A stretch of 64,000 nucleotides of DNA, taken from NCBI RefSeq assembly GCF_004519335.1, contig NZ_SOZD01000001.1, positions 434,001 to 498,000 of the forward strand, read 5' to 3'. The notes under the pieces are model-generated. The model was not told the origin of the DNA and did no database searches. It was given only the letters and a program-made list of their open reading frames with translations. The DNA is from Jiella endophytica (GTDB lineage: Bacteria > Pseudomonadota > Alphaproteobacteria > Rhizobiales > Rhizobiaceae). Positions 1 through 64,000 of the stretch are shown here, one piece after another. A program made the position numbers and the translations under genes. Within the stretch, counting starts at the first letter, position 1; each line of letters starts with the position of its first letter.

Positions 1-307
1 CGGCGATGCCTTCGGCTTTCCCGTCGGCGAAGAGGGCATGGATGACCGTCGCCGGATCGCCGATCTTCGCGGCGATCGCTTCCGGCTCCTGTATCAGTCG
101 CTGGTACCAGAGGTGGTTCGATCCGACCCGGCGCAAGAGCTCGCAGTACCAGGCGAGATCCGGGCGCTCGGCCCGCTCGAAGCGCCAGTCGTCCTTGCCG
201 GTGCTGGCGAAGGGCGCATCGTCCGGCGGCGTGCGTCGCTCGAGGATGGTCGCGATGGCGGCGAGCTTGCCGGGAGGAATGTCGGTGAATCCGTCTGGAA
301 GGGACAT
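1..307 (-). CDS. GNAT-family N-acetyltransferase, 3' part cut by window edge
   Basis: Reading leftwards from an ATG at 307 there is an open frame of 102 codons that runs off the window with no stop. The protein begins MSLPDGFTDIPPGKLAAI and continues with DLAWYCELLRRVGSNHLWYQRL, a layout seen at the N-terminus of rhizobial GNAT acetyltransferases. The acetyl-CoA-binding part would lie outside the window, so substrate and catalytic residues cannot be judged. It diverges from the Hsp70 gene that starts at 578, and the 270 nt between them hold both promoters. Confidence 0.6.
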   Translation of the reverse strand, partial: MSLPDGFTDIPPGKLAAIATILERRTPPDDAPFASTGKDDWRFERAERPDLAWYCELLRRVGSNHLWYQRLIQEPEAIAAKIGDPATVIHALFADGKAEGIA

Positions 308-577
308 CGGGCGATCGATCCGCATCGGAGGGCGTCTGGGAACATCTGGCAGGTGAGGGGTTGGCCGATAAAGCCCCGCCGCCGCTGGCGCAATGCTTCG
401 TCGCATCGACCGGCAATTTCACCGGGCCGGTCTTCAAGCTGTCGCCGCCTTGGGGTAGAGACGCCGTTTCGCGCGGGACGCCCGGCCCGGGCGACCCGCC
501 TCTTCACGCGCCTGCCTGTTGCCCGACTAACGTCGCCGCGGGGGCGCAGCGCCCAGATCCCAAGCCGAGATAGCACC

Positions 578-1867
578 TTGCCTGACCTCTTCGCCGGCCT
601 CGACTTCGGCACCACCAACTCGACCCTCGGCCTTGCCGCCCGTTCGAACGCCGCGCCGAGGCTCCTTTCGGTCGAGGGCGATGCGGCGACGCTGCCCTCG
701 GCGCTGTTCTTCAGTTTCGAGGACGGCCGGACCTATTTCGGCCGCGCCGCCGTCTTCGAATATGTCGACGGCGCCGAAGGGCGGTTCATGCGGGCGCTGA
801 AGTCGGTGCTCGGCTCTTCCCTGATGGAGGAGACGACGCGGATCGGCCGCGAGCGCCTCGGCTTCGTCGAGCTGATCGGCCGCTTCCTCGCGCATCTGCG
901 CGGCACTCTCGAGCGCGAGGCCGATCGCGCCGCCGCGGCCGGCGAGGGGACGATCGCCCTCGACAAGGTCGTGCTCGGCCGCCCGGTCCGCTTCGTCGAC
1001 GGCGACGATGCGGCCGACCGCGCCGCCGCAGGACAGCTGGAAGCAGCGGCCCGCGGCGTTGGCTTTTCCGACATCGCCTTCCAGTTCGAGCCCGTCGCTG
1101 CGGCGCTCTACTATGAAAGCCGGATCGCGGCGGAGGAACTGGCGCTGGTCGTCGATATCGGCGGCGGCACTTCGGACTTCTCGGTGGTGCGCCTGTCGCC
1201 CCGGCGGGCGATGGCCGAGGACCGCCTCGACGACATTTTGAGCTTCACCGGCGTCCATGTCGGCGGCACCGACTTCGACCGGCTTTTGTCGATCGCCGAG
1301 GTGATGCCGCATTTCGGCCTCGGCAGCTCGACCGCCGACGGCAAGCGGCGCCTGCCGGTCTGGTACTTCAACGACATGGCCACCTGGCACCGGATCAACA
1401 TGCTCTACACGCCCTCGGTTCTGCGCGACATCCGGGCGCTGGAGCGCGAGGCGGCCGAGCCGTCGAAGCTTTCGCGCTTTGCCCATCTTCTCGAGCATCG
1501 CTCCGGCCACCGGCTCGCCGGCGCGGTGGAAACGGCGAAGATCGCCCTGACCGATGCCGAGGAGGCGACGGTCATGCTGCGCGAGGCGGGGCTGACCATC
1601 GCGGCGCCGACGAGCCGTTCGGCCTTCGAGGCGGCGACGGGCGAACTCGTCGCGAGGATCGGCGGCGCCATCGACGGGGCGCTTCTGGAGGCGGGGGTGG
1701 CCGCAACCGCGATCGAGACCGTCATCCTCACCGGCGGCGGCGCGCAGGTGCCGGCGGTGCGGGCTGCCGCCGTCTCGCGCTTTCCAGGCGCCAAGATCGC
1801 CCAGTCGGATGCCTTCGGCTCCGTCGGTCTCGGCCTCGGCATCGATGCGGCCCGCAAGTTCGGCTGA
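578..1867 (+). CDS. YegD-like Hsp70-family protein (actin-fold ATPase)
   Basis: A 429-residue protein of the DnaK/actin ATPase superfamily without a DnaK substrate-binding lid. The three nucleotide-binding signatures are in order: LDFGTTNS at residues 8-15 (phosphate 1), VDIGGGTSDF from about 192 (phosphate 2) and LTGGGAQVP from about 382 (adenosine). The length matches E. coli YegD (about 450 aa) rather than DnaK (about 640). The start is the TTG at 578, because the conserved nucleotide-binding strand begins right after it; the frame is open further upstream but that part reads as non-protein. The client is unknown. It converges on the alcohol dehydrogenase gene. Confidence 0.85.
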   Translation: MPDLFAGLDFGTTNSTLGLAARSNAAPRLLSVEGDAATLPSALFFSFEDGRTYFGRAAVFEYVDGAEGRFMRALKSVLGSSLMEETTRIGRERLGFVELIGRFLAHLRGTLEREADRAAAAGEGTIALDKVVLGRPVRFVDGDDAADRAAAGQLEAAARGVGFSDIAFQFEPVAAALYYESRIAAEELALVVDIGGGTSDFSVVRLSPRRAMAEDRLDDILSFTGVHVGGTDFDRLLSIAEVMPHFGLGSSTADGKRRLPVWYFNDMATWHRINMLYTPSVLRDIRALEREAAEPSKLSRFAHLLEHRSGHRLAGAVETAKIALTDAEEATVMLREAGLTIAAPTSRSAFEAATGELVARIGGAIDGALLEAGVAATAIETVILTGGGAQVPAVRAAAVSRFPGAKIAQSDAFGSVGLGLGIDAARKFG

Positions 1868-1893
1868 GACAGCCGAGAGACGTGCGACGCCTT

Positions 1894-1910
1894 GGCCCGC
1901 TCGGCGGGCC
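1894..1910. terminator. GC hairpin between convergent genes
   Basis: Seven-bp perfect arms (GGCCCGC / GCGGGCC) around a TCG loop, lying between the stops of the convergent Hsp70 and alcohol dehydrogenase genes. No T-run follows on either strand, so termination is inferred from position only. Confidence 0.4.
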
Positions 1911-1917
1911 GGCGGGC

Positions 1918-3045
1918 TCACATTTCGATGACGTGGCGCACCGTTCGGCCTTCGGCGAGGGCGTCGAGTGCGGCATTGATGTCGTCGAGGCCGCCGGTGC
2001 TGGTGAGCAGCCGGTCGACGGGAAGCAGTCCCGCCTTGAACAGCGCGACGTAGCGGGGAATGTCGCGGCTCGGGATGCAGCTGCCGATATAGCTGCCCTT
2101 GAGGGTGCGCTCCTCGGCGACGAGCGTCACCGGCGCGAGCGCCAGCCGCTCCGTCGGTGCGGCGAGGCCGCCGGTCACCGTCAGCCCGCCGCGGCGGGTG
2201 ATCCGATAGGCAAAGTCGAGGGCAGGGACCGAGCCGGCGAGTTCGACCGCCGCATCGACGCCGCCGCCGGTCAGCGCCTTGACCTTTGCCTCTGCGCCGT
2301 CCTCGCGCGGATCGATCGCGTCGCTCGCGCCGAGTTCCAGCGCCAATGCCCGCTTCTCCGGGATCGGATCGACCGCGACGAGCCTCGCCGCGCCGCTGGC
2401 CTTCGCGCCGAGAAGGGCGGCAAGGCCGACGCCGCCGAGGCCGATCACCGCGACGCTCTGGCCGGCCCGGATTGCCGCAGTGTTCACCACGGCGCCGACC
2501 CCGGTCAGCACCGCGCAGCCGAACAGGGCGGCATGGGCAAAGGGCAGGTCCCTGTCGATCTTCACCAGCGAATTGCGCGAGACCACCGCCGCCTCGGCAA
2601 AGGCCGAGACGCCGATGTGGTGATGCACCGGCTGGCCGCGATGCTTCAGCCGGATCGCACCGCCGAGGAGGGTGCCGGCGCCGTTCGCCGCGGCGCCCGG
2701 CTCGCAGAGCGCCGGGCGGCCCTCGGCGCAGGGGACGCAATGGCCGCAGGAGGGAACGAAGACCATGACGACGTGATCGCCGACGGCAAGGTCGTCGACG
2801 CCGTCCCCGAGCGCCTCGACGACACCCGCAGCCTCGTGGCCGAGTGCCATCGGCACCGGCCGCGGGCGCGCGCCGTTGACGACCGAGAGGTCGGAGTGGC
2901 AGAGGCCCGCCGCCTTGACCCGCACCAGCACCTCGCCGCGTCCGGGCGCCTCCAGCTCCAGCGTCTCGATGGCGAGCGGTCGTGTCTCGGCGTAGGGCGC
3001 GGCGACGGGCGACCGGTTGAGAACGGCGGCACGAATGGTGGTCAA
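1918..3045 (-). CDS. Zinc-dependent alcohol dehydrogenase (MDR family)
   Basis: A 375-residue medium-chain dehydrogenase that would oxidise an alcohol to an aldehyde with NAD(P). Catalytic zinc ligands are C49, H70-E71 and C177. The structural zinc lobe has four cysteines at 100, 103, 106 and 114. The Rossmann motif GLGGVG lies near residues 202-207. The start is a TTG at 3045 preceded by GGGAGGAG at good spacing; it gives an N-terminus (TTIRAAVLNR) typical of the family, and the open frame further upstream looks non-coding. The sequence resembles alcohol dehydrogenases of the AdhB/class III group; the substrate is not evident. No linked pathway genes are nearby. Confidence 0.85.
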   Translation of the reverse strand: MTTIRAAVLNRSPVAAPYAETRPLAIETLELEAPGRGEVLVRVKAAGLCHSDLSVVNGARPRPVPMALGHEAAGVVEALGDGVDDLAVGDHVVMVFVPSCGHCVPCAEGRPALCEPGAAANGAGTLLGGAIRLKHRGQPVHHHIGVSAFAEAAVVSRNSLVKIDRDLPFAHAALFGCAVLTGVGAVVNTAAIRAGQSVAVIGLGGVGLAALLGAKASGAARLVAVDPIPEKRALALELGASDAIDPREDGAEAKVKALTGGGVDAAVELAGSVPALDFAYRITRRGGLTVTGGLAAPTERLALAPVTLVAEERTLKGSYIGSCIPSRDIPRYVALFKAGLLPVDRLLTSTGGLDDINAALDALAEGRTVRHVIEM

Positions 3046-3398
3046 GGCAGGTCTCCTCCCGTCATGCCCACCAGCGCCGCGACACGAAGAGGCGACAGGG
3101 ACGGGCGTTTGCCGGGAGGCTAACCCCGGCCGGGTCTCGGCGAAAGGTGCAAACTGCCACGAGGGCCTAGCCGGCGTCGGTCCCCGCATCGGCCGGTGCA
3201 ATGGCTGGTCAAGCGAAGGCAACGCGCCCGAGCTCGGCCGGAGGATGTACTTGGTCAAAATCCGTAAGTCTGCAATAATATAAGATCTATGGACGCATAA
3301 TATTGGTTGCGAAAAATATCAATTCGATAGAATTCCCTAACGGTAGAAAGTGCGGCATAGTCGATATATCTGCAGGGTTGCGATGGGAGGGGATGGTG
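3046..3398 (+). promoter_or_regulatory. AT-rich leader of the tail-collar genes with two candidate promoters
   Basis: This 353-nt stretch has no supported gene. From about 3240 the base composition turns AT-rich, unlike the rest of the window. Two sigma-70-like promoters can be read: TTGGTC (3251-3256), 17 bp, AATAAT (3274-3279); and TTGGTT (3303-3308), 17 bp, GATAGA (3326-3331). Either would drive the collar genes with a 65-115 nt leader. AT-rich leaders like this can be targets of MucR-type silencers, which is inference here. Confidence 0.45.
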
Positions 3399-4034
3399 AT
3401 GACAGGTTGGATATTTGTCCGCAGGATGGCTGCCGCAACGGCACTGCTGATCCTCGGCGCGATCGGCACGACGCCCGCTGCGGCCCAGGTGGACCCCTAT
3501 GTCGGGCAGGTGATGCTGACCGGCGCGACCTTCTGCCCGCGCGGTACCACCGAGGCGAACGGCGCCATTCTTCCCATCGCACAGAACACCGCTCTCTTCT
3601 CGCTGCTCGGCACGAACTATGGCGGTAACGGCACGTCGACCTTCGCTCTTCCGGACCTTCGCGGCCGCGTTCCGATCGGGGTCGGCCAGGGGCCGGGCCT
3701 GCCGGACTATAGCCAGGGCGAACAGGGCGGGTCGGTCTCGACCACGCTGACACTGCAGAACCTGCCGTCCCATACCCATGCCGCGACCGGCACGCTGAGC
3801 GCCTCGGCGCAGCCCGGGACCACGGCATCGCCCGGCGGCAACAGTCTGGCGGCCTCGACCGGCGGCACGTTCATCTATCGCTCGCGCGGCTCGCCGGATC
3901 AGGCGCTCAACCCCGGCTCCGTCACCATCGCCGTCCAGAACGCCGGCGGCAGCCAGCCGATCGACAACCGCACTCCCTATCTCACCCTGCGCTGGTGCAT
4001 CGCGCTCGTCGGCGTGTTTCCGCCGCGAAACTGA
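3399..4034 (+). CDS. Secreted phage-tail-collar-domain protein, first of a tandem pair
   Basis: A 211-residue protein with a Sec-type signal peptide ending near AAAQ, then the tail-collar (MdpB-like, COG4675) pattern: YVGQVMLTGATFCPRGT, the core ALFSLLGTNYGGNG followed by FALPDLRGR, and a C-terminal PYLTLRWC. Only two cysteines remain in the mature chain (in FCPRG and RWCI) and both recur in the paralogue, so a disulfide is plausible. ATG 3399 is preferred over ATG 3393 because GGGAGGGG ends at 3392. Phage collar domains attach short tail fibres; free-standing secreted versions occur in bacteria with no settled role. No other phage genes are near. Confidence 0.75.
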   Translation: MTGWIFVRRMAAATALLILGAIGTTPAAAQVDPYVGQVMLTGATFCPRGTTEANGAILPIAQNTALFSLLGTNYGGNGTSTFALPDLRGRVPIGVGQGPGLPDYSQGEQGGSVSTTLTLQNLPSHTHAATGTLSASAQPGTTASPGGNSLAASTGGTFIYRSRGSPDQALNPGSVTIAVQNAGGSQPIDNRTPYLTLRWCIALVGVFPPRN

Positions 4035-4079
4035 TCGCAGCTCGCCGTCCGACAAATCCGCACCGATGCGAGAGGCACC

Positions 4080-4730
4080 ATGGCCAGAGAATCGATCCGT
4101 CACTATCGCCGCCGCACACGGTTCGCCGCAGCCGTCGCCTCCGGCCTCTGCGCCGCCGCAGCGATGACCGCGACGCCAGGTTTCGCGCAGGAGTACTATC
4201 TCGCGCAGATCCTTCCGATCGCCGGGTCGTTCTGCCCCCAGGGGACGGCCGATGCGCAGGGCCAGCTCCTTGCGATCAATTCGAATCAGGCGCTGTTCTC
4301 GCTGCTCGGCACGACCTATGGCGGCGACGGGCGGGTCACCTTCGCTTTGCCGGACATGCGGGGCGTCGAGACGCTTCAGTTCGGCCAGGGCTCCGGTCTG
4401 CCCAACTACAATCTCGGGCAGCGCGGCGGCACGTCCACCGTCGCCGTCGGCCAGGCCAACATGCCGATCCACAACCATCTCGTCACCGGCCAGTTGCTCG
4501 GGTCGGATGTCGCCGCCGCGGCCGATACCCCGGGAGGAAACAGCCTCGCGCAGCCGACCAACGGCGTCTTCATCTACAACGCCAATGCGCCGGACGTGGC
4601 GATGGGCTCCAGCAGCCTGGCCGTGACTCTCGGCAATGCCGGCGGCAGCGTGCCCTTCCAGCACAACAGCCCCTATCTTGCCATGCGCTGGTGCATCGTC
4701 ATGCAAGGCATTTTTCCGAGCCGCAACTGA
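4080..4730 (+). CDS. Secreted phage-tail-collar-domain protein, second of a tandem pair
   Basis: A 216-residue paralogue of the preceding gene, 45 nt downstream and probably in the same transcript. It has an arginine-rich N-terminus and signal peptide ending at GFAQ, then YYLAQILPIAGSFCPQGT, ALFSLLGTTYGGDG, FALPDMRG and a C-terminal PYLAMRWCIVMQGIFPSRN. The two cysteines sit at the same places as in the first copy, and both proteins end in FPxRN. A conserved extreme C-terminus suggests a structural or export role for it. The pair looks like a local duplication that has since diverged. Function is unknown beyond the collar fold. Confidence 0.75.
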   Translation: MARESIRHYRRRTRFAAAVASGLCAAAAMTATPGFAQEYYLAQILPIAGSFCPQGTADAQGQLLAINSNQALFSLLGTTYGGDGRVTFALPDMRGVETLQFGQGSGLPNYNLGQRGGTSTVAVGQANMPIHNHLVTGQLLGSDVAAAADTPGGNSLAQPTNGVFIYNANAPDVAMGSSSLAVTLGNAGGSVPFQHNSPYLAMRWCIVMQGIFPSRN

Positions 4731-5045
4731 GCGGCGCTGCAGCGGATTCGAGCCGGAGCCGGCCGATCACCGACATTCGGGCGGCGCGTCGCGGCGGCGC
4801 GCGATCTGCAGCCTTGCGGGCCCTGCGGCGGCCGGGCGGCATAGCTCGGCGGAGCGATGGGTCGGCCCGGATCGAATGCGGTTCCGCAGGCGCCGCCGAC
4901 GCGATTCTCCGCCGTTGAAAGCTGCTCCGGGCATGTCGCCAGCGGCGATCTCCAAGCCCTCAAATGGCCTCATTTGCGAAAGACGTCCGGGCTCGTTAAG
5001 GAACCCCCGTCGAGTGCAATCAACGCGCCGAAAGGACATGAGGCC
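4731..5045. other. Intergenic stretch with no gene seen
   Basis: A 315-nt GC-rich gap between the second collar gene and the IalB-like gene. Frames that stay open here have no recognisable start or domain. An AAAGGA at 5031-5036 is the likely ribosome-binding site of the next gene. No clear promoter or hairpin was found. Confidence 0.4.
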
Positions 5046-5705
5046 GTGCAAGACCGGATGAAGAACGCTTCGCTTTCGAAGCTCGCGGGCGTGCTCGTGG
5101 GTACAGCCACGCTGCTCGCCGGTGCGCCCCTGGCCAACGCCCAGGATGCCAATGCCAAGCCGCAGGTGATGCCGACCGAATGGTTCAAGGTCTGCACCAA
5201 GCAGGGCGAAAACGATATCTGCAACACCCAGTATTCGCTGGTCGCCGATACCCGCCAGCTGATCACCGCGGTCAACCTGATCAACGTCAAGGGCAAGGTG
5301 AACCAGCAGGTGATCCAGGCCGTGGTGCCGACCGGCCGGGTCATTCCCGCCGGCGTGCAGGTCAAGGTCGACAGCAACCAGCCGCTGACGCTGAACTATT
5401 CCGTCTGCTTCCCGAACCGCTGCATCGCCGAGGCGGAGCTGAGCGACGCCCTCGTCGCCAGCATGAAGAAGGGCAACCAGATGGTCGTCACTTCGATCAA
5501 CTTCCAGCGCCAGGCCAACCCCATTCCGGTGACGCTGAAAGGCTTTACCGACGCCTATGACGGTCCGCCGAAGGACCAGTCGGCGCTCGCCCAGCGCCAG
5601 AAGGAGCTGAACGACGCGCTGCAGAAGCAGGCCGAGGAGCGTCGCAAGAAGTTCGAGGACGCCCAGAACGCCGCCAAGCAGAGCGGCGCGACCTCGACTC
5701 AGTAA
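5046..5705 (+). CDS. Invasion-associated locus B (IalB) family periplasmic protein
   Basis: A protein of about 219 residues with a signal peptide (LLAGAPLANAQ cleavage region) and the IalB pattern: EWFKVCTKQGENDICNTQY, then the second cysteine pair in YSVCFPNRCIAEAEL. The last 50 residues are a charged, probably coiled helix rich in K, E, Q and A. IalB was named for erythrocyte invasion in Bartonella, but the family is widespread in non-pathogenic Hyphomicrobiales as periplasmic or outer-membrane-associated proteins of unclear role. The GTG at 5046 has AAAGGA nine bases upstream; ATG 5058 is an alternative giving a four-residue shorter signal peptide. It is followed by a dispersed repeat and a strong terminator. 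Confidence 0.8.
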   Translation: MQDRMKNASLSKLAGVLVGTATLLAGAPLANAQDANAKPQVMPTEWFKVCTKQGENDICNTQYSLVADTRQLITAVNLINVKGKVNQQVIQAVVPTGRVIPAGVQVKVDSNQPLTLNYSVCFPNRCIAEAELSDALVASMKKGNQMVVTSINFQRQANPIPVTLKGFTDAYDGPPKDQSALAQRQKELNDALQKQAEERRKKFEDAQNAAKQSGATSTQ

Positions 5706-5737
5706 GCCGGACGGCCCGGGGCGATCCACGGCCCATT

Positions 5738-5836
5738 GGAGCGCCGTGCGTCCGAATGGACGCACAAAGGACGCTCCAAGTTATTGAATCTGCGCATCGT
5801 GCTGTCCGAAATCGATTTCGATTTTCGGGCCGATGC
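5738..5836 (-). repeat. Dispersed intergenic repeat, copy 1 (inverted orientation)
   Basis: About 99 bp that, read on the minus strand, aligns with the copies at 9600-9697 and 14810-14911. It holds a perfect hairpin GTGCGTCC-GAAT-GGACGCAC (5747-5766) and a second, ATCGATTTCGAT-type dyad near 5811-5827. The AGCGTCC block between the dyads is shared by all copies. It lies between the IalB-like gene and its terminator. Confidence 0.8.
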
Positions 5837-5857
5837 TGTAGCCTGATCGAAACGAAG

Positions 5858-5891
5858 CGACCGGCGCCGTGGAAGCGGCGCCGGTCGTTTT
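5858..5891 (+). terminator. Rho-independent terminator after the IalB-like gene
   Basis: A perfect 12-bp stem, CGACCGGCGCCG at 5858-5869 and CGGCGCCGGTCG at 5876-5887, with a 6-nt loop and a TTTT run on the plus strand. It would end transcripts from the IalB-like gene after they pass through repeat copy 1. Confidence 0.8.
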
Positions 5892-5930
5892 GTCTGCATG
5901 GTCCCCGGTGCAGGGTGACCCTCGCCGTCG

Positions 5931-6254
5931 TCAGTTGCGGTTCTCGATCCGCAGCCGGTAGACCCCGTCGAACGGACCGTCGAACATCTCGTTCACCTGG
6001 GGATGGCGGACCGGCGCGCCGGTCTCGTCAAGCATCAGATTCTGCTCCGAGACATAGGCGACATATTCGGTCTCGGCGTTCTCGGCGAACAGGTGGTAGA
6101 ACGGCTGGTCCTTGCGCGGCCGCACCGTTTCGGGGATCGACTCGTACCATTCCTCGGTGTTGTCGAATTCCGGATCGACGTCGAAGACGACGCCGCGAAA
6201 CGGGTAGAGTCGGTGCCGGACGATCTGGCCGATGTTGAAACGGGCGGTTTGCAT
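5931..6254 (-). CDS. hspQ: Heat-shock protein HspQ (hemimethylated-DNA-binding YccV fold)
   Basis: A 107-residue protein covering the whole HspQ/YccV domain: ARFNIGQIVRHRLYPFRGVV at the start, then VDPEFDNTEEW, KDQPFYHLFAENAETEYVAYVSEQNL and HPQVNEMF. HspQ in enterobacteria is a heat-shock protein that binds hemimethylated oriC DNA and acts as a specificity-enhancing factor for Lon protease; rhizobial homologues are of similar length. Start at 6254 gives the usual MxTARF N-terminus; ATG 6263 lies three codons upstream with GGAG unusually close, so the true start is one of these two. The gene stands alone, convergent with the IalB-like gene. Confidence 0.85.
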   Translation of the reverse strand: MQTARFNIGQIVRHRLYPFRGVVFDVDPEFDNTEEWYESIPETVRPRKDQPFYHLFAENAETEYVAYVSEQNLMLDETGAPVRHPQVNEMFDGPFDGVYRLRIENRN

Positions 6255-6523
6255 TGCCGTCATGACTCCATTAACAAATCGGCCTCGGTCGTCTCTCTTG
6301 GAGACGTCGTCGCCCATCCTTCGCCAGATTCCGAACCGGTTGGTCCGATGCCGCCGCCGAAACACGCGTGCCGCGACACGGCGGTGATGCCGGACTCAAG
6401 GAACCTTTGGCAAGTCACTGACGAAAGTGGAGCTTGGATTTTGGCATTGCCGACGCCGCACACGCACAGCGGATGCCGGTTCCGCTTCCATAGCATGAGA
6501 CCCTGCCGCCCCGGATCGAACCG

Positions 6524-7486
6524 ATGATCGCGATCATCGGGCTGATATCGCCGTTCTTCGGCCTGATCGCGCTCGGCTTCCTGGCGGGACGGCTGGCGCC
6601 GCATCCGGTCAGCGGCCTCGCCTGGCTGAACGTCTTCGTCATCTACATCGCCCTGCCGGCGCTGTTCTTCCAGCTCCTGTCGAAAACCCCGGTCGAACAG
6701 CTGGCGAGCGTTTCCTTCATCGCCGCGACGACGCTCGCGACCTTCGTCATCTTCGTCCTTGGCTTTGCCATCGCGCTTCTCCGCAGCCGCGGCGACATTC
6801 CCGCCGCCACCATCCAGGGGCTCGGCGGCGCCTATGGCAATATCGGCTATATGGGTCCGGGCATCGCTCTCGCCGCGCTTGGGCCCGCGGCGGGCGTGCC
6901 TGTCGCGCTGATCTTCTGCTTCGACAACACGCTGCATTTCGTCATGGCACCGCTGATGATGGCGATCGGCGGCGATCGGCAGGCGCCCTTGGCGATGGTG
7001 CGGCAGGTGCTGGTGAAGATCTTCACCCACCCCTTCATCATCGCCACCATCGTCGGCGTCGGCGCCGCCATCCTCGGCATTCATCCGACCGGCCCGATCG
7101 ATCGCTTCCTGCAGCTTCTCGCCAATGCCGCGGCGCCCTGCGCGCTCTTTGCGATGGGCGTCACGCTGGCGCTGCGGCCGCTGAAGCGCGTGCCGCCGGA
7201 GCTGTTCACCATCGTGCCGATCAAGCTGCTGCTCCACCCGGTCGTCGTCTGGCTGGCGCTCGGTCTTGCCGGCACGTTCGACGACGTCTGGGTGAAGAGC
7301 GCTCTGCTTCTGGCCAGCCTGCCCACCGCCACCAACGTCTTCGTCATCGCCCAGCAATACGAGGTGTGGATCGAGCGGGCCTCGGCGGTGGTGCTGGTGA
7401 CGACGGTGATCTCAGTGGCGACCGTGACGCTCATCCTCTACGGGGTCACGAGCGGCCTCGTGCCCACCCATCCATTTCTTCACTGA
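6524..7486 (+). CDS. AEC-family permease (auxin efflux carrier type)
   Basis: A 320-residue membrane protein with about ten hydrophobic helices. The family marks are NVFVIYIALPALFFQLL near residue 37, the GGAYGNIGYMGPGIALAAL loop near 105-123, and the second repeat with CALFAMGVTLAL and LPTATNVFVIAQQY. Bacterial AEC members move small carboxylates such as malate or malonate by proton coupling; this one has no linked enzyme that would fix the substrate. Its last 75 nt (7412-7486) overlap the 3' end of the oppositely oriented hydroxylase gene, so the two genes are tightly convergent and share coding DNA. Confidence 0.85.
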   Translation: MIAIIGLISPFFGLIALGFLAGRLAPHPVSGLAWLNVFVIYIALPALFFQLLSKTPVEQLASVSFIAATTLATFVIFVLGFAIALLRSRGDIPAATIQGLGGAYGNIGYMGPGIALAALGPAAGVPVALIFCFDNTLHFVMAPLMMAIGGDRQAPLAMVRQVLVKIFTHPFIIATIVGVGAAILGIHPTGPIDRFLQLLANAAAPCALFAMGVTLALRPLKRVPPELFTIVPIKLLLHPVVVWLALGLAGTFDDVWVKSALLLASLPTATNVFVIAQQYEVWIERASAVVLVTTVISVATVTLILYGVTSGLVPTHPFLH

Positions 7487-8659
7487 ACGGGGCAGGCCGG
7501 CGATCCCGGCGCCCGGCACCAGCCCCTCGCGCATGGCGAACTGGCGCAGCGGACCGACGAGGCCCATCGCCGCCATCGTGCCGCTGCGGGCGATCTGGCT
7601 CGGCAGGAAATCCATCAGCAGCGACCGGTTGAGGATGTCGACACCGGCCGTCCGCGAGACGACGTCCCCGCGCCGCCCCGCCTCGTAGCGCGACAGCATC
7701 AGCCGCGAGCCGGGATCGTCGCGGCTTTCCTCCGCCAGCCGGACCAGCGCCTCGGCGTCCCTCAGCCCGAGATTGAGGCCCTGCGCCCCGATCGGCGGAA
7801 AGGCGTGGGCGGCCTCGCCGACGAGGGCGAGGCGGGTGCCGGTCAGGCGCTCGACGCGGCTGCCGCCGAGCGGATAGCGTGCCACCGGACCATCGACGGT
7901 CACCTCGCCGAGGATCCAGTGCAGCTTGTCGGCGATCGTCGAGGCGAGCTTCTCCGGCTTCAGCTCGACATAGAGTTCGGCAAGTTTCGGATCTTCCACC
8001 CAGACCAGCGAGGAGCGGCGGCCGGGCAGCGGCACCTGGGTGAACGGGCCGGTGCGGGTGTGAAATTCGGTCGAGACCGCCCCATGGTCGCGCGTGTGCT
8101 CGAAATTGAGGACGATGGCGGTCTGCGGATAGCTCCACTGCCGAGCGCCGATGCCGGCCGCCTCGCGCATCGCCGAGCGCCGGCCGTCCGCAGCGACGAC
8201 GAGATCGGCGCCCATCTCGCTGCCGTCGGCAAAGCTCACGATCGCCCGGTCGTCGCTCTGGGTCAGGCCGGTCGCCGCGAGCGGCAGGATCTCGAGGTTT
8301 TCGCGCTTTGCCGTGCAGGCCTGAAGCGCCGTCGCAAGATCGGCGTTCAACGTGTTGATGCCGAAGGCGGTCAGGCCGATCTCGCTCGCCCTGAACTCGA
8401 CCGTCGGGGCGCGGAAAAGCCGCCCGAGATCGTCGACGATGCGCATCACCGCGAGCGGCGCCCTCGCTTCGCCGAGGGCGTCGAGAACGCCGAGATCGGC
8501 GAGGAAGGCCAGCGAGCGGCCGAGGATGGCGGAGCTGCGCTTGTCCTCCGGGGCGGGCGGAGCGGCCAGCAGCGTGTCGAAGCCTGCCGATGCGAGACCG
8601 AGTGCCGTGGCCGTGCCGGCGAGCCCGCCGCCGACGACGATGATCTGCCTGCGTTGCAT
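7412..8659 (-). CDS. UbiH/UbiF-type FAD-dependent hydroxylase
   Basis: A 415-residue flavoprotein monooxygenase of the ubiquinone-biosynthesis hydroxylase group. It has the FAD dinucleotide motif VVGGGLAG at residues 8-15, the DG motif ADGRRSAMREAAGI around 157-170 and the second FAD motif GEAAHAFPPIGAQGLNLG at 281-298. ATG 8659 follows AGGGAG at 7-nt spacing. The likely role is a ring hydroxylation step of ubiquinone synthesis in the cytoplasm at the membrane; which position it hydroxylates cannot be told by eye. The 3' end overlaps the AEC permease gene by 75 nt. Confidence 0.85.
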   Translation of the reverse strand: MQRRQIIVVGGGLAGTATALGLASAGFDTLLAAPPAPEDKRSSAILGRSLAFLADLGVLDALGEARAPLAVMRIVDDLGRLFRAPTVEFRASEIGLTAFGINTLNADLATALQACTAKRENLEILPLAATGLTQSDDRAIVSFADGSEMGADLVVAADGRRSAMREAAGIGARQWSYPQTAIVLNFEHTRDHGAVSTEFHTRTGPFTQVPLPGRRSSLVWVEDPKLAELYVELKPEKLASTIADKLHWILGEVTVDGPVARYPLGGSRVERLTGTRLALVGEAAHAFPPIGAQGLNLGLRDAEALVRLAEESRDDPGSRLMLSRYEAGRRGDVVSRTAGVDILNRSLLMDFLPSQIARSGTMAAMGLVGPLRQFAMREGLVPGAGIAGLPRSVKKWMGGHEAARDPVEDERHGRH

Positions 8660-8831
8660 TCGGTTGCTCCCTGCGCACATATTTCGTCACAGGCGGCATC
8701 GAATCCGCCCTGCCGTATTGGATTTCGCAGATACCCCCGCTACAGCCAATGGCAATGGCCCAAACGAATGGCGAGGTGCGGATGTTCACCGAAGAAGGGC
8801 GCCGGCCGGCGCCGGAGGCGAAAGTCTGCCG

Positions 8832-9566
8832 ATGTCCGACATGACGGAAGAATACGATCGTGCCGACCGGTGGCGCGCTTTCGCGATCCATCTCCTGACC
8901 GCCTCCGGGGCCTTCATGGCCTTCCTGTCGCTGATTGCCGCAGCCGAGCAGCGCTGGGTGGCGATGTTCGCGTGGCTCGGTCTGGCGCTGTTCGTCGATG
9001 GGATCGACGGCCCGATGGCGCGCAAGGTGAACGTCAAGGGCGTGCTGCCGAACTGGTCCGGCGACCTTCTCGATTCGATCATCGATTACGCCACCTATTC
9101 GCTGATCCCCGCCGTCGCGCTGTATCTGTCGGGCATGATCGGCCGGCCGTCCTCCTTCGTCGCGGCGGCGCTGATCGTCATCTCCAGCGCGATCTACTAT
9201 GCCGACACGCGGATGAAGACGACGGACAACTTTTTCCGCGGCTTTCCCGTCGCCTGGAATTTCGTCGTCTTCACGCTGTTCGCCGTCCGCCCGCCGGAAT
9301 GGGCGGCCTTCACGCTGGTGGTGCTCTGCGCCGCCGCGACATTCTTCCCGGTGAAGTTCGTCCATCCGGTGCGGGTGAGGGTGCTGCGGCCGCTGACGCT
9401 CGCGGTCGTCGCATTGTGGTCGGTGCTGGGAGCGATCGTCCTGATCGAGAATTTCGAGCCATCGCCACTGGTGCGGTGGGGACTTGTCGCCTCGGGGCTC
9501 TATCTGCTTGCCATCGGCGGCATCCTGCAGCTCGTCGACCGGCTGCGCGGCACCCGCGCCAGCTGA
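8832..9566 (+). CDS. pcs: Phosphatidylcholine synthase
   Basis: A 244-residue, multi-pass inner-membrane CDP-alcohol phosphatidyltransferase that condenses choline with CDP-diacylglycerol to make phosphatidylcholine. The catalytic motif reads D59-G60-x2-A63-R64-x12-G77-x3-D81-x3-D85, and the 12-residue spacing is the one typical of Pcs rather than of other family members. The text around it (LALFVDGIDGP, LPNWSGDLLDSIIDY, SSAIYYADTRMKT) matches rhizobial Pcs. The start at 8832 (MSDMTEEYDR) puts a normal-length lead before the first helix; 8841 is possible. Pcs is characteristic of host-associated alphaproteobacteria. No choline-uptake genes lie nearby. Confidence 0.93.
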   Translation: MSDMTEEYDRADRWRAFAIHLLTASGAFMAFLSLIAAAEQRWVAMFAWLGLALFVDGIDGPMARKVNVKGVLPNWSGDLLDSIIDYATYSLIPAVALYLSGMIGRPSSFVAAALIVISSAIYYADTRMKTTDNFFRGFPVAWNFVVFTLFAVRPPEWAAFTLVVLCAAATFFPVKFVHPVRVRVLRPLTLAVVALWSVLGAIVLIENFEPSPLVRWGLVASGLYLLAIGGILQLVDRLRGTRAS

Positions 9567-9599
9567 TCGGGGGCGGATGGCGGGCTGTCGCCGGCGACA

Positions 9600-9697
9600 G
9601 CATCGTCCCGGGAACCGAGATCGATTCTCGCACTGGACGATGCGTCGATTCAACGAGTTCGAGCGACCTTTCCGCGTCCCAAAGGACGCGCGGCGCT
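9600..9697 (+). repeat. Dispersed intergenic repeat, copy 2
   Basis: About 98 bp between pcs and the quinone reductase gene, in the same orientation as copy 3 and opposite to copy 1. Shared blocks are GCATCG at the left end, the ATCGATT dyad, GATGCG, GATTCAA and GAGCG. The terminal hairpin is CGCGTCC-CAAA-GGACGCG (9672-9689), where stem bases differ from copies 1 and 3 but pairing is kept. Confidence 0.75.
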
Positions 9698-9734
9698 TTG
9701 AGATCCGACACGCGAAGACAGGGGAGACAACGCC

Positions 9735-10709
9735 ATGAGTAAGGCGATCATCGTCAACAAGACCGGCGGCCCGGAGGTTCTTTCCTTCGAAGACTATGAT
9801 CCCGGCGAGCCGGGCAAGGGCGAGATCCTCGTCGAGCAGAAGGCCGCGGGCATCAACTTCATCGACGTCTATTTCCGCACCGGCCTCTACAAGTCCGACA
9901 AGATGCCCTTCGTTGCCGGCAAGGAGGGCGCCGGTATCGTCAAGGCGGTAGGCGAGGGCGTCACGCTGTTCAAGCCCGGCGACCGGGTGGCCTATAACGG
10001 CGTCTCCGGCAGCTATGCGGAGAAGATCGTCATCGCCGCCGATCGGGCGGTGCTGGTGCCGGACGCCATCGAGCTCGAGACGGCGGCCGCGGTGATGCTG
10101 AAGGGCATGACCGCGGAATATCTCCTGCGCCGCACCTATCCGGTCGATTCCGACACCGTACTGTTGTTCCACGCGGCGGCCGGCGGCGTCGGGCTCATTG
10201 CCGGCCAGTGGGCGAAGCATCTCGGCGCCACGGTGATCGGCACGGCCGGCTCCAAGGAGAAATGCGACCTCGCGCTGAAGAACGGCTACGACCACGTGAT
10301 CAACTATCGCGAGGCCGATTTCGTCAAGGAGGTCGCGCGGATCACCGGCGGGCGCAAATGCGACGTCGTCTACGATTCCGTCGGCAAGGACACCTTTCCC
10401 GCCAGCCTCGACTGCCTGCGGCCGCGCGGCCTGTGGGTGACCTTCGGTCAGTCCTCCGGCAAGCTGGATCCGATCGACACCGCGATCCTCAACCAGAAGG
10501 GCTCGCTCTACGCCACGCGGCCGACACTCTTCAGCTACGTCTCGACCCGGGCGGAGCTCGAGGCCTCCGCGAAAGCGCTGTTCGACGTCATCGCCTCCGG
10601 CGCCGTGAAGATCACCATCGGTCAGCGCTACCCGCTCGCCGAGGCGGCAAAGGCCCATATCGACCTCGAAGGCCGCAAGACGACGGGCGCGTCGATCCTG
10701 ACGATCTGA
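9735..10709 (+). CDS. NADPH:quinone oxidoreductase, Qor/zeta-crystallin type
   Basis: A 324-residue zinc-free medium-chain reductase. It shows the Qor N-terminus (KTGGPEVLSFEDYDPGEPG), AAGINFIDVYFRTGLY, the cofactor loop HAAAGGVGLIAGQWAKHLGA near residues 141-160 and the GSKEKCDLALKNGYDHVINY segment that binds the NADPH phosphate. The cysteine and histidine zinc ligands of alcohol dehydrogenases are absent, which separates it from the gene at 1918-3045. It would reduce quinones by one or two electrons in the cytoplasm as a stress or detoxification enzyme. Repeat copy 2 lies just upstream. It may be co-transcribed with glgX, 147 nt downstream. Confidence 0.88.
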   Translation: MSKAIIVNKTGGPEVLSFEDYDPGEPGKGEILVEQKAAGINFIDVYFRTGLYKSDKMPFVAGKEGAGIVKAVGEGVTLFKPGDRVAYNGVSGSYAEKIVIAADRAVLVPDAIELETAAAVMLKGMTAEYLLRRTYPVDSDTVLLFHAAAGGVGLIAGQWAKHLGATVIGTAGSKEKCDLALKNGYDHVINYREADFVKEVARITGGRKCDVVYDSVGKDTFPASLDCLRPRGLWVTFGQSSGKLDPIDTAILNQKGSLYATRPTLFSYVSTRAELEASAKALFDVIASGAVKITIGQRYPLAEAAKAHIDLEGRKTTGASILTI

Positions 10710-10856
10710 GCGACCTCAGGCGTCGGCCGCCCGGCGGCCGGCGCAGGTCCGGGAGAAGGCGCGCGGCAGGCGGCGATCAATTCGCGGTGGGAACGGAACC
10801 AACCCGCCCCGCCGGCCTTGTTTGCGTCATCACACCCCTCGCTCCTGGAGCAACTC

Positions 10857-13112
10857 GTGACGATCCAATTTCGCCCGAACACCACACAGACCCATCGCGG
10901 CCCGACCGCCGTCAGACGGCGCCGGATCCAGGAGGGGCGACCGTTTCCGCTGGGCGCGACATGGGACGGAATCGGCGTCAATTTCGCGCTGTTCTCGGCC
11001 AATGCGACTAAGGTCGAGCTCTGCCTCTTCGACGCGGCGGGCGAGAACGAGATCGAGCGGATCGAGCTGCCGGAATACACCAACGAGATCTATCACGGCT
11101 ATCTGCGCGACGTTCGCCCCGGCCAGATCTACGGCTACCGAGTCTACGGTCCGTACGAGCCGGATGCCGGCCATCGCTTTAACCCGAACAAGCTGCTGAT
11201 CGACCCCTATGCCAAGCAGCTGATCGGCGAGGTGAAATGGGACCATGCGCTGTTCGGCTACACGATCGGCCATGACGACGGCGATCTCTCCTTCGACGAG
11301 CGCGACAGCGCCGCCTTCGTGCCGAAATGCCGTGTCGTCGATCCGGCGTTTACCTGGGGCGATGAGCGGAGGCCGAACGTCTTCTGGGATCGGACGATCT
11401 TTTACGAGACCCACGTCAAGGGCTACACCATGCGCCACCCGGCGGTGGAAGAGCGCGATCGGGGAAAGTTCGCCGGGCTGATGACAAGCGAGGTGATCGA
11501 CTACATCCGCAGCCTCGGCGTCACGTCGGTCGAGCTGATGCCGATCCACGCCTTCGTCGACGACAGCTATCTGGTCGACAAGGGCCTCCGGAACTATTGG
11601 GGCTACAATTCGATCGGCTTCTTCGCCCCGGACCCGCGCTATCTTGCTTCTAACTCGATCGCCGAGTTCAAGGAACTGGTGTCGGCCTTCCACCATGCCC
11701 GCCTCGAGGTCATCCTCGACGTCGTCTACAACCACACTGCCGAGGGCAACGAACTCGGCCCGACGATTTCCTTCAAGGGCATCGACAACGCCACCTATTA
11801 TCGCCTGCTGCCCGATCAGAAGCGCTACTACATCAACGACACCGGCACCGGAAACACCGTGAACACCTCGCATCCGCGGGTGATGCAGCTTGTGACGGAT
11901 TCGCTTCGCTACTGGGCCAGCGAGATGCGTGTCGATGGCTTCCGCTTCGACCTCGCGACCATCCTCGCCCGCGAGCCGACCGGCTTCTCGGAGGAATCGA
12001 GCTTCCTCCACGCTACCATGCAGGACCCCGTGCTCTCTGAGGTCAAGCTGATCGCTGAGCCGTGGGATTGCGGGCCGGGCGGCTATCAGGTTGGCCGCTT
12101 CCCCCCCGGCTGGGCCGAGTGGAACGACGGCTATCGCGACACGATCCGCTCCTTCTGGCGCGGCGACGACGGCATGATCCCGGCGGTGGCGAGCAAGTTC
12201 TCGGCCTCGGCCGATCTGTTCGACGCGCGGGGCCGGAAGCCCTGGGCGTCCGTCAACTTCATCACCGCTCATGACGGCTTCACCCTGCACGACCTCGTCA
12301 GCTACAACGACAAGCACAACGAGGCGAATGGCGAGGACAATCGCGACGGCCACTCGCACAATCTTTCCTACAATTACGGTGTCGAGGGGCCGACCGACGA
12401 TCAGGAAATGGTCGAGACGCGTTTCCGGCAGCTGCGGAACTTCTTCGCGACGCTGCTGTTCTCTCGCGGCACGCCGATGATCCTCGCCGGCGACGAGTTT
12501 GCCCGTACCCAGGGTGGCAACAACAACGCCTACGCCCAGGACAACGAGATCGGCTGGGTCGACTGGAACATCACGCCCGAGAGCCGCGAACTGGCGGAGT
12601 TTGTCCAGAAGCTGATCATCCTGCGCCAGTCCCTCGCCATGCTGCGGCGCGGCACGTTTCTGCACGGGACGTTCGACGAGGAACTCGGCGTCAAGGACGT
12701 CGCCTGGCTGAAGCCCGAGGGCAAGGAGTTCGTCGATGGCGACTGGGCGGATGCCGAGGCGAAATGCTTCGGCGTCCTTCTCGACGGGCGAGCCCAGGAA
12801 ACCGGCATCCGGCGGCCGGGCACCGACGCGACGATGCTGATCGTCATGAACGCCCATTTCGACGTGGTGAACTTCACCCTGCCGGAAGCGCCGGGCGGTA
12901 AGCGCTGGCGCTGCGTCATCGATACGAACCTGCCGATCCGCGAAGAACTCGCGCCCTTCGACTTCGGCACCGAATACATGGTCACCGGCCGCTCGTTCCT
13001 GGTCTTCATGCTGGAGCCGGACGACACCGCCGAGAGCGAGGACGCACGGCGTTCCTTCGCCCATGTGTCCGAGGCTTTTGCGCGCTCGGCAGGCGACCGG
13101 TTGCGGGTGTAG
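10857..13112 (+). CDS. glgX: Glycogen debranching enzyme GlgX (isoamylase type)
   Basis: A 751-residue GH13 enzyme that cleaves alpha-1,6 branches of glycogen after phosphorylase trimming. The N-terminal CBM48 region (FPLGATWDGIGVNFALFSANA) is followed by the barrel with DVVYNHTAEGNELGP, the nucleophile D365 in DGFRFDLA, acid/base E401 in IAEPWD and H472-D473 in FITAHDG. The start is GTG 10857 with GGAG six bases upstream. No glgA, glgB, glgC or glgP is nearby. The chain is somewhat longer than E. coli GlgX (about 657 aa), mainly through a lead of about 25 residues and insertions in the C-terminal domain (for example around DGDWADAEAKCFG). Confidence 0.93.
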   Translation: MTIQFRPNTTQTHRGPTAVRRRRIQEGRPFPLGATWDGIGVNFALFSANATKVELCLFDAAGENEIERIELPEYTNEIYHGYLRDVRPGQIYGYRVYGPYEPDAGHRFNPNKLLIDPYAKQLIGEVKWDHALFGYTIGHDDGDLSFDERDSAAFVPKCRVVDPAFTWGDERRPNVFWDRTIFYETHVKGYTMRHPAVEERDRGKFAGLMTSEVIDYIRSLGVTSVELMPIHAFVDDSYLVDKGLRNYWGYNSIGFFAPDPRYLASNSIAEFKELVSAFHHARLEVILDVVYNHTAEGNELGPTISFKGIDNATYYRLLPDQKRYYINDTGTGNTVNTSHPRVMQLVTDSLRYWASEMRVDGFRFDLATILAREPTGFSEESSFLHATMQDPVLSEVKLIAEPWDCGPGGYQVGRFPPGWAEWNDGYRDTIRSFWRGDDGMIPAVASKFSASADLFDARGRKPWASVNFITAHDGFTLHDLVSYNDKHNEANGEDNRDGHSHNLSYNYGVEGPTDDQEMVETRFRQLRNFFATLLFSRGTPMILAGDEFARTQGGNNNAYAQDNEIGWVDWNITPESRELAEFVQKLIILRQSLAMLRRGTFLHGTFDEELGVKDVAWLKPEGKEFVDGDWADAEAKCFGVLLDGRAQETGIRRPGTDATMLIVMNAHFDVVNFTLPEAPGGKRWRCVIDTNLPIREELAPFDFGTEYMVTGRSFLVFMLEPDDTAESEDARRSFAHVSEAFARSAGDRLRV

Positions 13113-13194
13113 GTTTAAGGCCGGCGCTGGCGTCGGCCGTCATCGCCCGGGCGTTGCCAGATGGCGGCGCCCGGCACGCACGGCGCGAGCGCCG

Positions 13195-13476
13195 TTATCC
13201 GCCCCGATGGGCCTCGGCATAGGCCTTCAGCACCTGCTGCATGCGGGTAAGGTGGCCCTTGCCCTGTGACTTGAAGAACTCGAAGACTTCCGGCTCTAGC
13301 TTCAGGTGGACAGACTTGAGGGGCAAAGAACGGGGCGGAACCCAGACCGCTTCGGCCCAGAAGTCTTCGCCAAGGTCCGGACCTTCGGGCGCGTTCGGGT
13401 CATGATGGAGTTCCCCGGCCTCCCGCATCCTCGTGATTTCTTCGAGGGTGGCTTGCCTCATAGAACTTTTGCTCAT
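13195..13476 (-). CDS. brnA: BrnA antitoxin (ribbon-helix-helix)
   Basis: A 93-residue protein with a BrnA-like body: an N-terminal helix (RQATLEEITRMREAGEL), a linker with a DLGEDFWAEA segment, and a C-terminal ribbon-helix-helix half VHLKLEPEVFEFFKSQG. BrnA neutralises BrnT and, through its RHH part, represses the shared promoter. The start at 13476 has a strong AAGGAGG site. This start lies 77 nt inside the brnT frame, an unusually deep overlap, which makes translational coupling likely. The matching palindrome at 13785-13802 is the expected operator. Confidence 0.85.
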   Translation of the reverse strand: MSKSSMRQATLEEITRMREAGELHHDPNAPEGPDLGEDFWAEAVWVPPRSLPLKSVHLKLEPEVFEFFKSQGKGHLTRMQQVLKAYAEAHRGG

Positions 13477-13714
13477 TGCGACCTCCTTTCCAAGCCGTAA
13501 TCAATCGGGTCTTGGGCCCTCGTTGCGTATGTACGACCAAGTAGCATTCGCCTTCGACCATGCCGAGCGAAACCAGGCGTTCCTCACCATAGTCCGAGCG
13601 CAGATCGGCGCGGGTCACCACTGGCCCTTCGAAGATGCCGGCTGCATACAGCAGATCGATGCCGCGCTCTTTGAGCACCTTTTGCCGCTTCGTCTCGTCC
13701 CACTCGAGCTCCAG
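13400..13714 (-). CDS. brnT: BrnT toxin (RelE-fold ribonuclease), start codon unclear
   Basis: A BrnT-type mRNA-cleaving toxin. The core reads ELEWDETKRQKVLKERGIDL, a middle AAGIFEGPVV, the GEERLVSLG strand, YLVVHTQRG and a C-terminal AWKGGRNEQKFYE, matching BrnT along its length. The problem is the start: the conserved first strand (LEWDE) begins right after an in-frame TAG at 13718-13720, with only CAA and CTG between. The first standard start codon, GTG at 13678, would delete that strand. I therefore mark CTG 13714 as the start; the alternative is a mutated start and a crippled toxin. The frame continues about 18 residues past the usual YE end, into brnA. Confidence 0.7.
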   Translation of the reverse strand: MELEWDETKRQKVLKERGIDLLYAAGIFEGPVVTRADLRSDYGEERLVSLGMVEGECYLVVHTQRGPKTRLITAWKGGRNEQKFYEASHPRRNHEDAGGRGTPS

Positions 13715-13782
13715 TTGCTAAGAGTGGCAAACTTTCGGCCGCGTGCGAAGCGGCAATCTCGGAGGTGGAGACTGACACCCAT

Positions 13783-13811
13783 TATGTACACCCGAGTGTA
13801 CACTTTTCCAA
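13783..13811 (-). promoter_or_regulatory. brnTA promoter with embedded palindromic operator
   Basis: On the minus strand: -35 TTGGAA (13811-13806), a 17-bp spacer and -10 TACATA (13788-13783). Within the spacer and -10 lies the dyad TGTACAC-CCGA-GTGTACA (13785-13802 on the plus strand), 7-bp perfect arms. A BrnA dimer of dimers bound here would cover the polymerase contact, so autorepression is the natural reading. Confidence 0.65.
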
Positions 13812-13839
13812 GCTGCTCGCGATTATCCGGTCGCGCCGC

Positions 13840-14697
13840 TCACCGGTTTTCCCGCCACCAGATATAGAGGCCGGACGCGACGAGGATCGCAGCGCCGATC
13901 GCCGTCGTCGCATGCAGCGGATCGCCGAAGACGACGACCGTCAGGATGCTTGCGGCAAGCACCTGGATGTAGAGGAACGGCGAAAGCAGCGACGCCGGCG
14001 CGTAGGAAAAGCCGCGCACCAGGAGGAAATGGGCGAGCGAGCCAGTGCAACCAAGCGCCACCATCAGCCCGAGCGCCAGCGCACTCGGCGTCTCCCAGGC
14101 CGGCAGGACCAGCACCGACAGGACCACGGCGCCCGGCGCGGAGGTGTTGAACATCGTCGAGGCGGAATCCTCGCGGCCCGAAAGCCGGCGCGTGAGCATG
14201 AAATAGGTGGCGTTGAAGACCGCTGCGAGGACGACGAGAAACAGCCGCGGCTCGATCGAGGCAATCCCCGGCCTCAGGATCACCAGCATGCCGATGAAGC
14301 CAACGATCACCGCGCCGATCCGGTGAAGGCCGATCGTCTCCTTCAGGAAGATGACCGAGAAGATGGTGACGAGGACCGGCCCGAAGAAGATCACCGCCGT
14401 CGCGTCGGCGAGCGGCACGTGGACGAGCGCCGCATACATCAGCGAGGTCGCCGCCAGCAGGCAGAGGCCGCGCAGGATCTGCAGCACGGGATGCCTGGTG
14501 CGAAGGAAGGTCGGGCCGCGCGTTGCCGCGAGCGCCGTCCCCATCAGCAGCGTCTGGAAGACATAGCGGCCCCACAGCACCTGCACCAGCGGAATGACGC
14601 CGGTCAGATATTTTCCGATCGAATCCTGGAAGGCGAAGGTGATGCCGGCGGCGAGCGTCAACAGGATGCCGGCAAGAAGCGACGAAAAGCGGGGCAA
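13840..14697 (-). CDS. EamA/DMT-family transporter
   Basis: A 285-residue protein with ten predicted membrane helices in two EamA halves: the first runs from LLAGILLTLAAGITFAFQDS to about residue 145 (GMLVILRPG), the second from FLVVLAAVFNATYFMLTRRL to ILVASGLYIWW. Drug/metabolite transporters of this type usually export amino acids or other small metabolites. The start is a TTG at 14697; no better in-frame start exists close by and no good ribosome-binding site is seen. A perfect terminator hairpin ends only 15 nt upstream of it, so the transcript must start very close to the gene or read through. Confidence 0.8.
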   Translation of the reverse strand: MPRFSSLLAGILLTLAAGITFAFQDSIGKYLTGVIPLVQVLWGRYVFQTLLMGTALAATRGPTFLRTRHPVLQILRGLCLLAATSLMYAALVHVPLADATAVIFFGPVLVTIFSVIFLKETIGLHRIGAVIVGFIGMLVILRPGIASIEPRLFLVVLAAVFNATYFMLTRRLSGREDSASTMFNTSAPGAVVLSVLVLPAWETPSALALGLMVALGCTGSLAHFLLVRGFSYAPASLLSPFLYIQVLAASILTVVVFGDPLHATTAIGAAILVASGLYIWWRENR

Positions 14698-14712
14698 GGC
14701 GGGAAACCGAAA

Positions 14713-14749
14713 CGAGAAGGCCCCGGCGTATTCCGCCGGGGCCTTCTCG
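14713..14749 (-). terminator. Strong terminator of the yjfI-pspA transcript
   Basis: Perfect 16-bp arms, CGAGAAGGCCCCGGCG (14713-14728) and its complement (14734-14749), with a 5-nt loop. On the minus strand it is followed by TTTCGGTTT. It lies downstream of pspA and just 15 nt before the DMT transporter start. Confidence 0.7.
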
Positions 14750-14809
14750 TCTTAACGGGTGGAAGCTGTTCGGAAAACCCGGCTCTTGAAAGGAACCGTC
14801 AGGGCTACC

Positions 14810-14911
14810 GCATCGTGCTCTCCGAAAATCGGGATCGATTTTCTAAAAGCTCGCTGCGGTGCTTCACTAACTCAGAGCGTCCTTCGTGCGTCCGAATGGA
14901 CGCACGGCGCA
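14810..14911 (+). repeat. Dispersed intergenic repeat, copy 3
   Basis: About 102 bp between the DMT transporter and pspA, same orientation as copy 2. It has GCATCG, the dyad GAAAATCG-GGAT-CGATTTTC (14824-14843), GGTGCTTCACTAACTC, AGCGTCC and the hairpin GTGCGTCC-GAAT-GGACGCAC (14886-14905), which is identical to that of copy 1. Confidence 0.8.
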
Positions 14912-14957
14912 CTGATGCGCCGCGCCGGCGCCATTGGCTGGCCTCGGGCGCCCGGGA

Positions 14958-15704
14958 TCAGGAGTCCTTTGGCCGGTCGAGGCTGAGCGGATCCTTCGGA
15001 CCGGCGATCGAAGGGGACGGGCTCGTCCCCATGATCTGGGCGAGAACGTCGTCGGCCGACTGCGATTGGCCACCAATCCCCGCGGCAAGCAGCTGCCGGT
15101 CGAGATCGGAGCCGGATTCCAGCGCCGCCAGTTCCTCGCCGGCCTCGAGACGTCCCTGGGTCATCTCCTGCTTCTTGCGGATGCGCTCCAGCGAATCCAT
15201 CGCGCTGCCGAGCTTGGAGTTGACGCCGGACTGGGTGGTCGCGATGGCCGACTGCGCCTTGATCAGCGACTCGTTGGCCTTCACGTTCTCGACCTCGCGG
15301 CGCATCTGCTGGATGCGCTGCTCGGTGTCCTGAACCGCCTTGATCATCTGCTGCTGGCGCTGCGACAGCCTTTCGAGCTCGGCCTCGTCGCGGCTCGCCT
15401 CCGCGCGGGTCTTGGAGATCCGGTCGGCAAGGCCGCGGGCGAGATCCTCGCGGCCGGCCTGCAACGCGGCGCGGGCGCTGTCGGTGTCCTTCTGCTCCTT
15501 GGCGCGCGCCTCGTCGACGCGGCGCTGCAGCGACTTGTTGGAGGCCATGATGCCGGCAAGGTCGGAGCGGGCGCGGCGCAGCGCCGCCTCGGCCTCGCGG
15601 ATCTCCTGGTCGAGGATGCGCAGCGCCTGGGTGTCGGCGATGCCTTCGGCCGCCTCGTTGACGCCACCCTTCACGGCGGAAAACAGCTTGTTCCAGACAC
15701 TCAT
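14958..15704 (-). CDS. pspA: PspA/IM30-family membrane-stress protein (YjfJ type)
   Basis: A 248-residue, almost wholly helical protein. It starts MSVWNKLFSAVKGGVNEAAEG, an amphipathic helix expected to touch lipid, then long heptad-rich helices (residues about 25-190, e.g. IREAEAALRRARSDLAGIM and MIKAVQDTEQRIQQMRREV), and a disordered Ser/Pro tail. PspA forms ESCRT-III-like assemblies that stabilise damaged inner membrane. No pspF or pspBC is near; instead the neighbour set is that of E. coli YjfJ. The ATG at 15704 overlaps the stop of the DUF2170 gene (ATGA), so the two are translationally coupled. Confidence 0.88.
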   Translation of the reverse strand: MSVWNKLFSAVKGGVNEAAEGIADTQALRILDQEIREAEAALRRARSDLAGIMASNKSLQRRVDEARAKEQKDTDSARAALQAGREDLARGLADRISKTRAEASRDEAELERLSQRQQQMIKAVQDTEQRIQQMRREVENVKANESLIKAQSAIATTQSGVNSKLGSAMDSLERIRKKQEMTQGRLEAGEELAALESGSDLDRQLLAAGIGGQSQSADDVLAQIMGTSPSPSIAGPKDPLSLDRPKDS

Positions 15705-16132
15705 GCGTCGAATTCCCCGTTCTTCCATTCCTCGATCATGTTGGCCGCGTCGACGGCATTGACGGCCAGCACCGCGACCTCCTCGACCATCGCATGGGCG
15801 CTGGAGCGCGCCGACAGCGAGCCGAACAGCTCGTAATATTCCTTGCCGCCGACGGTGACGATGCCGAAGGTCGACAGCGGCACCAGCTTGTGGGTCGAAA
15901 GGATCATCCGCTCGAAGGCCTCGCGGCGTGGAATGTCGTCCGCCGGGGCGAGGATGACGCTGGCGAGCACCTGGTCGCCGCTGGCAGTCACCAGCACGTC
16001 GAGGTCGCCCTTTTCCTTCAGCGTCACGCGGATCACGTCGCCGGTCTCGACGACGCTGACGTCGACGTCGCCCAACTCCTCCGGATCGGAAGCGAAAAGC
16101 TCGGTCAGGCTGGCAAGATTCCACTGTTCCAC
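15701..16132 (-). CDS. DUF2170 protein (YjfI type), first gene of the pspA operon
   Basis: A soluble acidic protein of about 143 residues: MEQWNLASLTELF, two beta-rich halves (VDVSVVETGDVIRVTLKEKGDLDVLV, given here in part; SVILAPADDIPRREAFERMIL) and a final helix NAVDAANMIEEWKNGEFDA. It matches E. coli YjfI, always found next to a PspA. Its biochemical role is unknown. GTG 16132 is preferred over TTG 16153 because GAGGG sits seven bases before it. The stop overlaps the pspA ATG. It diverges from the potassium channel gene over a 149-nt spacer. Confidence 0.82.
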   Translation of the reverse strand: MEQWNLASLTELFASDPEELGDVDVSVVETGDVIRVTLKEKGDLDVLVTASGDQVLASVILAPADDIPRREAFERMILSTHKLVPLSTFGIVTVGGKEYYELFGSLSARSSAHAMVEEVAVLAVNAVDAANMIEEWKNGEFDA

Positions 16133-16168
16133 TGGGTATCCCTCGGTTGCCAAGGTTCGCTGCGGGGT

Positions 16169-16253
16169 TCTACATCACCGGCCGAGACGTGTCCAAACGG
16201 ATTCGCACCTGCCGCGACCAATATTGACCTTACGGAATTTATGGCCGCATATC
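16169..16253. promoter_or_regulatory. Back-to-back promoters of the divergent Psp/ATP-grasp island
   Basis: Rightward: TTGACC (16224-16229), 17-18 bp, GCATAT/CATATC (16247-16253), about 30 nt before the channel GTG. Leftward: TTGGAC (16196-16191), 16 bp, TGTAGA (16174-16169). The two -35 boxes are 27 bp apart, so one regulator bound between them could control both arms. No sigma-54 element (GG-N10-GC), as used by enterobacterial pspA, was seen. Confidence 0.5.
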
Positions 16254-16281
16254 GCCTGAAATCGCCCAGACGGGATGTCTC

Positions 16282-17340
16282 GTGCCCCTGTTCTCGCAAT
16301 ATCTGCGCCGCTTCTACGTCGCACTCGCCGAGCTCACATGGGGAGCCATCCTCGCCATCGCAATCGCTCATTTTCTCGCGAGCTGGCTGCTTCTGGAGCT
16401 CGCCGGCGAAAGCGACTTCGTCTCCCGACCCGTCGACTTCGTCTATTATTACATCGTCACCGCGACGACGGTGGGATACGGTGATCTGTCCCCGCAGACC
16501 GGGGCGGGCCGCCTCGTCTCTGCCTTCATCGTCCTGCCCGGTGCCATCGCCATCTTCACCGCCGTGCTCGGCAAGCTCCTTTCGGCGGTGAGCAACAGCT
16601 GGAGGGGCCGCATGAAAGGGCTCGGCAATTTCAACGACCGCGCCGACCATGACGTGGTCATGGGCTGGCGCGAGGGGGCGACGCAGCGGCTTCTTTCGCT
16701 CATCGTCGAGGAGCGGCGCAGCGGCGAGGCGCCGACGGTGCTGATTGCCAAGGAGCTCGAACAAAACCCGCTGCCCGACAAGATCGACTATGTCCGGGTC
16801 GAGCGCCTGGCCGATCCCGCCGGCCTCGAGCGGGCAGGGGCTGCCAATGCCCGTTCGATCATCGTGCGCGGCTCCAGCGACGACGAGACCCTCGCCGCCG
16901 CCCTCGTCGCCTCGGCCACCTGCGAGCGCGCCCATGTCGTCGCCTATTTCGATTTCGACACCTCGGCCGAGATCCTGATGCGGCAGAACCCGCGCATCGA
17001 ATGCGTCACCTCGCTGTCGTCCGAGCTGATGGTGCGCGCCGCCCGCGATCCCGGCTCGTCGGTGGTGGCGAGCCTGCTGCTGTCCGCCGGCAAGGAGGAC
17101 ACTGCCTTCTCGCTGAAGGTGCCGGAAACTGTCGCGCCCTTCGCCTATGACGGCGCGCTCGCAGCCCTTCGCCGCCACCATGCGGTGACGCTGGTCGGCA
17201 TGGCCCGTCACGGAAATGTCGATCTGAACTGCAAGGAAAAGACCGAGATTCGATCCGGCGACGTGCTCTACTACATCGCCGATCAGCGGCTCGATCCCGG
17301 CCGCATCGTCTGGGACGCGTTCGCAAAGGACAGCGCATGA
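16282..17340 (+). CDS. Potassium channel with RCK/TrkA-N domain, head of the DUF2491-DUF350-DUF1190-ATP-grasp operon
   Basis: A 352-residue two-helix potassium channel: helix 1 at about residues 18-40, pore with selectivity filter T62-T-V-G-Y-G-D68, helix 2 at about 76-98, then a cytoplasmic TrkA-N-like region (DHDVVMGWREGATQRLLSLI, ARSIIVRGSSDDETLAAAL) and a C-terminal TrkA-C-like part (SGDVLYYIADQRL). The canonical GxGxxG of NAD-binding RCK domains is replaced by MGWREGATQR, so the ligand may differ. GTG 16282 has only a weak ribosome-binding site. Its stop overlaps the DUF2491 start (ATGA). In this context it probably restores ion balance when PspA-type membrane stress occurs. Confidence 0.85.
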   Translation: MPLFSQYLRRFYVALAELTWGAILAIAIAHFLASWLLLELAGESDFVSRPVDFVYYYIVTATTVGYGDLSPQTGAGRLVSAFIVLPGAIAIFTAVLGKLLSAVSNSWRGRMKGLGNFNDRADHDVVMGWREGATQRLLSLIVEERRSGEAPTVLIAKELEQNPLPDKIDYVRVERLADPAGLERAGAANARSIIVRGSSDDETLAAALVASATCERAHVVAYFDFDTSAEILMRQNPRIECVTSLSSELMVRAARDPGSSVVASLLLSAGKEDTAFSLKVPETVAPFAYDGALAALRRHHAVTLVGMARHGNVDLNCKEKTEIRSGDVLYYIADQRLDPGRIVWDAFAKDSA

Positions 17341-17999
17341 TCTTCTCGATCTTCGGCGGCAAGGACAAGACGGCGGATCTTCCCGCCGAGCGCGGGCCGC
17401 TCGGCGTCGCGATCGGCGGGGCGATCGAGATCGACACGCTCGGCCTTCAGGCCGACGCCGCGGGCGCTGCTCCCGGCATGGACCTGCCGCGCGGCGGCAA
17501 CTTCATCGTCGTCGCCTATGGCGAGGCCCGGCTCGACGGCGAGACGGTGCTGTCGCGCTATTATGACGAGGACGACCGCCTGCTGCAGACGCTGTCGGCG
17601 ACGGGCCGGCCGGGCGACGCCATCCAGGACATCAGCATCTATGCCTCGTGGGACAGCGTCGTGCCGGTGGGCCATGCCGAGTGGGACCGCTGGGCCGGTC
17701 CCGCCGGGCTGATCGGCCAGCCGCGCTACGATGCCGACGGCATCCTCTTCGAGCGCTACTGGGGCGAGGGCTCCGGCCGTGCCGATCTCGTCGAATTCGT
17801 CGAGGACGTCGACGACGGGCGCCGCGTCCGGGCGATCCACCAGACCTGCATGCTCTATGCCCGCCCGCTCGGCCGGGCGCAGGAGATGCTGCTGATCAAC
17901 ATCGAGCGGGATATCGCCGAGCGTTCCAGCCGCGAGGGTGGCTCGGTGGAATTCCTGCTCGGCTATGGCCTGTCGCCGGCCGACGTGCGACGCGTCTGA
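17337..17999 (+). CDS. DUF2491 protein (YjfK type)
   Basis: A 220-residue cytoplasmic protein matching E. coli YjfK: short basic start (MIFSIFGGKDKTADLPAERG), LGVAIGGAIEIDTLGLQ, GGNFIVVAYGEARLDGETVLSRYY, a DAIQDISIYASWDSVVPV middle, and RYWGEGSGRADLVEF. No catalytic motif is visible; the beta-rich pattern suggests a binding protein. It is coupled to the channel gene by a 4-nt overlap and followed after 87 nt by the DUF350 gene. Role inferred only from constant linkage to PspA, DUF350 and the ATP-grasp ligase. Confidence 0.82.
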   Translation: MIFSIFGGKDKTADLPAERGPLGVAIGGAIEIDTLGLQADAAGAAPGMDLPRGGNFIVVAYGEARLDGETVLSRYYDEDDRLLQTLSATGRPGDAIQDISIYASWDSVVPVGHAEWDRWAGPAGLIGQPRYDADGILFERYWGEGSGRADLVEFVEDVDDGRRVRAIHQTCMLYARPLGRAQEMLLINIERDIAERSSREGGSVEFLLGYGLSPADVRRV

Positions 18000-18086
18000 G
18001 TGCGAAACCGTCGCCGGTGCGGCGGCAAGGGGCTTCGAGAAGGACCCGCGGAACGCTGCTTCCGCAGAAGTTGAGAGGGATTTACC

Positions 18087-18488
18087 ATGTTCGGTTACGT
18101 CGCGGGCCTGCCGGCCTTCCTGGCCTATTTCATCCTCGGCCTGGTGCTCTACGGGCTGTTTGCCTGGGTCTACACCACGCTGACCCCGCAGAAGGAAATC
18201 ACCCTGATCCGCGCCGGCAACACGGCCGCCGTCGTCGCCTTCATGGGCGCGATCCTCGGCTTCTCGCTGCCTTTGTCCTCCGCCGCGGCGAATTCGGTCG
18301 GCATCATCGATTTCATCATCTGGTCGATCATCGGCCTGCTCGCCCAGATCCTCGCCTTCTTCGTCGCCTCGCGGACGATGACGGGCCTGCATCAGCGCAT
18401 CACCGACGGCGAGATCGCGGCAGGGCTCTGGGGCGGCGGCATCGCGCTCGCGGTCGGCATCCTCAACGCCGCCTGCATGACCTATTGA
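18087..18488 (+). CDS. DUF350 membrane protein (YjfL type)
   Basis: A 133-residue protein with four membrane helices: LPAFLAYFILGLVLYGLFAW, AAVVAFMGAILGFSLPLSSA, VGIIDFIIWSIIGLLAQILA and IAAGLWGGGIALAVGILNAA. This is one DUF350 unit; the family forms small integral membrane modules always found with PspA-like or ATP-grasp partners. A basic/acidic stretch between helices 1 and 2 (TPQKEITLIRAGN) faces the cytoplasm or periplasm. GAGAGGG precedes the ATG by seven bases. It may be the membrane anchor or the target of the ligase encoded two genes downstream; that is inference. Confidence 0.85.
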   Translation: MFGYVAGLPAFLAYFILGLVLYGLFAWVYTTLTPQKEITLIRAGNTAAVVAFMGAILGFSLPLSSAAANSVGIIDFIIWSIIGLLAQILAFFVASRTMTGLHQRITDGEIAAGLWGGGIALAVGILNAACMTY

Positions 18489-18499
18489 GGGAGGCGGTG

Positions 18500-19093
18500 A
18501 TGAAGAGACGTTACACCAGAAGAACGCCGCCGGCGCTGACGCTCGGCACCATCGCGGCGACGGGCATGGTGCTCTATGGCTGCGGCGACGACACCCCCAA
18601 GGAGGTCGCCTTCACCACCCCGCAGCAATGCGCCGATGCCGGCATCGACGCGCAGATCTGCGAGGCCGAATATCAGCAGGCGCTGCAGAAGCATCTCACC
18701 GAGGCGCCGCATTACGCCAGCCTGCAGGAGTGCGAGGCGGCGATCGGCGAGGGCAAGTGCTTCCAGGCCGGCGGTAGCAGCAACCAGACTTCGGCCGGCC
18801 AGACGAGCGGCTCGGGGTCCGGCTTCTTCGTGCCGTTCATGACCGGCTATCTTGTCTCCTCGGCGCTGTCGAACCTTTCGAACTATTCCGCCTATCGCGA
18901 CTATCGCTACAGTTCCGGCTATTCCTCGACGCCGATCTACCGGACCCGCTCCGGCGACACCGTCACCTCGACGATCAGCAACGGCAAGTCGGTCAGCCGG
19001 CCCGTCAACGTCAACACGCGCACGGTGTCGCGCTCGGGCTTCGGCGGCTGGTCGTCGTCGTCGCGCGGCGGCGGCGGCTTCTTCGGTGGCTGA
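18500..19093 (+). CDS. DUF1190 protein (YjfM type), envelope-exposed
   Basis: A 197-residue protein: basic start MKRRYTRRTPPALTLG, a hydrophobic segment ending GMVLYGCGDD, a cysteine-containing domain (four cysteines in QQCADAGIDAQICEAEY and QECEAAIGEGKCFQAG), then a Ser/Tyr-rich middle (YSAYRDYRYSSGYSS) and a Gly/Ser tail ending in GGGGFFGG. LYGC is a poor lipobox, so it is either a non-canonical lipoprotein or signal-anchored. Length and layout match E. coli YjfM. GGGAGG lies six bases upstream of the start. The low-complexity tail could be a substrate for peptide modification by the downstream ligase; nothing in the sequence proves this. Confidence 0.8.
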   Translation: MKRRYTRRTPPALTLGTIAATGMVLYGCGDDTPKEVAFTTPQQCADAGIDAQICEAEYQQALQKHLTEAPHYASLQECEAAIGEGKCFQAGGSSNQTSAGQTSGSGSGFFVPFMTGYLVSSALSNLSNYSAYRDYRYSSGYSSTPIYRTRSGDTVTSTISNGKSVSRPVNVNTRTVSRSGFGGWSSSSRGGGGFFGG

Positions 19094-19162
19094 CGCTCCG
19101 GTCATCCCTGCGGCCATCATGGCTGCCGCGTCACGGGGCCGGCGGCCGCGGAGACGCCGGCG

Positions 19163-20320
19163 ATGAAGCGCATCGCGATCCCCGAGCGGGAAAACTGGCG
19201 GGAGGCGGCGGAGGCGGTCGGCTTCGGCTTTCACGAAATGTATGGCGAGCCTTACTGGATCGACGCCGCCGCCTATGCCTTCTCGCTCGCCGAGATCGAG
19301 GAGGCGATCGAGGCGCCGAGCCAGGAACTGCACGACATGTGCCTGGATCTCGTCGCCGACGTCGTGCGCGACGAGGCGGCGATGGAGCGGCTGCAGATCC
19401 CCGAGGCGATGCGCGATCTCGTCGCCAGATCCTGGCAGCGGGGCGACCGGCATCTCTATGGCCGCTTCGACTTTGCCTATGACGGCACCGGCCCGGCCAA
19501 GCTCCTCGAATACAACGCCGACACACCGACCTCGATCTTCGAATCCGCCTATTTCCAGTACAACTGGCTGACCGACAATATCGCCCGGGGCGTCCTGCCG
19601 GAGGATGCCGACCAGTACAATTCGATCCAGGAATCCCTCGTCGAGGCCTTCGGTGCCTTCTCCAGGGACCCGATCTTTCACTTCGCCGCCTGGATCGAGA
19701 GCGACGAGGACCGCGGCACTGCCGCCTATCTGATGGACTGTGCGGTGCAGGCCGGCCACCGCACCAGCCTCCTCGATATCCGCGACATCGGCGTCGACGC
19801 CGAGGGCCGCTTCACCGACACCGAGGATCGGGTGATCGACCTCCTCTTCAAGCTCTATCCATGGGAGGACATGCTGCGCGAGCCCTTCGCCGCTTATCTT
19901 TCGACCGCAGGCGCGGCGATCGTCGAGCCGCCCTGGAAGGCAATCCTTTCCAACAAGGGCATCCTGCCGCTGCTCTGGGACCGCCATGCGGGCCATCCCA
20001 ACCTGCTGCCTGCCTGGTTCGAGGACGATCCGCAGGCTGCGACCCTGAAGGATGCCGTCAGGAAGCCGCTGTTTTCCCGCGAGGGCGAGAACGTCGAAGT
20101 GCGCAAGGGCGGCGAAATCGTCGACAGCACCGACGGCCCATATGGCGAGGAGGGCCATGTCGTCCAGGCGCTGACGCAGCTGTTCGAGGCCGACGGGTCC
20201 TATGCCGTGCTCGGCTCGTGGATCGTCGGCGACAGGGCCTGCGGGATGGGAGTGCGGGAGGACCGCTCGCCGGTCACCCGCAACCTCTCGCGTTTTGTCC
20301 CCCACATCATCCTCGAGTGA
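19163..20320 (+). CDS. ATP-grasp amide ligase, glutathionylspermidine-synthase C-terminal type (YjfC/YgiC-like)
   Basis: A 385-residue protein equivalent to the synthetase half of E. coli Gss without the amidase half. Family marks: GRFDFAYDGTGPAKLLEYNADTPTS (shown here in part, residues about 97-121), LLDIRDIGVD, FKLYPWEDML, the lysine region EPPWKAILSNKGILPLLW, and the final GDRACGMGVREDRSPVTRN. ATP-grasp enzymes form amide bonds through acyl phosphates; YjfC relatives are expected to join an amine such as a polyamine to a peptide carboxylate, but the substrate is not known. It closes the operon begun by the potassium channel and is 69 nt after the DUF1190 gene. Confidence 0.85.
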   Translation: MKRIAIPERENWREAAEAVGFGFHEMYGEPYWIDAAAYAFSLAEIEEAIEAPSQELHDMCLDLVADVVRDEAAMERLQIPEAMRDLVARSWQRGDRHLYGRFDFAYDGTGPAKLLEYNADTPTSIFESAYFQYNWLTDNIARGVLPEDADQYNSIQESLVEAFGAFSRDPIFHFAAWIESDEDRGTAAYLMDCAVQAGHRTSLLDIRDIGVDAEGRFTDTEDRVIDLLFKLYPWEDMLREPFAAYLSTAGAAIVEPPWKAILSNKGILPLLWDRHAGHPNLLPAWFEDDPQAATLKDAVRKPLFSREGENVEVRKGGEIVDSTDGPYGEEGHVVQALTQLFEADGSYAVLGSWIVGDRACGMGVREDRSPVTRNLSRFVPHIILE

Positions 20321-20705
20321 CCGTCGCCGGCGCCGTGCCGCGCGACGGGGCGGGGCGGGCAAGCGACGATCGCTGCGGCGGGCCTTGTCGCTTCTGACGT
20401 AACGGAAATTTCTTGTCGCGGCCCCGCCGTCGCGGTATCACCGTCGGCGGCACCCTTTGTCGGACGATCGCCGCCAAGCCAGCCTGATCGGCGGTTCGTT
20501 TGCGGGACTTTCAGTGCCTCGCCTGGTGCCGGAAGAAGCACCGACGAAGTCTCATTCGCTGTGTTTCCCGCATCGGCGGGGCTGGACGTCGTGTCGGCCC
20601 GCTGCTGCGAGGAGGTCCGCATCTGCCGGTCGCGACCCTTCATCGGGCCGACGGGCGATGGCGGGCAGGGGGCAGATGTTCCACGCTTTGGAAGAGCTTC
20701 GAGAG
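20321..20705. other. Intergenic stretch with no gene seen
   Basis: A 385-nt gap between the ATP-grasp ligase and the SEL1 protein. Frames open across it have low-complexity, arginine- or proline-rich translations and no domain. An AT-richer patch (ACGGAAATTTCTTGTCGC near 20402-20419) could carry the promoter of the next gene. No convincing terminator was found. Confidence 0.4.
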
Positions 20706-23513
20706 ATGACCAGCATTCGATCCTCCCGCCGGCTCGCGCTCCTTGCCGGCGCTGCCTTCCTCGCCGTCGCGCCCGCCAGGGCCGATCAGCTCGTCGCCCA
20801 GGTGGCCGCAGATTGCCGCGAGGCGAAGGACCACTTCGAGATCGCCCGGCAGATCGGCACGCCGGAAGCCTATCAGGCGCATATCGACGCCTTCGGCGCC
20901 TGCCCCTATGCGAGCTTTGCCCGCATCCTCAAGGGCCAGGCCGAGGGTGCGGGCGGCGCGTCGGCGGCCGGGGAGGGCCGGGCGGCCAAGCCGGATACCG
21001 CGATGTCGCCGGGCGCCCCGCTGGAGCCTTCGCAACCCGCCGCCGCCGAGGCGCCGGCCGGCGACGGGTCTACGACACCCGATGTCGCCGTCGATCCGTT
21101 TTCAGGCAGCGGTGGCACGGCCGCCGGCGCCGATGGCCAGCCGGCTCCGGTGGCAATCCCGGATCCGGGCGTTGCGAGCCCCGCCGAACCGTCCGCTTCC
21201 GAGGCGCCGGGCGCCGCCACCGACGTCGCCGAGCCGCAGCCGCCGGCAGCCGCCCCGCAGCCCTCGACCGACGAAGCCAAGCTCCTCGCCGACACGCTGG
21301 CCGACCGGCTGAACGACCTGCAGGGCGGGGCCACCGAGAACGGCCCGAGGGTGCGCTACGATTCCGCCGTGCTCGACAATGGCGACCTGTTCATCACCAA
21401 TCTGAGGCTTACCAAGGACGACGGCACGCCGGAATGGAGCGGCTTCGTCGCCCCCTCGGCCGTCGTGCTGAAGCCGGTGATCGAGGCGGACGGCACGTTC
21501 ACCGCCAGCTCGATCTTCATGACCAAGACCAGCGTCAGGGCGACCGAGAAGAACGGCCCGAACGACCGGGTCGCGACGATCTCCTCGATCTCGATCCTCG
21601 ACCCGCGCCTGGCCGCGATCGGTGCCAAGCCCGCCAGCGACAGTCTCGGAGCGGTCGACGTCAGGGGCATCGACATCCGCTCCGTCGTCGGCTTCGATCC
21701 TGCCGGCGAACTCTTGAAGATCGCCGCGATCCAGCTGACTACCAACGGCACCAGCGACGGCCTGCCGCAATCGGCCACCTTCAGCGTCAAGAACCTGTTC
21801 TTCACGCCCGAGCAGATGGCGCGGATCTCCGAGAGCAACCCTGCCGACCTCGCCGATCTCGGGCCGGACTTCTTCGACTTCACCTTCACCACCCTGATGC
21901 AGCGGGACACGGCGAAGCGCGATCTGAAGCTGACGGAGGTCTTCGAGATCGGCAAGGAGGCGAACCTCACCCTCTCGACGGCCTTCGGCAACTTCAGCCC
22001 GGCCGACATCAGGCTGCTGCTCGGCGCCGGCGATCCCTCGGCGCTGATCGGCCTGCAGGTGAGCCTCGACGAGGCGGAGATGAATTTCGTCAACACCTCG
22101 CTCGTCGACAAGGTGCTGGCGATCGCCGCCAGGCAGCAGAACATCGATGCGCCGCTGTTCCGGGCGGCGATCCCGAGTGCCGCCCGCGACGCGATCAGCA
22201 ATTCGACCGGCAATGCCGCGCTCGCCGAAACCGTCGCGACGGCACTGCGAACCTTCCTCGACGATCCACGCTCGCTGCGGCTGTCGCTGAAGCCCGAGCA
22301 GCCGCTGCCGCTGATCGGCTCGGCCTTCCAGATCGCCGGTTCGGGCGATCCGGTTCAGGCGACTGCGATGCTGTCGCCGAGCCTGTCGGTGAATGGCGGG
22401 CCGCCCGTGCCGCTGGTGCTGTCGGAGCCGCCTGCACCGGCCGACGCAGCTCCTCCGGCCGATGCCGCTCCGCCTGCGGATGCCGCTCCGCCTGCGGAGC
22501 CGGCTCCCTCGGCGGCCGACGGAAGCAGCGACCAGGCGCTCGTCGTGCCGGTCGATCCGCTGCCGCTGGTGCCGTCGCCGGATGGCGCCACCGAAGCGCC
22601 GGTGCCGACGCCGGTCGAGCCCGAGGTGCCGGCCCGCAGCAGCGCTGCCGCCTCCGTTCTGGCCGAATGCGACCGGCTCGCCGCCGACTCCGACGATCCG
22701 ACGAAGCCTGCCGGCGTCGAAGGGGTGAAGTCGCCCGGCGACATCGACGTCAAGACGGCGCTGCCGGCCTGCGAGGCGGCGCACCGTCTGGCGCCGGACG
22801 ATCCGCGGATCACCTTCCAGCTCGGCCGGGCCTATCAGGCGGCCGGCCGCGACGAGGAGGCGGCGCGGCTCTACGGGGAGGCGGCCGATGCCGGCCAGTC
22901 CGTCGCTCAATACGAGCTGGCGCTTGCCTATTACGACGGCCGCGGCGTCGAGCAGAGCCCGCAAAAGGCGATCGAGCAGCTGCAGAAATCGGCAGCCCTC
23001 GGTAACGGCTTTTCGAAATACTTCCTCGGCATCGAGAAGGTGAACGGCAATTACATCCCGCAGGACTATCCGGCCGCCTACCAGCTGTTCCAGGAGGCTG
23101 TCGACTTCGGGGTGCCCGAGGCGCTCGTCGAGCTCGGCAAGATGGAATACAGCGGCCAGGGCGTGCCGGAGGACTACGACAAGGCCTACGCCTTCTATAC
23201 CCAGGCGGCGGCCAAGGACGTCCCCGGCGGCTATTTCTACGTCGGCTTCATGGACTCCTTCGGCGTCGGCTCCTCGGACGCGACGCCGCTCGCCGCCGCG
23301 CAGAACATGATGAAGGGGCTTGCCCGCGGCTATGCCGATGCCGAGGAGCTGATCGTCACCAACAGCGGCCAGATCTTCGAGCCGCAGGTCCGTCAGGCCT
23401 TCCAGGACTATCTGAGGGGCGAGGGCTACTATCGCGGCAGGAGCGACGGGGTATTCGGCCCGGCGACGCTGCAGGCGATCAAGGCCTGGCGCACCGCCAC
23501 CAATGGCGGCTGA
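20706..23513 (+). CDS. Large periplasmic SEL1-repeat protein with C-terminal peptidoglycan-binding-like domain
   Basis: A 935-residue exported protein. Signal peptide LALLAGAAFLAVAPARAD; a small helical domain with two cysteines (DCREAKDHFEIARQIGTP, FGACPYASF); an Ala/Pro/Gly-rich linker to about residue 190; a large domain of about 360 residues with strands and helices that I do not recognise (e.g. GDLFITNLRLTKDDG); a second linker with tandem ADAAPP units (about 575-605); SEL1 repeats from about 698 to 865 (VAQYELALAYYDGRGVEQSPQKA); and a last unit GYYRGRSDGVFGPATLQAIKAWR resembling a peptidoglycan-binding repeat. It probably scaffolds an envelope complex at the cell wall. ATG 20706 is chosen for its signal peptide. 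Confidence 0.75.
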   Translation: MTSIRSSRRLALLAGAAFLAVAPARADQLVAQVAADCREAKDHFEIARQIGTPEAYQAHIDAFGACPYASFARILKGQAEGAGGASAAGEGRAAKPDTAMSPGAPLEPSQPAAAEAPAGDGSTTPDVAVDPFSGSGGTAAGADGQPAPVAIPDPGVASPAEPSASEAPGAATDVAEPQPPAAAPQPSTDEAKLLADTLADRLNDLQGGATENGPRVRYDSAVLDNGDLFITNLRLTKDDGTPEWSGFVAPSAVVLKPVIEADGTFTASSIFMTKTSVRATEKNGPNDRVATISSISILDPRLAAIGAKPASDSLGAVDVRGIDIRSVVGFDPAGELLKIAAIQLTTNGTSDGLPQSATFSVKNLFFTPEQMARISESNPADLADLGPDFFDFTFTTLMQRDTAKRDLKLTEVFEIGKEANLTLSTAFGNFSPADIRLLLGAGDPSALIGLQVSLDEAEMNFVNTSLVDKVLAIAARQQNIDAPLFRAAIPSAARDAISNSTGNAALAETVATALRTFLDDPRSLRLSLKPEQPLPLIGSAFQIAGSGDPVQATAMLSPSLSVNGGPPVPLVLSEPPAPADAAPPADAAPPADAAPPAEPAPSAADGSSDQALVVPVDPLPLVPSPDGATEAPVPTPVEPEVPARSSAAASVLAECDRLAADSDDPTKPAGVEGVKSPGDIDVKTALPACEAAHRLAPDDPRITFQLGRAYQAAGRDEEAARLYGEAADAGQSVAQYELALAYYDGRGVEQSPQKAIEQLQKSAALGNGFSKYFLGIEKVNGNYIPQDYPAAYQLFQEAVDFGVPEALVELGKMEYSGQGVPEDYDKAYAFYTQAAAKDVPGGYFYVGFMDSFGVGSSDATPLAAAQNMMKGLARGYADAEELIVTNSGQIFEPQVRQAFQDYLRGEGYYRGRSDGVFGPATLQAIKAWRTATNGG

Positions 23514-23650
23514 TCCGCTGGCTGCCGCGGGATGGGACGTCCAGCTGCCTTGGGCGCGGCCGACCGTCCGCGGCGTCGTTCTGGCGCGTGACCCTACACT
23601 GGTGAGACTGATCGCCTAGCTTTCCGTCGTGAAGGCAACCCATCGGCAGG

Positions 23651-24640
23651 ATGACGAGCATGGCAAAGTCGCGACTGGAGATCGATCCAGAGGCCTTCGA
23701 TCCCGAGTCCACCGATCCCGAACTCGTTGAGCAGATCGAATGGCTGCGTGAGGAACACCGCCAGCGGCCGGACCCCTGGTCGCTGCCCCTCGACAAGGTC
23801 CGCAAGGCGCGCAAGGAGGGCAAGGGCATCTTCCCCTATGCCCCGCGCGACAAGCAGGCGGAAAGCTACGTCCATATCGGCTCGGCCGGGCGGGAGATCC
23901 CGATGCGCATTCTGCGCCCGTCGGATGGCGCCACCCGCGGCAGCTTCCTGCATCTCCACGGCGGCGGCTGGGTCTTCGGTGCCCCCGAGGAATCCGAGCC
24001 ACGGCTGCGCCAGCTCGCCGATTCCACCGGGCTGACGGTCGTCTCGGTCGACTACCGGCTGGCTCCGGAGCATCCCTTTCCTGCCGCACCCGACGATTGC
24101 GTCGACGTCGCGCTGGCGCTCGCCAACGGTCATCTGCCGGCGCCGCGGGGCTTTCTTGCGATCGGCGGCGAGTCGGCCGGCGCCCATCTCGCCGTCCTCG
24201 CCCTCGTGCGGCTGCGCGACGAGTACAAGCTGTCGCCGTTCCGCGCGGCCGTCCTCGTCGCGGGCTGCTACGACCTGTCGCTGACACCGAGCGTCCGCTC
24301 GATGGGCGAGGAGCGGCTGGTCATCAGCGCCGACGACGTGAAGGAATTGGTGCTGCGCTTCGTACCGGACGAGATTTCGCTGAAGGACCCGCAGGTCTCG
24401 CCGCTCTATGCCGATCTCAACGGTCTGCCGCCGGCGCGCTTCAGCTGCGGAACGCGCGATCTTCTTCTCGACGACACCCTGTTCATGGCGGCCCGCTGGG
24501 TTTCAGCAGGCAATACCGCCGAGCTGCATCTCACCAATGGCGGCGTGCATGTCTTCGAGGCCTTTCCGAGCAAAGCCGGCGCGGCGTCGTTAGAGGGCAT
24601 GGAGACTTATCTTCGCGAGCGGATCGACTTTCCGGCCTGA
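23651..24640 (+). CDS. HSL-family alpha/beta-hydrolase (esterase)
   Basis: A 329-residue cytoplasmic esterase of the hormone-sensitive-lipase group. The oxyanion motif HGGG is in FLHLHGGGWVFGAPEES; the nucleophile serine is in IGGESAGAHLAV; the family motif DYRLAPEHPFPAAPDD lies between; the acid is in CGTRDLLLDD; and the histidine is in NGGVHVFEAFP. It should hydrolyse short acyl esters; the natural substrate is unknown. ATG 23660 is an alternative start with better GGCAGG spacing. It stands alone with 137 nt before it and a 333-nt gap after it. Confidence 0.88.
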   Translation: MTSMAKSRLEIDPEAFDPESTDPELVEQIEWLREEHRQRPDPWSLPLDKVRKARKEGKGIFPYAPRDKQAESYVHIGSAGREIPMRILRPSDGATRGSFLHLHGGGWVFGAPEESEPRLRQLADSTGLTVVSVDYRLAPEHPFPAAPDDCVDVALALANGHLPAPRGFLAIGGESAGAHLAVLALVRLRDEYKLSPFRAAVLVAGCYDLSLTPSVRSMGEERLVISADDVKELVLRFVPDEISLKDPQVSPLYADLNGLPPARFSCGTRDLLLDDTLFMAARWVSAGNTAELHLTNGGVHVFEAFPSKAGAASLEGMETYLRERIDFPA

Positions 24641-24973
24641 CCGCGGCGAATATTCGCCGTCGGTGGCGGCGTTGCTGGGGAGACCGGGGAAAATCCGTGG
24701 CTGCGACGCGATGACACTCATGCCGGGCGATCCCGCCAAGCATGCCTGGCGGGCGGCGAGTCGCCGAAAAGAATCAATGGCCTGCGACCTCGCCTCCGGC
24801 GTATCCTTAATGCAGCATTAAAGAATTTTCGGCAGGGTCGGAAAGAAAAACCTAGCTGCTGTCATTTTCATGCCGCAGTTTTAGGCAAGCTCGCACAGAG
24901 ATAAGAGCCGTTCCTGGAACGGGCGCCGCTGGGGGATTGGTGGCGTGGGACATCATTCGTAGGGGGATGCCGC
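24641..24973. other. Intergenic region upstream of the DUF882 gene
   Basis: A 333-nt gap with no gene. It starts with a 16-bp perfect palindrome CGGCGAATATTCGCCG (24644-24659) just after the esterase stop, and carries a CtrA-type box at 24807-24821. The part near 24835-24860 (GGAAAGAAAAACCTAG) is AT-richer and probably holds the promoter. Confidence 0.45.
24807..24821. promoter_or_regulatory. Candidate CtrA-binding site
   Basis: TTAATGCAGCATTAA reads TTAA-N7-TTAA, the exact consensus of the alphaproteobacterial cell-cycle regulator CtrA, and is also a perfect dyad. It is 152 nt before a gene for an exported cell-wall protein, a typical CtrA target class. No other exact match was noticed in the window. 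Confidence 0.5.
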
Positions 24974-26623
24974 ATGTTCGGTCGAACTGTCGGCGCTGGG
25001 CGCTTTGCCTCGCGTCTCGCCGCCATGGCTGCTGCTGCACTGCTGGTCGGCACCTTCGCATCCGGCGCTTCGGCGGAAACGCGGTCCCTGAGGCTCTATA
25101 ACCTCCACACCAAGGAAAAGGCGGTATTTGCCTACAAGGTGAACGGCCGCTACGATCAGTCCGAGCTCAAGAAGGTCAACTGGTTCCTGCGCGACTGGCG
25201 CAAGGCCAAGGCGACCACCATGGATCCGCGGCTCCTCGACCTGATCTGGGAGGCCTACCGCCAGTCCGGCTCCAACGGCTACATCAACGTCATCTGCGGC
25301 TACCGCTCGCCAGCCACCAACGAGATGCTGCGTTCGCGCTCGTCCGGTGTCGCCAAGAAGAGCCAGCATACGCTCGGCCGCGCCCTCGACTTCTACATTC
25401 CCGACGTACCGCTGAAGAAGATGCGCGAGATCGGCCTGAAGATGCAGGTCGGCGGCGTCGGCTACTATCCGCGCTCGGGCTCGCCCTTCGTTCATTTCGA
25501 CGTCGGCAATGCCCGCCACTGGCCGCGCATGAGCCGGCGCGAGCTGCTCGCCGTCTTCCCGAATGGCGGCACGGTCCACGTCCCCTCCGACGGCAAGCCG
25601 CTGCCGGGCTACAGCCAGGCGCTCGCCTCCTACAAGTCGCGCCGCAGCCAGTCGGAGATCCAGGTCGCCAATGCCGGCAGGTCGTCCTCCGGCGGCGGCA
25701 AGTCGCTGATCGCCATGCTGTTCGGTGGCGGCGATGCCGCCGAAGAGGCCGAGGACGAGGCCGATGTCGCAACGCCGGCCGAGGCTCCGGCCCGCGCGGC
25801 TCCGGCCCAGGACAGCGTGCAGGTGGCGGCGATCGTGCCGCAGCCGCGCCCGAGCCGCGACCTGCCGAGCGGCGTTTCGGTGCCGGTCGCCGACACCTTC
25901 GACACCGGAGCGCCGGCAGCCGCCGACACCAAGGTCGCCGCGATCGAACCGTCCCGGGTGCCGCTGCCGACCTTCGCCTCGCGTGGCGCCTCACAGACGG
26001 CCCAGTCGAGCGACGTCGGTGCGCTGATTGCCGCGATGGAGGAGACGTCACCCGAGCCGGCGCTCGCCAGCGGCCAGCTTGCCTATTCGGTCCCGACGCC
26101 GACCGACCGGCCGAACTTCAAGGCCGTGCTGAACGGCGGCGCCAAGGTCGAGCAGCAGCGCGATGCGGTTGCGGCGCTCGGAGCACTCGCCACCGGCAAG
26201 AAGAACGAGATCGCCGCCGTGCTTCCGCAGCAGCGGCCGGGCGCCGGCGCCAACGCCAAGTCCGAGAACGGCAAGACGCGCGGCCTCATCGCGGCGTCCT
26301 TCCGCGAGCCGTCCCAGCCGAAACGCGAGCGGAACCTCAAGCCGCAGGCTCCCGCCGAGGCCATCGAGACGGCCGCCGCCGAGGCCGATTCGATCGAGGC
26401 GGAAATCCTCGCCGGCAAGGGCGGCCGCGTCGTCCGTCCGGCACTTGTCGCCTCGCGCGGCGGCGACAGCCAAGCTTCGATCTCCTCGCGGATCGCCTTC
26501 GCCGCGCGGGCTTCTGCCTCTCGTGCCGGCTCGGGCAACGATGCCGGCCATGCTGGTAGCGATCTCGGCAAGGCGCTTCTTGCCAAGGGCTTCACTCTGA
26601 CCGAGGTGCGCCACGCCGACTGA
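24974..26623 (+). CDS. DUF882 (YcbK-like) exported cell-wall peptidase-like protein with long disordered tail
   Basis: A 549-residue exported protein. After the signal peptide (ALLVGTFASGASAE) comes a DUF882/YcbK domain, a relative of M15 D-Ala-D-Ala peptidases: VICGYRSPATNEML, then QHTLGRALD with putative zinc ligands H132 and D139, and FVHFD with H174. YcbK-type proteins lack strong biochemical characterisation but are expected to cut peptidoglycan cross-links. Residues from about 225 on are Ala/Pro/Arg-rich, low-complexity and probably disordered. A CtrA-like box upstream suggests cell-cycle timing. The ATG follows GGGGGAT at 24961-24967. A GC hairpin with TTTGATT follows the stop. Confidence 0.82.
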   Translation: MFGRTVGAGRFASRLAAMAAAALLVGTFASGASAETRSLRLYNLHTKEKAVFAYKVNGRYDQSELKKVNWFLRDWRKAKATTMDPRLLDLIWEAYRQSGSNGYINVICGYRSPATNEMLRSRSSGVAKKSQHTLGRALDFYIPDVPLKKMREIGLKMQVGGVGYYPRSGSPFVHFDVGNARHWPRMSRRELLAVFPNGGTVHVPSDGKPLPGYSQALASYKSRRSQSEIQVANAGRSSSGGGKSLIAMLFGGGDAAEEAEDEADVATPAEAPARAAPAQDSVQVAAIVPQPRPSRDLPSGVSVPVADTFDTGAPAAADTKVAAIEPSRVPLPTFASRGASQTAQSSDVGALIAAMEETSPEPALASGQLAYSVPTPTDRPNFKAVLNGGAKVEQQRDAVAALGALATGKKNEIAAVLPQQRPGAGANAKSENGKTRGLIAASFREPSQPKRERNLKPQAPAEAIETAAAEADSIEAEILAGKGGRVVRPALVASRGGDSQASISSRIAFAARASASRAGSGNDAGHAGSDLGKALLAKGFTLTEVRHAD

Positions 26624-26645
26624 CCGGCCGGACGACGGTCCTGAC

Positions 26646-26680
26646 GCGCCGCTGCCGATCCCCCGGCAGCAGGCGCGTTT
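26646..26680 (+). terminator. Terminator of the DUF882 gene
   Basis: Twelve-bp stem GCGCCGCTGCCG / CGGCAGC-A-GGCGC with one bulged A, loop ATCCCC, followed by GTTTGATT on the plus strand, 23 nt after the stop. Confidence 0.7.
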
Positions 26681-27622
26681 GATTGCACGGGCTGGCGAAC
26701 CGAATCATGCGAGGCCCCGAGGGCCTCTTCCAGTTGCGTCGCAGTGGAATTTCCGATCGGAAGCGTCAGCGAGCCACTGTTCCATGGCTCTTCTTCCGAA
26801 TCATACGCGATGGCCGTGGGGCGGCAGCCGAAGGGCGTTCCGGAAGCGTCCATACGTTGCGCAGATGGCTATAGGCTGGATCGGAGCCAGGTGGCCGCGT
26901 CGCGGAGGGGCCTTGTCGCCTCTCTCGTGGTCGGATCCGGGGGATTGGCGTTCACCAGCCAGTTGTCGGCCGGGATACCTTTGCGCCGGGCGCAGATCTT
27001 TCCATGCCGTATGGCAGCCCGACAATAAAGCTCTGGGCATGCGTGACTATTCGTCGTGTTTCGGACGATCGGCTCGCAGGGTGAAGGCCGGTAACGGAAG
27101 GCGAAATCTTCGGCTTTCCGCCCCGTACAGCGTCATTGGCACACTCGTCGTCGGCGACGATTTCACCGGCTGCGTCCTGTGGCTGGAAGCATAGCGTGAC
27201 GGTGGATGATCCGGCCGGGCGAAGCTCGGATGCATGCAACAAGTAATTGATCTCTCTCCGATCATTGCTCGCTGCAGGGTCAAACCTCAGAAATCTTTCG
27301 TGTGGCTGGATAAAATCATCTTTGGGTTGTGCTAGCTCACCGAACAATTCGACGCGTTGACACGGCGTAAATCCCGGAAAATGGTCCCTCGGATATAAAA
27401 TTTGCTTGTCGATCAGCGGCCTTTGCGAGGCTTGCTAGGGGAAAATTCTGAAAAAACAGAAATGTCCTATTGACAGCAAGTAAAACCCCATCAATACAGA
27501 ACGCCAAGGCACATCAGTCGTTATTGTGCTCAACCGCGTTCACTGAGGGTCGGCAGTGCTTTCCGGCTGATCGCGTTAATTAGTTCGTGGCACTGCCGTG
27601 ATACAAACGATCGGGTGATAAA
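26681..27622. other. Long gene-free region upstream of mucR, AT-rich in its last 280 nt
   Basis: Nearly 940 nt without a supported gene. Open frames exist on both strands (the longest near 26679-27194 plus and 26952-27347 minus) but show no domain, ribosome-binding site or coding-like composition. From about 27340 the DNA becomes AT-rich with runs such as GAAAATTCTGAAAAAACAG. MucR proteins bind AT-rich DNA and repress their own genes, so this section is the likely autoregulatory region. An unrecognised small RNA could lie here. Confidence 0.5.
27470..27498 (+). promoter_or_regulatory. Candidate mucR promoter
   Basis: A perfect -35 TTGACA (27470-27475), a 17-bp spacer and -10 AATACA (27493-27498), inside AT-rich DNA 125 nt before the mucR start. 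It leaves a leader of about 120 nt. Confidence 0.5.
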
Positions 27623-28048
27623 TTGGATCAGATCGAGGCAATCGACAACAACGAGATGCTCATGGAGCTTACGGCTGAGGTCGTCGCCGCTTATGTGAGC
27701 AATAATTCCCTGCCCGTTTCGGAACTGCCCGGCTTGATTGCCGATGTTTACGGTGCGCTTGGCCGTACGACGACCGTACCGGCAGCGCCGCTGGCAGAAA
27801 AGCCGAAGCCGGCTGTCCCTGTGAAGAAGTCGGTGACCGACGATTTCATCGTCTGTCTCGAGGATGGCAAGAAGTTCAAGTCGCTGAAGCGTCACCTGAT
27901 GACGCACTACAATCTCACCCCGGAAGAGTACCGGGAGAAGTGGGACCTGCCGGCCGACTATCCGATGGTCGCACCGAACTATGCGGCGGCTCGCTCGCGT
28001 CTCGCCAAGCAGATGGGTCTCGGCCACAAGCGTCGCCGCGGCCGCTGA
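27623..28048 (+). CDS. mucR: MucR/Ros-family transcriptional regulator
   Basis: A 141-residue H-NS-like regulator. The N-terminal half ([27 protein letters not shown], in part) forms the oligomerisation domain; the C-terminal half is the zinc-finger-like DNA-binding domain [31 protein letters not shown] (quoted in part), with metal-site positions C78, D81, H91 and H95. The CxxD start rather than CxxC is normal for MucR. In rhizobia and Brucella these proteins silence AT-rich promoters of exopolysaccharide, motility and virulence genes, often opposing CtrA. The start is a TTG at 27623 with GGGTGA seven bases upstream. A terminator follows. Confidence 0.93.
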
Positions 28049-28129
28049 GCTGCTGCTTCGGTTTAAGGGGCCAGGAAGCTCCGACGCTGCGGTCTGGCGG
28101 CCGCATGACAGTCGAAATATGATGATGCA

Positions 28130-28162
28130 GGCCCGCGTCTGGTGACGTGGGCCTTGTCATTT
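28130..28162 (+). terminator. Terminator of mucR
   Basis: Ten-bp stem GGCCCGCGTC / GACGTGGGCC (one G-T pair), loop TGGT, then TTGTCATTT on the plus strand, about 80 nt after the mucR stop. Confidence 0.7.
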
Positions 28163-28290
28163 CGAGTGGGTGCAGGTTTCGCCCGGTGACCTGTGGCAGG
28201 CCTTCGGGAAGGCGTGCCCGACCCTGTTCTCGCGAAAACTCGAACAGAATTTCGCGCCCCCCTTGGGATGGCCCGGCGAAGGTGTGCGCG

Positions 28291-29115
28291 TCAGCGCCGC
28301 CCGATCACGTAATTGACGAGGTGGTTGGCGTAATAGGCGTAGCCTTCCACCGAGGCGTGGAAGCCGTCGCGGGAAAAGCCCGCCGGCTCGACCCGGGGCA
28401 GGGTGGTCGCGACGATGGCGCCGCGCTCGGCGCAAAGCCGCGCACCGATCTTGCGGATGATCCTGGCCCGCAGTTCCAGCACATGGGCAAGGCCGCGCGG
28501 CAGCGCCGGCACGCGCTTGAGGTCGACCGGCGGCGACCAGACGATCCGCGCCTCCGGCCATTTCGCCTTCAGCGCATAGAGCAGGCTGCCGAAGCTCTTC
28601 TTGAACCGCCGGCCGCCGTGGAAGTTCTTGGCGTCGTTGGTGCCGATCATCAGGACGATATGGGTGAAGGCTTCGCGGGCAAGGTTCGGCACGACATGGT
28701 CGCGGATCTCGGCGGAGACGGCGGAATTGGCCCCTGCCGCCCGCCAGAACACCGAAAGCCCGGTCAGTGCGGCGATCCGCTCGGCGAGCTTCGGCCCGAG
28801 CGAGTCGTCGATCCGGTCGACGCCGACGCCGGCAGCAGAGGAGTCGCCGATGACGAGCAGCCTGACGGCGGCCTCGCGGATCGTCTCGGTGCCGAAGAAG
28901 CCGCTGGTCGAGCCTTCCGGCGGGACCATGCGCAGGACGCGGCGGCGGGTCTGGATACCCTGCCAGACATAGACCGGCAGGAGCAGCCAGGAGATCACCC
29001 CGGTCTTGAACGAGGCGGCGAGACCGCCCGGATCGAAATCGCGGGTGAAATCGACGTTGAACTCGCCAAAGCTGCTGTCGGACGAGCCGGAATACTGGGT
29101 CCGCGGTGTCATCAT
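28291..29115 (-). CDS. SGNH/GDSL hydrolase family protein
   Basis: A 274-residue protein with one N-terminal membrane-like segment ([18 protein letters not shown], about residues 39-56) and an SGNH esterase fold: the nucleophile in [13 protein letters not shown], the oxyanion Asn in [10 protein letters not shown] and the catalytic Asp-His in [18 protein letters not shown]. It would be anchored in the membrane with the enzyme on one face and deacylate a lipid or carbohydrate ester; the substrate is unknown. The ATG at 29115 overlaps the pgk stop (ATGA), so it is coupled to pgk, an odd pairing. Confidence 0.83.
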
Positions 29116-30305
29116 GTCTTCAGCACCTCGACGCCGGGGAGGGCCTTTCCTTCCATCCATTCGAGGAAAGCGCCGCCTGCAGTCGAAACATAGCTGAAGT
29201 CGGCGGCCGCGCCAGCCTGATTGAGCGCTGCGACCGTGTCGCCGCCGCCGGCGACCGAGACCAGCCTGCCGGCCTTGGTCAGTTCCGCCGCATGGCGCGC
29301 CGCGGCGACGGTGGCCTTGTCGAAGGGTTCGATCTCGAAGGCGCCGAGCGGGCCGTTCCAGACGAGCGTCTTCGCCTTGTCGAGCCAGGCGTTGACTGCC
29401 TCGACGCTCGCGGGGCCGGTGTCGAGGATCATCGCATCCTCAGGCACCGCCTCGACCGCGACGACCTCGCTCGGCGCGCCGGCCTTGAACTCCCGGGCGA
29501 CAACAGCGTCCACCGGCAGCACGATCTCGCAGCCGGCAGCCTTTGCCGCTTTGGTGATCGCCCTCGCAGTGTCGGCCAGATCGTGCTCGCAGAGCGACTT
29601 GCCGACCGAAATGCCGTTCGCGGCGAGGAAGGTGTTGGCCATGCCGCCGCCGATTACCAGCGCATCGACACGGCTGACGAGGTTCTGGAGAAGATCGATC
29701 TTCGAGGAGACCTTGGCGCCGCCGACCACTGCAACGACCGGGCGCTCCGGCTTGCCGAGGCCCTTTTCCAGCGCTTCGAGCTCGGCTTGCATCGTCCGCC
29801 CGGCATAGGCGGGCAGGTGATGGGAGAGCCCTTCGGTCGAGGCATGGGCGCGGTGCGCGGCCGAGAAGGCCTCGTTGACGAAGACGTCGCCGAGCGAGGC
29901 GAGGGCATCGACGAAATCCGGCGCGTTCTTTTCCTCGCCCTCGTGGAAGCGGGTGTTCTCGAGAAGCACGACGTCGCCGTCGGTAAGCCCGGAGACGACG
30001 CCGGCCGCGACGGGGCCGATGCAGTCGTCGGCAAACCCCACCGGCTGGCCGAGCATTTCGGAAAGCACCGGCGCGACCGGGGCCAGCGACATCTCGGGGT
30101 TCGGCTTGCCCTTGGGGCGGCCGAAATGGGCAAGCAGGATCACCCGGCCGCCCTTGCTGGCGATTTCGCGGATGGTCGGCAGCACGCGCTCGATGCGGGT
30201 CCGGTCGGTGACGGCGCCATCCTTCATCGGGACGTTGAGATCGACGCGCAGGAGCACCCGCTTGCCGGCAAGCTGTACGTCGTCGAGGGTCTTGAAAATC
30301 GTCAC
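29112..30305 (-). CDS. pgk: Phosphoglycerate kinase
   Basis: A 397-residue glycolytic enzyme that transfers phosphate between 1,3-bisphosphoglycerate and ADP. Hallmarks: [15 protein letters not shown] near the start, [37 protein letters not shown], the hinge [14 protein letters not shown], and the nucleotide end of the protein [15 protein letters not shown] plus [11 protein letters not shown]. Full length for bacterial Pgk. No gap or fba is in the window, so it is detached from the usual glycolytic cluster, and its stop is coupled to an SGNH hydrolase gene. Role: central glycolysis and gluconeogenesis in the cytoplasm. Confidence 0.97.
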
Positions 30306-30443
30306 GGGGGATCCTCCATCGGGTCTGGCGAGCCCATGGCTCAGGGCTCTGCGGCGCTCTCGCCGCGAAACGTGTCATCGTCGCCGGCTTCGTATCGCCC
30401 CCTGGAGGCAGCGTCCAGATCGGCCCACCCTGGCCCCCGAGCG

Positions 30444-32252
30444 TTAGCCGTCCTGGCTGCGCCTGCCGAGAAACCGGCGCAGGGCGCCAACGAGATCGCG
30501 GCGGCTGAAGAACAGCGGGATCGCGCCGCCGCGTCCGCTCTCCGGCGCCAGCGACAGGCCCGCCGCGACAACCGAGCCGTCAAGACCGGTCTGGCGGACG
30601 ATCAGCTCGACGGGAGCTGCCGGCACCCGGTCGCCATAGTCTGCCTCGCCGCCCAGTCGCGCCACCATCATCTGCGAGATCGACAGCGTCTCTTCGCCGG
30701 GATGCAGCCTGATCCCGTAAGCCTCCGCAAGCGCGGCGGCCTTGGCGCTCGGATCGACGGAGAACTCGCCGAAGAATTCGGTGTCGTCCGGGCTGAGCAC
30801 GGCGGGGCGGGCGAACAGCCGGTCGAGCAGCGGCGGATAGCGTGGCGAAATGAACAGGAAGACGTAGTCGCCGGCCTTCAGCCGCCCGGCATATTGATAG
30901 GCCATCGATCGCCCGTCGCGGATCACCAGCGAGGGCCGCGCCCAGCGCGGGATGCGCTCGCCCCTTGCGACCGGGCTCTCCTCGACGACGCGGTAGGAGA
31001 GGAGCTCGTGGTCCGGCGAGCCGGGCAGTTCCAACTCGTGCTTCTCGATCGCCCCGGTGCGCGGCGGCACGACGAGGCCGAGCCTTCGCGCGACGCTGGC
31101 GATGGTCCAGCCCTGAACGAGTAGCGAAACGAGCACGATGATGAAGGCGGTGTTGAAGAACAGCCGGGAATCGTCGAGGCCGCCGATCAGCGGAACGATG
31201 GCGAGCAAAATCGAGACTGCGCCCCTGAGGCCCACCCAGGAGACGAAGGCCATCTCGCGGCGCTGGAAATCGAAGGGCAGAAGGCAGAGCCAGACGGCCA
31301 GCGGTCTTGCGACGAAGATCAGGAAGGCGGCGAGCGCCAGCGCCGGCCACAGGATGTCCATGAACTGCGAGGGCGTCGCGAGCAGGCCGAGGATCAGGAA
31401 CATGATGATCTGGGCAAGCCAGGTCAGCCCGTCCTGGAAGCGCTTGATCGTCGCGGCATTGGCGAGCTTGGCGTTGCCGGCATAGAGCCCGGCGACATAG
31501 ACGGCGAGGAATCCCGAGCCGTCGAGGGCGCCGACCGCGGCAAAGACCGACAGCGCCAGCGCGAGCGTGATGATCGGCAGGAGGCCGCGGTCGATCGCCA
31601 GCCGGCGGATCACTGCGACGATCATCATGCCGCCGAGAAAGCCGCCGAGGAGGCCGATGGTCATCTGGCTGAGAAGGCCAAGAGCGACATCGATGCCGAC
31701 GGAATCGACGCCGGCACCGGCCCGGATCGTCTCGACCAGAGCGACGGTCAGGAAGATCGCCATCGGGTCGTTGGTGCCGGATTCGATCTCGAGCAGCGAG
31801 CGCACCCTGTCCCTGATCGTGATCCCGCCGACGCGCAGGAGAAAGAACACCGCCGCCGCATCGGTCGATCCGACGATGGCGCCAAGAAGCAGGCCCTCGA
31901 CCAGCGGCAAATCGAGGAGATAGGTCGCCGCGACGCCGAACAGGACCGCCGTCGCCAGCACGCCCACCGTCGCCATGGTGATGGCCGGCCCGGCGGCATT
32001 GCGGAAGGTCGAGATGCGGGTGCCGAAGCCGGAATCGAACAGGATGATCGCCAGCGCGATCGTCCCGACGAAATAGGCAAGGCCGGCATTGTCGAAGTCG
32101 ATGCCGATGCCGTCGACGCCGGCGACGAGGCCGATCGACAGGAAGAGCAGGAGCAGCGGAGCGCCGAAACGAAAGGCTAGGAGGCTTGAGAAGGCTGCGA
32201 CGACGATCAGGACGGTCCCGACGAGGATCAGGACGTAGAGGGATTCCAGCAT
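30444..32252 (-). CDS. CPA1-type potassium/proton antiporter, NhaP2/CvrA-like
   Basis: A 602-residue protein with about twelve to thirteen membrane helices (residues 1-390) and a cytoplasmic regulatory tail. Core motifs: ILFDSGFGTRISTFR, the conserved GSTDAAAVFFLL with the ion-binding Asp, IESGTNDPMAIFLTVAL with the essential ND pair, and WVGLRGAVSILLAI. The tail carries a TrkA-C-like segment (SRRVV-type PRWARPSLVIRDGRSMAYQYAG and LKAGDYVFLFI) and a CorC/HlyC-like end, the layout of E. coli CvrA. It exchanges potassium or sodium for protons to control turgor and pH. ATG 32252 starts the first helix directly. It is separate from the Psp island channel. Confidence 0.9.
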   Translation of the reverse strand: MLESLYVLILVGTVLIVVAAFSSLLAFRFGAPLLLLFLSIGLVAGVDGIGIDFDNAGLAYFVGTIALAIILFDSGFGTRISTFRNAAGPAITMATVGVLATAVLFGVAATYLLDLPLVEGLLLGAIVGSTDAAAVFFLLRVGGITIRDRVRSLLEIESGTNDPMAIFLTVALVETIRAGAGVDSVGIDVALGLLSQMTIGLLGGFLGGMMIVAVIRRLAIDRGLLPIITLALALSVFAAVGALDGSGFLAVYVAGLYAGNAKLANAATIKRFQDGLTWLAQIIMFLILGLLATPSQFMDILWPALALAAFLIFVARPLAVWLCLLPFDFQRREMAFVSWVGLRGAVSILLAIVPLIGGLDDSRLFFNTAFIIVLVSLLVQGWTIASVARRLGLVVPPRTGAIEKHELELPGSPDHELLSYRVVEESPVARGERIPRWARPSLVIRDGRSMAYQYAGRLKAGDYVFLFISPRYPPLLDRLFARPAVLSPDDTEFFGEFSVDPSAKAAALAEAYGIRLHPGEETLSISQMMVARLGGEADYGDRVPAAPVELIVRQTGLDGSVVAAGLSLAPESGRGGAIPLFFSRRDLVGALRRFLGRRSQDG

Positions 32253-32513
32253 GTCTCGCGGCGGTGTCCTCGGCTGGCGGATCGGGAAAAGGGCGGAGAC
32301 GATTCCGCCCTGCAGCATATAGGTCGGTCGGCCCCGATTGCCATTGTGAAGCGATGTCGAGACGGCCTGTCTGAGCCCCGATCGCGACGAAAAGAGGTCG
32401 GCGCCTCCTTTTCATACCCTCGACCCCGTCATCGTCTGGCCTGGAGAGGAGAGGACCAAGCGCTGCGCGCGCTCGATGCCAGCGAACGGGGGCGATATCT
32501 CGGGCCGCCGGTC

Positions 32514-33281
32514 TCAGTTGTCGGCGCGCTCCGGGCGTCTTCCGACGATCACGCTGGATCTGACGTCCTCATACTCCCGGTCGGGGAAGCCGAGAAACAC
32601 CGCCAGCTTGCGAAACTTCTCCGGATCGTCGAGTGGCGCCGAGAAGAAGTGGTCCGGGGCGTTGTCGCGAAAATACGTCGCGACCGAGCGGACGTGTTCC
32701 TCATAGACGCGCATGTAGCGCTCGGCCTGCCCCTCCAGCGAGAAGCCGTTGCGGTGGTCCGCAGCCAGCGAGCCGCCATGGGCGCGCTGCAGCTCCTCGA
32801 ACTCCTCCTCGCGGCCATAGATCCTCGCGTGAACGTCGGTATAGCCGGGCGAGCGTCCGCGCGAATGGGCGGAGAGCGAGTTGAACCAGCTTTCCGGATC
32901 GCGAACGAACATGACGAAGCGCGCATCCGGGAACCGCTGGTGGAGCAGCCGGTAGACGCCGGGAAACCACCACGGCCCGTCGTCGAACATCTGGCCGGTC
33001 CGGAAGACCGGATCGTCGAAGACCGTTTCCATCTCGCCCGTCAGCCAGAGGCGGCTCCATCCCCGTCGGCGGGAGACCCGGTTCGACCGGCGGACCATGC
33101 CGAGCTGGTTCTCGCAGAAATCGCCCGTCGAGGTCGTGCCGCTGCGCTGCATCCCAATACAGAAGATCTTCGGCCCGGCTTCCTGCACGTCGCCGCGGTG
33201 AAACGCCTCGACCAGCGCGTCGTCGGAAAAACTCTCCCGCCCATGGGGCGTGACGGCGAGATTGGCGGCGACGGGTGGCAT
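32514..33281 (-). CDS. Sulfotransferase-family protein
   Basis: A protein of about 255 residues with the PAPS-binding features of cytosolic-type sulfotransferases: the 5'-phosphosulfate loop KIFCIGMQRSGTTS (residues about 38-51) and the 3'-phosphate segment RFVMFVRDPESWFNSLSAHS. A helical middle (YGREEEFEELQRAHGG) and a C-terminal DDPEKFRKLAVFLGFPDREY, typical of the family's end, follow. It would transfer sulfate from PAPS to a hydroxyl or amine of a carbohydrate or other acceptor, which cannot be named. The start at 33281 is the best ATG; a GTG at 33332 would add 17 residues without visible domain content. Confidence 0.75.
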   Translation of the reverse strand: MPPVAANLAVTPHGRESFSDDALVEAFHRGDVQEAGPKIFCIGMQRSGTTSTGDFCENQLGMVRRSNRVSRRRGWSRLWLTGEMETVFDDPVFRTGQMFDDGPWWFPGVYRLLHQRFPDARFVMFVRDPESWFNSLSAHSRGRSPGYTDVHARIYGREEEFEELQRAHGGSLAADHRNGFSLEGQAERYMRVYEEHVRSVATYFRDNAPDHFFSAPLDDPEKFRKLAVFLGFPDREYEDVRSSVIVGRRPERADN

Positions 33282-33354
33282 CGGTCTGGTCGCGTCCGGT
33301 TGGGTGCTGGAATGCGTGCCGCAAGCTAGCACATCATCGGCCAGTGGCGAGGCA

Positions 33355-33393
33355 GGAAAGCGGCAGTTGCCCTACGCAACGCTGCCGCTTTCC
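33355..33393 (-). terminator. Stem-loop after the TRAP operon
   Basis: Twelve-bp perfect arms GGAAAGCGGCAG (33355-33366) and CTGCCGCTTTCC (33382-33393), with an inner TTGC/GCAA pairing. It lies 77 nt beyond the dctM stop and before the sulfotransferase start. No T-run, so it may be a Rho-assisted or mRNA-protecting structure. Confidence 0.5.
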
Positions 33394-33469
33394 CGTCAAA
33401 CCGCGTCCTGCCATCGAAGGTGCGTCGGCCTGCCGCGATCCGCTGCCATGCGCAGCGGATCGTTCCTGC

Positions 33470-34825
33470 TCAGCCATAGACCGCGTCCGGCAGCCAGGTG
33501 ATGATCTCGGGAAAGATCATGCAGAGGACGAGCCCGATCAGCTGGATCATCAGGAAGGGGATCGCCGCCTTGAAGATCCGCGTCATCGGGATTTCCGGCG
33601 GGGCGACGCCGCGCAGGTAGAACAGCGCGTAGCCGAAGGGTGGCGACAGGAAGCTCATCTGCATGTTGACGAGATAGAGGACGCCGAACCACAGCACGAG
33701 ATCGTCGGCGCTTTCGAGGCCGAAGCTCGCCGCCCCGAGCCCCTTGATGATCGGCACGAAGATCGGCACGCAGAGGAGCAGGATGCCGACCCAGTCGAGG
33801 AACATGCCGAGGAAGATCAGGATCAGCTGCATGAAGATCAGGATCCCCCACGGTCCGAGCCCCATGCCCTGCATTGCGCCGGCAACGAATTGCTGGCCGC
33901 CTTCGAGGACATAGAGGCCGACGAAGATCGTCGCGCCGAACATGATCCAGATGACCATGGCGGTGGCCTTGAGGGTCGTCAGACACGCGCCCTGGACCGT
34001 CGGCCAGTCGAGCTTGCGATGGATCGCAGCGACGATGAAGGCGCCGAAGGTGCCGATGCCGGCGGCCTCCACCGGGGTTGCGACGCCGGAGAAGATGACG
34101 CCGAGAACGACGACGATGAGGGCGATCGGCGCCGACATCTTCGACATCACCCGAACCTTCTCGCGGAAGGAGATCCGCTCCTCGATCGGGGCCGGGGGCC
34201 CGAGTTCCGGATTGATGTAGGAGCGGGCGACGACGTAGAGCACGTAGAGGCCGGAAAGCAGCAGCCCCGGAAACACCGCGCCGATGAAGAGTTCGCCCAC
34301 CGACTGCTCGGCGACGACGGCGTAGATGATCGCCAGGATCGACGGCGGGATCAGGATGCCGAGCGTGCCGCCGGCCATGATCGAGCCCATGGCGATCTCG
34401 GGATTGTAGTGCCGCTTCAGCATCGCCGGCAGGGCGATGATGCCCATGGTGACGACTGCAGCCCCGATGACGCCGACCATCGCCGCAAGGATTGTCGAGG
34501 CGATGATCGTCGCCGCCGCAAGGCCGCCCTTCACCCCGCCGAGCACCTTGTAGATGACGTCGAACATGTCGTTGATGATGCCCGCCCGTTCGAGCATCGC
34601 CGCCATGAAGATGAACAGCGGGATCGCCGAGAGCTGATAGTTGGTCATCAGCGGGAAAATGCGCGACGGCACGATATTGAGCGTCTGCCAGTCGCCGAGG
34701 ACGAACAGGAAGACGCAGGCAAGGCCACCGGTGACGAAGGCGAGCGGCAGGCCCGCCATCAGCAGCAGAAGCAGGCTGCCGAACATGATCAGCGTCAGCC
34801 AGCCGATGTCGATTTCGAGACCCAT
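33470..34825 (-). CDS. TRAP transporter large permease (DctM)
   Basis: A 451-residue membrane protein of the DctM family with about twelve to thirteen helices: LTLIMFGSLLLLLMAGLPLAF at the start, the MLERAGIINDMFDVIYKVLGG loop, AMGSIMAGGTLGILIPPSI (substrate and sodium region) and a late GIFVGxx-type stretch FMQLILIFLGMFLDWVGILLLC. It is the sodium-driven membrane domain that moves substrate delivered by the DctP receptor, with DctQ as partner. GGAAAGG lies eight bases before the ATG. The gene starts 3 nt after dctQ stops, so the two are co-translated. Substrate unknown; the subgroup includes carboxylate, mannitol and chloroaromatic transporters. Confidence 0.92.
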   Translation of the reverse strand: MGLEIDIGWLTLIMFGSLLLLLMAGLPLAFVTGGLACVFLFVLGDWQTLNIVPSRIFPLMTNYQLSAIPLFIFMAAMLERAGIINDMFDVIYKVLGGVKGGLAAATIIASTILAAMVGVIGAAVVTMGIIALPAMLKRHYNPEIAMGSIMAGGTLGILIPPSILAIIYAVVAEQSVGELFIGAVFPGLLLSGLYVLYVVARSYINPELGPPAPIEERISFREKVRVMSKMSAPIALIVVVLGVIFSGVATPVEAAGIGTFGAFIVAAIHRKLDWPTVQGACLTTLKATAMVIWIMFGATIFVGLYVLEGGQQFVAGAMQGMGLGPWGILIFMQLILIFLGMFLDWVGILLLCVPIFVPIIKGLGAASFGLESADDLVLWFGVLYLVNMQMSFLSPPFGYALFYLRGVAPPEIPMTRIFKAAIPFLMIQLIGLVLCMIFPEIITWLPDAVYG

Positions 34826-34828
34826 CGG

Positions 34829-36064
34829 TCAGGCCTTTCCGGGAACGCTGGGGCGGCCGGTCGCGAAGGTTCGGAAGTCCTGCGCGAGCTTGGCGATGCC
34901 CTGGAGAATGAGAAGGAAGGCGCCGACGACGATCGCCCATTTGAACGGCCAGTAGGTGAGCTGCCATTCGGTGAAGGAGACCTCGTTCACCCGCGTCGCA
35001 TCGACGGCGAAGATCCAGCCGGTGACCAGCAGCACCCCGGCGAAGATGAAGAAGAACACCGAAGTGAGAATGTCGGCGAGGGCTTTCCGGCGTGGCGACA
35101 GCGGCGCATAGAAGATGTCGACCCGCACATGGCTCTCGCTGAGCATCGCATAGGCTCCCATGATCAGGTACTGCATCCCGAACATGAGATACATGCCCTC
35201 ATGGGCCCAGTTGGTCGGCGAATTGAAGACATAGCGGGCGACGACTTCGTAGTAGTAGACGAAGACGGCGATCACCGCCCAATAGGAGACGAATTCGCCG
35301 GAATAAAAGGACAGGCGGTCGATCCAGCCGGTCCAGCCGGACGAGACGGTCGCGTAGTCCTTGGTGAATTCGCCGGACAGCGCCGGCAGAGGCTCGCCCT
35401 CGTCTTCGTCATCCTCTTCGATGAGGCGCCGGTTGGCGCGGCGCACCAGGAACGGCAACAGGATCGCGTCGATCACCACCAGAGCGAGGATCGCGGCAAA
35501 GGCGATGAACGCGACGATCTCCCAGAATCGGCGGTCGTCGCCGGAGCTCGCGGCGATCGCCTGCTGCTCCTGAAGATCGGCGCGGGCCTCCTCGAGCCGC
35601 GTTTTCGAGCTTTCGAGCCGCCGCTCCTCGCGCTGCAGGCGCCTCTCGGCCGCCTTCTTGGTGAAGGAGCCTTCCTCGGCCGCATCCACCTCGCTCTTCA
35701 GACTGGCAAGGGTTGCGTCGGCCTCGGCGATGCGCGGCTCTTCCCGCTCGATCGTGCCCTTCGACACCCGCACGATGTTGGCCGCGTCGGAATAGGTGGC
35801 GCGGGCCGTGCGCTGATGGGCATTGGCAAAGAGGATCGCGGCGAACAGCGGCAGGAAGATCAGCCCCCACCAGATGCTCTTCAGATAGAACCGGTGCAGG
35901 CCGAGCATGCCGCCGGTGATCAGCACGAAATAGGCGAGCGGCAGGGAATAGAGACGCTTGCCGCCGCTTCGTCCCCGCCGCGCCATGATCATCGCGACGA
36001 CGGGAAAGACGGCGAGCATCGTCCAGTACAGCCAGTGAGGCAGTACGAACGTCAGACTCGGCAT
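34829..36064 (-). CDS. TRAP small permease (DctQ) with extra TM2-like and coiled-coil N-terminal half
   Basis: A 411-residue protein, more than twice the usual 160-200 for DctQ. Residues about 235-400 are a normal DctQ with four helices (VIAVFVYYYEVVARYVFNSP, AHEGMYLMFGMQYLIMGAYA, ESHVRVDIFYAPLSPRRKAL, a last helix AIVVGAFLLILQGIAKLA). The N-terminal half is different: a helix at 8-26, a second at 42-54 followed by GLHRFYLKSIWWGLIFLPLF, which resembles a TM2 domain (G-x2-RFY), then a charged coiled coil (about 95-170) and another helix AFIAFAAILALVVIDAIL. The extension is in one frame with no stop. It could sense or tether; no frameshift is evident. Confidence 0.85.
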   Translation of the reverse strand: MPSLTFVLPHWLYWTMLAVFPVVAMIMARRGRSGGKRLYSLPLAYFVLITGGMLGLHRFYLKSIWWGLIFLPLFAAILFANAHQRTARATYSDAANIVRVSKGTIEREEPRIAEADATLASLKSEVDAAEEGSFTKKAAERRLQREERRLESSKTRLEEARADLQEQQAIAASSGDDRRFWEIVAFIAFAAILALVVIDAILLPFLVRRANRRLIEEDDEDEGEPLPALSGEFTKDYATVSSGWTGWIDRLSFYSGEFVSYWAVIAVFVYYYEVVARYVFNSPTNWAHEGMYLMFGMQYLIMGAYAMLSESHVRVDIFYAPLSPRRKALADILTSVFFFIFAGVLLVTGWIFAVDATRVNEVSFTEWQLTYWPFKWAIVVGAFLLILQGIAKLAQDFRTFATGRPSVPGKA

Positions 36065-36102
36065 GGGTTCGGTCCTGGTCGGAGAAGGAAAGACATGGTG
36101 AG

Positions 36103-36169
36103 GGCGCCGGCCGCCCCGAAGACCCGGAGCGGTGTTTGCCCGTTCCGGATCCTCTGGACGGCCGGCGCC
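36103..36169 (-). other. Inverted repeat between dctP and dctQ
   Basis: Arms GGCGCCGGCCG (36103-36113) and CGGCCGGCGCC (36159-36169), 11 bp perfect, 45 nt apart, in the 127-nt gap after dctP. In TRAP and ABC operons such stem-loops often protect the receptor mRNA so that it exceeds the permease mRNA; that role is inferred. Confidence 0.4.
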
Positions 36170-36191
36170 GGCGTGTGGCGTCGCGCGAGGC

Positions 36192-37304
36192 TCAGAGGTT
36201 GGTCAGTTCCAGCCCCTCGAGCAGGCTCGGATCGACATAGCCGAGCGAGCCCGAGGTCATGTAGTCGAGCTGGATCTTGAAGATCTTCGCGGCGTTCTTG
36301 TCCTTGTTCGCCCAGTTGAACCAGATCGGCACGGCGACCTCGGTCATCAGGGCGACGTCGTCCTGGGTGAGGCGGGTGACCTCGGTGCCGTCGGCCTCGA
36401 ACTTCTTCCAGGCCTCCTGGTTGGCCTTCTGGATCGCCGCGTGATGCATGTCGGAATAGACATGCACTTCCATCTCGACGAACTGCTTCATCTCGGGCGA
36501 CAGCTTGTCCCACGCGGCCTTGCCGACTGTCAGGTCCATCAGGTCGACCGGCTGGTAGAGCGACATGAAGCCCGGAGGGCCCATGGAGATGTATTTGGTC
36601 ACCTGGCTGAAGCCGAGGGCGTAGTTCACCGCCGGGCCGGTATAGTCGGCGACGTCGATGGTGCCCTTCTCCAGCGCCGGGAAGATTTCCGATCCCGGCA
36701 GCACGGTGGTCTTGGCGCCGAGCGCCTGGAACACCTCGGCGACCATGCCGCCCGGAAGGCGCATCTTGCGGTCGCGGAAGTCGTCGATGGAGCGGATCGG
36801 CACCTTCGAATGGATGATGTTGGCGTCGTGCTGGATCGGGCCGACGAAATACATGCCCTGTTCGGCATAGAGCTCGCGGGTGATCTCAAGGCCGCCGAGG
36901 CCGTAATAGAAGGTGTCGAATTCGTGCGGGTTTCTGAGGCCGAGCGGATAGGAGGTGAGGAACACCGCCGCCGGGATGATCCCTTGCGCGTAGATGGTGA
37001 AGGGGTTTACCGCCTCGAGCACGCCGTTCTTCACCGCGTCGAAGAGCTGGAAGTCGCCGACGACGTCGTTGGCGCCGAAGGGCGTGAACTCCAATTCGCC
37101 GCCGGTCTTCTCCTTGATCGAGCCGCACCAGTCCTTGAAGGTGGTCAGCCCGATGCCGCCCGGCCAGGACGTCTGCACCCGCCAGGTGGTCGTCTGGCCC
37201 TGCGCCCGAGCGACATGCGGCGCTGCCAGCGTTGCCGCAACTGTTCCACCGGCAACGACTGACTTGCCGAGAAATGCTCTTCGATCAATGCGTTGATTGC
37301 TCAA
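36192..37304 (-). CDS. TRAP transporter substrate-binding protein (DctP), Tat-exported
   Basis: A 370-residue periplasmic receptor. The N-terminus IDRRAFLGKSVVAGGTVAATLAAPHVARAQ (quoted in part in the family sense) carries a twin-arginine motif RRAFLGK, so export is probably by Tat. The mature part matches DctP-type receptors: WRVQTSWPGGIGLTTFKDWC, PFGANDVVGDFQLFDAV, DFRDRKMRLPGGM with the family's conserved arginine that binds substrate carboxylate, and GPPGFMSLYQPVDLMDL. The start is a TTG at 37304 with GGGAGG seven bases upstream. It heads the dctPQM operon. The ligand is probably an organic acid; the subgroup resembles receptors for keto- or aromatic acids, with low certainty. Confidence 0.9.
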   Translation of the reverse strand: MSNQRIDRRAFLGKSVVAGGTVAATLAAPHVARAQGQTTTWRVQTSWPGGIGLTTFKDWCGSIKEKTGGELEFTPFGANDVVGDFQLFDAVKNGVLEAVNPFTIYAQGIIPAAVFLTSYPLGLRNPHEFDTFYYGLGGLEITRELYAEQGMYFVGPIQHDANIIHSKVPIRSIDDFRDRKMRLPGGMVAEVFQALGAKTTVLPGSEIFPALEKGTIDVADYTGPAVNYALGFSQVTKYISMGPPGFMSLYQPVDLMDLTVGKAAWDKLSPEMKQFVEMEVHVYSDMHHAAIQKANQEAWKKFEADGTEVTRLTQDDVALMTEVAVPIWFNWANKDKNAAKIFKIQLDYMTSGSLGYVDPSLLEGLELTNL

Positions 37305-37649
37305 TATCGCCTCCCTTGGTCGCGAGTCGAAGCTGTTTTCCTCCCGGCTTCGACACCGATGGCCCGAGAGTAGAGTGAGAGGAGCGGCGGTGGCAACCGT
37401 CATTCGACTTTTGTCGAATGAACCGTCAGGGGAGAATTAGTCAGTTGTTGTGACTGATCTCTCGGGAAACGTCAGCCTGACTGCCGGAGTTCTTGTGAAG
37501 CTTCCGCCGCTTGAACGAGCATGCAGCGGCGAGAGACGGCTGCATCCGGCTGATGAACCTGGCGCTGCGCTTGGTTGCGGCCGAATATTTGACTCTCCCG
37601 GAAGGCGCAATAGGGTAAATTTGCCCGTTTAAATAGCATTGGTGGATCG
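37305..37649. other. Divergent intergenic region between dctP and a lipoprotein gene
   Basis: A 345-nt gap with no gene. It holds the promoter of the TRAP operon (leftward), the 20-bp palindrome at 37401-37420 and the promoter of the lipoprotein gene (rightward, in the AT-richer part 37575-37640, e.g. AATATTTGACTCTCC and GGGTAAATTTGCCCGTTTAAAT). Confidence 0.45.
37401..37420. promoter_or_regulatory. Perfect palindrome, candidate operator of the TRAP operon
   Basis: CATTCGACTTTTGTCGAATG: 8-bp perfect arms around TTTT, about 97 nt upstream of the dctP start. The size and spacing fit a dimeric repressor such as a GntR- or IclR-type protein, but no regulator gene is adjacent. Confidence 0.5.
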
Positions 37650-38039
37650 ATGAAACAGTTTTTGCTGATCGGGACCGTTCTGGTTCTCGCAGGTTGCCAA
37701 ACAGGCTCTGCGCCGGCGCCCAATGGGTCCTACACGGAAAAATTCGTCGGGAGTTGGACCTGCAAATGGCGTGGTCGACGAGACGCACGTCTCGAACTTA
37801 CTGATGCAGGCAACGGCATCATAAAAGGCATATATACTGCAGGTCCGGAACCGCTTTACAACCAGATGGAAACCAGACAACTGTCGTTTACGGACGATGT
37901 GAGTGATGGGACGCTCGACTTTGGCCGGTCCACGACGATGAGCGGGTCTATCGTCACTCCGGATATCTTGCGGGTTGTACAAACGACGACGCGAAACACG
38001 ACGCGAGAGTGCGACTTCTTCCGAGTTGCGGGCTCATGA
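37650..38039 (+). CDS. Small lipoprotein of unknown function
   Basis: A 129-residue predicted lipoprotein with a clear lipobox (LVLAGC, acylated Cys at residue 16). The mature part begins QTGSAPAPNG and then holds a compact domain EKFVGSWTCKWRGRRDARLELTD ending in TRECDFFRVAGS; the two later cysteines (W-T-C and E-C-D) could form a disulfide. The pattern GSWxCxW and a beta-rich outline resemble small lipocalin-like envelope proteins, but I cannot place it in a named family. It stands alone between the TRAP locus and tRNA-Met. Start ATG is followed by a normal signal sequence; the upstream GGTGGATCG is a weak ribosome-binding site. Confidence 0.7.
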   Translation: MKQFLLIGTVLVLAGCQTGSAPAPNGSYTEKFVGSWTCKWRGRRDARLELTDAGNGIIKGIYTAGPEPLYNQMETRQLSFTDDVSDGTLDFGRSTTMSGSIVTPDILRVVQTTTRNTTRECDFFRVAGS

Positions 38040-38136
38040 TCAACCGCGCTGCTGAATAGGCGCGTGCATTGGCCGGAGAATGCGCGGCGAAACCTTTCGC
38101 GCCGTGACTCTATGCTTCAACAGACTTGTTGAGTCT

Positions 38137-38213
38137 TGGTAGCGGAGGAGGGACTTGAACCCCCGACACGCGGATTATGATTCCGCTGCTCTAACCAACT
38201 GAGCTACTCCGCC
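38137..38213 (-). tRNA. tRNA-Met (CAU), elongator type
   Basis: A 77-nt cloverleaf on the minus strand with encoded CCA. Acceptor GGCGGAG/CTCCGCT (G1-U72), D arm GCTCAGTTGGTTAGAGC, anticodon stem GCGGA/TCCGC with loop ATCATAA (anticodon CAT), T arm GGGGGTTCAAGTCCCTC. The paired first base and lack of the three G-C pairs of initiator anticodon stems indicate the elongator; an ile2 lysidine tRNA is less likely. Confidence 0.93.
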
Positions 38214-38563
38214 GCCGGCGCCGCTTCGCATGCGGCGACGCGGCGATATACGAAGGCGATGCTCGGCCTGTCAATGGCTTTGCGCCGACCGAGCGCGCAT
38301 CCTTTGGGACGGGAGGTCGTCAGCCACGCAGAAGTGCCGCCCGTGGCCTCGGCATGGCTCCATCGGCGCGCCAGGGTGGCGCGGCGAAGCGCAACGACGA
38401 AGCCACAGCCGGCCGGGGGCTGCAGCCCCGCCTTTCACGCAGGAGACATGCTGGCGATCGAGCCGCGCCCGAGACAATCGCCGGCTGGCCGTGAACTCTT
38501 CATTCCGGCGGCTCGTCGGCAATGAAGACAAATCGCGCAACTTTTACGGCCAGGCTGGCCGCC
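38214..38563. other. Intergenic stretch after tRNA-Met, no gene seen
   Basis: A 350-nt gap with no supported gene. It includes the palindrome GGGGCTGCAGCCCC (38416-38429), too short for a terminator call. The tRNA promoter must lie in 38214-38260. Frames open here have no recognisable content. Confidence 0.4.
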
Positions 38564-39484
38564 TCACTCCACCTTCAGCGGCTCGTCCCATCGCGTGACG
38601 ATGACGGTGCTCTCGATCGGCGAGAGCAGTTCCGGCGCCGTCACCAGCTGGCGAACGCCGTGGGAGTGATCCTCCTTGAAGACGTTGCCCTCCTCGGCCC
38701 AGCGATAGAGCGAGGCGATGTCGAGGCGGGCGCATTGCGGCCTGACGCTCCAGGTCACCTGCAGCGGCGAGCAGATCGATTCGGTGTATTTCGGCCCGGT
38801 GGTCGAGCCGGCATAGACGACCGGCTCGCCGGTCCCCTCCGGCAGCGTCATCGGCTGATGGTAGCCTTCGCTCGTGTGGCCGCGATAGGTGAAGTCGGCA
38901 AAGTCGAGGGCCTCCGGATCGTTGACCAGGAGAAAGGTCTGCGCCTCGACCCGCAGCGCCGGGTTGGAGCAGGTCTCGCTGAGGCAGGAGCCGAGCCCCT
39001 GGCCCGGCATGACGGCGCAGGAGGAGAACACCCAGTGGACCTCGATCGTGTCGCCGGGCTTCACCCCCTTGAACGCGCCGAAGCCGTGGGCGGGGTCCTT
39101 CAGCTCCTCGGCGGTGAGCTGGTCGCCGTCGTTGCACTTGTAGCCGCCATGGTCGCCCGGTCCGGCGAAGACCGAGAAGCCCGGCCCTTTGTGCTCGGCA
39201 TTGGTGTGGGTGTGGATGTTGCAGAGATTGAGCGTCTTGGTGGACGGCGCCCGGGCGAAGATGCGCTCGTTGAGGCCTTCGAGCGAGCCGATGTCGCGCG
39301 GCGACTGCGGGCCGAATCCCTTGCAGAGCCCGGCCGGCGCGGCCTCCGCCTCGACGGTCTCGGTCTCCATCGGTGCGGGATGGGACGCCCCGTGGCCGCC
39401 TCCCTCCGCATGGACAGACAGCGTCGGTGCGAAGAACAGATATGCGAAGCATATCGTATTTGAAGCAAATCGCGTCGTTTTCAA
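38564..39484 (-). CDS. Secreted delta-class-like carbonic anhydrase
   Basis: A 306-residue exported protein (signal peptide ICFAYLFFAPTLSVHAE) resembling proteobacterial proteins annotated as delta-class carbonic anhydrases. Characteristic stretches: GLCKGFGPQSPRDI, LNLCNIHTHTNAEHKG with candidate zinc histidines, GYKCNDGDQLT, PGDTIEVHWVFSSC with another histidine, SCLSETCSNPALRVEAQTFLLVND and EDHSHGVRQLVT. At least eight cysteines suggest several disulfides. It would hydrate carbon dioxide in the periplasm. The name rests on my memory of the family, so confidence is moderate. The start TTG 39484 has GGGAG nine bases upstream; an out-of-frame ATG at 39489 is ignored. Confidence 0.7.
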   Translation of the reverse strand: MKTTRFASNTICFAYLFFAPTLSVHAEGGGHGASHPAPMETETVEAEAAPAGLCKGFGPQSPRDIGSLEGLNERIFARAPSTKTLNLCNIHTHTNAEHKGPGFSVFAGPGDHGGYKCNDGDQLTAEELKDPAHGFGAFKGVKPGDTIEVHWVFSSCAVMPGQGLGSCLSETCSNPALRVEAQTFLLVNDPEALDFADFTYRGHTSEGYHQPMTLPEGTGEPVVYAGSTTGPKYTESICSPLQVTWSVRPQCARLDIASLYRWAEEGNVFKEDHSHGVRQLVTAPELLSPIESTVIVTRWDEPLKVE

Positions 39485-39645
39485 CGCATCGATCTCCCGC
39501 CTGTTCCGGAGTCTTGGCCGGTAGAGACAGGATCTACGTGAGCGGGATTAGAAAAATCTTGCAGGCGGCGGGAAAATTGTTTTGGCGGCGGCTAAAATTG
39601 CTTCCGCCGACCATCCGTGAGCGCGCCGCTTCTGGCTTGAGGCGT

Positions 39646-39675
39646 GCCCGCCGCGGCGTCGGCGCCGCGGCGGGC
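39646..39675 (-). terminator. Hairpin after the ABC transporter operon
   Basis: A perfect 13-bp stem GCCCGCCGCGGCG (39646-39658) / CGCCGCGGCGGGC (39663-39675) with a 4-nt loop, 20 nt past the end of the substrate-binding gene. No T-run follows on the minus strand. Confidence 0.55.
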
Positions 39676-39694
39676 CGGGGCACCCCACTCGGCG

Positions 39695-40756
39695 TTACTC
39701 GCCGACCTTCGGCATCCAATCGGGGCTGGCGACGTCGGTCGAGGCGAACTGCGGTAGTTTCTGAGAAAGCTCCTCCATGTTCTTGATATCGCTTTCAAGA
39801 AGCATGTCACGGGTGACCAGGGTCGGCGGCACGACGACATTGTGGCCGGGATCCTCTCCGGCAAGCAGCATCGCCAGCGCCCTGACCGAGACTTCGCCGA
39901 TCAGCTGCGGATTGGTCGCCGCCGTCGCCACCCAGGCGCTCGGATCCTCGCGCATCGCCTGAATGTCGGCGGTCGAGATGTCGGCGCTGTAGATCTTGAT
40001 GTCGGACGACAGTCCGGCCTCGTCGACGGCGATCTTCACGCCCTTGGCGAACTCGTCATAGGGAGCGAAGACGACGGTGACGCCGGGATTGGCGCGCAGC
40101 ACGGCGGAGGCCTGGTTGGCGACGGAATTGGCGATCGGATTGTCGAGCGTGCCGAACTGCGCCACCTCCTCGATGCCGGAATACTTCCCCTTGAACGTCT
40201 TCCAGGTCTCGTCGCGCCGGTCGAGCGGGGCGATGCCCGGAACGTAGACATAGGCGGCCTGGAAGGCCTCGCCATTGTCCTTCACCGCCTGTTCGAGGGC
40301 GAGGCGGGCGAGATCGCGGTCGCTCTGCTCGATCTGCGGTACCTTGTCGTTCTGTACGTCGACGTCGAAGGCGACGACCTTGATGCCGGCGTCGACGGCG
40401 CGCTGGACGGCGGCGGTCATCGATTCCGTCAGACCATGCTGGACGACGATGCCGTCGACGCCGAGGGCGATCGCCTGATCGACCATGTCGGCCTGGAGCG
40501 CTGCGTCCTGGCGGGAATCGAGGACGCGCAGCTCGACGCCGAGAGCCTTGGCCTGCTCCTGCGCACCGGTGAGATAGGCCTGGAAGAAGTCGCCGGTCGA
40601 CAGATAGCGCACGAGGGCGATCGAGACCTTCTCCGGCTGGTCGAAGGGGGCGGGCTTGTCCGCCGCCATGGCCGGCAGGCCGCCGAGCATCAGCGCCGTG
40701 GCGCCGCCGATGACGAGCCGCGTGAAGCGGCGCCGCGTCAGTTTCATCATGTCCAT
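39695..40756 (-). CDS. Sugar-type ABC substrate-binding protein, probable methylthioribose receptor
   Basis: A 353-residue periplasmic receptor of the ribose/galactose group (periplasmic_binding_4). Twin-arginine-like signal TRRRFTRLVIGGATALMLGGLPAMAAD; then KVSIALVRYLSTGDFFQAY, LGVDGIVVQHGLTE and AGIKVVAFDVDVQND, the sugar-binding hinge region. It is last in the ABC operon (ATPase, permease, receptor), an unusual order since receptors normally come first. Because the operon diverges from mtnK-mtnA, the likely ligand is 5-methylthioribose; this is context inference. ATG 40756 follows GGGAGGAAAAGAC. Confidence 0.85.
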   Translation of the reverse strand: MDMMKLTRRRFTRLVIGGATALMLGGLPAMAADKPAPFDQPEKVSIALVRYLSTGDFFQAYLTGAQEQAKALGVELRVLDSRQDAALQADMVDQAIALGVDGIVVQHGLTESMTAAVQRAVDAGIKVVAFDVDVQNDKVPQIEQSDRDLARLALEQAVKDNGEAFQAAYVYVPGIAPLDRRDETWKTFKGKYSGIEEVAQFGTLDNPIANSVANQASAVLRANPGVTVVFAPYDEFAKGVKIAVDEAGLSSDIKIYSADISTADIQAMREDPSAWVATAATNPQLIGEVSVRALAMLLAGEDPGHNVVVPPTLVTRDMLLESDIKNMEELSQKLPQFASTDVASPDWMPKVGE

Positions 40757-40815
40757 GTCTTTTCCTCCCGAATGATGCCGGGCCAATCCGCCCGGGTAAC
40801 GTCGATCGATCCCGT

Positions 40816-41805
40816 TCAGCGCTCTCCCGGGCGCGTCATCGAGAATGTGAAGAGCAGGGCGACGACGAGCACGGCGCCCTTCACCGCGTCCTGGGTGTAA
40901 TAGGGGGCATTCATCATCGTCAGACCCTGCAGGAGCATGCCGACGAACAGCGCGCCGACCAGCGTCCCGAAGGCGTTCGGCTTGGCCGCCCCGAGGACGG
41001 CAAAGCCGATCAGCGCCGCGGCGACGGCGTCGAGCAGCAGGCTGTTGCCGGAGGAGACGTCGCCGCGCCCGACCCGGGCCGCGAGCAGGATGCCGCCGAC
41101 CGAGGCGAAGCCGCCGGAGATCATGTAGGCGGCGATCTTGTAGCGCTCGACCGGGGCACCGGCGAGGCGGCTCGCCTGCTGGTTCGAGCCGATGGCGTAC
41201 ATCACCCGGCCCCAGCGGGTGAATTCGAGAAAGACGAAGATCGCCACCCCGAGCGCCAGCATGACGACGACCGAGACCGGCAGGACGTCAAACAGCCGGG
41301 CCCGGCCAAGCGACAGGAAGCTCGGATCGAAGCTCCCCGTCGCGGTCGTGCCGTCGGGCAGCGTCATGCCGCGGGCGATGGAGCGCCCCGCTGTCGGCAC
41401 CAGCTGCAGGCCGAGCAGGAGGAACATCGTGCCGAGCGTCGCCAGGAGGTCCGGGATGCGGCCATAGACGATGATGACGCCGTTGAAGAGCCCGGCGAGC
41501 AGGCCGAAGCCGATGCACAGCGCCACCGTCTCGGCCGTGCCCCAGCCCCAGATCACCATGGCGTAGGAGGCGGCCATCATCGACGAAGCCGCCACCGAGC
41601 CGATCGACAGGTCGAAGCCGCCGACGACGAGTGTGCCGGTCACGCCGAGCGCCAGGATGGCGGTGATCGAGACCGACTGGAAGACGAAGATGAGGGAGCG
41701 CAGCGACAGGAAGGCCGGCTGCGCCGCATAGAAGAACACGGCCAGCGCGACGAGCAGCACGAAGAAGCCGTAGCGGATGGAAAGGTCACGGACGGCAAGG
41801 GTCAT
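40816..41805 (-). CDS. ABC sugar permease (RbsC type)
   Basis: A 329-residue permease with about ten helices: FFVLLVALAVFFYAAQPAFLS, GVTGTLVVGGFDLSIGSVAASS (family motif GGIDLSxG as GGFDLSIG), FNGVIIVYGRIPDLLATLGTM, VMYAIGSNQQASRLAG with the EAA-like contact for the ATPase, and a final VKGAVLVVALLFTFS. As in RbsC, the same polypeptide forms a homodimer. The ATG at 41805 overlaps the stop of the ATPase gene (ATGA), showing coupling. It would carry the sugar across the inner membrane. Confidence 0.9.
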   Translation of the reverse strand: MTLAVRDLSIRYGFFVLLVALAVFFYAAQPAFLSLRSLIFVFQSVSITAILALGVTGTLVVGGFDLSIGSVAASSMMAASYAMVIWGWGTAETVALCIGFGLLAGLFNGVIIVYGRIPDLLATLGTMFLLLGLQLVPTAGRSIARGMTLPDGTTATGSFDPSFLSLGRARLFDVLPVSVVVMLALGVAIFVFLEFTRWGRVMYAIGSNQQASRLAGAPVERYKIAAYMISGGFASVGGILLAARVGRGDVSSGNSLLLDAVAAALIGFAVLGAAKPNAFGTLVGALFVGMLLQGLTMMNAPYYTQDAVKGAVLVVALLFTFSMTRPGER

Positions 41806-43349
41806 CCGGCGGTACTCTCGAGACGCGTGGAGGAATGGTCGGCTTCGCCGGCGACCTCGGCGACGAGCCGCGCAAGGTCGAGCTCTCGGCCGGCGCGGTG
41901 GTCGCCGACGATGGTGTGGTCGGACATCACGAGGATGCGGTCGGCGACCTCGACGGCCTCGTCGATCTCGGTGACGAGCACCAGCGTGGCGCGGTCCGCC
42001 GCCGTCTCCCGCAGCCGCCGGGCGATGTCGCCGCGCGCCCTGATGTCGACGCCCTGGAACGGCTCGTCGAGGATCAGGAGCTTCGAGGCTTGCGACAGCC
42101 AGCGCCCGACGACGACCTTCTGCTGGTTGCCGCCCGAAAGCGTCGCCATGGCATCGGCCTCGCCGCGGCAGACGATCGACAGGTCGGCGATGGTGCGCCG
42201 GGCCCGCCGGCGCTCCACGGCGCGGTCGATGAATCCGGCGCGCGAGCGGCGCTTCAGGAACGGCAAAGAGAGGTTGCGGGCGATGTCGAAGGCCGGCACC
42301 AAGGAACTGGTTGCGCGGTCCTTGGCGGCCATGAAGACGCCGGCCTCGATCGCCGCCCGGCTGGTCTTCGGCCGGTAGGGGGCCCCCGTCAGCTGCATTT
42401 CGCCGGCAGCGGGCCGGCGGGCGCCGAAGATCACCTCTGCGAGCCGGCTCTTGCCGGTGCCGACGAGGCCGGTGATGGCGGTGACCTCGCCGGCCTTCAG
42501 GGCGAAGGAGAACGGCCGCGACCAGTGGGTCAGCTGCAGATCGCGGACGGCAAAGACCGGCTCGGTGCCGAACCGACGCTCGGCGCCGCCGCGGGCAATG
42601 GTCTCGCCGAGCATCGCCGTTACCGCTGCCTCGTAGTCGAGCGGCGGGCGGAACTCGCCGGTGATGCGCCCGTCGCGCAGCGTGACGATGCGGTCCGCGA
42701 GGCGGCGGATGTCGGACATGCGGTGGGTGATGTAGAGGATCGCGACGCCGCGCGCCTTCAGCATCTCGACGATGCCGAACAGCCGCTCGGCTTCGCGCTG
42801 CGACAGCGACGACGTCGGCTCGTCGAGGACGAGAATCTTCGGCTCCTCGGCAAGCGCCCGGCAGATGGCGACGAGCTGGCGGTCGGCGAGGGGGATGTCC
42901 CGCGCCGGGCGGTCGAGCGGCAGCGACAGGCCGAGGATCGCCTGGATCGCATCGGCCTCGCGCCGTGCGCGCCGGGGCGTATGGAAGGCGCCCGCCTTGC
43001 CGGAGCAGAGCCTGTCGAGAAGAAGGTTCTGGGCGACCGAGAGATCGGCCGCCACGGCGTCGTTGATCTGCTGGTGGACGACGCAGAGGCCGCTCTCCAC
43101 CGCATCGACGGGCCTTGCCGGGGCGAAGGGGCGGCCTTCGAGCCGCATCTCGCCGGCATCGGGACGCAGCGCGCCGGCGACGATCTTCACGAGCGTCGAC
43201 TTGCCGGCGCCATTGGCGCCCATCAGAACCACGACCTCTCCCGCAGCGACTTCGAGATCGACGCTCTTCAGGACGCGGTTCGACGCGAACGCCCGCTCGA
43301 GCCCGGCGATCTCCAGCACGGTGCGGCCGCCAGGCCCGCCGTCGATCAT
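41802..43349 (-). CDS. Double-domain ABC sugar ATPase (RbsA type)
   Basis: A 515-residue ATPase with two ABC modules in tandem. Module 1: Walker A MGANGAGKST, signature region with DRQLVAICRALAEEP and Walker B ILVLDEPTSSLS. Module 2: degenerate Walker A TGLVGTGKSR, signature LSGGNQQKVVVGRWL and Walker B LLILDEPFQGVD. This asymmetric pair is normal for ribose/galactose importers. It is first in its operon, with GGGAGG upstream of ATG 43349, and diverges from mtnK. The ligand is inferred as methylthioribose from mtnK-mtnA next door. Confidence 0.92.
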   Translation of the reverse strand: MIDGGPGGRTVLEIAGLERAFASNRVLKSVDLEVAAGEVVVLMGANGAGKSTLVKIVAGALRPDAGEMRLEGRPFAPARPVDAVESGLCVVHQQINDAVAADLSVAQNLLLDRLCSGKAGAFHTPRRARREADAIQAILGLSLPLDRPARDIPLADRQLVAICRALAEEPKILVLDEPTSSLSQREAERLFGIVEMLKARGVAILYITHRMSDIRRLADRIVTLRDGRITGEFRPPLDYEAAVTAMLGETIARGGAERRFGTEPVFAVRDLQLTHWSRPFSFALKAGEVTAITGLVGTGKSRLAEVIFGARRPAAGEMQLTGAPYRPKTSRAAIEAGVFMAAKDRATSSLVPAFDIARNLSLPFLKRRSRAGFIDRAVERRRARRTIADLSIVCRGEADAMATLSGGNQQKVVVGRWLSQASKLLILDEPFQGVDIRARGDIARRLRETAADRATLVLVTEIDEAVEVADRILVMSDHTIVGDHRAGRELDLARLVAEVAGEADHSSTRLESTAG

Positions 43350-43394
43350 TCCACCCTTCCTCCCGGGCGCGACCCTTTGCCAGTTTCAGATTTA

Positions 43395-43412
43395 TGTCAA
43401 CAGCAATTGACA
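43395..43412. promoter_or_regulatory. Palindrome over opposed -35 boxes between the ABC operon and mtnKA
   Basis: TGTCAACAGCAATTGACA contains TTGACA -35 boxes on both strands (minus 43400-43395, plus 43407-43412). It is symmetric, so it could also be an operator. The -10 elements 16-17 bp away are poor on both sides (AAGGGT leftward, TAAGCC rightward), which fits activator dependence, probably on the SorC-type protein at 45977-46951. Confidence 0.55.
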
Positions 43413-43507
43413 ATCGCGCAATGCGACGTAAGCCCTATAGACGGGACGTCGCACCGTTGGGTTGATACCGCAGTGTGGATTGCGACGGAAGCGGGAGGCT
43501 TCGGAGC

Positions 43508-44809
43508 ATGAAAATGGGTGAGGACGGCTCGGTCGGGGGGCGCGGCTATCATGCGCTGGACGCCGAGTCCGTGAAGGCATATGCCGCCGGCATCGAGGAG
43601 ATCGCCGGGCGGCTCGGAACCTCGGATCCCGGGGCGTTGCGGGCCCGCGAAGTGGGCGACGGCAATCTCAATCTGGTCTTCATCGTCGAGGGGCCGGCCT
43701 CGGCCGTCGTGGTCAAGCAGGCGCTTCCCTATGTGCGACTGGTCGGTGATTCCTGGCCGCTGCCCCTGAAGCGGGCCTATTTCGAATGGAACGCGCTGGT
43801 GCGCCAGGCGGCGGTGCAGCCGGAGCGGCTCCCGGCGCTGCATCATTTCGATCCCGTCAATGCGCTGATCGTGATGGAGTATCTCAGCCCCCACGTGATC
43901 CTGCGCAAGGAGCTGACCGCCGGCAAGCGCTTCAAGCATCTCGCCGAACATGTCGGCGTCTTTCTCGCCGAGACGCTGTTCCGCAGTTCCGATTTCTTCA
44001 TGGATACGGCGAAGAAGAAGGCGGACGTCGCACTCTTCGCCGACAATGTGGCGTTGTGCGCCATCAGCGAGAATCTGGTCTTCACCGAGCCCTATTTCGA
44101 CGCGCCGCTGAACCGTTGGACGACGCCCCAGCTCGACGGTCTGGCGCTGGCTCTGCGGGCCGACAGGGCAGTGAAGGTCGGCGCGCAGGAGATGCTCTAC
44201 CGCTTCACCACCAAGAGCGAGGCGCTGCTGCATGGCGACCTTCACACCGGCTCGATCATGGTGACGGCGAAGGACACGCGCATCATCGATCCGGAATTTG
44301 CCTTTTACGGCCCGATGGGCTTCGACATCGGCGCGCTGCTTGCCAATCTCTATCTCAGCTACTTCGCCCAGGAAGGCCACGCCGAGACGCCGGATGGGCG
44401 TTTTGCACAGGGTGAATGGCTGCTCGAGACCGCCGAGAGCATCTGGTCGGTCTTTGCCGAGAGCTTCGCGAGGCTCTGGCGCGAGGAGCGCAACGGCATC
44501 CTGTTCTCGCGGCGGCTGTTCGAGGATGTCGGCGACGAAGTCGGTGCGACGGTGGGCATGCACCAGTTCCTGCAGGCGGTGTTCTGCGACGTGGTCGGCT
44601 TTGCCGGCGCCAAGATGGTGCGGCGGCTGGTCGGCCTTGCCCATGTCGAGGACATGGAATCGATCGCCGATCCGGACCGCCGGGCGGTCTGCGAGGCGAG
44701 GGCGCTTCTCATGGGGCGGGAGCTGCTGGTCAACCGCGGCGTCTTCGGCGATATCTTCGGCCTCAGCTGTCTTGCCCGTTCGATCCTTCGCGAAAGGAGA
44801 CCGATATGA
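43508..44809 (+). CDS. mtnK: S-methyl-5-thioribose kinase
   Basis: A 433-residue kinase that phosphorylates 5-methylthioribose at C1 in methionine salvage. Family features: [13 protein letters not shown] near residue 50, [33 protein letters not shown], the catalytic [12 protein letters not shown] near 242 and [21 protein letters not shown] near 260, which binds metal and ATP. The start is ATG 43508 (GGGAGG eight bases upstream); ATG 43514 is possible. The stop overlaps mtnA (ATGA). With the divergent ABC importer this suggests use of external methylthioribose. No mtnB, mtnC, mtnD, mtnN or aldolase gene is in the window. Confidence 0.95.
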
Positions 44810-45906
44810 AGATTGGCGAACAGGCGTTCCGGTCGATCTGGACGGAGGGCGACGAGGTCGCGATCATCGACCAGACCAAGCTGCCGCACGAGCTGAAGAT
44901 TGTCCATCTGACAACGCTCGAGGATGCCGCCCGGGCGATTGCCGACATGTGGGTGCGCGGTGCGCCGCTGATCGGCGCGACCGCAGCCTACGGCATGGCG
45001 CTGGCGCTCCGGGCCGATCCAGCGGACGCCTCGCTTGCCACGGCCTATGACACCCTCCATGCGACGCGGCCGACGGCGATCAATCTGCGCTGGGCGCTCG
45101 ATGCGGTGCGCGAGCGGGTCGGCAGGCTCGACCCCGGTGCCAGGGCCGCGGCTGCATGGACGCTCGCCGGCGAGATCGCCGACGAGGACGTCGCGACCAA
45201 CCGGCGGATCGGCGAAAACGGTCTTGCCATCATCGAGGCGATCGCCCGGACCAAGACGCCCGGTGAGGCGGTGAACGTCCTCACCCACTGCAATGCCGGC
45301 TGGCTGGCGACGGTGGACTGGGGAACCGCGACCGCGCCGGTCTATCTCGCCCATGACAAGGGCATCCCGGTCCATGTCTTCGTCGACGAGACCCGGCCGC
45401 GCAACCAGGGCGCCGGCCTGACCGCCTTCGAGCTCGGCCATCACGGCGTCGATCATACGCTCGTCGTCGACAATGCCGGCGGCCACCTGATGCAGCACGG
45501 GCTGGTGGATCTCTGCATCGTCGGCTCGGACCGCACGACGGCGCTCGGCGACGTCTGCAACAAGATCGGCACCTATCTGAAGGCGCTCGCGGCAAGGGAC
45601 AACGGCGTGCCCTTCTATGCCGCGCTGCCGGCCTCGACCGTCGACTGGCGGGTGCGCGACGGCGTTGCCGAGATCCCGATCGAGCAGCGCGGCGGCGACG
45701 AGGTCTCCCACGTGGTCGGCATGAGCGATCGCGGTACGGTGGAGCGTGTGCGTATCGCACCCGAGACGACGCCGGTCGCCAACTACGCTTTCGACGTCAC
45801 GCCGGCGCGTCTGGTGACCGGGCTGATCACCGAGCGCGGCGTCTGCGCGGCGAGCGAGGCGGGGCTGGCCGGCCTGTTTCCGGAACTTGCCCGCAAGCGC
45901 GCCTGA
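44806..45906 (+). CDS. mtnA: S-methyl-5-thioribose-1-phosphate isomerase
   Basis: A 366-residue isomerase that turns methylthioribose-1-phosphate into methylthioribulose-1-phosphate. It belongs to the eIF2B-like fold. Catalytic residues can be placed: C162 in LTHCNAGW and D242 in [11 protein letters not shown], at the spacing of other MtnA enzymes. [13 protein letters not shown] near residue 47 and [12 protein letters not shown] are further marks. It is coupled to mtnK by an ATGA overlap and has GAAAGGAG upstream. The pathway step after this enzyme is not encoded here, so the product may go to the dehydratase route or to an aldolase shunt elsewhere in the genome. Confidence 0.95.
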
Positions 45907-45976
45907 GGCTTGGAAATTCGAGGCTGCTCCGATGACGGCCGGCGCAGATGTTGCGCGCCGTCCCCCCGAGCGGCCG

Positions 45977-46951
45977 TCAGTCGTTGAGCTGGAGCAGCGC
46001 CTGCGCCGTCGGCTCGTCGGTGACGAGATGTGTGGCATAGCCGGCGACCATGGCGCCCCGCATCGCCCGGACGCGGTTCTCGCCGGAGGCGACGAGGATG
46101 CCGGCGGCAAGGCCGGACAGCTTCTCAGGCGTGATGCCGATCATCCGCTCGTCGACCGGCCCGACGACATGACGCCCGTCGCCGTCGACGAAGCGGCCGC
46201 AAAGTACGCCGACGGCGCCGCGTTCGGCATAGACCGCGACGTCGTCCGGCGTCGCGATGCCGGATTTCACGACATGGCTGTCGGCGTCCATCGAGCCGAC
46301 GGCGAAGATCGCCTTCTGCATCCGGTCGAGCAGCGCAAAGTGCTGGCGGATCAACGGCTCCTGCCGCAGGAGCGCTGCCGCTTCCGCGGAGGCAAGGGCG
46401 GCCGGGGCATAGAGATTGACCACCCGGCCCGAGAGCTTCAGCGCGACATTGGTCGAGCAGCTTTCCGAGGTGAAGATGTAGGGGCTCGGCATCGACCCGA
46501 CCATCTGCACGACGGTGAGGTCGGCGATCGCCCGGGGCAGCATCCGCTCGGCCATCTCGTAGATCGTCTCGCCCCAGGAAATGCCGACGACGTCGCCCGG
46601 CTCGATCAGGTCGGGGCAGTAGCGCGCCGCCGCCAGTGCGACCGAGGCCAGCGAATAGGACGGGCCCGGCACGACGAGGGCCGATGCGAGGCCGAAGCGG
46701 TCGCGCATTTCCCGCGACAGGCGCTGGCGGTTGAAGGTGACCGGGTCGACCCGCAGTTCGACATGGCCGAGTTCGCGCGCCTGCTGGAGATAGTTGACGA
46801 CGGTGGCCCGCGAAACCTGGAGCCGCTCGGCGATCTGGCTCTGGTTCCATTCCTCGACATAATAGAGCCAGGCCGCCTCGAGGACGCTGTCCTCGACGGG
46901 CCGGCTGCGGACCCGGCGGACCGGATCATCGACTGCACGCATGTTCGACAC
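45977..46951 (-). CDS. SorC/DeoR-type sugar-binding transcriptional regulator
   Basis: A 324-residue regulator: an N-terminal helix-turn-helix (LEAAWLYYVEEWNQSQIAERLQVSRATVVNYLQQA, in part: WNQSQIAERLQVSRATVVNY) and a large SorC-type sugar-phosphate-binding domain (ALVVPGPSY, GDVVGISWGETIYEM, VQMVGSMPS, VGVLCGRFVDGDG). SorC proteins act as repressors or activators that sense a phosphorylated sugar; here methylthioribose-1-phosphate or the ribulose form is the obvious candidate ligand. It converges on mtnA with a 70-nt gap. Start is GTG 46951 or ATG 46942; no strong ribosome-binding site decides. Confidence 0.88.
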   Translation of the reverse strand: MSNMRAVDDPVRRVRSRPVEDSVLEAAWLYYVEEWNQSQIAERLQVSRATVVNYLQQARELGHVELRVDPVTFNRQRLSREMRDRFGLASALVVPGPSYSLASVALAAARYCPDLIEPGDVVGISWGETIYEMAERMLPRAIADLTVVQMVGSMPSPYIFTSESCSTNVALKLSGRVVNLYAPAALASAEAAALLRQEPLIRQHFALLDRMQKAIFAVGSMDADSHVVKSGIATPDDVAVYAERGAVGVLCGRFVDGDGRHVVGPVDERMIGITPEKLSGLAAGILVASGENRVRAMRGAMVAGYATHLVTDEPTAQALLQLND

Positions 46952-47319
46952 GATATTTCTTTTACGTTCACGTCACCCGGAATGCGAAGGCCTCGGTCCC
47001 GTCCTATCCGTTTGCAGCATCATGAGTTTTCGAACAATAACGCTTGGCACACCGGAAGCCATGGCTCCTCGCGCAGATCTGCCATTCGCCATTGCCCGCA
47101 TCGGCCGCCACTCCTCCGTCGCCGGCGGCTGGAGCAAGGCGCCGCAGGCCCGTCGCAGCAGAGCTGCGAGGCTCAGCACACAGCGTCATTGCTCAGACTG
47201 GACGATTCCACATGCATCATAGGAAGCGATGCGAAGCAAGGGTGCGGGCAAACAAAATCGATGTCGTTCCACAGAACGACATCGTTTAATGAGACGAAAT
47301 CAAGTTATACGATATATTC
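46952..47319. other. Intergenic stretch between the SorC regulator and livF, no gene seen
   Basis: A 368-nt gap. It must contain the SorC-gene promoter (leftward, about 46952-47050) and it ends with the liv operon terminator (47250-47287). No coding frame with recognisable content is present. Confidence 0.4.
47250..47287 (-). terminator. Rho-independent terminator of the liv-type operon
   Basis: Perfect 10-bp stem CGATGTCGTT (47259-47268) / AACGACATCG (47275-47284), loop CCACAG, followed on the minus strand by ATTTTGTTT. It lies 33 nt after the livF stop. Confidence 0.85.
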
Positions 47320-48078
47320 TCAGACGGCGAGATACTGCATCCGCAGTTCTTTGTTGTCGATGATCTCTTGCGCCGAACCGTCGAACACCACTTCGCCCAT
47401 GTCGAGAATGAGGGCGCGGTCGGCCAGATGCAGAGCGGCGATGGCGTTCTGCTCGACCAGGATGGTGGTGATGCCGATATCCTTGATCTCCTCGAGGATT
47501 TTCTCGATCTCCTTGACGATGACCGGGGCAAGGCCCTCATAAGGCTCGTCGAGGAGCAGGAGCTTGACGTCGCGGGCAAGAGCCCGGGCGACGGCCAGCA
47601 TCTGCTGCTCGCCGCCGGACATGGTTGTGCCTTCCTGATTGCGCCGCTCGGCGAGCCGCGGGAAGTGGCCATAGATGCGCTCGAGCTCCCAGCCGACCGG
47701 CGGTTCGATGCGGGCGAGCTTGAGGTTTTCCTCGACGGTAAGGCCGGGGATGATCCGCCGGTCCTCCGGCACCAGCTGCACGCCTGCCCGGGCCGCCTGG
47801 TAGGATTGCATCTCGTGGAGCGCCAGGCCGTCGAGCCAGATCTCGCCGCGTTTCAGCTCCGGCGAGCCGGCCCGGGCGATGGTGCGCAGTGTCGAGGTCT
47901 TGCCGGCGCCGTTGCGCCCGAGAAGGGCGAGGATCTCGCCATGCCGGATGTCGAAGGAGACACCCTGGACGATATAGCTTTCGCCGTAATAGGCGTGCAT
48001 GTCCCTGGCCGAGAAGAACGGCCGTTCGGCCGTGGCGGGGGGCGGGGCGTCGGCGGGACGGGCGAGGGTCTCGCTCAT
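47320..48078 (-). CDS. livF: Branched-chain-amino-acid-type ABC ATPase LivF
   Basis: A 252-residue ATPase with Walker A LGRNGAGKTS, Q-loop in VQLVPEDRRI, signature MSGGEQQMLAVARAL and Walker B LLLLDEPYEGLAP. The PEDR motif and YEGLAP are typical of LivF. It carries an N-terminal lead of about 18 Pro/Ala-rich residues before the fold. It pairs with LivG to power the LivHM channel. Its ATG overlaps the livG stop (ATGA). It is last in a livH-livM-livG-livF array. Confidence 0.92.
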   Translation of the reverse strand: MSETLARPADAPPPATAERPFFSARDMHAYYGESYIVQGVSFDIRHGEILALLGRNGAGKTSTLRTIARAGSPELKRGEIWLDGLALHEMQSYQAARAGVQLVPEDRRIIPGLTVEENLKLARIEPPVGWELERIYGHFPRLAERRNQEGTTMSGGEQQMLAVARALARDVKLLLLDEPYEGLAPVIVKEIEKILEEIKDIGITTILVEQNAIAALHLADRALILDMGEVVFDGSAQEIIDNKELRMQYLAV

Positions 48079-48836
48079 AGGTGGGCTCCCCCGAGATAGG
48101 CTTCCTGGACCTTTGCGCTCGCCTTGATCTCCTCGGGCGAGCCCTCGGCGATGACGGTTCCCTGCGCCATGACGCTGACCGTTTCGGCGAGCGAGAAGAC
48201 GACATGCATGTCGTGCTCGATGATCACCTTGGTGATGCCGCGCTCAGCGATCTTCTTCAGAAGGTCGACGGTGTTGTTGGTGTCGGCGCGCGACATGCCG
48301 GCCGTCGGCTCGTCGAGAAGCAGGAGCTTCGGATGCTGAACGAGGCACATGGCCAGTTCCAGCCGCCGCTTGTCGCCGCGCGACATCGAGTTGACGATCT
48401 GGTCGCGCTGGTCGGAGAGGTTGAGGTCCTCGAGGATGTGCTCGGCTTCCTCGCGCACCGCACCGCGCTCGCGCGCCCTTCGCCAGGCATTGATCCTGAA
48501 GGCCCCGTCGCGCTTGGCGAAGGCCGGGATCATGACGTTTTCGAGCACCGAGAGCTCGCCGAAGATCTCCGGCGTCTGGAAGACGCGGGCGATCCCCGCC
48601 TGGTTGATCTGGTGCGGCTTGTGGCCGAGCAGCGAGCCGCCGTCGAAGGTCACCGATCCCTCGTCGGGGATGATGCGGCCGACGAGACAGTTGAGCAGCG
48701 TCGACTTGCCGGCGCCGTTCGGCCCGATGATGGCATGGACGCTGCCCTGACGGACATTGAGATTGACGTCGTCGAGGGCGCGCAGGCCGCCGAACCGCTT
48801 CGACACACCCTTGATGGTGAGGATTTCGCTGGTCAT
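48075..48836 (-). CDS. livG: Branched-chain-amino-acid-type ABC ATPase LivG
   Basis: A 253-residue ATPase: Walker A IGPNGAGKST, Q-loop in RVFQTPEIFG, signature in NSMSRGDKRRLELAMCL and Walker B LLLDEPTAGMS, H-loop VIIEHDMHVV. The signature SRGDKRRLE is a variant of the usual LSGGQQR but matches LivG relatives for urea or amide uptake. The length is typical. ATG 48836 follows GAGGGCGAA. Coupled to livF by a 4-nt overlap and 13 nt after livM. Confidence 0.92.
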   Translation of the reverse strand: MTSEILTIKGVSKRFGGLRALDDVNLNVRQGSVHAIIGPNGAGKSTLLNCLVGRIIPDEGSVTFDGGSLLGHKPHQINQAGIARVFQTPEIFGELSVLENVMIPAFAKRDGAFRINAWRRARERGAVREEAEHILEDLNLSDQRDQIVNSMSRGDKRRLELAMCLVQHPKLLLLDEPTAGMSRADTNNTVDLLKKIAERGITKVIIEHDMHVVFSLAETVSVMAQGTVIAEGSPEEIKASAKVQEAYLGGAHL

Positions 48837-48849
48837 TTCGCCCTCGTCG

Positions 48850-50070
48850 TCAGTGGCCGGCATGGGCCGGCGGGGCGGCATCGTCGCGCCGGTCGCGCCG
48901 CAGCCCCCTGGAGATCCGCCGGATGCCCTCCATGATGCCGCCCGGCAGGAAGATGACGACGAGCATGAACATCAGTCCGAGCGTCAGCTGCCAGCCTTCG
49001 CCGACGAAGGGGCTGGTGATGGTCACCATGATGTCCTGCAGCTCCGGGGTGAGGAAGTCGAAGGTGCGGTGCAGGACGCCCTCGTTGAAGGAGGAGAAGA
49101 TCTGCTCGAGATATTTCATCACCGCCGCGCCGATCACCGGGCCGAGCAGCGTGCCGACGCCGCCGAGAATGGTCATCAGCACCACTTCGCCCGAGGCCGT
49201 CCACTGCATGCGGTCGGCGCCGGCGAGCGGATCGGTGACCGCGAGCAGCCCGCCGGCAAGGCCGGCATACATGCCGGAGATGACGAAGGCGGCGAGGAGG
49301 TAGGGGCGGGTGGAAAAGCCGGTGTAGTTCATCCGGTTCTGGTTGGACTTGATGGCGAAGAGCATCAGGCCGAAGGTCGAGTTGCGGATCCTCAGCGTCA
49401 GAAAGAAGGCGAGGATCAACAGGACGGCGCAGAAGTAAAAGCCCGGCCAGCCCTGCAGCTCGATGCCGAAGAAGTCCGGCACCCGCAGCCGGTGGGCATC
49501 GGCGCCGAAGAAATTGTCGATGATGCGCGGGTCGGAGCGGGAGATCTGCAGGCCGGTCTCGCCGTTGGTGATCGGCGTCAGCACCGAATAGGCGAGATTG
49601 TAGGACATCTGCGCGAAAGCCAGCGTCAGGATCGAGAAGTAGATGCCCGAGCGCCTCAGGCTGACATAACCGATCAAGAGCGCGAAGACGCCGGCGACGA
49701 TGATGGCGAAGCCGACCGCGATCAGCGCGTTCATCGACAGGAGCTTGAACATCCAGACGGCGGCGTAGGAGCCGGTGCCGAGGAAGGCGGCGTGGCCGAA
49801 GGAGAGATAGCCGGAAAAGCCGAAGAGGATGTTGAAGCCGAGGGCGAAGATCCCGAAGATCGCGAATTTCTGCAGGATGTCCGGATAGCCGGCACCGATC
49901 GGCGCCAGCCAGATCGGCATGGTCAGGATGGCGGCGGCAAAGACCGCCACAAGCAGGTAGTCGCTGCGGCTGGAGCTCATGAAGCCGCGCATGCCGTCGC
50001 CCTTGGGCGAATGGCTTTCAGCCGGGCTGCGGCCCATCGCCTTGTCGGAGTTGAGGACGCTTTCACTCAT
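48850..50070 (-). CDS. livM: Branched-chain-amino-acid-type ABC permease LivM
   Basis: A 406-residue permease with about ten helices, and a 36-residue hydrophilic lead. Marks: [73 protein letters not shown] with the ATPase contact, and [23 protein letters not shown] long loop ([22 protein letters not shown]) is longer than in E. coli LivM. It ends with an Arg/Ala-rich tail. Gene order and 3-nt spacing to livH show one transcript. Confidence 0.92.
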
Positions 50071-50073
50071 CGG

Positions 50074-51087
50074 TCAGGACTCCATGACGCCACGGCGGCC
50101 CATCAGACCGCGCGGGCGCACCAGAAGAACCACCACGGCGACGAGATAGATGATGATCTGGTCGATCCCGGGGACGATCGCCTTCACCTCGGTCATCGAA
50201 GCGAGGGACTGCAGGATGCCGAGGAGGAAGCCGGCGACCACCGCGCCCGCCAGCGACCCCATGCCGCCGACCACGACGACCACGAAGGAGAGCACCAGGA
50301 AATCCATGCCGAGATGGTAGTTGGGCGCGAGGATCGGCGTGTACATGACGCCGGCAAGGCCCGCCACGACGGCCGCGATGCCGAAGACGATGGTGAACTT
50401 GCGGCCGATATTGATGCCGAGAAGGCCGACCGTCTCGCGGTCCGCCATGCCGGCCCGGACCACCATGCCGAAAGTGGTCAGCTGCAGGAAAGCGAAGACC
50501 GCGGCGATCACCGCCAGCGAGAACAGGAAATAGACGATCCGCCACATCGGGTAGCTGATGTTGGAGGCCCCGAACAGAGCGCCGATGTCGGCGCTTCCGG
50601 CGAGCGCCGGCGGCGCCGTCAGCGGGATCGGGTTGGCGCCGAAGAAGTATTTGACGATCTCCTGAAGGACGATCGCAAGGCCGAAGGTGACGAGGATCTG
50701 CTCGGCATGGCTGCGCTTGTAGAAGAAGCGGATCAGCCCGCGCTCCATCGCAAAGCCGATCAGCAGCATCACCGGGACGGCGAGCAGGATCGACAGCGGC
50801 ACCGCCCATTCGACGATGGCCTTGCCGGTCTCGCCGTACCAGAGCTCGAGATAGGGCACTTCCTTGTAGGCCGCGAAGAAGGTGACGCTCTCGTCGCGCA
50901 CCCGCTCCGAGATCGTCAGCAGCCTGGCGAAGGTGACCGAACAGAAGGCCCCGAGCATGAACAGCGCGCCATGGGCGAAGTTGACGACACCGAGGGTGCC
51001 GAAGATCAGCGTCAGGCCGAGGGCAATCAACGCATAGGCGCCGCCCTTGTCGAGCCCGTTCAGGATCTGAAGTATGATGGCGTCCAT
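50074..51087 (-). CDS. livH: Branched-chain-amino-acid-type ABC permease LivH
   Basis: A 337-residue permease with about eight to nine helices: LNGLDKGGAYALIALGLTLIFG at the start, VNFAHGALFMLGAF (family motif NFAHG), GLAIVLQEIVKYFFG, the ATPase-contact AGMADRETVGLLGINIGRKF and GGMGSLAGAVVAGFLLGIL. A charged insertion (SERVRDESVTFFAAYKEVPYLELW) sits after helix 2 and is longer than in E. coli. ATG 51087 has GGAAGG five bases upstream; the frame is open further but that part comes from the tandem repeat and is not protein-like. Confidence 0.92.
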   Translation of the reverse strand: MDAIILQILNGLDKGGAYALIALGLTLIFGTLGVVNFAHGALFMLGAFCSVTFARLLTISERVRDESVTFFAAYKEVPYLELWYGETGKAIVEWAVPLSILLAVPVMLLIGFAMERGLIRFFYKRSHAEQILVTFGLAIVLQEIVKYFFGANPIPLTAPPALAGSADIGALFGASNISYPMWRIVYFLFSLAVIAAVFAFLQLTTFGMVVRAGMADRETVGLLGINIGRKFTIVFGIAAVVAGLAGVMYTPILAPNYHLGMDFLVLSFVVVVVGGMGSLAGAVVAGFLLGILQSLASMTEVKAIVPGIDQIIIYLVAVVVLLVRPRGLMGRRGVMES

Positions 51088-51390
51088 CGAGCCTTCCAGA
51101 AAGCCTTCAAGTGATGTTGCGTGGTGTCGGGCGTTTGATGTTGCGTGGGGTCGGGTATTGTCCGGCGAGACGCGCTCGCCCTCCATCTCCGGTGATGGCG
51201 AAACTCCGGCGATGCCGGTCTCGGCAAGCCGCGATCGTCACCTCTGCGACACGGGACCGGTCTGCGTAACGCCGCGCCCGGGACGGTCGGCCCAGCCGAT
51301 GCCGTTACAGCCTCCGGGCGGACCCATTCGCGCGACCGAGCGGGCGGGCGGCGTTTCCGCCACCCGCCCGCAGCCTGTGTCTGCCGCTGG
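51088..51390. other. Gap between receptor and livH genes with hairpin and tandem repeat
   Basis: A 303-nt untranslated stretch inside the operon. It holds the 14-bp-arm hairpin at 51340-51371 (GCGGGCGGGCGGCG, loop TTTC, one mismatch) just after the receptor stop, which probably stabilises receptor mRNA or reduces read-through, and the tandem repeat at 51108-51155. No gene seen. Confidence 0.5.
51108..51155 (-). repeat. Two tandem 24-bp units before livH
   Basis: On the minus strand CCCGACCCCACGCAACATC... and CCCGACACCACGCAACATC... are direct copies of 24 bp, contiguous and differing at four positions. They lie in the leader just upstream of the livH ribosome-binding site. A recent slippage duplication is the simplest explanation. 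Confidence 0.7.
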
Positions 51391-52755
51391 TCAGGCGGCG
51401 CATCCCTTGACGTCTGCCGGCCCGAGCTCGCCGCCGAAGATCGAGGCGTCGTAGGTGACCTCGTCACGCGGCACCACCTTGACGATCTCCATGAGGTCGA
51501 ACTGGTTGGTCGGGTTCTCCTTACCGCGCACGACCAGGACGTCCTTGAAGCACTGATGGTCCTCGGCGCGGTAGAGCGTCTTGCCGTTGCCCATGCCGTC
51601 GAACTCGAAGCCTTCGAGCGCCTTGATGACTTCCGGCGGGTAGAAGGTGCCGGCGGTCTCGACCGCGTTGGCATAGAGCAGCGTCTGGACGTAGCAGGTC
51701 TGGGCGGCCTGGGACGGCGGCGAGCCATAGGCCTCGCCGAAGGACTTGGCGAGCACCTTGGTCGCTTCGTTGTCGAGCTTCCAGTCCCAGTTGGCGGTGC
51801 CGAGAATGCCCTTCACCGCGTCGCCGGCGCCCTGCGCCATCAGCTCGGAGAACAGCGGCACGACGATCTGGAAGTCCTTGCCGTTCACCTGCTTGTTCTT
51901 CATGTCGAACTGGGTGACGGCCTGGCGCAGCGAATTGACCATGTCGCCGCCGTAGTGGTTGAGGATCAGGACGTCGGCGCCGGAATTGAGAACCGGCGTC
52001 AGATACTGCGAGAAGTCGCCGGCGCCGAGCGGCGTGCGGACGGTCTGCGCGGTCTTCCAGCCGAGCGCCTCGGTGGCGTTCTTGATCGATTCCTCCTGGG
52101 TCCAGCCCCAGGTGTAGTCGGCGGTGAGATGGTAGGCGGTGCGGTCCTTGCCGTATTCCTCGCCGAGCACCGGTCCGAGCGCCTGGCCGGACATGTAGGC
52201 ATTGAAGAAGTGGCGGAAGCCGTAGCGCCGCTTGTCCTTGCCGGTGGTGTCGTTGGAATGGGTGAGGCCGGCCATGAACATGACACCCATGTCCTGGCAG
52301 AGCGACTGCACCGCGACGGCGACGCCGGAGGACGAGCCGCCGGAGATCATCAGCACCTTGTCTGATTCGATCATCCGCTTGGCCGAGGCGCGGGCGGCGT
52401 CGGACTTGGTCTGGGTGTCGCCGGTGACGTAGCTGACCTTCTTGCCGAGGATGCCGTTGCCCTTCAGGCTCGACGGCTTCAGCGTGTTGACGAGGCCGCC
52501 GTCACCTTCGCCGTTGAGATGCTCGACCGCCAGCTTGAAGGCGCGCAGCTCGTCGGCGCCCTCGTCGGCATAGGGACCGGACTGCGGCACGTTGAAGCCG
52601 AGAACGACATTGCCGCCTTTGGGGTTGTTGCAGAAGACCTGGTCCTGTGACCAAGCGTTCCGCACGAAGAAATGCGGCACGGCCAGTCCGGCACCCAGCG
52701 CGGCGCTGGTCTTGAGCAGTCTGCGGCGGCTCCATGCCGTCGTGTCGATAGCCAT
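51391..52755 (-). CDS. Branched-chain-amino-acid-type ABC receptor, Tat-exported
   Basis: A 454-residue periplasmic receptor of the LivJ/AmiC fold. Twin-arginine signal WSRRRLLKTSAALGAG, cleavage near AWSQ. Mature marks: GFNVPQSGPYADEGADELRAF, SGGSSSGVAVAVQSLCQDMGV and YTWGWTQEESIKNATEALGW, where the aromatic and serine residues form the ligand cleft. Two cysteine-containing ends (VFCNNPKGGN and VKGCAA) may pair. It leads the liv operon and sets its ligand, perhaps an amide or urea-like compound rather than leucine, given the length; uncertain. The start 52755 follows GGGAGGAGAAGA. Confidence 0.9.
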   Translation of the reverse strand: MAIDTTAWSRRRLLKTSAALGAGLAVPHFFVRNAWSQDQVFCNNPKGGNVVLGFNVPQSGPYADEGADELRAFKLAVEHLNGEGDGGLVNTLKPSSLKGNGILGKKVSYVTGDTQTKSDAARASAKRMIESDKVLMISGGSSSGVAVAVQSLCQDMGVMFMAGLTHSNDTTGKDKRRYGFRHFFNAYMSGQALGPVLGEEYGKDRTAYHLTADYTWGWTQEESIKNATEALGWKTAQTVRTPLGAGDFSQYLTPVLNSGADVLILNHYGGDMVNSLRQAVTQFDMKNKQVNGKDFQIVVPLFSELMAQGAGDAVKGILGTANWDWKLDNEATKVLAKSFGEAYGSPPSQAAQTCYVQTLLYANAVETAGTFYPPEVIKALEGFEFDGMGNGKTLYRAEDHQCFKDVLVVRGKENPTNQFDLMEIVKVVPRDEVTYDASIFGGELGPADVKGCAA

Positions 52756-52921
52756 TCTTCTCCTCCCGAGTTGATGACCGAAACAGCGGCTGGGCTGTCG
52801 TCCGAATCCTCCCGAAGACAGCCGACCGCGTATTCATGCCTATCGTCTACGACAGGGAAACTTCAAGCTATAATACTTTGGACTAAAGACCTCGGCAGGC
52901 TTTTTGACGGGAAAGACGCGT

Positions 52922-52946
52922 GCGCCGCAGGAAAATTCTGCGGCGC
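52922..52946 (-). terminator. Hairpin after znuA
   Basis: Nine-bp perfect arms GCGCCGCAG / CTGCGGCGC with loop GAAAATT, 69 nt past the znuA stop. On the minus strand it is followed by ACGCGTCTTT, a weak T-run. Confidence 0.55.
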
Positions 52947-53014
52947 AGCATGATCTATTCGTTGGCAGGCGAATAATGCAGCGAACAGCCGATTTTCGCA
53001 GCGCCTTCGCGGGG

Positions 53015-54118
53015 TCAGTCCGTAAAACAGTCCTTCAGGCCGTCGGCGATGTTCTTGATCAGCGTCGGGTAGAGGTCGGGGCCGTCGGGCAGGTCGGCGC
53101 CGAGCGGGTCGAGCACGCCGGTCGTCGCCGAGGTGCCCTCGGTGATGGCCGCGACGACGCTCGGCTCGAATTCCGGCTCGGAGAACACGCAGGCCGCGTC
53201 GACGCTCGCCAGCTTGTCCTTGATCTCGCGGATGCGGGCAGCGCCCGGCGCCTTTTCGGGGCTGACGGTGATCGAGCCCGAGGCCGGAACGTCGAAGCGA
53301 TGCTCGAAATACTGATAGGCGTCGTGGAAGACGACGAAGGGCTTGTGGGGCACGCCGCCGAGTTCCGCGGATACCTCGTTCTCGAGCTTCTGCAGCCGCT
53401 CGCCATAGGCCTTCGCATTGGCCGCATAGGTGTCGGCGTGGTCGGGGTCGAGCTTTTCCAGCGTCGCGGCGATCGCCTTCGTCATCGCGGCGGCATTTTC
53501 CGGATCGAGCCAGACATGCTCGTTATAGGGATTGTCGCCGTGCTCGTGATCGTGGCCGTCATCGCCGTCATCGTGGTCGTCATGGGCCTCGGCCCTGCCG
53601 TGATCGTCGTCGTCGGAATCGAACATGCCGCCCTCGCGCGCCTTCAAGGGAACGACGCCGTCGGCATCCCACAGCCGCACGACGTCGCTCTTGCCGCCGA
53701 GGGCGTCGATCGGCTTGATCAGGAAGTTCTCGAGCTGCGGTCCGATCCAGAAGATCGCATCCGCTTCCGACAGCGCCGTCGCATCCGACGGCTTCAGCGC
53801 CGCGGTGTGCGGCGAGGCGGCGCCCTTGACGATCAGATAGGGCTCGCCGACGCCCTCCATGACGGCCGAGACCAGCGAGGCCACCGGCTTGATCGAGGCG
53901 ACCACCTTCGGCGCATCGGCGGCGTCGGCCGGCGAGGACGCCGCAAGACCGGCAATCAGGCTGCCGACCATGGCGATCGCAGGGGCGAAGCCGCGACCCG
54001 AAGCCTGCGTGGGCGAACCCTGCGCGCTGCCGGCAGCGACGCCGCGCGTCCTGGCCGTCCGGATCCTGCGGGACGGGGCCCTGCCGGCCGCTCCGGCCGG
54101 ATTTGAGGTGTTGGGCAT
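53015..54118 (-). CDS. znuA: Zinc ABC receptor ZnuA
   Basis: A 367-residue periplasmic zinc receptor. After an unusually long basic lead (about 45 residues, SRRIRTARTRG) and a hydrophobic segment ending SSPADA comes the fold VVASIKPVASLVSAVMEGVG. Metal histidines are expected in ASPHTAALKPSD, NEHVWLDPENA and VFHDAYQYFEH, with an acid in LDPLGADLPDGPD. Between the first two is a His/Asp-rich loop (DDDDHGRAEAHDDHDDGDDG) that scavenges or senses zinc, typical of ZnuA. ATG 54118 has GGAG seven bases upstream. It diverges from znuC over 70 nt. Confidence 0.95.
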   Translation of the reverse strand: MPNTSNPAGAAGRAPSRRIRTARTRGVAAGSAQGSPTQASGRGFAPAIAMVGSLIAGLAASSPADAADAPKVVASIKPVASLVSAVMEGVGEPYLIVKGAASPHTAALKPSDATALSEADAIFWIGPQLENFLIKPIDALGGKSDVVRLWDADGVVPLKAREGGMFDSDDDDHGRAEAHDDHDDGDDGHDHEHGDNPYNEHVWLDPENAAAMTKAIAATLEKLDPDHADTYAANAKAYGERLQKLENEVSAELGGVPHKPFVVFHDAYQYFEHRFDVPASGSITVSPEKAPGAARIREIKDKLASVDAACVFSEPEFEPSVVAAITEGTSATTGVLDPLGADLPDGPDLYPTLIKNIADGLKDCFTD

Positions 54119-54132
54119 CTAGCAACTCCGAT

Positions 54133-54167
54133 GTTATATCATTACACTAATTGCGTTATGCTATAAC
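54133..54167. promoter_or_regulatory. Two Zur-box-like palindromes between znuA and znuCB-zur
   Basis: GTTATGCTATAAC (54155-54167, arms GTTAT/ATAAC) and a less perfect GTTATATCATTAC (54133-54145) resemble the alphaproteobacterial Zur box TGTTATANNATAACA. They fill most of the 70-nt gap between the divergent starts, so zinc-loaded Zur, encoded at the end of the right arm, should repress both arms. Confidence 0.75.
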
Positions 54168-54188
54168 GTATGCGATAGCAAGCGGGCA

Positions 54189-55091
54189 ATGCGGATTTTT
54201 CGAAACACGGCAACGGCAATGAGACAGGAATCGACGGACGCCCTGATCGACATGCGCGGCGTCGGCGTCTTTCGGGCAGGGCGGTGGCTCGTCTCCGCCG
54301 TCGACCTGAAGATCGGGCGAGGCGAGATCATCACGCTGATCGGCCCCAACGGCTCCGGCAAGACGACGACCGCGAAGGCGGCGATCGGCGTCGTCAGGCC
54401 GGATGCCGGAACGGTGACGCGGGCGGCGGATCTCGTCGTCGGCTATGTTCCCCAGAAGCTGGCCGTCGACCGGTCGCTGCCGATGACGGTGACGCGGATG
54501 ATGACGCTGACGACGAAGGCCGATGCGTCGACCATCGGCGCGGCGCTGGAGCGGGTCGGCATCGCCCATCTTCACAAGGCGCAGGTCCACGACCTCTCCG
54601 GCGGCGAATTCCAGCGGGCGCTGCTGGCGCGGGCGATGCTGCGGCGGCCGGATCTCCTCGTTCTCGACGAGCCGGTGCAGGGCGTCGACTTTTCCGGCGA
54701 GGTGGCGCTCTACGAGCTGATCTCCGAGCTGAGGGACAGCGAGGGCTGCGCCGTCCTTTTGATCTCGCACGATCTCCATGTGGTGATGGCGCGCACCGAC
54801 CGGGTGCTCTGCCTCAACGGTCATGTCTGCTGTGCCGGCAGCCCGAGTTCGGTCGCCGCGTCGCCGGCCTATCGCCAGCTCTTCGGCGCGCGGGCGGCAG
54901 AGGCGCTGGCGGTCTATCGCCATCACCACGACCACACCCATCTGCCGGACGGGCGGATCGCCTATCCCGGCACGTCTGACCACGACCACGGCGCCTGCGG
55001 CCACGACCATCGCGGCGAGCCGCATGGCGCCGCGGTCAAGGAAGCCGGCGCCCCGGCCGCAGGCCGCAAGGCGGAGCACGACCATGCTTGA
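54189..55091 (+). CDS. znuC: Zinc ABC ATPase ZnuC with His-rich tail
   Basis: A 300-residue ATPase: Walker A LIGPNGSGKTT, Q-loop in VGYVPQKLAV, signature DLSGGEFQRALLARAM, Walker B LLVLDEPVQGVD and H-loop LISHDLHVV. The last 60 residues are histidine-rich (YRHHHDHTHL, DHDHGACGHDH, EHDHA), as in many rhizobial ZnuC, and may bind zinc. ATG 54189 is taken as start; ATG 54219 (eleventh codon) is possible, since no strong ribosome-binding site marks the first. The stop overlaps znuB by 8 nt. Confidence 0.93.
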   Translation: MRIFRNTATAMRQESTDALIDMRGVGVFRAGRWLVSAVDLKIGRGEIITLIGPNGSGKTTTAKAAIGVVRPDAGTVTRAADLVVGYVPQKLAVDRSLPMTVTRMMTLTTKADASTIGAALERVGIAHLHKAQVHDLSGGEFQRALLARAMLRRPDLLVLDEPVQGVDFSGEVALYELISELRDSEGCAVLLISHDLHVVMARTDRVLCLNGHVCCAGSPSSVAASPAYRQLFGARAAEALAVYRHHHDHTHLPDGRIAYPGTSDHDHGACGHDHRGEPHGAAVKEAGAPAAGRKAEHDHA

Positions 55092-55914
55092 CGACTTCTT
55101 CGTCCGCGCGCTCCTTGCCGGCGTCGGCATCGCCGTCGTCGCCGGCCCGCTCGGCTGCTTCGTCGTCTGGCGGCGGATGGCCTATTTCGGCGACACCATG
55201 GCCCATTCGGCGCTGCTCGGCATCGCGCTGTCGCTGGCGCTCGACTGGTCGCTGCTGATGTCGGTGTTCCTGATCTCGGCGCTGGTCTCGATGATCCTCG
55301 TCCTCCTGCAGCGGCGCGGCGGGCTCTCCACCGATTCGCTGCTCGGCATCCTCTCCCACGCGACCCTCGCCATCGGCCTCGTCTCGCTCGCCTTCATGCC
55401 CTGGGTCCGCGTCGATCTCCTCGGCTATCTCTTCGGCGACATCCTGGCGGTGACGAAATTCGATCTCGCGGTGATCTGGGGCGGCGCCGTCATCGTCGGG
55501 GCGGTGCTCCTCTTCCTCTGGCGCCCGCTGCTCGCCGGCACCGTCAACGCCGAGATCGCCGCCGCCGAAGGCCAGTCGCCGGAGCGGGCGCGGATCGCCT
55601 TCATGCTGGTGATGGCCTTCGTCATCGCCATTGCCATGAAGATCGTCGGCATCCTGTTGATCACCGCGCTCCTGATCATCCCGGCGGCAACGGCGCGGCG
55701 CTTCGCCACCTCGCCGGAAGTCATGGCGCTCCTTGCCGGGCTGTTCGGTGCGGCCGCCTCGACCGGCGGGCTCTATCTTTCGCTCGGCTGGGACACGCCG
55801 TCGGGACCGTCGATCGTCGTCGTCGCTCTGGCGATGTTCATTCTGGCGCTGTTGCCGCTGCCGGAAATTTCAGGCCGCATCGCCGCCGTCCGGCGACAGG
55901 GAGAGACATCGTGA
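55084..55914 (+). CDS. znuB: Zinc ABC permease ZnuB
   Basis: A 276-residue permease of the ABC-3 family with about seven to eight helices: ALLAGVGIAVVAGPLGCFVVWRRMAYFGDTMAHSALLG (quoted motifs: GCFVVWRRMAYFGDTMAHS), LLGYLFGDILAV, MKIVGILLITALLIIPAATAR. The FGDTMAHSALLG motif is the family signature. It forms the inner-membrane channel for zinc passed on by ZnuA. It overlaps both znuC (8 nt) and zur (GTGA), so the three are one translational unit. Confidence 0.94.
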   Translation: MLDDFFVRALLAGVGIAVVAGPLGCFVVWRRMAYFGDTMAHSALLGIALSLALDWSLLMSVFLISALVSMILVLLQRRGGLSTDSLLGILSHATLAIGLVSLAFMPWVRVDLLGYLFGDILAVTKFDLAVIWGGAVIVGAVLLFLWRPLLAGTVNAEIAAAEGQSPERARIAFMLVMAFVIAIAMKIVGILLITALLIIPAATARRFATSPEVMALLAGLFGAAASTGGLYLSLGWDTPSGPSIVVVALAMFILALLPLPEISGRIAAVRRQGETS

Positions 55915-56354
55915 CCGACCATCGCCCGCTGACCCGCAACCAGGCGCTGGTCCTGGAGACGCTCACCGCCTGCGAGGAGCCGCTCAGCGCCTATGCGATC
56001 CTCGACCGCCTGCGGGGCGAGGGGTTTCGCGCTCCGCTGCAGGTCTATCGCGCCCTCGACAAGCTGCTTCAGACCGGCCTCGTCCACCGCCTCGACAGCC
56101 TCAAGGCCTTCGTCGCCTGCGCGCATCCCCACGAGCATGGCGGCGAGGCGACGGTCGCCTTCGCGATCTGCGAGAATTGCGCCAGGGTCTGGGAGTTTTC
56201 CGATTCGACCATCGAGGACCGCTTCGAGGCTTGGGCGAAGGCCGAGAATTTCCTGACCCGGGCGACGACGATCGAAATTTCGGGCCTTTGCGCCGCCTGC
56301 CGAGAGGCCGGCGCTCCCGGCGAACCCGGCCAGCCCGGCGAACGCGGCGCCTGA
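55911..56354 (+). CDS. zur: Zinc-uptake regulator Zur (Fur family)
   Basis: A 147-residue Fur-family repressor: winged helix NQALVLETLTACEEPLSAYAILDRL and APLQVYRALDKLLQTGLVHRLDS, then the metal half FVACAHPHEHGGEATVAFAICENCARVWEF with the structural CxxC, and a second CxxC in GLCAACREA. A short GEPGQPGERGA tail closes it. With zinc it binds the Zur boxes upstream of znuA and znuC. GTG start overlapping the znuB stop. Confidence 0.93.
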   Translation: MTDHRPLTRNQALVLETLTACEEPLSAYAILDRLRGEGFRAPLQVYRALDKLLQTGLVHRLDSLKAFVACAHPHEHGGEATVAFAICENCARVWEFSDSTIEDRFEAWAKAENFLTRATTIEISGLCAACREAGAPGEPGQPGERGA

Positions 56355-56439
56355 GGACGCTTTTTGGGAATCCGCTGGGAATGAACGATGCGCGCTTGCG
56401 TGCCGGGAAAGCGCTCGTTATATACCGCGCCGCAGGTCA

Positions 56440-56516
56440 CGGAGTGTAGCGCAGCCTGGTAGCGCACCTCGTTCGGGACGAGGGGGTCGCAGGTTCAAAT
56501 CCTGCCACTCCGACCA
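56440..56516 (+). tRNA. tRNA-Pro (CGG)
   Basis: A 77-nt cloverleaf with encoded CCA: acceptor CGGAGTG/CACTCCG, D arm GCGCAGCCTGGTAGCGC, anticodon stem CCTCG/CGAGG with loop TTCGGGA (anticodon CGG), T arm GCAGGTTCAAATCCTGC. TTATAT at 56418-56423 is a plausible -10. A degenerate copy of its 3' end lies at 58086-58105. Confidence 0.95.
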
Positions 56517-56820
56517 GCAATCAAGAATTTCCCGATAACCCGATTCCTCCGGCGACAGCTTCGTTGCTCACCGGCGACGACCTCTTCGCCCTTCAGGGGG
56601 TGCCTTGCGCGTCGCTGCGCGAGATTGCTGCCGGTGTGACGACGTTCATTGTGCTCTTGGCGGCACTGATCGCACTTCTCGTCGCATTCAACCCGCGGGT
56701 CACTTGGCTTCCGGGGACGATGGGGTGCAATTTCCGACGAATGCGAATCACAGACCGACACGACGAGGAGGCCCGCGCGGCCAGTCGAGGGACTCCTGAC
56801 CACCGCCTGGCTCCCGGCTG
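56517..56820. other. Intergenic stretch between tRNA-Pro and the MFS gene
   Basis: A 304-nt gap. A plus-strand frame at 56564-56848 has one hydrophobic stretch (TTFIVLLAALIALLVAF) but no good start, overlaps the MFS gene and is not accepted. Nothing else seen. Confidence 0.4.
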
Positions 56821-58065
56821 GTGCAAGTGCGAATGCTCGAGACCGTGACGGCGCCGGTCAAAGATCACGCTTCGTCCCATGTCAACCTCACATGGCTCCT
56901 CGCCGAGACGACGGCGATCCAGGCGCTCGGCACCTCCGCGGTGCTGATCGTCCCGGCGCTCGCACCGGTGATTGCGGCAAATCTCGGCGTGCCGTCGAAC
57001 TATGCCGGCTACCAGGTCTCGGTGGTCTACGCGGCAGCGATGCTCTCGTCGCTGATGGGCGGCTCCTTCGTTGCCGCTTTCGGGCCATGTCGGACAGGGC
57101 AGATCGCGATGGCGCTGGTAGCCGCCGGCTCCCTGCTCGTCGGCATCCCGACCCTTGCCGGAATGATCTTCGGCTCGCTCGCCATCGGCCTTTCCTACGG
57201 GCTGATCAATCCCTCGGCCTCGCAGCTGCTTTTGCGCCACTCGCCGCCCGCAAGGCGCAATCTGTTCTTCTCGATCAAGCAGACGGGCGTTCCCATCGGG
57301 GGAATGATCGTCGGCATCGTCGGCGTGCGGCTGGCGGTCTCGGTCGGATGGAGCGCCGTCCTTTGGATGCTCGCGGCAACCGCGCTCGCTCTGATGCTGG
57401 CGCTGCAGCCGGCCCGCCGTGTCCTCGATGGGGAGCGGACGAGGCCGGAGAGCTTCCTGCGCTCCTCGATCGCCGGCTTCGAGATCATCCGCTCCAACCG
57501 ATCGCTGGTGCTCTTCGCCTCGACCTCGTTCTTCTTCTCGGCGATCCAGCTCTGCCTGGTGGCGTTTCTGGTCGTGCTCCTCGTCGAGGATCTGGACGTC
57601 GGTCTCGTCGAGGCCGGCGTGATCCTCGCGGCGGTTCAGGTGATGGGCGCGCTCGGGCGGATCGTCTGGGGTCTCGTCGCCGACCGGATCGGCAGCGGAT
57701 CGCTGGTGCTCGTCCTGCTCGCGGCGCTGATGGCGGCCGGCTCTGCGGCGGTCGCCCTGATCGGGTCCGCCGCGCCGCTGCCGATCGTCGTTGCGATCTT
57801 CATGCTGCTCGGCCTCTCGGCCGTCGGCTGGAACGGCGTCTATCTCTCCGAGATCGCCGGCCGCAGTCCCCCCAACGCCGCGGGCTCGGTGACCGGAACG
57901 GCCATGTTCATCACCTTCGCCGGTGTTCTCTTCGGCCCGACCCTCTTCTCGCTCGCCCATGGCGTGCTGGGAAGCTACATCGCGAGCTATGGCCTCCTCG
58001 CGGCATTCGGGGTGGCCGGCGGGGCGCTGGCGATCGCCGCAAGGCGCGCCTCGTCCTCTCGGTAG
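56821..58065 (+). CDS. Major facilitator superfamily transporter
   Basis: A 414-residue MFS protein with twelve helices. Features: an N-terminal lead, IQALGTSAVLIVPALAPVIAANLG, the post-helix-4/5 segment SLAIGLSYGLINPSASQLLL, FFSIKQTGVPIGGMIVGIVG (helix 5 with conserved prolines and glycines), and in the second half GRIVWGLVADRIGSG, the family's loop motif. The layout resembles the cyanate/nitrate-permease-like CynX branch of the superfamily; substrate unknown. The start may be GTG 56821 or ATG 56833. It lies between tRNA-Pro and a degenerate copy of the tRNA end. Confidence 0.85.
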   Translation: MQVRMLETVTAPVKDHASSHVNLTWLLAETTAIQALGTSAVLIVPALAPVIAANLGVPSNYAGYQVSVVYAAAMLSSLMGGSFVAAFGPCRTGQIAMALVAAGSLLVGIPTLAGMIFGSLAIGLSYGLINPSASQLLLRHSPPARRNLFFSIKQTGVPIGGMIVGIVGVRLAVSVGWSAVLWMLAATALALMLALQPARRVLDGERTRPESFLRSSIAGFEIIRSNRSLVLFASTSFFFSAIQLCLVAFLVVLLVEDLDVGLVEAGVILAAVQVMGALGRIVWGLVADRIGSGSLVLVLLAALMAAGSAAVALIGSAAPLPIVVAIFMLLGLSAVGWNGVYLSEIAGRSPPNAAGSVTGTAMFITFAGVLFGPTLFSLAHGVLGSYIASYGLLAAFGVAGGALAIAARRASSSR

Positions 58066-58085
58066 TCCACACATGAGACCGGCCG

Positions 58086-58105
58086 CAAATCCTGCCGCTT
58101 CGACA
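58086..58105 (+). repeat. Degenerate copy of the tRNA-Pro 3' end
   Basis: CAAATCCTGCCGCTTCGACA matches 17 of 20 positions of the tRNA-Pro 3' end at 56496-56515, starting with 11 identical bases. Together the two could be remnant attachment sites around 1.6 kb that contains only the MFS gene. Confidence 0.4.
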
Positions 58106-58125
58106 GGCTGCTCGACAGATCTGAT

Positions 58126-58150
58126 CCGGCGGGTCTGCTCGGCCCGCCGG
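58126..58150. terminator. Hairpin between convergent genes
   Basis: Eight-bp perfect arms CCGGCGGG / CCCGCCGG with a 9-nt loop, between the MFS and acyl-CoA synthetase stops. No T-run on either strand; bidirectional use is inferred. Confidence 0.5.
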
Positions 58151-58152
58151 CC

Positions 58153-59787
58153 TCAGCCGTCGATCATCTTGCGCAGGACGTATTTCTGGATCTTGCCGGT
58201 CGAGGTCTTCGGCACCTCGGCAAAACGGATCTCCCGCGGGCACTTGAAGCGCGCGAGCTTCTCCCGGCAGTGGGCGATCAGCTCGTCCTCGCTCGCCTGT
58301 CTGCCGGGCTTCAGTTCCACATAGGCAAGCGGCGTCTCGCCCCATTTGTCGTCCGGCTTGGCGACGACGGCCGCCGTCGCGACCGCCGGATGCTGGTAGA
58401 GCGCGTTCTCCACCTCGATCGAGGAGATGTTCTCGCCGCCGGAAATGATGATGTCCTTGGCTCGGTCCTTCAGCTCGATATAGCCGTCCTCGTGCATCAC
58501 CCCGAGGTCGCCGGAATGGAACCAGCCGCCGCGAAACGCTTCGGCCGAGGCGTCCGGGTTCTTCAGATAGCCGCGCATGACGATGTTGCCGCGGAACATG
58601 ACCTCGCCGATCGTCTCGCCGTCGGAGGGCACGGCCTCCATCGTCTCGGCGTCCATCACCGCGAGATCCTCGAGCGCCGGATAGCGCACGCCCTGGCGCG
58701 CCTTGCGGGCGGCCCGCTCGGGCCGCTCCAGGGCGTCCCACTCTTCCTTCCAGGCATTGACCACAGCCGGGCCGTAGGTCTCGGTCAGGCCGTAGAGATG
58801 GGTGACCTCGAAGCCGGCATCGCGCATGCCTGCAAGAACGGATTGCGGCGGCGGCGCCGCGGCGGTGTTGAAGGTCACCGTCTGCGCGAATTCCCGCTTG
58901 TCGCCCTCATCGGCATTGATCAGCGTCGCCATGACGATCGGCGCGCCGCAGAGATGGGTGACGCCGTGATCGGCGATGGCGTCGTACATCGCCTTCGCCC
59001 GCACCCATCTGAGGCACACATGGGTGCCGGCCTGCACCGCCAGGGTCCAGGGAAAGCACCAGCCGTTGCAGTGGAACATCGGCAGCGTCCAGAGATAGAC
59101 CGGCCGGCCGGTCATCTCCGCAGCGACGATGTTGGCATAGCCCATCAGCGCCGCGCCGCGATGGTGATAGACGACGCCCTTCGGATTACCCGTCGTTCCG
59201 GAGGTGTAGTTCAGCGAAATCGCGTCCCACTCGTCATCCGGCATCTGCCAGGCGAAATCCCGGTCGCCCTCGGCGACGAGCGCCTCGTATTCGAGCGCGC
59301 CGATGAGCTCGCCTTTCTTTGCGGGGGCGTCGGCTGGAAAGTCCGGGTCGTCATAGTCGACGACGAGGGGCGAGACCTCGGCCTTCTGGAGCGCCTCGGC
59401 CATGACGCCGGAAAACTCCCGGTCGACGATCACCACCTTGGCTTCGGAATGGTCGAGCTGGAAGGCGATGATCTCCGCGTCGAGGCGGGTATTGATCGAC
59501 AGGAGCACGGCGCCGGCCATCGGCACGCCGTGATGGGCCTCGAGCATCGCCGGGGTGTTCGACAGCATCACCGCGACCGTCTCGCCACGCGCCACGCCGC
59601 GCTTCGCCAGCGCCGAGGCAAGCTGCCGGGAGCGGGCGTAGAAGTCTTTATAGCTGCGCCGCAGCGATCCGTGGACGATGGCGATCCGTTCGGGGTGGAC
59701 CCTGGCCGCGCGCGACAGGAAGTTCAGCGGCGTCAGCGGCTGATAGTTGGCGGCATTCTTGTCGAGGTTGTCGTCGTAGATGCCCAT
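58153..59787 (-). CDS. AMP-forming acyl-CoA synthetase
   Basis: A 544-residue ANL-superfamily enzyme activating a carboxylic acid to its CoA thioester. Motifs: ATP loop LNYTSGTTGNPKGVVYHH near residues 188-205, TLPMFHCNGWCFPW, LYGLTETYGPAVVN (A5), HSGDLGVMHEDGYIELKDR (A7/A8) and the C-terminal lysine in TSTGKIQKYVLRK. The N-terminus NAANYQPLTPLNFLSRAARVHPER is typical of the group containing DmdB-type (methylmercaptopropionyl-CoA) and plant AAE-type ligases, so short or branched acids are more likely than long-chain fatty acids. ATG 59787 follows GGGAGG. The TauE/SafE gene is 62 nt upstream on the same strand. Confidence 0.9.
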   Translation of the reverse strand: MGIYDDNLDKNAANYQPLTPLNFLSRAARVHPERIAIVHGSLRRSYKDFYARSRQLASALAKRGVARGETVAVMLSNTPAMLEAHHGVPMAGAVLLSINTRLDAEIIAFQLDHSEAKVVIVDREFSGVMAEALQKAEVSPLVVDYDDPDFPADAPAKKGELIGALEYEALVAEGDRDFAWQMPDDEWDAISLNYTSGTTGNPKGVVYHHRGAALMGYANIVAAEMTGRPVYLWTLPMFHCNGWCFPWTLAVQAGTHVCLRWVRAKAMYDAIADHGVTHLCGAPIVMATLINADEGDKREFAQTVTFNTAAAPPPQSVLAGMRDAGFEVTHLYGLTETYGPAVVNAWKEEWDALERPERAARKARQGVRYPALEDLAVMDAETMEAVPSDGETIGEVMFRGNIVMRGYLKNPDASAEAFRGGWFHSGDLGVMHEDGYIELKDRAKDIIISGGENISSIEVENALYQHPAVATAAVVAKPDDKWGETPLAYVELKPGRQASEDELIAHCREKLARFKCPREIRFAEVPKTSTGKIQKYVLRKMIDG

Positions 59788-59849
59788 TTCGTCCTCCCGG
59801 AATGTCTCTGCCGTGCCGGTCTCCTGCCGACATCGCATGCCGGACGCCC

Positions 59850-60605
59850 TCAGAGAAGCGCCGTCAGGCCATCATAGGCCAGTTTCAGGCCGATCGGCAG
59901 CAGCATCCAGTAGATGATGCGGTAAAACACCGACGGGTCGGTCCGCCGGACCAGCCAGACGCCGGCGAGCGTCGCTGCCGGGGCGAGGGGCAAAAGCACC
60001 GCTGAGGTCGCGAGGTTTTCCGCCGAAAACTGGCCGAGCAGGAAATACGGCACCAGCTTCATCACGTTGACCGCCGCGAAGAACACCACCGAGGTTCCGG
60101 CAAAGACCGGCGGGTCGATCTTCAGGGGAACGACATAGACCTGAAAGGGCGGGCCGCCGGCATGGCTGACGAAGCTCGAGAAACCGGCGACGGCGCCCCA
60201 GAAGACGCCCTTCACCGGCTGTTGCGGCTTGGCCGCGCGCACCTGCCGCTGGCCGAGGAACCAGTTGGCGAAGAACCACAGCGCCAGGAGCCCGATGGTC
60301 AGGCGGAAGGCGTCTGGCGAGACCGAGGCCGCGGTGAGATAGCCGGCGACAACGCCGAAGGCGGCCGCCGGCAGCATGGTCGCGACGACTCCGCGATCGA
60401 ACCGGCCGCGCCAGGCGAAGAGGCCGACGACGTCCATGACGATGAGGATCGGCAACAGGACGCCGGCGGCGGTGACAGGGGGAACGGCGATCGCCATCAG
60501 CGGCACGCCGACGAGGGTGGCTGTGCCGCCGAATCCGCCTTTGGAAAGGCCGATCAGGATCACCGCCGGAATGGCGAGGGCGAAGAAGAGCGGGTCGCTG
60601 ATCAC
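59850..60605 (-). CDS. TauE/SafE-family permease
   Basis: A 251-residue membrane protein with about eight helices in two repeats: LAIPAVILIGLSKGGFGG starting the first (the GLSKGGF motif is typical), LLPILIVMDVVGLFAWRGRFDRG, and the second WGAVAGFSSFVSHAGGPPFQVY with the family GGPP motif. Members export or import sulfite, sulfoacetate or related C2 sulfonates; others have unknown anions. GTG 60605 begins the first helix. Adjacent to an acyl-CoA synthetase on the same strand, which could act on the transported acid; inference only. Confidence 0.85.
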   Translation of the reverse strand: MISDPLFFALAIPAVILIGLSKGGFGGTATLVGVPLMAIAVPPVTAAGVLLPILIVMDVVGLFAWRGRFDRGVVATMLPAAAFGVVAGYLTAASVSPDAFRLTIGLLALWFFANWFLGQRQVRAAKPQQPVKGVFWGAVAGFSSFVSHAGGPPFQVYVVPLKIDPPVFAGTSVVFFAAVNVMKLVPYFLLGQFSAENLATSAVLLPLAPAATLAGVWLVRRTDPSVFYRIIYWMLLPIGLKLAYDGLTALL

Positions 60606-60806
60606 GGGGCTTTGACGTCCTTTCGGGATCACCGGCTTAAATCGGCGGCAATCCGCCAGCAAGGGGAGGCCGGTTTGCGGGGCGCTGCGGTAACGGTGCG
60701 GCGCTCGGAGCGCCGGTGTGGTGGCTCCGGAAAGGCAATGCCGGTTACGGCCGCTCGCCGGGAGCCGCTTCACACTCCGACGCGTCTGGGGTATCGACGG
60801 TCCATC

Positions 60807-61466
60807 ATGATTTTCGAACCGATCCGATCCCGGCTGGTGCTCGTCACGACGCCGCTCCTTGATGCCGACGCGGAAGCCAGGATGCGCGCGGCGCTGTCCG
60901 GCGGCGACGTCGCCTCCGTGCTGATCGACCCGGCCGGGCAGGACGCTTCGGCCTTCCAGCGCTTTGCCGAGCGCCTGGTGCCGGCGATCCAGGCGGCGGG
61001 CGCGGCGGCGATCGTCGTCGACGACAGCCGCGTCGCCGGACGCAGCGGCGCCGACGGCCTGCACCTGTCCGGCGGCGATATCGAGGCGCTCGGCGAGGCG
61101 GTCTCCCGCTACCAGCCGAAGCTGATCGTCGGCGGGTCCGGCTTCACCACCCGCCACGAGGCCCTGGAAGCCGGCGAGCGGATGCCCGACTATCTGTTCT
61201 TCGGCCGTCTCGACGGCGACAACGAGCCGGAACCTCACCAGAAGAGCCTTGCTTTGGCAGAATGGTGGGCCGAGATCGTCGAGGTTCCCTGCATCCTGAT
61301 GGGCGGAAGCGACGTCGCGACCCTTGATGTCGCGGCATCGACGGGCGCGGAATTCGTCGCTTTGTCGCGGGCGGTCTTCGGCGAGGGCGCCGATCCGGCT
61401 GCCGTCGTCGCCGAAGCAAACCGCACCCTCGACGCGGTCTTCGAGCGGCTGTCCCATGCGAGCTGA
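60807..61466 (+). CDS. thiE: ThiE-like thiamine phosphate synthase family protein
   Basis: A 219-residue TIM-barrel protein of the ThiE/TenI family. Strand and loop marks: RLVLVTTPLLD, AIVVDDSRVAGRSGADGLHLSGG (conserved GADGxHL), KLIVGGSGFTTRHEALEAGE, DYLFFGRL and ILMGGSDVATLDVAASTGAEFVALSRAVF (phosphate site). Length and motifs fit ThiE, which joins the thiazole and pyrimidine phosphates, but the N-terminal pyrophosphate region is less typical, so a TenI-like or solitary paralogue role is possible. No thiC, thiG, thiO or TPP riboswitch is nearby. Its end overlaps the next gene by 11 nt. Confidence 0.72.
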   Translation: MIFEPIRSRLVLVTTPLLDADAEARMRAALSGGDVASVLIDPAGQDASAFQRFAERLVPAIQAAGAAAIVVDDSRVAGRSGADGLHLSGGDIEALGEAVSRYQPKLIVGGSGFTTRHEALEAGERMPDYLFFGRLDGDNEPEPHQKSLALAEWWAEIVEVPCILMGGSDVATLDVAASTGAEFVALSRAVFGEGADPAAVVAEANRTLDAVFERLSHAS

Positions 61467-62502
61467 GACGCTGCGCCTTCGCCTCGCCGGCGGCCGCGGC
61501 CGGGCCGTCTCGCATGTCCTCGCGGCGCTCGGCCTTTCTGCGGTTCTCGCCGCCTTGCCGGTCGGCGCCTTGGCTGCCGGCAAGGATGGCCGGAAGCCCG
61601 CCGAAAAAGCCGAAAAGCCCGCTGCCGGGAGCGGCGAGGCGGCCGTGCCCGGTGCGACTGCCGGCGCCGGACCCAGCAAGGCCGATCTTGCCTATGGCGC
61701 CTTCCAGCGCGGCTACTACCTCACCGCCGTCGAACTTGCCGAACCCCTCGCCAATCTCGGCGACCCGTCGGCCCAGACCCTCCTCGGCGAGATCTATTCG
61801 CGCGGCCTCGGCGTTCGTCGCAACATGAAGGAGGCCGCCCGCTGGTATCAGGCGGCGGCGAAGGCCGGCAATTCCGAGGCGCAGTTCCGCTATGCGATGA
61901 TCCTCCTCGAGGGATCGGCGGTGAGCAAGGACGAGGCGCAGGCGCGCGACCTGATGAAGGCGGCCGCCGATGCCGGCCTGCCGCTCGCCGAATACAATTA
62001 CGGCCAGATGCTGATCGAGAGTTCGCCCGCCGGGGGGTTCTCCGAGGCTGCCGGCTATTTCGAGAAGGCTGCCAGTTCCGGCGTCGCTGAAGCGCAATAT
62101 GCAATGTCGCAGCTCTATGCGACCGGCCGCGGCGTCAAGGAGGATCTGACCAGGGCACGGGCGTTCCTGCATGCCTCGGCCCTCAACGGCTTCACCATTG
62201 CGCAGATCGAATACGGCATCTGGCTGATCAACGGCAAAGGCGGGCCGGCAAAGCTCGAGGAGGGCTTCCTCTTCCTTCGTCACGCCGCCGAACTCGGCAA
62301 CCCGATCGCCGTCAACCGCGTCGCCCATCTCTACAAGGACGGGATCGGCACGGCGCCGGACCCGGCCGAGGCGGCGAAATGGGCGGTGCTTGCCAAGCGG
62401 ATGAAGAACAGCGACGCGGTGCTCGACGATTTCTTCCGAGGCCTCGACGCGGCGGCCCAGAAGACCGCGCTGGAGGCGGCCAACAAGTTTCGCTCGGGCT
62501 GA
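61456..62502 (+). CDS. Exported SEL1-repeat protein
   Basis: A 348-residue exported protein: signal peptide SHVLAALGLSAVLAALPVGALAAG, a Lys/Ala/Gly-rich linker to about residue 74, then six or seven SEL1 units from about 80 to 315 (e.g. AQTLLGEIYSRGLGVRRNMKEAARWYQAAAKAG and AQYAMSQLYATGRGVKEDLTRA, in part). SEL1 proteins are alpha-solenoid scaffolds; in rhizobia one such protein (ExoR) controls a sensor kinase, but the N-terminal linker and lack of neighbours do not prove that role here. It starts inside the thiE-like gene's last codons, so translation may be coupled. Confidence 0.8.
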   Translation: MRAETLRLRLAGGRGRAVSHVLAALGLSAVLAALPVGALAAGKDGRKPAEKAEKPAAGSGEAAVPGATAGAGPSKADLAYGAFQRGYYLTAVELAEPLANLGDPSAQTLLGEIYSRGLGVRRNMKEAARWYQAAAKAGNSEAQFRYAMILLEGSAVSKDEAQARDLMKAAADAGLPLAEYNYGQMLIESSPAGGFSEAAGYFEKAASSGVAEAQYAMSQLYATGRGVKEDLTRARAFLHASALNGFTIAQIEYGIWLINGKGGPAKLEEGFLFLRHAAELGNPIAVNRVAHLYKDGIGTAPDPAEAAKWAVLAKRMKNSDAVLDDFFRGLDAAAQKTALEAANKFRSG

Positions 62503-62696
62503 TCTTCGCGTCCTTGCCGCCACGGCTTGAACGGGACGTTGTTTTGTGGTCTTGAGCGCGCACCCGCCGCAGGGCGCGCCGGAAGCCGCGGGCCGGGCGC
62601 CGCAAACGCGCCGCAGCGGCATGAAACCGAACAGTTTTATCGAGGCCGGCGGCTGCCGCGCGGCCGCAGAGGCTTTGAGAGAATCCGGGAAATCCA

Positions 62697-63260
62697 ATGA
62701 AGATCAACGGCAACGAAATCCGCCCCGGCAACGTCATCGAGCACAATGGCGGGCTCTGGGTGGCGGTGAAGACCGCCCATGTGAAGCCCGGCAAGGGCGG
62801 CGCCTTCGCCCAGGTCGAACTGAAGAATCTCATCGACAACACCAAGCTGAACGAGCGTTTCCGCGCCGCCGAGACCGTCGAGCGCGTGCGCCTCGAGCAG
62901 AAGGACTACCAGTTCCTCTATGCCGAGGGCGAGATGCTGGTGTTCATGGACACCGAGACCTTCGAGCAGCTCGAACTGCAGCAGGATTTCGTCGGCGAAC
63001 GCTCGGCCTTCCTGCAGGACGGCATGCAGGTGACGGTCGAAAGCTACGAGGATCGGCCGATCGGCATCAAGCTCCCCGACCAAGTGGTGCTGCAGATCGT
63101 CGAGGCCGATCCGGTGGTGAAGGGCCAGACGGCCGCGTCGTCCTACAAGCCGGCGGTCATGGAGAACGGCGTGCGCGTCATGGTGCCGCCCTTCATCGAG
63201 GCCGGCGAGAAGATCCTCGTCGACACCAACGAGATCACCTATCTGCGTCGCGCCGACTGA
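62697..63260 (+). CDS. efp: Elongation factor P
   Basis: A 187-residue translation factor that helps the ribosome pass polyproline stretches. Three beta domains can be followed: [21 protein letters not shown], the modification loop VKPGKGGAF with Lys33 at the tip, [19 protein letters not shown] and the C-terminal [16 protein letters not shown] / [23 protein letters not shown]. Full length. It is followed 74 nt on by an inositol-monophosphatase gene, the usual rhizobial pairing. The lysine-modifying EpmAB genes are not in the window. Proline-rich SEL1 linkers encoded earlier are the kind of substrate needing EF-P. Confidence 0.97.
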
Positions 63261-63334
63261 CGCTTTTCCTGCGATGCGCGTCGCCATGCCGGGCGGCGCG
63301 TCGCCAAGACGATAAACGATCCTGAAAGGTCGAA

Positions 63335-64000
63335 ATGGCCCGTTCCGCACTGCTCAACGTCATGACGCAGGCCGCCATGAAGGCCGGCCGCTCGCTGATC
63401 CGCGACTTCGGCGAGGTGCAGAACCTGCAGGTCTCGGTGAAGGGCCCGGCCGACTTCGTCTCCAATGCTGACCACCGCGCGGAGGAGATCGTCTTCAAGG
63501 AACTCTCCCGCGTCCGTCCCGACTGGGGATTCCTGATGGAGGAGCGCGGCGAGGTCGAGGGCAAGGATCCGCAGCATCGCTGGATCGTCGATCCGCTCGA
63601 CGGCACCACCAATTTTCTCCACGGAATCCCGAACTTCGCCGTCTCGATCGCGCTCGAGCGTGATGGTCAGATCGTCGCCGGTGTGATCTTCAACCCGGCG
63701 CAGGACGAGCTCTTCGTCGCGGAAAAGGGCGGCGGCGCCTATGTCAACGACCGCCGCATCCGGGTCTCGGCGAGGACGCGCCTACCCGAATGCCTGTTCG
63801 GCACCGGGACGCCCTTCCTCGGCCATGGCGACCATGCCGGCTATCTCTACGAGCTGCGTCAGGTCATCGCCGAATCGGCCGGCATCAGGCGGATGGGCGC
63901 GGCCTCGCTCGATCTCGCCTATGTCGCCGCGGGTCGGCTCGACGGCTTCTGGGAAAAGAGCCTGCGGCCCTGGGATCTTGCGGCGGGCGTCATCCTGGTG
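63335..64000 (+). CDS. suhB: Inositol monophosphatase family protein (SuhB-like), cut at window end
   Basis: The first 222 codons of a lithium-sensitive-phosphatase-fold enzyme; the frame is still open at the window edge. Magnesium motifs are present: the Glu-Glu pair in MEERGEVEG, the DPLDGTTNF motif (in WIVDPLDGTTNFLHGIP) and, near the cut, the WEKSLRPWDLAAG motif. It hydrolyses inositol-1-phosphate or related phosphates and SuhB in enterobacteria also assists rRNA transcription. ATG 63335 follows GAAAGG. Only about 40 residues are missing. Confidence 0.9.
   Translation, partial: MARSALLNVMTQAAMKAGRSLIRDFGEVQNLQVSVKGPADFVSNADHRAEEIVFKELSRVRPDWGFLMEERGEVEGKDPQHRWIVDPLDGTTNFLHGIPNFAVSIALERDGQIVAGVIFNPAQDELFVAEKGGGAYVNDRRIRVSARTRLPECLFGTGTPFLGHGDHAGYLYELRQVIAESAGIRRMGAASLDLAYVAAGRLDGFWEKSLRPWDLAAGVILV

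What the first reader, a model, noticed from the sequence alone, without database searches (positions are those of the whole stretch)
14958..20320. Divergent PspA / potassium channel / DUF350 / ATP-grasp ligase island
Seven genes around one 149-bp promoter region form a coherent envelope-stress unit: DUF2170-PspA leftward, and TrkA-N channel-DUF2491-DUF350-DUF1190-ATP-grasp ligase rightward. Seen directly: gene order, ATGA couplings (15701-15704, 17337-17340), selectivity filter, four-helix DUF350, ATP-grasp motifs. Known: E. coli carries yjfI-J-K-L-M-C as one co-directional operon and no function has been settled for it. Different here: the set is split in two, and a single-chain potassium channel with a non-canonical RCK motif heads the right arm. 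Inference: the ligase modifies a membrane or envelope partner (the Ser/Gly/Tyr-rich DUF1190 tail or DUF350), PspA repairs membrane, and the channel resets potential.
Basis: partly seen in the sequence, partly recalled or inferred. Interest (0 to 1): 0.75.

Follow-up and report, generated by a model that had tools for sequence, protein, structure and literature searches.

The report
PspA island with spermidine-ligase substrate tail
A bacterial gene cluster already described around the membrane-stress protein PspA carries an enzyme that joins spermidine to peptides, and the neighbouring lipoprotein ends in a conserved Gly-Gly tail that looks like that enzyme's missing target, which makes a puzzle about this cluster testable.

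Summary
All seven genes are there, as described. The island is not new: Ravi et al. 2024 (PMC11237479, section read) describe the same set, potassium channel included, as a PspA/CesT-Tir operon linked to polyamine metabolism. The channel is no oddity: 21 of 26 and 20 of 38 complete islands have it; the E. coli operon lacks it. RefSeq calls the ligase orthologues YgiC/YjfC peptide--spermidine ligases; the paper of that title is not held.

What this work adds is a likely substrate. DUF1190 proteins linked to the ligase end in Gly-Gly in 105 of 126 distinct tails, against 4.7% Gly-Gly elsewhere in the last 40 residues, with a Gly-[Phe/Tyr/Leu]-Gly motif upstream. Where no DUF1190 is recognised, a small protein near the ligase usually carries a similar tail (16 of 17; 17 or 22 of 26 by pattern). 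Long glutathione-type ligases do not (0 or 1 of 12, same calls). Best reading: the ligase caps this lipoprotein's C-terminal glycine with spermidine. How PspA, DUF350, DUF2491 and the channel use that is inference.

The parts
14958..15704 (-). PspA/IM30-family gene (YjfJ-type), 248 aa
   Evidence: Pfam PF04012 149 bits; canonical-PspA equivalog TIGR02977 only 39.1 of 242.95 bits
15701..16132 (-). DUF2170 gene (YjfI / BacA type); GTG start at 16132 or TTG at 16153; overlaps PspA by 4 bases
   Evidence: PF09938 131.9 bits on the 15701-16153 frame; BacA equivalog 80.6 of 300 bits; sequence
16133..16281 (.). Divergent intergenic region; blocks next to DUF2170 are conserved in five close relatives
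   Evidence: alignment of window, L055, L156-L158
16282..17340 (+). Two-helix potassium channel with cytosolic RCK-like region, 352 aa, filter TVGYGD
   Evidence: PF07885 51.4 bits, PF02254 21.4 (below cut-off); MthK best PDB match, E 5.7e-13; alignment A2
17337..17999 (+). DUF2491 (YjfK) gene, 220 aa, predicted beta-rich
   Evidence: PF10679 157.4 bits; AlphaFold mean pLDDT 91.4; no PDB match at E<=0.001
18087..18488 (+). DUF350 (YjfL) membrane protein gene, 133 aa
   Evidence: PF03994 127.1 bits; one match in the genome
18500..19093 (+). DUF1190 (YjfM/YgiB-type) gene, 197 aa, lipobox-like LYGC, Cys-rich core, disordered tail
   Evidence: PF06693 100.5 bits; AlphaFold mean pLDDT 66.9, residues 159-197 below 50. 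The pattern did not flag the window's lipobox because it read only the first 260 residues of a 508-residue open frame; L156 with the same LYGC was flagged
19031..19045 (+). R-S-G-F-G motif of the DUF1190 tail (residues 178-182)
   Evidence: R178, G180, F181, G182 invariant in the 39 proteins aligned (window and 38 of 62 references)
19085..19090 (+). C-terminal Gly196-Gly197, proposed spermidine acceptor
   Evidence: G196 invariant, G197 at least 90% in the same 39; 105 of 126 distinct tails end GG
19163..20320 (+). Stand-alone ATP-grasp ligase, relative of E. coli YgiC/YjfC, 385 aa
   Evidence: PF03738 490.1 bits; PDB 7uk8 / 7uk6 E 1e-120 / 9.7e-117; eight E. coli Gss positions kept in 17 of 17 ligases

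Best explanation
This is a PspA/YjfI operon of the polyamine-linked kind. Shown here: gene content, conserved linkage, and a conserved C-terminal tail on the protein near the ligase. Inferred: the stand-alone ligase uses ATP to activate the C-terminal glycine of the DUF1190 lipoprotein and joins it by an amide bond to spermidine, much as glutathionylspermidine synthetase uses the terminal glycine of glutathione. The Gly-aromatic-Gly motif further up the disordered tail would dock the ligase, and a linker of variable length would let the end reach the active site. The capped tail would carry a polycation into the envelope, where it could bind anionic lipid or LPS; PspA and its YjfI chaperone, DUF350, DUF2491 and, where present, the K+ channel would act with it in membrane protection. 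The confidence is for the acceptor step only; the physiological role is a weaker inference (about 0.3).
For: (1) Of 126 distinct ligase-linked DUF1190 tails, 105 end GG and all 126 end in G, S or T; Gly is 93% at -2, 83% at -1 and 4% at -3, while GG fills 227 of 4788 internal positions of the last 40 residues. (2) The other six families of the fetched loci (60 bits or more, repeats not removed) end GG in 0 of 336 and 0 of 277 ORFs, DUF1190 in 72 of 84 and 53 of 63, other frames in 57 of 8232 and 66 of 7390. (3) In 39 aligned proteins (window and 38 of 62 references) Cys positions, R-x-GFG and the penultimate glycine are invariant while the linker varies. (4) The tail is predicted disordered. 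(5) Similar tails occur on ORFs that the DUF1190 profile misses: 16 of 17 named loci, 13 of the 16 ending GG; 17 of 26 unnamed loci by the pattern and 22 of 26 by a relaxed one, with 1 of 26 on the opposite strand. (6) Twelve long GspSA-type ligase loci: 0 of 12 by the pattern, 1 of 12 by the relaxed one, the same as on their opposite strand. (7) 62 of 68 DUF1190 genes lie within 7 kb of a stand-alone ligase; the six without one show neither motif nor Gly-Gly end in their last 40 residues. (8) Both E. coli pairs fit: YjfM ends WGG and YgiB ends MGG. (9) Gss positions R316, D318, E330, N332, K498, K533, R538, R598 are kept in 17 of 17 ligases (roles recalled).
Against: No chemistry was tested. 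21 of 126 tails end GS, SS, AT or GT, so glycine is not obligatory. Of 26 ligases without DUF1190, 9 have no tail by the pattern and 4 none by the relaxed one (L271, L275, L277, L288; L275 has RGGFG but ends GGGE). The alignment left out 24 of 62 references, among them tails ending in serine (L200, L206, L215, L229) and L199, so its invariance is partly choice. Topology is awkward: the ligase needs cytosolic ATP while most DUF1190 proteins carry a lipobox-like site (permissive pattern 115 of 127, some visibly spurious), so capping must precede export or the tail must stay inside. Some partners missed by the profile (Bradyrhizobium type) share an N-terminal KRS..VALL.MG stretch and may be distant DUF1190 relatives. 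A docking tail could be conserved without being the acceptor. The sequences are related, so counts are not independent.
Confidence: 0.6

Rival explanations
1. The DUF1190 tail only docks the ligase near the membrane; the true substrates are free peptides or another protein, and the terminal Gly-Gly is part of the binding motif.
For: Tail conserved with the ligase but no activity shown; the internal R-x-GFG motif is as conserved as the end in the 39 aligned; tails ending in S or T exist (21 of 126).
Against: The two terminal residues are conserved at the exact C-terminus with a linker of variable length, which suits a ligase that uses a terminal carboxylate better than a pure docking motif.
Confidence: 0.2
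2. The Gly/Ser-rich tail is an envelope-targeting or self-association element unrelated to the ligase, and the linkage reflects a shared pathway only.
For: Tails are Gly/Ser-rich and predicted disordered.
Against: The six DUF1190 relatives without a nearby ligase lack it, and partners that the DUF1190 profile misses have it beside the ligase.
Confidence: 0.12
3. One reading: PspA repairs the membrane, the channel resets membrane potential, the ligase modifies an envelope partner.
For: PspA and K+ channel families identified; E. coli yjfIJKL upregulated in heat-evolved strains (PMC12492005, passages); the bac operon, which also starts with DUF2170-PspA, linked to biofilm in P. aeruginosa (PMC10948618, passages).
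Against: The channel is missing from 5 of 26 and 18 of 38 complete islands, so it is not essential to the core. Direction of K+ flow and gating ligand were not tested.
Confidence: 0.2
4. The two arms are neighbours by chance.
For: They are divergently transcribed here.
Against: The same genes lie together in 26 and 38 complete islands, in one direction in 15 of 26 and 7 of 38 and in two arms in the rest.
Confidence: 0.02

Closest known systems
CesT/Tir-PspA polyamine operon, third group (Ravi et al. 2024, PMC11237479)
   Same: Same parts: DUF2170, PspA, GspS-like ATP-grasp ligase, K+ channel, DUF350, DUF1190, DUF2491 (section 19 read)
   Different: Here the genes lie in two divergent arms, as in all 11 same-class islands of the unnamed set. 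I saw no mention of a DUF1190 tail motif in the section and passages read
E. coli yjfI-J-K-L-M-C and ygiB-C
   Same: Same families; ligase 48% identical to YjfC and to YgiC; DUF1190 proteins end in GG
   Different: No channel in the E. coli operon and all its genes run one way
Glutathionylspermidine synthetase/amidase (GspSA, Gss)
   Same: Same synthetase family and eight conserved positions
   Different: One domain of 385 aa; positions 335, 337, 395, 441, 446, 582 and 610 differ from Gss (roles recalled); the long GspSA-type loci lack the tail partner
SUMO-spermidine conjugates (PMC12270671, abstract and passages)
   Same: Spermidine joined to a C-terminal Gly-Gly carboxylate
   Different: Eukaryotic, made by E1/E2, not by an ATP-grasp ligase
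P. aeruginosa bac operon (PMC10948618, passages)
   Same: DUF2170-PspA pair heading an operon
   Different: The authors find no spermidine synthase homologue in or around it; its other genes were not compared here

Membership tests
Ravi third-group CesT/Tir-PspA polyamine operon | DUF2170-PspA pair together with GspS-like ligase, DUF350, DUF1190, DUF2491 and K+ channel | tested here: met
   Pfam hits for all, TrkA_N alone below cut-off, against the description
YgiC/YjfC peptide-spermidine ligases | Stand-alone GSP_synth protein, closest in the PDB to YgiC/YjfC | tested here: met
   385 aa, PF03738 490.1 bits, no other Pfam domain; 7uk8 and 7uk6 best PDB matches
YgiC/YjfC peptide-spermidine ligases | Catalytic positions of the synthetase kept | tested here: met
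   Eight Gss positions kept in 17 of 17; residue roles recalled, not looked up
YgiC/YjfC peptide-spermidine ligases | Spermidine-ligating activity | not testable with these tools
   needs enzyme assay
GspSA bifunctional enzyme | Fused amidase domain | tested here: not met
   385 aa, one Pfam domain; NF007801 135.5 of 882 bits
Canonical PspA of the pspABC system | Passes the PspA equivalog cut-off | tested here: not met
   TIGR02977 39.1 of 242.95 bits; psp genes elsewhere in the genome not tested
MthK-type RCK potassium channel | Two-helix pore with K+ filter and RCK domain | tested here: met
   Ion_trans_2 51.4 bits, TVGYGD filter; RCK region aligned to MthK, though TrkA_N is below its Pfam cut-off
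MthK-type RCK potassium channel | Calcium gating | not testable with these tools
   needs electrophysiology

The most novel reading that the evidence does not exclude
Bacteria carry a portable C-terminal tag (Arg-x-Gly-aromatic-Gly, flexible linker, terminal Gly-Gly) that marks membrane lipoproteins for capping with spermidine by a stand-alone ATP-grasp ligase: a protein modification that puts a tethered polycation at the envelope, used by PspA systems, and perhaps able to plug or tune the K+ channel encoded next to it.
Probability: 0.45. Interest if true: 0.75.

Novelty: new member of a known kind. Interest (0 to 1): 0.52.

Why it matters
The physiological substrate of YgiC/YjfC-type ligases is not named in any listing, abstract start or passage that I saw in the paper searches. 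That is a limited check: most listed papers were not opened, 8 of the 48 papers were not listed, PMC12470040 (holds DUF1190) was seen in the listing only, and the key paper (Pederick et al. 2023) is not held and may already test these tails. If the tail is the acceptor, a widespread but unexplained PspA operon gains a defined biochemical step that can be tested in E. coli K-12, and bacteria gain a C-terminal protein-polyamine modification comparable to SUMO-spermidine in eukaryotes.

Tried and rejected
Channel as the novelty: rejected, since it is in the published description and in 41 of 64 complete islands. RCK motif as odd: rejected, MthK has the same kind. DUF2491 function from fold: the model is confident (mean pLDDT 91.4), but Foldseek gave no PDB match at E<=0.001 (best YceI, E 0.013), and VIA-align gave nothing with Z>=5 (best YgiF, Z 3.5, 94 aligned, rmsd 4.6); inconclusive, and a published outer-membrane porin guess for YjfK (PMC12492005, passages) is neither backed nor excluded. 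Promoters and sigma-54 sites were not scanned. A ligase-tail complex was not predicted, as the tool folds single chains. The genome was not searched for further tail-bearing proteins.

Rows dropped before counts: L119 and L122 appear as unlinked only because those short loci end before the ligase; they duplicate L050 and L056 and are not among the six unlinked. One search removed repeats by identical last 60 residues (144 to 126); searches did not. From the ligase rows, 12 long rows were set aside as GspSA type by score (209.6-260 bits) and open frame (621-656 aa), without testing for an amidase domain, and two fragments (in G286 and G408) were dropped, leaving 88. The 16 of 17 were picked by eye from a list that also held spurious frames.
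Full report
WHAT IS THERE. Searches place all seven genes where the finding puts them. Pfam supports each, with the RCK part of the channel (TrkA_N 21.4 bits) just under cut-off. The leftward arm is DUF2170 then PspA, overlapping by four bases; the rightward arm is channel, DUF2491, DUF350, DUF1190, ATP-grasp ligase. The genome has one DUF350 match and one GSP_synth match. The closest named ligases are from Aurantimonas and Jiella, 83-85% identical (very near records may be left out there). The genome has a gene close to carboxynorspermidine decarboxylase (nspC, 395.4 bits, cut-off 409.05), so a spermidine-type polyamine can plausibly be made by that route (inference).

ALREADY KNOWN. Ravi et al. 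2024 (PMC11237479; [quoted passage not shown] RefSeq names E. coli YjfC and YgiC peptide--spermidine ligases. The paper of that title, Pederick et al. 2023, I know only from reference lists; it is not held. PMC12568646 calls the two enzymes recently characterised peptidylpolyamine synthetases (passage). YgiC and YjfC structures are in the PDB (7uk8, 7uk6). E. coli yjfIJKL is upregulated in heat-evolved strains (PMC12492005, passages).

HOW COMMON. In a draw of 398 genomes from the phylum, 29 have DUF2491 and 50 have DUF2170. Counting complete six-gene islands (PspA, DUF2170, DUF2491, DUF350, DUF1190, ligase), one search finds 26 in the unnamed set (25 from that draw, the window included, and one from the class draw), 21 with the channel; and 38 among the 80 named ligase loci, 20 with the channel. 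Split arms: 11 of 26 and 31 of 38. In the unnamed set the 11 split islands are the 11 from the window's own class and the 15 one-way islands are from other classes (kinship, layout). In the split islands the ligase travels with either arm (unnamed 7 with PspA and 4 with DUF1190; named 15 and 16). So the channel is a frequent accessory and the split is ordinary. The 80 named loci are the best matches to an alignment headed by the window's ligase and over-represent alphaproteobacteria.

THE TAIL. Looking at the proposed substrate, one search showed 22 of 27 island DUF1190 ORFs ending Gly-Gly. A wider survey gave 144 ORFs with a ligase in the same locus, 126 with distinct last 60 residues. Of these 105 end GG, 11 GS, 8 SS, one AT, one GT; Gly is 93% at position -2, 83% at -1, 4% at -3; GG fills only 227 of 4788 internal positions in the last 40 residues; 126 of 126 have G-[FYL]-G within the last 60, and 88 of 126 have RGG[FY]G. 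In alignment A4 (window and 38 of 62 references, mean column identity 28%) the invariant columns are four cysteines, a proline, R-x-G-F-G and the penultimate glycine, with the final glycine at 90% or more. I chose those 39; the 24 left out include four tails ending in serine (L200, L206, L215, L229), so this invariance is partly choice and the counts are the fairer measure. The linker between motif and end varies widely. AlphaFold leaves residues 159-197 below pLDDT 50 (mean for the model 66.9).

CONTROLS. The other six families in the fetched loci (60 bits or more) end GG in 0 of 336 ORFs (PspA 49, DUF2170 53, channel 35, DUF2491 45, DUF350 73, ligase 81) and 0 of 277 (40, 39, 21, 39, 58, 80), while other frames of 60 residues or more do so in 57 of 8232 and 66 of 7390 (repeats not removed). 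With a loose tail pattern over the named loci, 58 of 1271 ORFs near the ligase on its strand matched, and 18 of 6459 elsewhere; 17 of those 18 are DUF1190 genes of the same loci. In the 398-genome draw I count 88 stand-alone ligases (12 long ones and two fragments set aside); 62 have DUF1190 within 7 kb, and 62 of 68 DUF1190 genes have such a ligase. The six unlinked DUF1190 relatives (L143-L148) show neither motif nor Gly-Gly end in their last 40 residues; they are weak family members (30-74 bits). The 26 ligases without DUF1190 were then read: 17 of 26 have a same-strand ORF with the tail by the pattern, and 22 of 26 by a relaxed one, against 1 of 26 on the opposite strand. The four without are L271, L275 (RGGFG but ending GGGE), L277 and L288. 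In the named set 17 loci had no DUF1190 hit; in 16 an ORF just upstream of the ligase has a GFG tail, 13 of them ending GG and three ending in serine, and the miss (L176) is a 3.5-kb contig. Twelve long ligases, taken as GspSA whose substrate is glutathione, gave 0 of 12 by the pattern and 1 of 12 by the relaxed one, which looks like a spurious frame; their opposite strand also gave 1 of 12.

ARE THE OTHER PARTNERS UNRELATED? Four were scanned in Pfam at E<=0.05: three had no match, and the fourth (L214) matched only profile positions 118-154 of DUF1190, the tail, at 17.3 bits under the cut-off of 22. The L184/L185/L214 type has a different N-terminal part with a glycine-rich hydrophobic segment; the Bradyrhizobium type shares an N-terminal stretch with DUF1190 and may be a distant, shortened relative. 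So 'portable tag' is well supported for a few loci and plausible for the rest.

THE ENZYME. Of 26 Gss positions looked at, R316, D318, E330, N332, K498, K533, R538 and R598 are kept in all 17 ligases aligned (so is Q568), E391 in 16 of 17, while 335, 337, 395, 441, 446, 582 and 610 differ from Gss. Their roles are recalled from the Gss structure work, not looked up. This fits an enzyme that keeps ATP and acyl-phosphate chemistry but not glutathione recognition.

MECHANISM. Shown: linkage, tail conservation, ligase family. Inferred from the family: amide bond between a C-terminal carboxylate and spermidine. Inferred here: the acceptor is the DUF1190 C-terminal glycine. Weak inference: a tethered polycation shields the membrane or LPS and works with PspA and, where present, a K+ channel. 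The unresolved point is order of events, as the ligase needs cytosolic ATP and most DUF1190 proteins have a lipobox-like site (115 of 127 by a permissive pattern that includes visible false hits).

VERDICT. The island is a known kind in a further genome. The substrate tail is the part worth pursuing. No listing, abstract start or passage that I saw states it (searches; most listed papers were not opened), but the one paper most likely to contain it could not be read.

Noticed in passing
L081, L082, L085-L088, L090, L091: Hits to the window-channel profile lie in 8 of 26 fetched DUF2170 loci that lack the complete island (40-97 bits). In L082 the gene has Pfam Ion_trans, in a locus with a two-copy DUF350 and a spermidine-synthase domain. 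A second polyamine-PspA operon type may have its own, different channel.
   Followed up: partly
L062, L065, L066, L067: DUF2491-family match in a long open frame followed by DUF350 without hits to the other five profiles: a possible separate DUF2491-DUF350 module.
   Followed up: no
L189, L193, L197, L211, L233, L306: Small proteins near the ligase with a GGFGG or RGFGG motif and Gly/His-rich or Gly/Ser-ending tails: perhaps a second substrate. In L233 it is the only tail-bearing partner seen.
   Followed up: no
window 17337-17999: DUF2491 has a confident AlphaFold model (mean pLDDT 91.4) but no clear solved relative.
   Followed up: partly
window 16133-16281: Blocks next to the DUF2170 start, including TCGGTTGCCAAG and TGTCCAAA, are shared by the window and four close relatives; possible leftward promoter or operator.
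   Followed up: no
window 20457-23513: Next gene downstream: long frame with Sel1 repeats and a peptidoglycan-binding domain; not one of the seven genes described.
   Followed up: no
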